A DNA stretch of 9,498 nucleotides from NCBI GenBank assembly GCA_021792615.1, contig JAJYUJ010000061.1, positions 1-9,498 on the forward strand. The letters run 5' to 3'. The notes under the pieces were generated by a model that was given only the letters and a program-made list of their open reading frames with translations, was not told the origin of the DNA and ran no database searches. The stretch is from a bacterium. GTDB taxonomy: Bacteria; JAMCPX01. The position numbers and the translations under genes were made by a program. Shown here piece after piece: positions 1 through 9,498 of the stretch. Positions within the stretch are counted from its first letter, which is position 1; each line of letters starts with the position of its first letter.

Positions 1-159
1 ACCGCGGCAAAGACAGAAATTGAAAATGCGCGAAAAAAGGTCAATGAACTCAACACGGCTTTGAATGCACTGCAAAGCAGAATAAAGAAAAACAGTTCTT
101 CGCTGGAAAAGGTCGAGAGCCTGCTCAACCAGGCTCTTGTACAGCTTCCCAAGGAATAG
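1..159 (+). CDS. C-terminal end of an unrecognised coiled-coil protein (partial)
   Basis: The reading frame is open from the first base and ends at TAG (157-159), giving 52 residues of a protein that begins outside the window. The piece is rich in Lys, Glu, Asn, Ala and Leu. Hydrophobic residues are spaced as in a coiled coil (around VNELNTALNAL and LEKVESLLNQALVQL), with no catalytic motif. purN starts 11 bases after the stop, so the two are probably co-transcribed. It could be the tail of a structural, membrane-anchored or DNA-associated coiled-coil protein; the fragment does not allow a family call. That it is coding is supported by the uninterrupted frame and biased composition; its function is unknown. 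Confidence 0.6.
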   Translation, partial: TAAKTEIENARKKVNELNTALNALQSRIKKNSSSLEKVESLLNQALVQLPKE

Positions 160-170
160 GCTGAGCGTGT

Positions 171-1079
171 ATGAAGAAATCGAAGATTAAAGACTCAAGA
201 TTAAAGATTCGGGATCCGAAAGCAGAGAGTCAGGATTCAGGATTCAAAAGCGGGGATTCGAAATTGAAGATTAAAGACTCAAGATTAAAGATTCGGGATC
301 CGAAAGCAGAGATTCAGGATTCAGGATTCAAGACCGGGGATTTGAAATTGAAGATTAAAGACTCAAGTTTAAAGATGCGGGATCCAAACACAGGGATTCA
401 GGACCCAGGATTCAAAACCGGGGATTCGAAACTGAAGATCGGGGTACTCGTATCGGGGAACGGAAGTAATCTCCAGGCAATTATCGATAGAATAAAAGAA
501 GGAAAATTACATGCAAACGTGCAAGTTGTTGTGTCGGACAATGCGAACGCCTACGCCGTCGAAAGGGCAAAACACAGCACTATTCCCGTGCATGTCGTTG
601 ATTACAAGGCATTCCCCAGACGGGAGGAAGCCGAACAGTCAATTATAGCTCTGCTGAATGATTATCATGTCGGGCTCGTGGTACTTGCCGGCTATATGAA
701 GCTGATGACAAAAAAATTTATCAATGCTTTCCCTTTGAGGATAATCAACATACACCCTGCACTCCTTCCATCGTTTCCGGGTATAAACGTCATACAAAAA
801 GCCATGAATTACGGAGTAAAATTCACGGGATGCACGGTTCATTTTATCGATGAAGGTACGGACACAGGCCCGATTATTATCCAGGCAGTGGTGCCTGTTA
901 TGGACAACGACACCGAAGAAACGCTTGCGCAGAGAATCCACGAAAAAGAACACGTCATATATCCTCTGGCGATACAGCTTTTTGCCGAAAACAGGCTTGT
1001 GGTAAAGGACAGGCGCGTCTTTGTAGATGGCTATATGTACTCCGGGCAGTCGCCTTTTATTAATCCGTACAATCCATAG
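171..1079 (+). CDS. purN: Phosphoribosylglycinamide formyltransferase with a tandem-repeat N-terminal extension
   Basis: PurN transfers a formyl group from 10-formyltetrahydrofolate to glycinamide ribonucleotide, the third step of de novo purine synthesis, in the cytoplasm. The catalytic core runs from about residue 89 to 302. It carries the phosphate-binding SGNGSN (95-100), the NIHPALLPSFPG block with N193 and H195, and D231 in DEGTDTGP. These match E. coli N106, H108 and D144 with a constant offset of 87. The core is therefore complete and of normal length (about 215 residues). Residues 5-88 are three 28-residue repeats (KIKDSRLKIRDP and relatives), not part of the family. ATG 171 is used here because the frame is open from it, but its Shine-Dalgarno (AGG at 158-160) is weak. 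ATG 375 (M69), TTG 348 or CTG 432 could be the real start, and CTG 432 sits where the family's Met is expected. The neighbours are not purine genes. The enzyme call is very firm; the start is uncertain. Confidence 0.95.
   Translation: MKKSKIKDSRLKIRDPKAESQDSGFKSGDSKLKIKDSRLKIRDPKAEIQDSGFKTGDLKLKIKDSSLKMRDPNTGIQDPGFKTGDSKLKIGVLVSGNGSNLQAIIDRIKEGKLHANVQVVVSDNANAYAVERAKHSTIPVHVVDYKAFPRREEAEQSIIALLNDYHVGLVVLAGYMKLMTKKFINAFPLRIINIHPALLPSFPGINVIQKAMNYGVKFTGCTVHFIDEGTDTGPIIIQAVVPVMDNDTEETLAQRIHEKEHVIYPLAIQLFAENRLVVKDRRVFVDGYMYSGQSPFINPYNP
176..434 (+). repeat. Heptamer-based tandem repeat tract (3 x 84 bp) inside the purN reading frame
   Basis: Three adjacent 84-base units occupy 183-266, 267-350 and 351-434. 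By hand count, units 1 and 2 differ at 4 positions and units 2 and 3 at about 12. Each unit splits into four 21-base blocks encoding seven residues with Asp at the fourth place (KIKDSRL, KIRDPKA, ESQDSGF, KSGDSKL). These split further into twelve 7-mers close to RRGATTC or AAGATTA (aagatta, aggattc, gggattc). A partial copy (gaaatcg) precedes the first unit from 176. Only the purN frame is open; TAA recurs in both other frames of every unit, for example at 188-190 and 202-204. Degenerate heptamer tracts like this usually lie between genes, so this one may be a former leader sequence now within the open frame. Confidence 0.93.
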
Positions 1080-1099
1080 GGTCATGGGATCGGACGATA

Positions 1100-2419
1100 A
1101 TGACGGAAAGGTTCTTCGATGTTGCTGTTATTGCAGAGGGGTTGAATGGTTTGCTTGCCGCGTATGAGCTATCCAGGACCGATGTATCCATCGTCCTCAT
1201 CGACAACTACAGGCCGTCTCTCGAAATAGACGGTTATCTGTTTAACTATTACCCGCAGCACATATTCTCATACTACGAACTGCCGGATCTGCTCAGGCAA
1301 TTGCATGGAGTCTTCGAAACCTACACGAGTCCAGCGTTTCAACTGGTCCTGCCGGACAGGAGGGTTGATATGTATTCGGAGTGGAAAAAAGGCATAGCGG
1401 AGACAAACAAAAGGTTTCAAGGCAGGGCTTCCGCTCTTGCGGAATACCTGTCCCGGGAACAGGCCATTTTGGAGTTGCTCCTGAAGTTTAAAGAGACAGA
1501 AGATGAACACTCCGGCATGATGAAGAGGACCTTTCAGAGGTTGAGGACAGGGAAACACCTGCTCAGAGAAAAACAGAGGGCATACGAAAGCCTGAAAAGG
1601 CTTCTTAAGGAAGATATACCTTCCATGGTTTTCCATGCGGCCCTCAGACAGTTGTTTCCGTGGATGAATGGCGATAGCGCGCTCTCCGATATGCGGTGCG
1701 TACCTGCCTTATTGAGGAAACGGTTTTACCTTGTTGGGGGCAAGGACAGTCTGAAGAACACCATACTTCATGAGCTGATGCGGCGTAACGTCAATATCGT
1801 GCAAGAAAAGGAGATCGATCATATAGAGTACAGGAAATACTTCACCATTGCCCTCGATCATGAGCAATCAGTGCGTTCGAGAACTATCGTTGCAGAACCC
1901 ATCTATGAACGGACGCTCTCCCTGCTCCCCTCGGATTCCTACAGGAATATAAAGAAAAAATATTATGTGGACAATATATTTGCAGGCGTTCACCGTTCAT
2001 GCCTGCCGGAAGTCTATAACCGCGTCAACAGTGCCATTATAATCTCCGACTATAAGCAGCCCCTTTCCAATGACAACCTGATTTTTATGGACACCAATCC
2101 CATAAGTGATATCAAACGGGCAAAGGACGAAATGGCTGCACTTACCCTGTGTACCCTGATACAGGAAAATAGTATATCGAAAATATCCGCGATACGGAGC
2201 GCAACCATTGAGCATGTGAAAAAGTTTATGCCGTTTTTCGATGATCTTGTAGAGAACATCTATTTTACCGATCCCTCTATTCTTTGGGACAACAAGGGTG
2301 TGCCGGTATATAAAAAAGGTGTCCTGCTGCTCAATGATGAATTTATAAACCAGTATACTTTGGATTCAAAATATGCATATATAAAAAAGCAGATAAAAAA
2401 ACTTATTTCAAATCTCTAA
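1100..2419 (+). CDS. Degenerate FAD/NAD(P)-dependent oxidoreductase-like protein
   Basis: This 439-residue protein has the outline of the phytoene desaturase/amine oxidase flavoprotein superfamily. An N-terminal beta-alpha-beta Rossmann segment (about 7-36) ends in an acidic strand end, IVLID. A middle segment, FYLVGGKDSLKNTIL (209-223) followed by VNIVQEKEIDHIE, resembles the GG-containing second FAD-contact region. Its key motif is worn: the usual GxGxxG is AEGLNG at 12-17, the first Gly being replaced. The Arg-rich GGR segment after the first strand and the C-terminal glycine-rich FAD motif are not seen. FAD binding may therefore be reduced or lost, leaving a pseudoenzyme or a diverged subfamily. 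ATG 1100 lies 20 bases after purN with only a weak upstream GGA. The SRPBCC gene follows after 10 bases and is almost certainly co-transcribed. The fold assignment is moderate; the substrate is unknown. Confidence 0.6.
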   Translation: MTERFFDVAVIAEGLNGLLAAYELSRTDVSIVLIDNYRPSLEIDGYLFNYYPQHIFSYYELPDLLRQLHGVFETYTSPAFQLVLPDRRVDMYSEWKKGIAETNKRFQGRASALAEYLSREQAILELLLKFKETEDEHSGMMKRTFQRLRTGKHLLREKQRAYESLKRLLKEDIPSMVFHAALRQLFPWMNGDSALSDMRCVPALLRKRFYLVGGKDSLKNTILHELMRRNVNIVQEKEIDHIEYRKYFTIALDHEQSVRSRTIVAEPIYERTLSLLPSDSYRNIKKKYYVDNIFAGVHRSCLPEVYNRVNSAIIISDYKQPLSNDNLIFMDTNPISDIKRAKDEMAALTLCTLIQENSISKISAIRSATIEHVKKFMPFFDDLVENIYFTDPSILWDNKGVPVYKKGVLLLNDEFINQYTLDSKYAYIKKQIKKLISNL

Positions 2420-2424
2420 GGAGG
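2418..2424 (+). promoter_or_regulatory. Strong Shine-Dalgarno for the SRPBCC gene, overlapping the upstream stop
   Basis: AAGGAGG lies 5 bases before ATG 2430 and shares bases with the TAA stop of the preceding gene (2417-2419). This fixes the start of the SRPBCC gene and suggests that ribosomes finishing the upstream gene load directly onto it. Confidence 0.85.
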
Positions 2425-2429
2425 CATGT

Positions 2430-2873
2430 ATGTCCGTTAAAGAACTGACCAGAACGATAGAGATTCAAGGTACCCCCGACAAGTGTTATAAAAAGATTTG
2501 CAATTTTGAGAGTTATCCCGAATGGCAGTCCGCGGTGCAGCAGACAAAAGTTATCAAAAAAGACAAAGACGGAAGGCCCAAAACAGTCGAATTCAAAATC
2601 TCGGTCATAGGTAAGGAGATACGGTACGTTTTGAGTTACAAATATGATGATAAGAACCATTCGTTGAGCTGGACATACGTCGAGGGCGATGTAAGGGACG
2701 TCAAGGGAAGCTATACCTTTGAAAAAATCGACAAGGATACAACCCTTGCAACATTTAGCGCTGCTGTAGATCCGGGGTTCTGGGTCCCGGGCCCCATCAT
2801 AAACACCCTGAACAATGTCGCCATGAAGAAATCCATGGAAGAGCTTAAGGATGCGGTTGAGAGCAAAAAATAG
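2430..2873 (+). CDS. SRPBCC-fold (START/polyketide-cyclase-like) protein
   Basis: The 147-residue product has the typical length and pattern of the SRPBCC superfamily (polyketide cyclase/dehydrase and COQ10-like proteins), a helix-grip fold enclosing a hydrophobic pocket. Characteristic parts are the opening strand (ELTRTIEIQG), a short helix ending in ICNFESYPEWQSAV (about 23-36), then alternating strands (TVEFKISVIGKEIRYVLSY; SLSWTYVEGDVRDVKGSYTFE). A long C-terminal helix (NVAMKKSMEELKDAVE) closes the pocket. There is no signal peptide, so it should be cytoplasmic. Family members bind or move lipids, quinones or polyketide-like molecules; the ligand here cannot be read from sequence. The tight spacing after the oxidoreductase-like gene suggests they may work on the same small hydrophobic compound, which is inference. 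Confidence 0.85.
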   Translation: MSVKELTRTIEIQGTPDKCYKKICNFESYPEWQSAVQQTKVIKKDKDGRPKTVEFKISVIGKEIRYVLSYKYDDKNHSLSWTYVEGDVRDVKGSYTFEKIDKDTTLATFSAAVDPGFWVPGPIINTLNNVAMKKSMEELKDAVESKK

Positions 2874-2944
2874 CGCTCAACGGTTTACGCCGTTCGAAAA
2901 GACGCTGACTCAAGGCACGCCCGGGCCGGTGGACTGAGACACCC

Positions 2945-3295
2945 ATGGGTGACATCCTGACGGGGTTTATTGTCGCCTATACAACAGTTGGAAAAAAGGC
3001 TGACGCACGCAGAATAGCTGAAACGATTATCGAAGAGGGACTGGGGGCCTGTGTGAATATAGTGCCCGGACTTTCGTCTGTCTACCGGTGGAAGGGTAAA
3101 ACGGTTACAGAAAAGGAATATCTTCTTGCGATAAAAACCCGCAAAAGTCTCATACCTTTGCTCGAAAAAACAATACAGTCTCTGCACCCTTATGAACTCC
3201 CCGAATTTATAACCCTCGACATCTCCTATGGAAGCAGTGATTATTTACAATGGCTTTCTACAAACACAAAAAAAACAAAAAGGAGAAAAACATGA
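2945..3295 (+). CDS. cutA: CutA1 divalent-cation tolerance protein
   Basis: CutA is a small trimeric, ferredoxin-fold protein linked to divalent metal (copper) tolerance, though its exact function is unsettled. The 116 residues contain the family's hallmark blocks: EGLGACVNIVPGLSSVYRWKGK (C36 in the ACVN motif), TEKEYLLAIKTR, HPYELPEFI (H81, E84, E87) and the closing YLQWL. Family length is about 105-115. The last eight residues, KKTKRRKT, are a basic tail encoded by A-rich DNA that also forms the ribosome-binding site of the next gene. ATG 2945 has only a weak GGTGGA 11 bases upstream, and no better in-frame start is near. The 71-base gap before it holds a short inverted repeat (AACGG 2879-2883, CCGTT 2890-2894) with no T-run, so no terminator is called there. 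Confidence 0.95.
   Translation: MGDILTGFIVAYTTVGKKADARRIAETIIEEGLGACVNIVPGLSSVYRWKGKTVTEKEYLLAIKTRKSLIPLLEKTIQSLHPYELPEFITLDISYGSSDYLQWLSTNTKKTKRRKT
3281..3285 (+). promoter_or_regulatory. Shine-Dalgarno of the metallophosphoesterase, inside cutA
   Basis: AGGAG ends 6 bases before ATG 3292 and lies within the last codons of cutA. It supports ATG 3292 over the in-frame upstream ATG at 3250, which has no comparable site and would put extra Lys-rich residues ahead of the signal peptide. Confidence 0.8.
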
Positions 3296-4914
3296 AGCGA
3301 AAAAGTTATTATTTATTTACCATCGCCGTTGCTGTTGCAATGGCTTTCGCAGGAGGCTGCGGAAGAAAGACGACAAGTAACGGTGCAGGCGCGATAGGGC
3401 ATCTGCCGGGCCCGCAGTTTACGCTTGTTACCTCAACGACAACGCTTGTTCAGACATTGGTACCGGTGGAACCGGCTGTGAATCCGGCAGACCCGAACAA
3501 TATTCCGCCGTCCGTACTGCAAAATTTCGGCAAGTTTACCGTAGGTGCGGGAGAGGATTTCCACTATAGAAACGATCTCGGAATAACCGGTGTTACGCAG
3601 GCTGTCCCGGCAACCGCACGCTCGGTCATATACTTTCCGCTCATAACGGATATACACATCATGGACGCAAAATCCCCCATGCGGTTCTGCGATCTCGATA
3701 TGGTCGGTGCGCTTCAGGGCGCATACAGGCCCCAGGACGGCTATACTGCGCAGGTGCTCGATGCAACGATAAGGACGCTGAATGATTTCAGTAAAACAAG
3801 GCACTATAACTTTCTCATCGCACTCGGGGATACCGTGGATAATACGTCCACAGACGAGGCGCGATGGTTTATCGGTGTTCTTGACGGCACGGTCATAACT
3901 CCGGACAGCGGAAAGCATGTTGATATTGTTCCGGGTCCTCTGAATGATCCACACGATCCGTTCCTGGCGTGGGGACTTGATAAGCAGGTGCCGTGGTATA
4001 CAACCGTGGGCAACCATGACGGGCTTGTAAGCGGCAACTTTGCGGTTACGGATCAGTATCGATCGTTAGCCCCGGGGGATGAAGTATACCTCGGGTCAGA
4101 AGATGGCTATGGAAACATAATCCCTGCGGGCACAAAAATAACACCGGATGTGAACAGGGCGCTCATGGGTCCTGTTGCGTATATGCAGCAGTTATTTACG
4201 ACGACGACCCTGCCGGTAGGGCACGGTTTCAGCACAGCGAACATAACCGGCGGGTATGGCGATTACGCATTCGATCCGGACCCATCCATACCCTTAAGGG
4301 TTATCGTTCTTGACTGGGAATGCAGGAACGGCGGCGATAACGGATGCATCCGGACAAACGAGGTCAATAATTTCCTTATTCCGGAATTAGATCAGGCGTA
4401 TAATGATAATAAACTGGTGATCGTTGCCAGCCATCAGTATCCCGATGCCCTTGATTCACACTCGGAGATAACAGGCACTGCATTTGTCAATATTCTCGCT
4501 AACTATCCTAACGTGATTCTGCACCTTGTCGGGCACGGACACGATAACAGGATAATCCCGCACGCGGGCTTGTCTGCAACACAGCCGGGCTACTGGGAGA
4601 TAGAATCCTCGAGCCTGGTCGATTATCCCCAGCAGTCGAGGATCATAGAGGTCGTGGATAACGGGGACGGTACGGGTTACATCTTTGCGACCATGGTCGA
4701 CCACAACTCTCCGGCGGGCTCCCTGCCGTCTGTGTCGCGGTCCCTTGCCCTTGAGGATATACAGCTCGGCAACAGCACCAGCGGGGCGGAAGGTACAGCT
4801 TCAGACCGTAACGTGGAGCTTGCGATCAGGATCCCGGGCAGAGCAGAAAATGCCTTGAAAACTTCAACCCTGCCTGCAAAAATAGAATCACAGACAACCT
4901 TAAAAGGTTTGTAA
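3292..4914 (+). CDS. Exported calcineurin-like metallophosphoesterase, probable lipoprotein
   Basis: This 540-residue protein has all five metal-binding blocks of the calcineurin-type phosphoesterase superfamily: DIH (D120, H122), GDTVDN (G179-N184), GNHD (240-243), a conserved His in SHQYPD (H381) and GHGH (414-417). They coordinate a two-metal centre that hydrolyses phosphate esters. Long inserts separate the blocks, as in the RPA4764-type metallophosphoesterase family (TIGR03768 from memory; not verified). The N-terminus is a signal sequence, basic MKRK then a hydrophobic stretch to C23. The preceding AGG makes an imperfect lipobox, so membrane anchoring is likely but not certain. The low-complexity Thr/Val/Pro stretch after it looks like a linker. 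ATG 3292 overlaps the cutA stop by four bases (ATGA), indicating translational coupling. The substrate is unknown. Confidence 0.9.
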   Translation: MKRKSYYLFTIAVAVAMAFAGGCGRKTTSNGAGAIGHLPGPQFTLVTSTTTLVQTLVPVEPAVNPADPNNIPPSVLQNFGKFTVGAGEDFHYRNDLGITGVTQAVPATARSVIYFPLITDIHIMDAKSPMRFCDLDMVGALQGAYRPQDGYTAQVLDATIRTLNDFSKTRHYNFLIALGDTVDNTSTDEARWFIGVLDGTVITPDSGKHVDIVPGPLNDPHDPFLAWGLDKQVPWYTTVGNHDGLVSGNFAVTDQYRSLAPGDEVYLGSEDGYGNIIPAGTKITPDVNRALMGPVAYMQQLFTTTTLPVGHGFSTANITGGYGDYAFDPDPSIPLRVIVLDWECRNGGDNGCIRTNEVNNFLIPELDQAYNDNKLVIVASHQYPDALDSHSEITGTAFVNILANYPNVILHLVGHGHDNRIIPHAGLSATQPGYWEIESSSLVDYPQQSRIIEVVDNGDGTGYIFATMVDHNSPAGSLPSVSRSLALEDIQLGNSTSGAEGTASDRNVELAIRIPGRAENALKTSTLPAKIESQTTLKGL

Positions 4915-4918
4915 AGTC

Positions 4919-4924
4919 AGGAGG
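4919..4924 (+). promoter_or_regulatory. Shine-Dalgarno before the MmgE/PrpD gene
   Basis: AGGAGG lies between the metallophosphoesterase stop (4912-4914) and GTG 4928. The spacing of three bases is short. No other start codon lies just downstream in this frame, and the family domain begins almost at once, so GTG 4928 remains the best start. Confidence 0.6.
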
Positions 4925-4927
4925 CCG

Positions 4928-6502
4928 GTGAACAGCATTATCGATACTATTGCCCGGTGGGCTTTTGAACTTGAATACGATGATATTCCCGGCCGGATTA
5001 TAGAAAAGGCAAGACTGCAGGTTCTGAATATTATTGCCGCTGTACTTTCAGGCAGGTACTGTGGGGCGCTGGAACCCATGGGATCCGTCAACCTGCCTGA
5101 TGGCGCGGCTACCGTTATCATGGGGGGCAGAAAAACGAATGCGGAGAACGCTGCATTTATCAATGCCCTGTATTCCATGAGCTTTGATTTTGATGATTAC
5201 CTGTTCATGGGACACACGGGACATTCTTCTGTCCTTGTCCCCCTGGCGCTGGCAGAAGAAAAGGACTTGAACGTAAAAGCCCTGCTGCTGGCACAGGTCG
5301 TTACCAACGAGGTGGAAGGCAGGCTCGGTGCTTCCGTCCTGCTCGGACACCACAATGGTCAGATGTGGTCATATATCCACACAGCGGGTGCTGCAGCGGC
5401 GGCATCGAAATTGCTTGGCCTGTCAAAAGAACAAACAGCCTCGGCCATTGCCCTGTCCCTTTATCAACCCAATTATCCCCTTGCCCCGGGCTTTATGATG
5501 AGTGATTCAAAACTTCTGACAGCATCCATACCGATAGTGTCCGGCTTGATGTGCGCCAAACTTGCACAGGCTGGCATGAAAGGCAACGCGGGCCTGCTTG
5601 AAGCTGAGAATGGTTTTTTATCCCGCTTTGCATACCTGCCGCTTCCACACATGCTTTCAGGACTCGGAGCATGGTGGGTAACGGACACAATCGCATTCAA
5701 GCCGTATCCCGGCTGTGCATACATAGACACTTCGGTGGACAGTGCGTTCAGGATTATGGATGAAGTCAAGCGAAAGACAGGCACATCTCTGGAGACCACG
5801 GAAATAAGGAATATTGATGTTTTTGCGAATATGCTCACCATGGGTATGAATGCACTTTCTGAAATGTATGATGACGGTACCCTGCACCCGGTGAATATAA
5901 ACTTTTCCATTCCCAAAAGTGTAGCCATTGCAATTTTGAACAAATCCCTGCGTGCCGGGCACCTGTCTTCTGAGGCGCTTGGAAAGGATGAACAGGCGAT
6001 AAAATCCCTGTCACAAAGAATAAAACTTTATCATGACTGGCGGTATACATTAAAGACACAAGCATCGTTTTACGGTTCCCTTGGCGGTAAATTCGTCCTC
6101 GATGGTATTGGCTTTTTCAAATTGATAAATGCGTTTCGCAGTATGAGACGGGACCTTCCTTCAATGCCGTTCAACCTGATGGGTTTATTAAAAGCCTGGC
6201 GCATATTACCTGCCCGGGAGAAGCATACCATAAAAAGAGGTATCATGAAAAAGGACGATTATGTCAAGATGGACGGATTTACATTTTCATTCGGTGCACG
6301 GGTAAGACTCGAGATGAATGACGGACAGGTTTATGAGGCCGAATCAATTATACCGCGGGGTGCTTCAGATATGGATCGGAAACAGGTAGTTATGGAGAAG
6401 CTCGCAGACGCACTGGATTCCGAAGACAAGGCAAATGCCCTGTATGGACTGTTGAATCCTCAAACACCGGCGAGGGAATTTATGAAGGGCATTTTGAAAT
6501 GA
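4928..6502 (+). CDS. MmgE/PrpD family protein
   Basis: MmgE/PrpD proteins include 2-methylcitrate dehydratase, cis-aconitate decarboxylase and related lyases or epimerases acting on carboxylic acids in the cytoplasm. Family traits here are the helical N-terminus (IIEKARLQVLNIIAAVLSG), the block NAENAAFINALYSMSFDFDDY with D89/D90 then the His-rich GHTGHSS (95-101), and HTAGAAAAASKLLGLS. The second domain contains FKPYPGCAYID. At 524 residues it is longer than the usual 450-480; the extra sequence seems to lie in the C-terminal half, about residues 355-440, which includes a basic SMRRDLPSMPF segment. Translation starts at GTG, 13 bases after the metallophosphoesterase stop, so it is probably in the same operon. 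No prpB or prpC neighbours are present, so methylcitrate dehydratase activity should not be assumed. Confidence 0.9.
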   Translation: MNSIIDTIARWAFELEYDDIPGRIIEKARLQVLNIIAAVLSGRYCGALEPMGSVNLPDGAATVIMGGRKTNAENAAFINALYSMSFDFDDYLFMGHTGHSSVLVPLALAEEKDLNVKALLLAQVVTNEVEGRLGASVLLGHHNGQMWSYIHTAGAAAAASKLLGLSKEQTASAIALSLYQPNYPLAPGFMMSDSKLLTASIPIVSGLMCAKLAQAGMKGNAGLLEAENGFLSRFAYLPLPHMLSGLGAWWVTDTIAFKPYPGCAYIDTSVDSAFRIMDEVKRKTGTSLETTEIRNIDVFANMLTMGMNALSEMYDDGTLHPVNINFSIPKSVAIAILNKSLRAGHLSSEALGKDEQAIKSLSQRIKLYHDWRYTLKTQASFYGSLGGKFVLDGIGFFKLINAFRSMRRDLPSMPFNLMGLLKAWRILPAREKHTIKRGIMKKDDYVKMDGFTFSFGARVRLEMNDGQVYEAESIIPRGASDMDRKQVVMEKLADALDSEDKANALYGLLNPQTPAREFMKGILK

Positions 6503-6523
6503 GCCCGGAATATGCGTTCTTAA

Positions 6524-6614
6524 AACAGGGACGAGTTTGAGACGATGCGAAGTGAAACACCAACGAAGTTTTACGATCAGGGGCGAACAGCTCTTCCCTG
6601 TTACATTTCTTTTG
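6524..6614 (+). terminator. Inverted repeats and possible weak terminator after the MmgE/PrpD gene
   Basis: AACAGGGACGAG (6524-6535) is complementary to CTCTTCCCTGTT (6591-6602) at 11 of 12 positions, across a 55-base loop. A competing local hairpin pairs CAGGG (6578-6582) with CCCTG (6596-6600) and is followed by the T-rich ttacatttctttt. This could terminate the upstream operon or act as an attenuator before nth. Stems are short and the T-run is interrupted, so support is limited. Confidence 0.3.
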
Positions 6615-6615
6615 G

Positions 6616-6639
6616 TTAAACAACAAGGAAACTGTTTAA
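6616..6639 (+). promoter_or_regulatory. Hairpin presenting the nth ribosome-binding site in its loop
   Basis: TTAAACA (6616-6622) pairs perfectly with TGTTTAA (6633-6639) around a ten-base loop that contains AAGGA (6625-6629). The stem ends three bases before ATG 6643. In linear sequence this Shine-Dalgarno is 13 bases from the ATG, longer than usual, so the stem may affect translation. The pairing is AT-rich and could be chance. Confidence 0.3.
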
Positions 6640-6642
6640 GTT

Positions 6643-7305
6643 ATGAACAAATCCAGACCTGACATCGTTACGATCATCAAGCGGTTGAAGAAGGTATACA
6701 AACAATGGGATGTTCCCATTGTAACGTTGATCAGCAACAGGAGCCATGATCCGTTCAGGATACTGATAGCGACGATCCTCAGCCAGAGAACGAAGGACGC
6801 TGTTACGGCCCGGGCATCGGAAAGTCTTTTTAAGGCGGCATCCACGCCGCATGCGATGGCAGGCATGCCGGTAAGGCAGATTCAGGATATCATATACCCG
6901 GTTGGCTTCTACAGGGTAAAGGCAGGGTGGATCAGGGTTGTTGCACAGGCAATCGACGGCAGGTACAAGGGCGTTGTGCCGGACACCATCGAAGAGCTCG
7001 TAAAACTCCCGGGGGTCGGGAGGAAGACCGCAAATCTCGTTGTTGGACTTGGATATCGAAAACCTGCGATATGCGTCGACACGCATGTACACAGGATCTC
7101 GAACAGATTCGGGTATATAAAAACAAAAACACCGTTTGAATCAGAAATGGCTCTGCGGAAAAAACTACCCGTACGATACTGGATCATCTACAACGACCTG
7201 CTCGTTGCGCTCGGCCAGGCGATCTGTCATCCGGTATCTCCGAGATGTTCAATCTGCCCCGTTACGGCATACTGCATGAAGACCGGCGTCGGAAGAAGCA
7301 GATGA
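6643..7305 (+). CDS. nth: Endonuclease III, iron-sulfur DNA glycosylase/AP lyase
   Basis: Nth removes oxidised pyrimidines from DNA and cleaves at the resulting abasic site (base excision repair). The 220-residue protein has the complete family signature: an early helix block with ILIATILSQRTKDAV, the helix-hairpin-helix LPGVGRKTANLVV with catalytic Lys K128, and VDTHVHRISNR with catalytic Asp D146. The K-to-D spacing of 18 equals that of E. coli K120/D138. The C-terminal [4Fe-4S] motif C-x6-C-x2-C-x5-C is intact at C195, C202, C205 and C211. The GQAICHPVSPRCSICP form of the cluster region resembles versions seen in anaerobes and archaea more than the E. coli one. A 140-base gap precedes the gene, so it may have its own promoter, though none stands out; cstA follows after 50 bases. 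Confidence 0.96.
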   Translation: MNKSRPDIVTIIKRLKKVYKQWDVPIVTLISNRSHDPFRILIATILSQRTKDAVTARASESLFKAASTPHAMAGMPVRQIQDIIYPVGFYRVKAGWIRVVAQAIDGRYKGVVPDTIEELVKLPGVGRKTANLVVGLGYRKPAICVDTHVHRISNRFGYIKTKTPFESEMALRKKLPVRYWIIYNDLLVALGQAICHPVSPRCSICPVTAYCMKTGVGRSR

Positions 7306-7341
7306 CTTGCATTTTTTACATCAAGTTTGTTATTCAATGAC

Positions 7342-7347
7342 AGGAGG
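7342..7347 (+). promoter_or_regulatory. Shine-Dalgarno of cstA
   Basis: AGGAGG stands eight bases before ATG 7356, good spacing that fixes the cstA start. No convincing promoter is seen in the 50-base nth-cstA gap. Confidence 0.8.
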
Positions 7348-7355
7348 ACGTTGTT

Positions 7356-9200
7356 ATGAATTCCGTGTATCTTTTGCTTGCAGGACTGGGCGTTTTCGCG
7401 ATCGGCTACCGGTACTACTCTGCGTTTATAGCTGCAAAGGTGCTGAGCCTCGACGAAACAAGGAAAACTCCGGCTTATGCAAAAAATGACGGCAAGGATT
7501 TTGTGCCGACCAACAGGTTTGTGCTGTTCGGACATCACTTTGCGGCAATAGCCGGGGCAGGCCCTCTGATAGGACCGGTTCTTGCAGCCCAGTTCGGATT
7601 TCTGCCCGGTGCCGTGTGGATCATCTTCGGTGCGGTGATAGCCGGTGCTGTCCATGATATTGTCATCCTTTTTGCTTCGGTGCGCAACGGCGGCGAGGCT
7701 CTGCATAACATCGCACGAAGGTACATGGGAAGACTCAGCGGCATCACGACCGCACTTGCCACCTTATTCATCATCATAACTGCCCTGGCAGGGCTTGCCA
7801 TAGCTGTTGTCAATTCCATGAACGAAAGTTCCTGGGGTACGTTTACCATTGGGTTTACCATACCGGTCGCATTGCTTGTCGGATGGTATATGAAAAGCCT
7901 TCGCCCGGATAAGATCGCAGAGGCAAGCGTCATCGGAGTGGTGCTCGTGCTCGCAGGCGTAATCTTCGGGCGGATCATACAGCAATCGTCTTTTTCATCA
8001 TGGTTTATGTTTTCCCGGCACCAGCTTTCCATCATGCTTGCCGTATATGGGTTTACCGCATCGGTCCTGCCGGTCTGGCTCTTGCTCGCCCCAAGAGATT
8101 ACCTGAGCACCTACATGAAGCTCGGCACCATAGCCCTGCTTGCACTGGGCATATTTATTGCACATCCCTATTTACAGATGCCTGCTTTGACAAAATTCAT
8201 ACACGGAGGCGGACCGATAATACCCGGCAAGGTATGGCCGTACGTATTTATCACCATCGCGTGCGGGGCAATATCGGGCTTTCACGCACTCATAAGCTCG
8301 GGAACGACCCCCAAGATGCTCAAGAATGAGAAGGACATACGGTTCATCGGTTATGGCGCCATGGTTACCGAGGGCTTTGTCGCTTTGATGGCACTGATCG
8401 CTGCAAGCGTTTTGCCGCCGGGCGATTATTTTGCTATCAATACAGCCCCGGCAGTATTTGCTAAGCTCGGGATGAGCACGATTCACATGAACGAGCTCTC
8501 GAGGCTGGTCGGAGAAAATATCACCGGCAGACCCGGAGGCGCAGTATCGCTTGCAGTCGGCATGGCATATATTTTCGGGAATATACCGGGATTAAAAACG
8601 CTGATGTCGTACTGGTATCACTTTGCCATTATGTTCGAGGCACTCTTTATTCTTACGACCATAGACGCGGGTACGAGGGTCGGAAGGTATATCCTGCAGG
8701 AGTCTGTCGGGAGTATTATACCAAAGGTAAAAGAGATCTCATGGTGGCCCGGGGTCATTATTACGAGTGCCGTGATATCCGTTTCATGGGGATACCTTTT
8801 GTACTTCGGGAGTATCAGTACGATCTGGCCGATGTTCGGCGTCGCGAATCAACTGCTCGCAGTCATTGCGCTGACCATAGGCACCACGTTCATCCTCCAT
8901 CATGCCCCCAAAAAAGTGTACAGTCTGATTACCTTTCTTCCGTTTGTCTTCATGTTTGTCGTTACCTTTACTGCGGGTCTTGAAAATATATTCGACATCT
9001 ATATAAAGCAGCACACGACAACAGCGCAGGTAAACATCGTTTTGACGGCATCCATGCTGGTCCTTGTTCTGCTGATAGCACTCGACGGCATACGGAACTG
9101 GTTCAATATCCTTACCGGCAGAGCAAAGCCCGTTTCAGAAGATCAAGCCTCAGAGCCTATCCCGGACGATGTCCGGCGTTCGATAGACAACCTGGAGTAA
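7356..9200 (+). CDS. cstA: CstA-family carbon-starvation / pyruvate-peptide transporter
   Basis: CstA proteins are multi-pass inner-membrane transporters. E. coli CstA and BtsT take up pyruvate, and CstA has also been linked to peptide use during starvation. The 614 residues are dominated by hydrophobic helices. Hallmark blocks are FGHHFAAIAGAGPLIGPVLA (58-77), VHDIVILFASVRNGGEAL (99-116), WLLLAPRDYLSTYMK (241-255), ISGFHALISSGTTPKML (306-322) and, in the C-terminal CstA_5TM part, YWYHFAIMFEALFILTTIDA. The last ~40 residues form a soluble acidic tail. It is shorter than the ~700-residue enterobacterial proteins, as in many CstA homologues outside that group. No btsSR-like two-component regulator is in the window, so induction and substrate (pyruvate, peptides or another small acid) are open. 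It follows nth by 50 bases and is the last gene before the repeat-rich tail. Confidence 0.95.
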   Translation: MNSVYLLLAGLGVFAIGYRYYSAFIAAKVLSLDETRKTPAYAKNDGKDFVPTNRFVLFGHHFAAIAGAGPLIGPVLAAQFGFLPGAVWIIFGAVIAGAVHDIVILFASVRNGGEALHNIARRYMGRLSGITTALATLFIIITALAGLAIAVVNSMNESSWGTFTIGFTIPVALLVGWYMKSLRPDKIAEASVIGVVLVLAGVIFGRIIQQSSFSSWFMFSRHQLSIMLAVYGFTASVLPVWLLLAPRDYLSTYMKLGTIALLALGIFIAHPYLQMPALTKFIHGGGPIIPGKVWPYVFITIACGAISGFHALISSGTTPKMLKNEKDIRFIGYGAMVTEGFVALMALIAASVLPPGDYFAINTAPAVFAKLGMSTIHMNELSRLVGENITGRPGGAVSLAVGMAYIFGNIPGLKTLMSYWYHFAIMFEALFILTTIDAGTRVGRYILQESVGSIIPKVKEISWWPGVIITSAVISVSWGYLLYFGSISTIWPMFGVANQLLAVIALTIGTTFILHHAPKKVYSLITFLPFVFMFVVTFTAGLENIFDIYIKQHTTTAQVNIVLTASMLVLVLLIALDGIRNWFNILTGRAKPVSEDQASEPIPDDVRRSIDNLE

Positions 9201-9201
9201 G

Positions 9202-9212
9202 CCCCGTTAGAA
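9202..9212 (+). repeat. Single copy of CCCCGTTAGAA repeat just after cstA
   Basis: CCCCGTTAGAA begins one base after the cstA stop codon. It is identical to the core of the repeat at 9388-9400 and complementary to the copy at 9471-9483. It may mark the left end of a larger repeat-bounded unit (9202-9482) or be an isolated half-element. Confidence 0.7.
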
Positions 9213-9219
9213 GGACCTT

Positions 9220-9280
9220 ACCGGCATATCCGCCTGCGGCGGAGAAAATGGCGGGGCGTATAGCCGGTTCTTTCATTTTT
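9220..9280 (+). terminator. Probable terminator of cstA containing a GC palindrome
   Basis: ACCGGC (9220-9225) pairs with GCCGGT (9263-9268). Inside, TCCGCC TGC GGCGGA (9229-9243) forms a perfect 6-bp hairpin with a three-base loop. The outer stem is followed by T-rich tctttcattttt (9269-9280). Position 20 bases after the cstA stop fits a Rho-independent terminator, although the outer stem encloses unpaired sequence and the T-run is interrupted. The GC palindrome may be a dispersed repeat recruited as terminator. Confidence 0.5.
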
Positions 9281-9294
9281 AACCCAAAAAATGC

Positions 9295-9359
9295 AATAAG
9301 GAAATTTACTTATTCGCTCAATCCCGCGATCCACCTGATATCTATAAGTTTCCTTATAG
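9295..9359 (+). repeat. Pair of hairpins with mutually exclusive pairing
   Basis: AATAAG (9295-9300) pairs with CTTATT (9309-9314). CTATAAG (9342-9348) pairs with CTTATAG (9353-9359) around a TTTC loop. Alternatively ATAAGGAAA (9296-9304) pairs perfectly with TTTCCTTAT (9349-9357), excluding both local hairpins. No open frame covers this stretch. Its function is unknown. Confidence 0.45.
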
Positions 9360-9387
9360 GAACGAGATTTTAGTCCTCTGTATGTTC

Positions 9388-9483
9388 ACCCCGTTAGAAA
9401 CTCAGCAGATGATAATTTGTACGACGATAGATTGAAAATTTATTATAAAAACATCTGTATTATTCCGACATTTCTAACGGGGT
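9388..9483. repeat. 96-bp palindromic element with 13-bp terminal inverted repeats (REP/MITE-like)
   Basis: ACCCCGTTAGAAA (9388-9400) and TTTCTAACGGGGT (9471-9483) are perfect inverted repeats. Inside, CAGATG (9406-9411) pairs with CATCTG (9452-9457) and ATAAT (9412-9416) with ATTAT (9442-9446), so the unit can fold as one long, bulged hairpin. It has no coding capacity. From memory, palindromes with this core are dispersed in anaerobic bacterial genomes; they resemble REP elements mobilised by Y1 transposases, or short non-autonomous transposon derivatives. No clear target-site duplication is visible: TATG occurs near both ends but not adjacent to them. Confidence 0.7.
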
Positions 9484-9498
9484 TTATATGCTATTACC

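Follow-up and report, generated by a model that had tools for sequence, protein, structure and literature searches.

The window analyzed here, the whole of contig C39 (9498 bp), comes from the 2.54 Mb genome G000, and comparisons were made within a set of nine genomes (G000–G008). In the window's genus purN was found in four species (G000, G001, G002 and G004), and G005, G006 and G007 belong to sister genera; the G004 assembly (DAHXOM010000043.1) is independent of that of G000. The left end of the window carries the 3' end of a gene (1..159, + strand) that terminates with TAG at 157-159 and whose product, 279 aa at its full length on contig C43, has receiver-domain and coiled-coil-like parts as read by eye; the same gene is the upstream neighbour of purN in G001, G002, G004, G005 and G007. 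The most likely purN start codon is an ATG at 171..173 (+), 11 nt past this stop, and an ATG lies at the same distance in G004 and G002. No good Shine-Dalgarno motif precedes ATG171, and G004 has AGGA. The start is followed by a degenerate heptamer tract (176..441, +) coding for a Lys/Asp/Ser-rich tail that is predicted to be disordered (see below), by a CTG codon (L88; 432..434, +) adjoining the ancestral start region, and by the conserved PurN (phosphoribosylglycinamide formyltransferase) domain (435..1079, +). Translated from ATG171, PurN has 302 residues, and residues 89-277 match TIGR00639 over profile positions 2-190 of 192 (255.8 bits, cut-off 150.1); since the match begins at residue 89 from profile position 2, about 87 N-terminal residues are extra.

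Two methods delimit the tract similarly. Tandem Repeats Finder (TRF) reports an 84-bp unit present in 3.1 copies at 176-439 (91% matches, score 430), with further rows at 7, 14 and 42 bp, and a heptamer scan, which called nothing in a shuffled control of 344,780 bases, places it at 176-441 (266 bp) with the consensus RRGATTN. The 84-bp higher-order units lie at about 176-259, 260-343 and 344-427 on the + strand. The heptamers are degenerate, the longest perfect run being 20 nt (2.9 copies). The purN frame contains no stops across the tract and the other five frames contain 3, 7, 6, 8 and 3; one heptamer added or removed anywhere brings a stop by codon 8-105, and changes of 84 bp, a multiple of 3, keep the frame. 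In the tract-coded peptide, of which DPNTGIQDPGFK is an example, an Asp stands at each seventh residue after the Met. These results bear out the preliminary description of this DNA in nearly all structural respects: a repeat ahead of an otherwise normal PurN, open only in the purN frame, adding about 87 residues with Asp every seven, and sensitive to single-heptamer changes while tolerating 84-bp ones. Its nested 7-, 21- and 84-base periodicity holds for 7 and 84, and at 21 bp is only weak, with a longest perfect lag-21 span of 27 nt and no TRF row.

An open frame is by itself weak evidence for coding in such a tract. When a 266-bp tract was simulated from independent non-coding G000 heptamers, a given frame was open with probability 5e-5; when a 12-heptamer (84-bp) unit was repeated, it was open in 4.5% of cases with non-coding G000 heptamers and in 37% with the tract's own heptamers. 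Openness as proof of coding was thus rejected, and it is the comparative evidence on start codons that carries the case.

The PurN proteins of the sister genera lack the tract, start as MGKLKLGV (G005), MSKIKLAV (G006) and MGRLKLGV (G007), and begin a few codons before the point where the G000 core starts, giving an ancestral start pattern of M-x-K-(L/I)-K-(L/I)-(G/A)-V-L. At the old start region the window's genus has (D/N/G)-S-K-L-(K/R)-I-G-V, and the Leu codon there is CTG, TTG, TTA and TTA in G000, G001, G002 and G004 respectively, so that the old Met has been lost. G004 is the most telling relative: its PurN (MKKFKTQDSKF...) has 53 residues before GVL, encoded by a tract that differs from that of G000 and is likewise in frame, and its only in-frame starts are the homologue of ATG171 and one GTG (GTG55). 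This GTG corresponds to V92, which lies in the first beta strand (modelled at residues 88-94). Initiation there would truncate that strand, so that only the ATG171 homologue would leave it intact in G004. G001, which has a short heptamer-like remnant, can start at an ATG that adds about 33 residues or at an internal one that adds about 15. In G002 the counterpart of ATG171 lies in another frame and runs into stops, so that PurN has to begin internally, at an ATG adding only about 15 residues. The homologous tract of G002 (contig C166) is decayed. Comparison of purN 5' ends therefore finds the tract in frame in at least two species (G000 and G004) and absent from the sister genera, which supports the earlier proposal that translation of the repeat provides the N-terminus of PurN.

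G000 has no second PurN, other matches being weak (about 30% identical) and confined to the formyltransferase region. PurT was considered as a backup GAR transformylase and rejected, as no match in G000 is above the family cut-off (at most 55.7 bits versus 502), leaving purN as the one GAR transformylase gene that this genome was found to have. Together with the G004 start evidence and the tract-free sister genera, this argues that at least part of the repeat is translated, and in G000 such translation appears, from comparison of the sequences, close to obligatory. Some extra N-terminal sequence is predicted to be translated in all four purN-bearing species of the genus; the extensions in G001 and G002 are short or decayed, so the tail would be variable and partly dispensable.

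The alternative that best survives is that the repeat is an untranslated leader, with PurN starting within it or at its end and the open frame being incidental. The G000 tract does offer in-frame candidates (TTG codons 32, 58 and 60, ATG at codon 69, and CTG at codon 88, i.e. CTG432), G002 must use a downstream start, and chance openness is not rare for an 84-bp unit. Against this, the spacing of ATG171 is kept in G004 and G002, G004 has no start between its ATG and the first strand, both G002 and G004 have TTA where the old start region lay, and a start at a TTG or at ATG375 would still leave about 20 or more tract-coded residues; we consider this reading unlikely. Apart from ATG171 the purN frame has a single ATG within the tract, at codon 69 (375..377, +); the C43 allele has ATT at this position, so this start is not conserved. 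Use of the TTG codons or of ATG375 could make the G000 tail shorter.

A second allele of the tract is present on contig C43, which ends in the purN locus and shares 410 bp with C39, differing at 10 sites; C43 was considered as a second tract-bearing locus and rejected, being the overlapping end of the same one. The 170 bp of flank account for one of these sites and the 240 bp of tract for nine (Fisher p 0.05); over these 240 bp the alleles are equal in length, the third unit being incomplete on C43. We infer that two strains in the sample lie behind the two alleles. Several allele differences are those that also separate units (e.g. AGT versus ATT, with the first unit of one allele and the second unit of the other), which suggests exchange between 84-bp units; unit order in C39 and C43 may be affected by assembly, and the assembled copy number of the units may be wrong. 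The tract changes comprise eight nonsynonymous and one synonymous over 191 and 49 sites respectively, a pattern to be expected if the peptide is not under selection, whereas the PurN core compared between G000 and G004 has pN 0.107 and pS 0.637 (pN/pS about 0.17). Between alleles the tail thus looks unconstrained. In an AlphaFold model built from a four-sequence alignment only, the core is folded and residues 1-85 have pLDDT below 50, and the tail is accordingly predicted to be disordered.

The heptamer belongs to a dispersed family, strongest in G000 (63+41 matches versus 3+2 for the reversed-pattern control) and G004 (79+41 versus 14+7), rare in G001-G003, G005 and G007, and with no occurrence in G006 or G008 by pattern search. 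Family tracts mostly lie between genes, and many have stops in every frame; this applies especially to the A-type (RRGATTA) tracts of contig C22, where positions 1-40000 hold about a dozen tracts, mostly A-type and with all frames closed. A tract on contig C6 (2239-2424) has a 36-bp higher-order unit of heptamers plus one base, and its six frames are closed. A perfect heptamer specifies one heptapeptide in all three sense frames, AAGATTC giving KIQDSRF without stops, whereas RRGATTA heptamers introduce TAA, and A-rich forms read on the antisense strand meet a stop whichever frame is used; captures by genes are therefore predicted to be in the sense orientation and mostly C-type, and were found so. 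The many intergenic copies had been named in advance as a possible objection to coding if frame were not conserved; the copies are there, and the loss of frame is not, as at least two species retain an in-frame purN tract and several other genes carry in-frame copies.

In-frame captures were found on at least eight different proteins, all in the sense orientation. Besides PurN, they affect the C-terminus of Tmk in G000 (51-bp units), the C-terminus of GlyQ in G000 (42-bp spacing) and G004, the interdomain linker and a second loop of NadE in G000 and G004, and, in G004, the CobQ linker, the C-termini of an RND adaptor and an IclR-type regulator, and a lipoprotein-like N-terminus. The name Tmk rests on sequence and position before holB. 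This Tmk-like gene lies upstream of holB in G000 (C67:44000-49000, about 2351-2545, minus strand), its C-terminal tail consists of 17-residue (51-bp) units, and in the holB frame, too, the DNA of the tail is free of stops upstream of the holB Met. Comparison with orthologues covered PurN, GlyQ, NadE and CobQ, and there the repeat-coded residues are absent from the orthologues. At the CobQ and NadE linkers the orthologues have other, variable sequence, indicating that the heptamers sit where variation is tolerated. A further insertion in the G004 CobQ (5152-6882), TNRTVHHTKAGETLCVPLIRGRL, is not made of heptamers and is lacking in G006 and G007.

The recurrence of a similar heptapeptide on at least eight proteins raises the question of whether the KIQDSRF-like peptide is a selected module, acting for instance in localisation or enzyme assembly. 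If it were a shared disordered module spread by the DNA repeat over the core enzymes of the genus, a DNA-level repeat family would be the source of a common protein tag. We regard both the selected module and its spread as very unlikely, since the alleles show no visible constraint, tails range in length from roughly 15 to 90 residues, the majority of copies sit between genes and many have no open frame at all, and any sense frame of the heptamer automatically yields this peptide.

Nor do the data favor the phase-variation switch on purN put forward as a possibility in the preliminary description, in which gain or loss of single heptamers would toggle PurN off and on. Any single-heptamer change does give an early stop, and heptamer phase variation exists in the promoter region of hmw1A of H. 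influenzae, which has 14-24 heptamer repeats (PMC8262952), but the longest perfect run here is only 2.9 copies, the C39 and C43 alleles do not differ in length over the 240 bp of tract that they share, the 84-bp unit keeps the frame, and the only GAR transformylase gene found would be a poor one to turn off. Heptamer slippage of this kind was rejected, and the switch is most improbable. An assembly or binning artefact, which the breaks of C39 and C43 inside or next to the tract and their 10 differences might suggest, is extremely unlikely given the in-frame tract in the independent G004 assembly and the heptamer-like remnant in G001.

We think it probable that the purN tract is instead a tolerated in-frame growth of the dispersed, genus-specific heptamer repeat, translated as a tail with no evident sequence-specific role. 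Near the very beginning of the purN reading frame, after the start codon and before the part coding for the first beta strand, the tract would have grown from a short native sequence at codons 3-7, such as AAATTGAAGATT, that already resembled two heptamers. This putative seed would have expanded by slippage or recombination, followed by tandem copying of an 84-bp block; a K-L-K-I motif at both ends of the tract (MKKLKI... in the C43 allele and ...SKLKIGVL) fits growth from a resident match. PurN would have stayed readable because a C-type heptamer in sense orientation carries no stop whichever frame is read and 84 is divisible by 3. The resulting disordered tail would have 53-90 residues in G004 and G000 and at least 15 in G001 and G002, and the same process may have given heptamer-coded tails or linkers to other housekeeping enzymes.

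The purN tract belongs to known kinds of repeat system, namely dispersed heptamer families with intragenic copies and in-frame repeat insertion in housekeeping proteins. The GGGNATC and GGGGA(T/C)T repeats of Xanthomonas and Nostoc (PMC4692102) likewise consist of heptamers in tandem at scattered sites, share a GATT-type core and lie mainly between genes, with about a third intragenic in Nostoc, but the purN family is A-rich and degenerate, has a genus-specific consensus and lacks four regular G-tracts. Runs of three or more G are sparse in the purN tract and without regular 7-nt spacing, and assignment to the quadruplex-forming GGGNATC class was rejected. The TAACTGA heptamers of Beggiatoaceae (PMC4679880) are also dispersed, with some in open frames near protein ends and with stop codons limiting orientation; they differ in sequence and lie mostly just upstream of start codons, where they are thought to be regulatory, whereas here the repeats are captured within core enzymes, including their linkers. 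The four-heptanucleotide elements of Geobacter metallireducens (PMC2700814) are similarly multicopy and occur between and within genes, but are GC-rich (GGACCGG consensus) and fixed at four units. Rickettsia palindromic elements place repeat DNA in frame in many housekeeping proteins (reviewed in PMC10969869), as here, but are palindromic and of fixed form whereas the purN tract is tandem; its RNA fold is no better than that of shuffled sequences (z -0.38), and with no stem-loop signal membership of this class was also rejected. A search of the PMC literature for STRR heptanucleotides in cyanobacteria found no match.

If the tract did arise by tolerated in-frame growth, several states of one essential enzyme are in hand, tract-free in the sister genera, minimal in G001 and G002, and long in two diverged forms in G004 and G000, and together they would make a clear natural case of non-coding tandem repeats becoming protein, with parallel captures in other enzymes. 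This would explain how 7-base repeats enter genes in one orientation only while the genes survive, and it carries a warning for such genomes, in which start-site annotation and N-terminal 'domains' may be repeat DNA.
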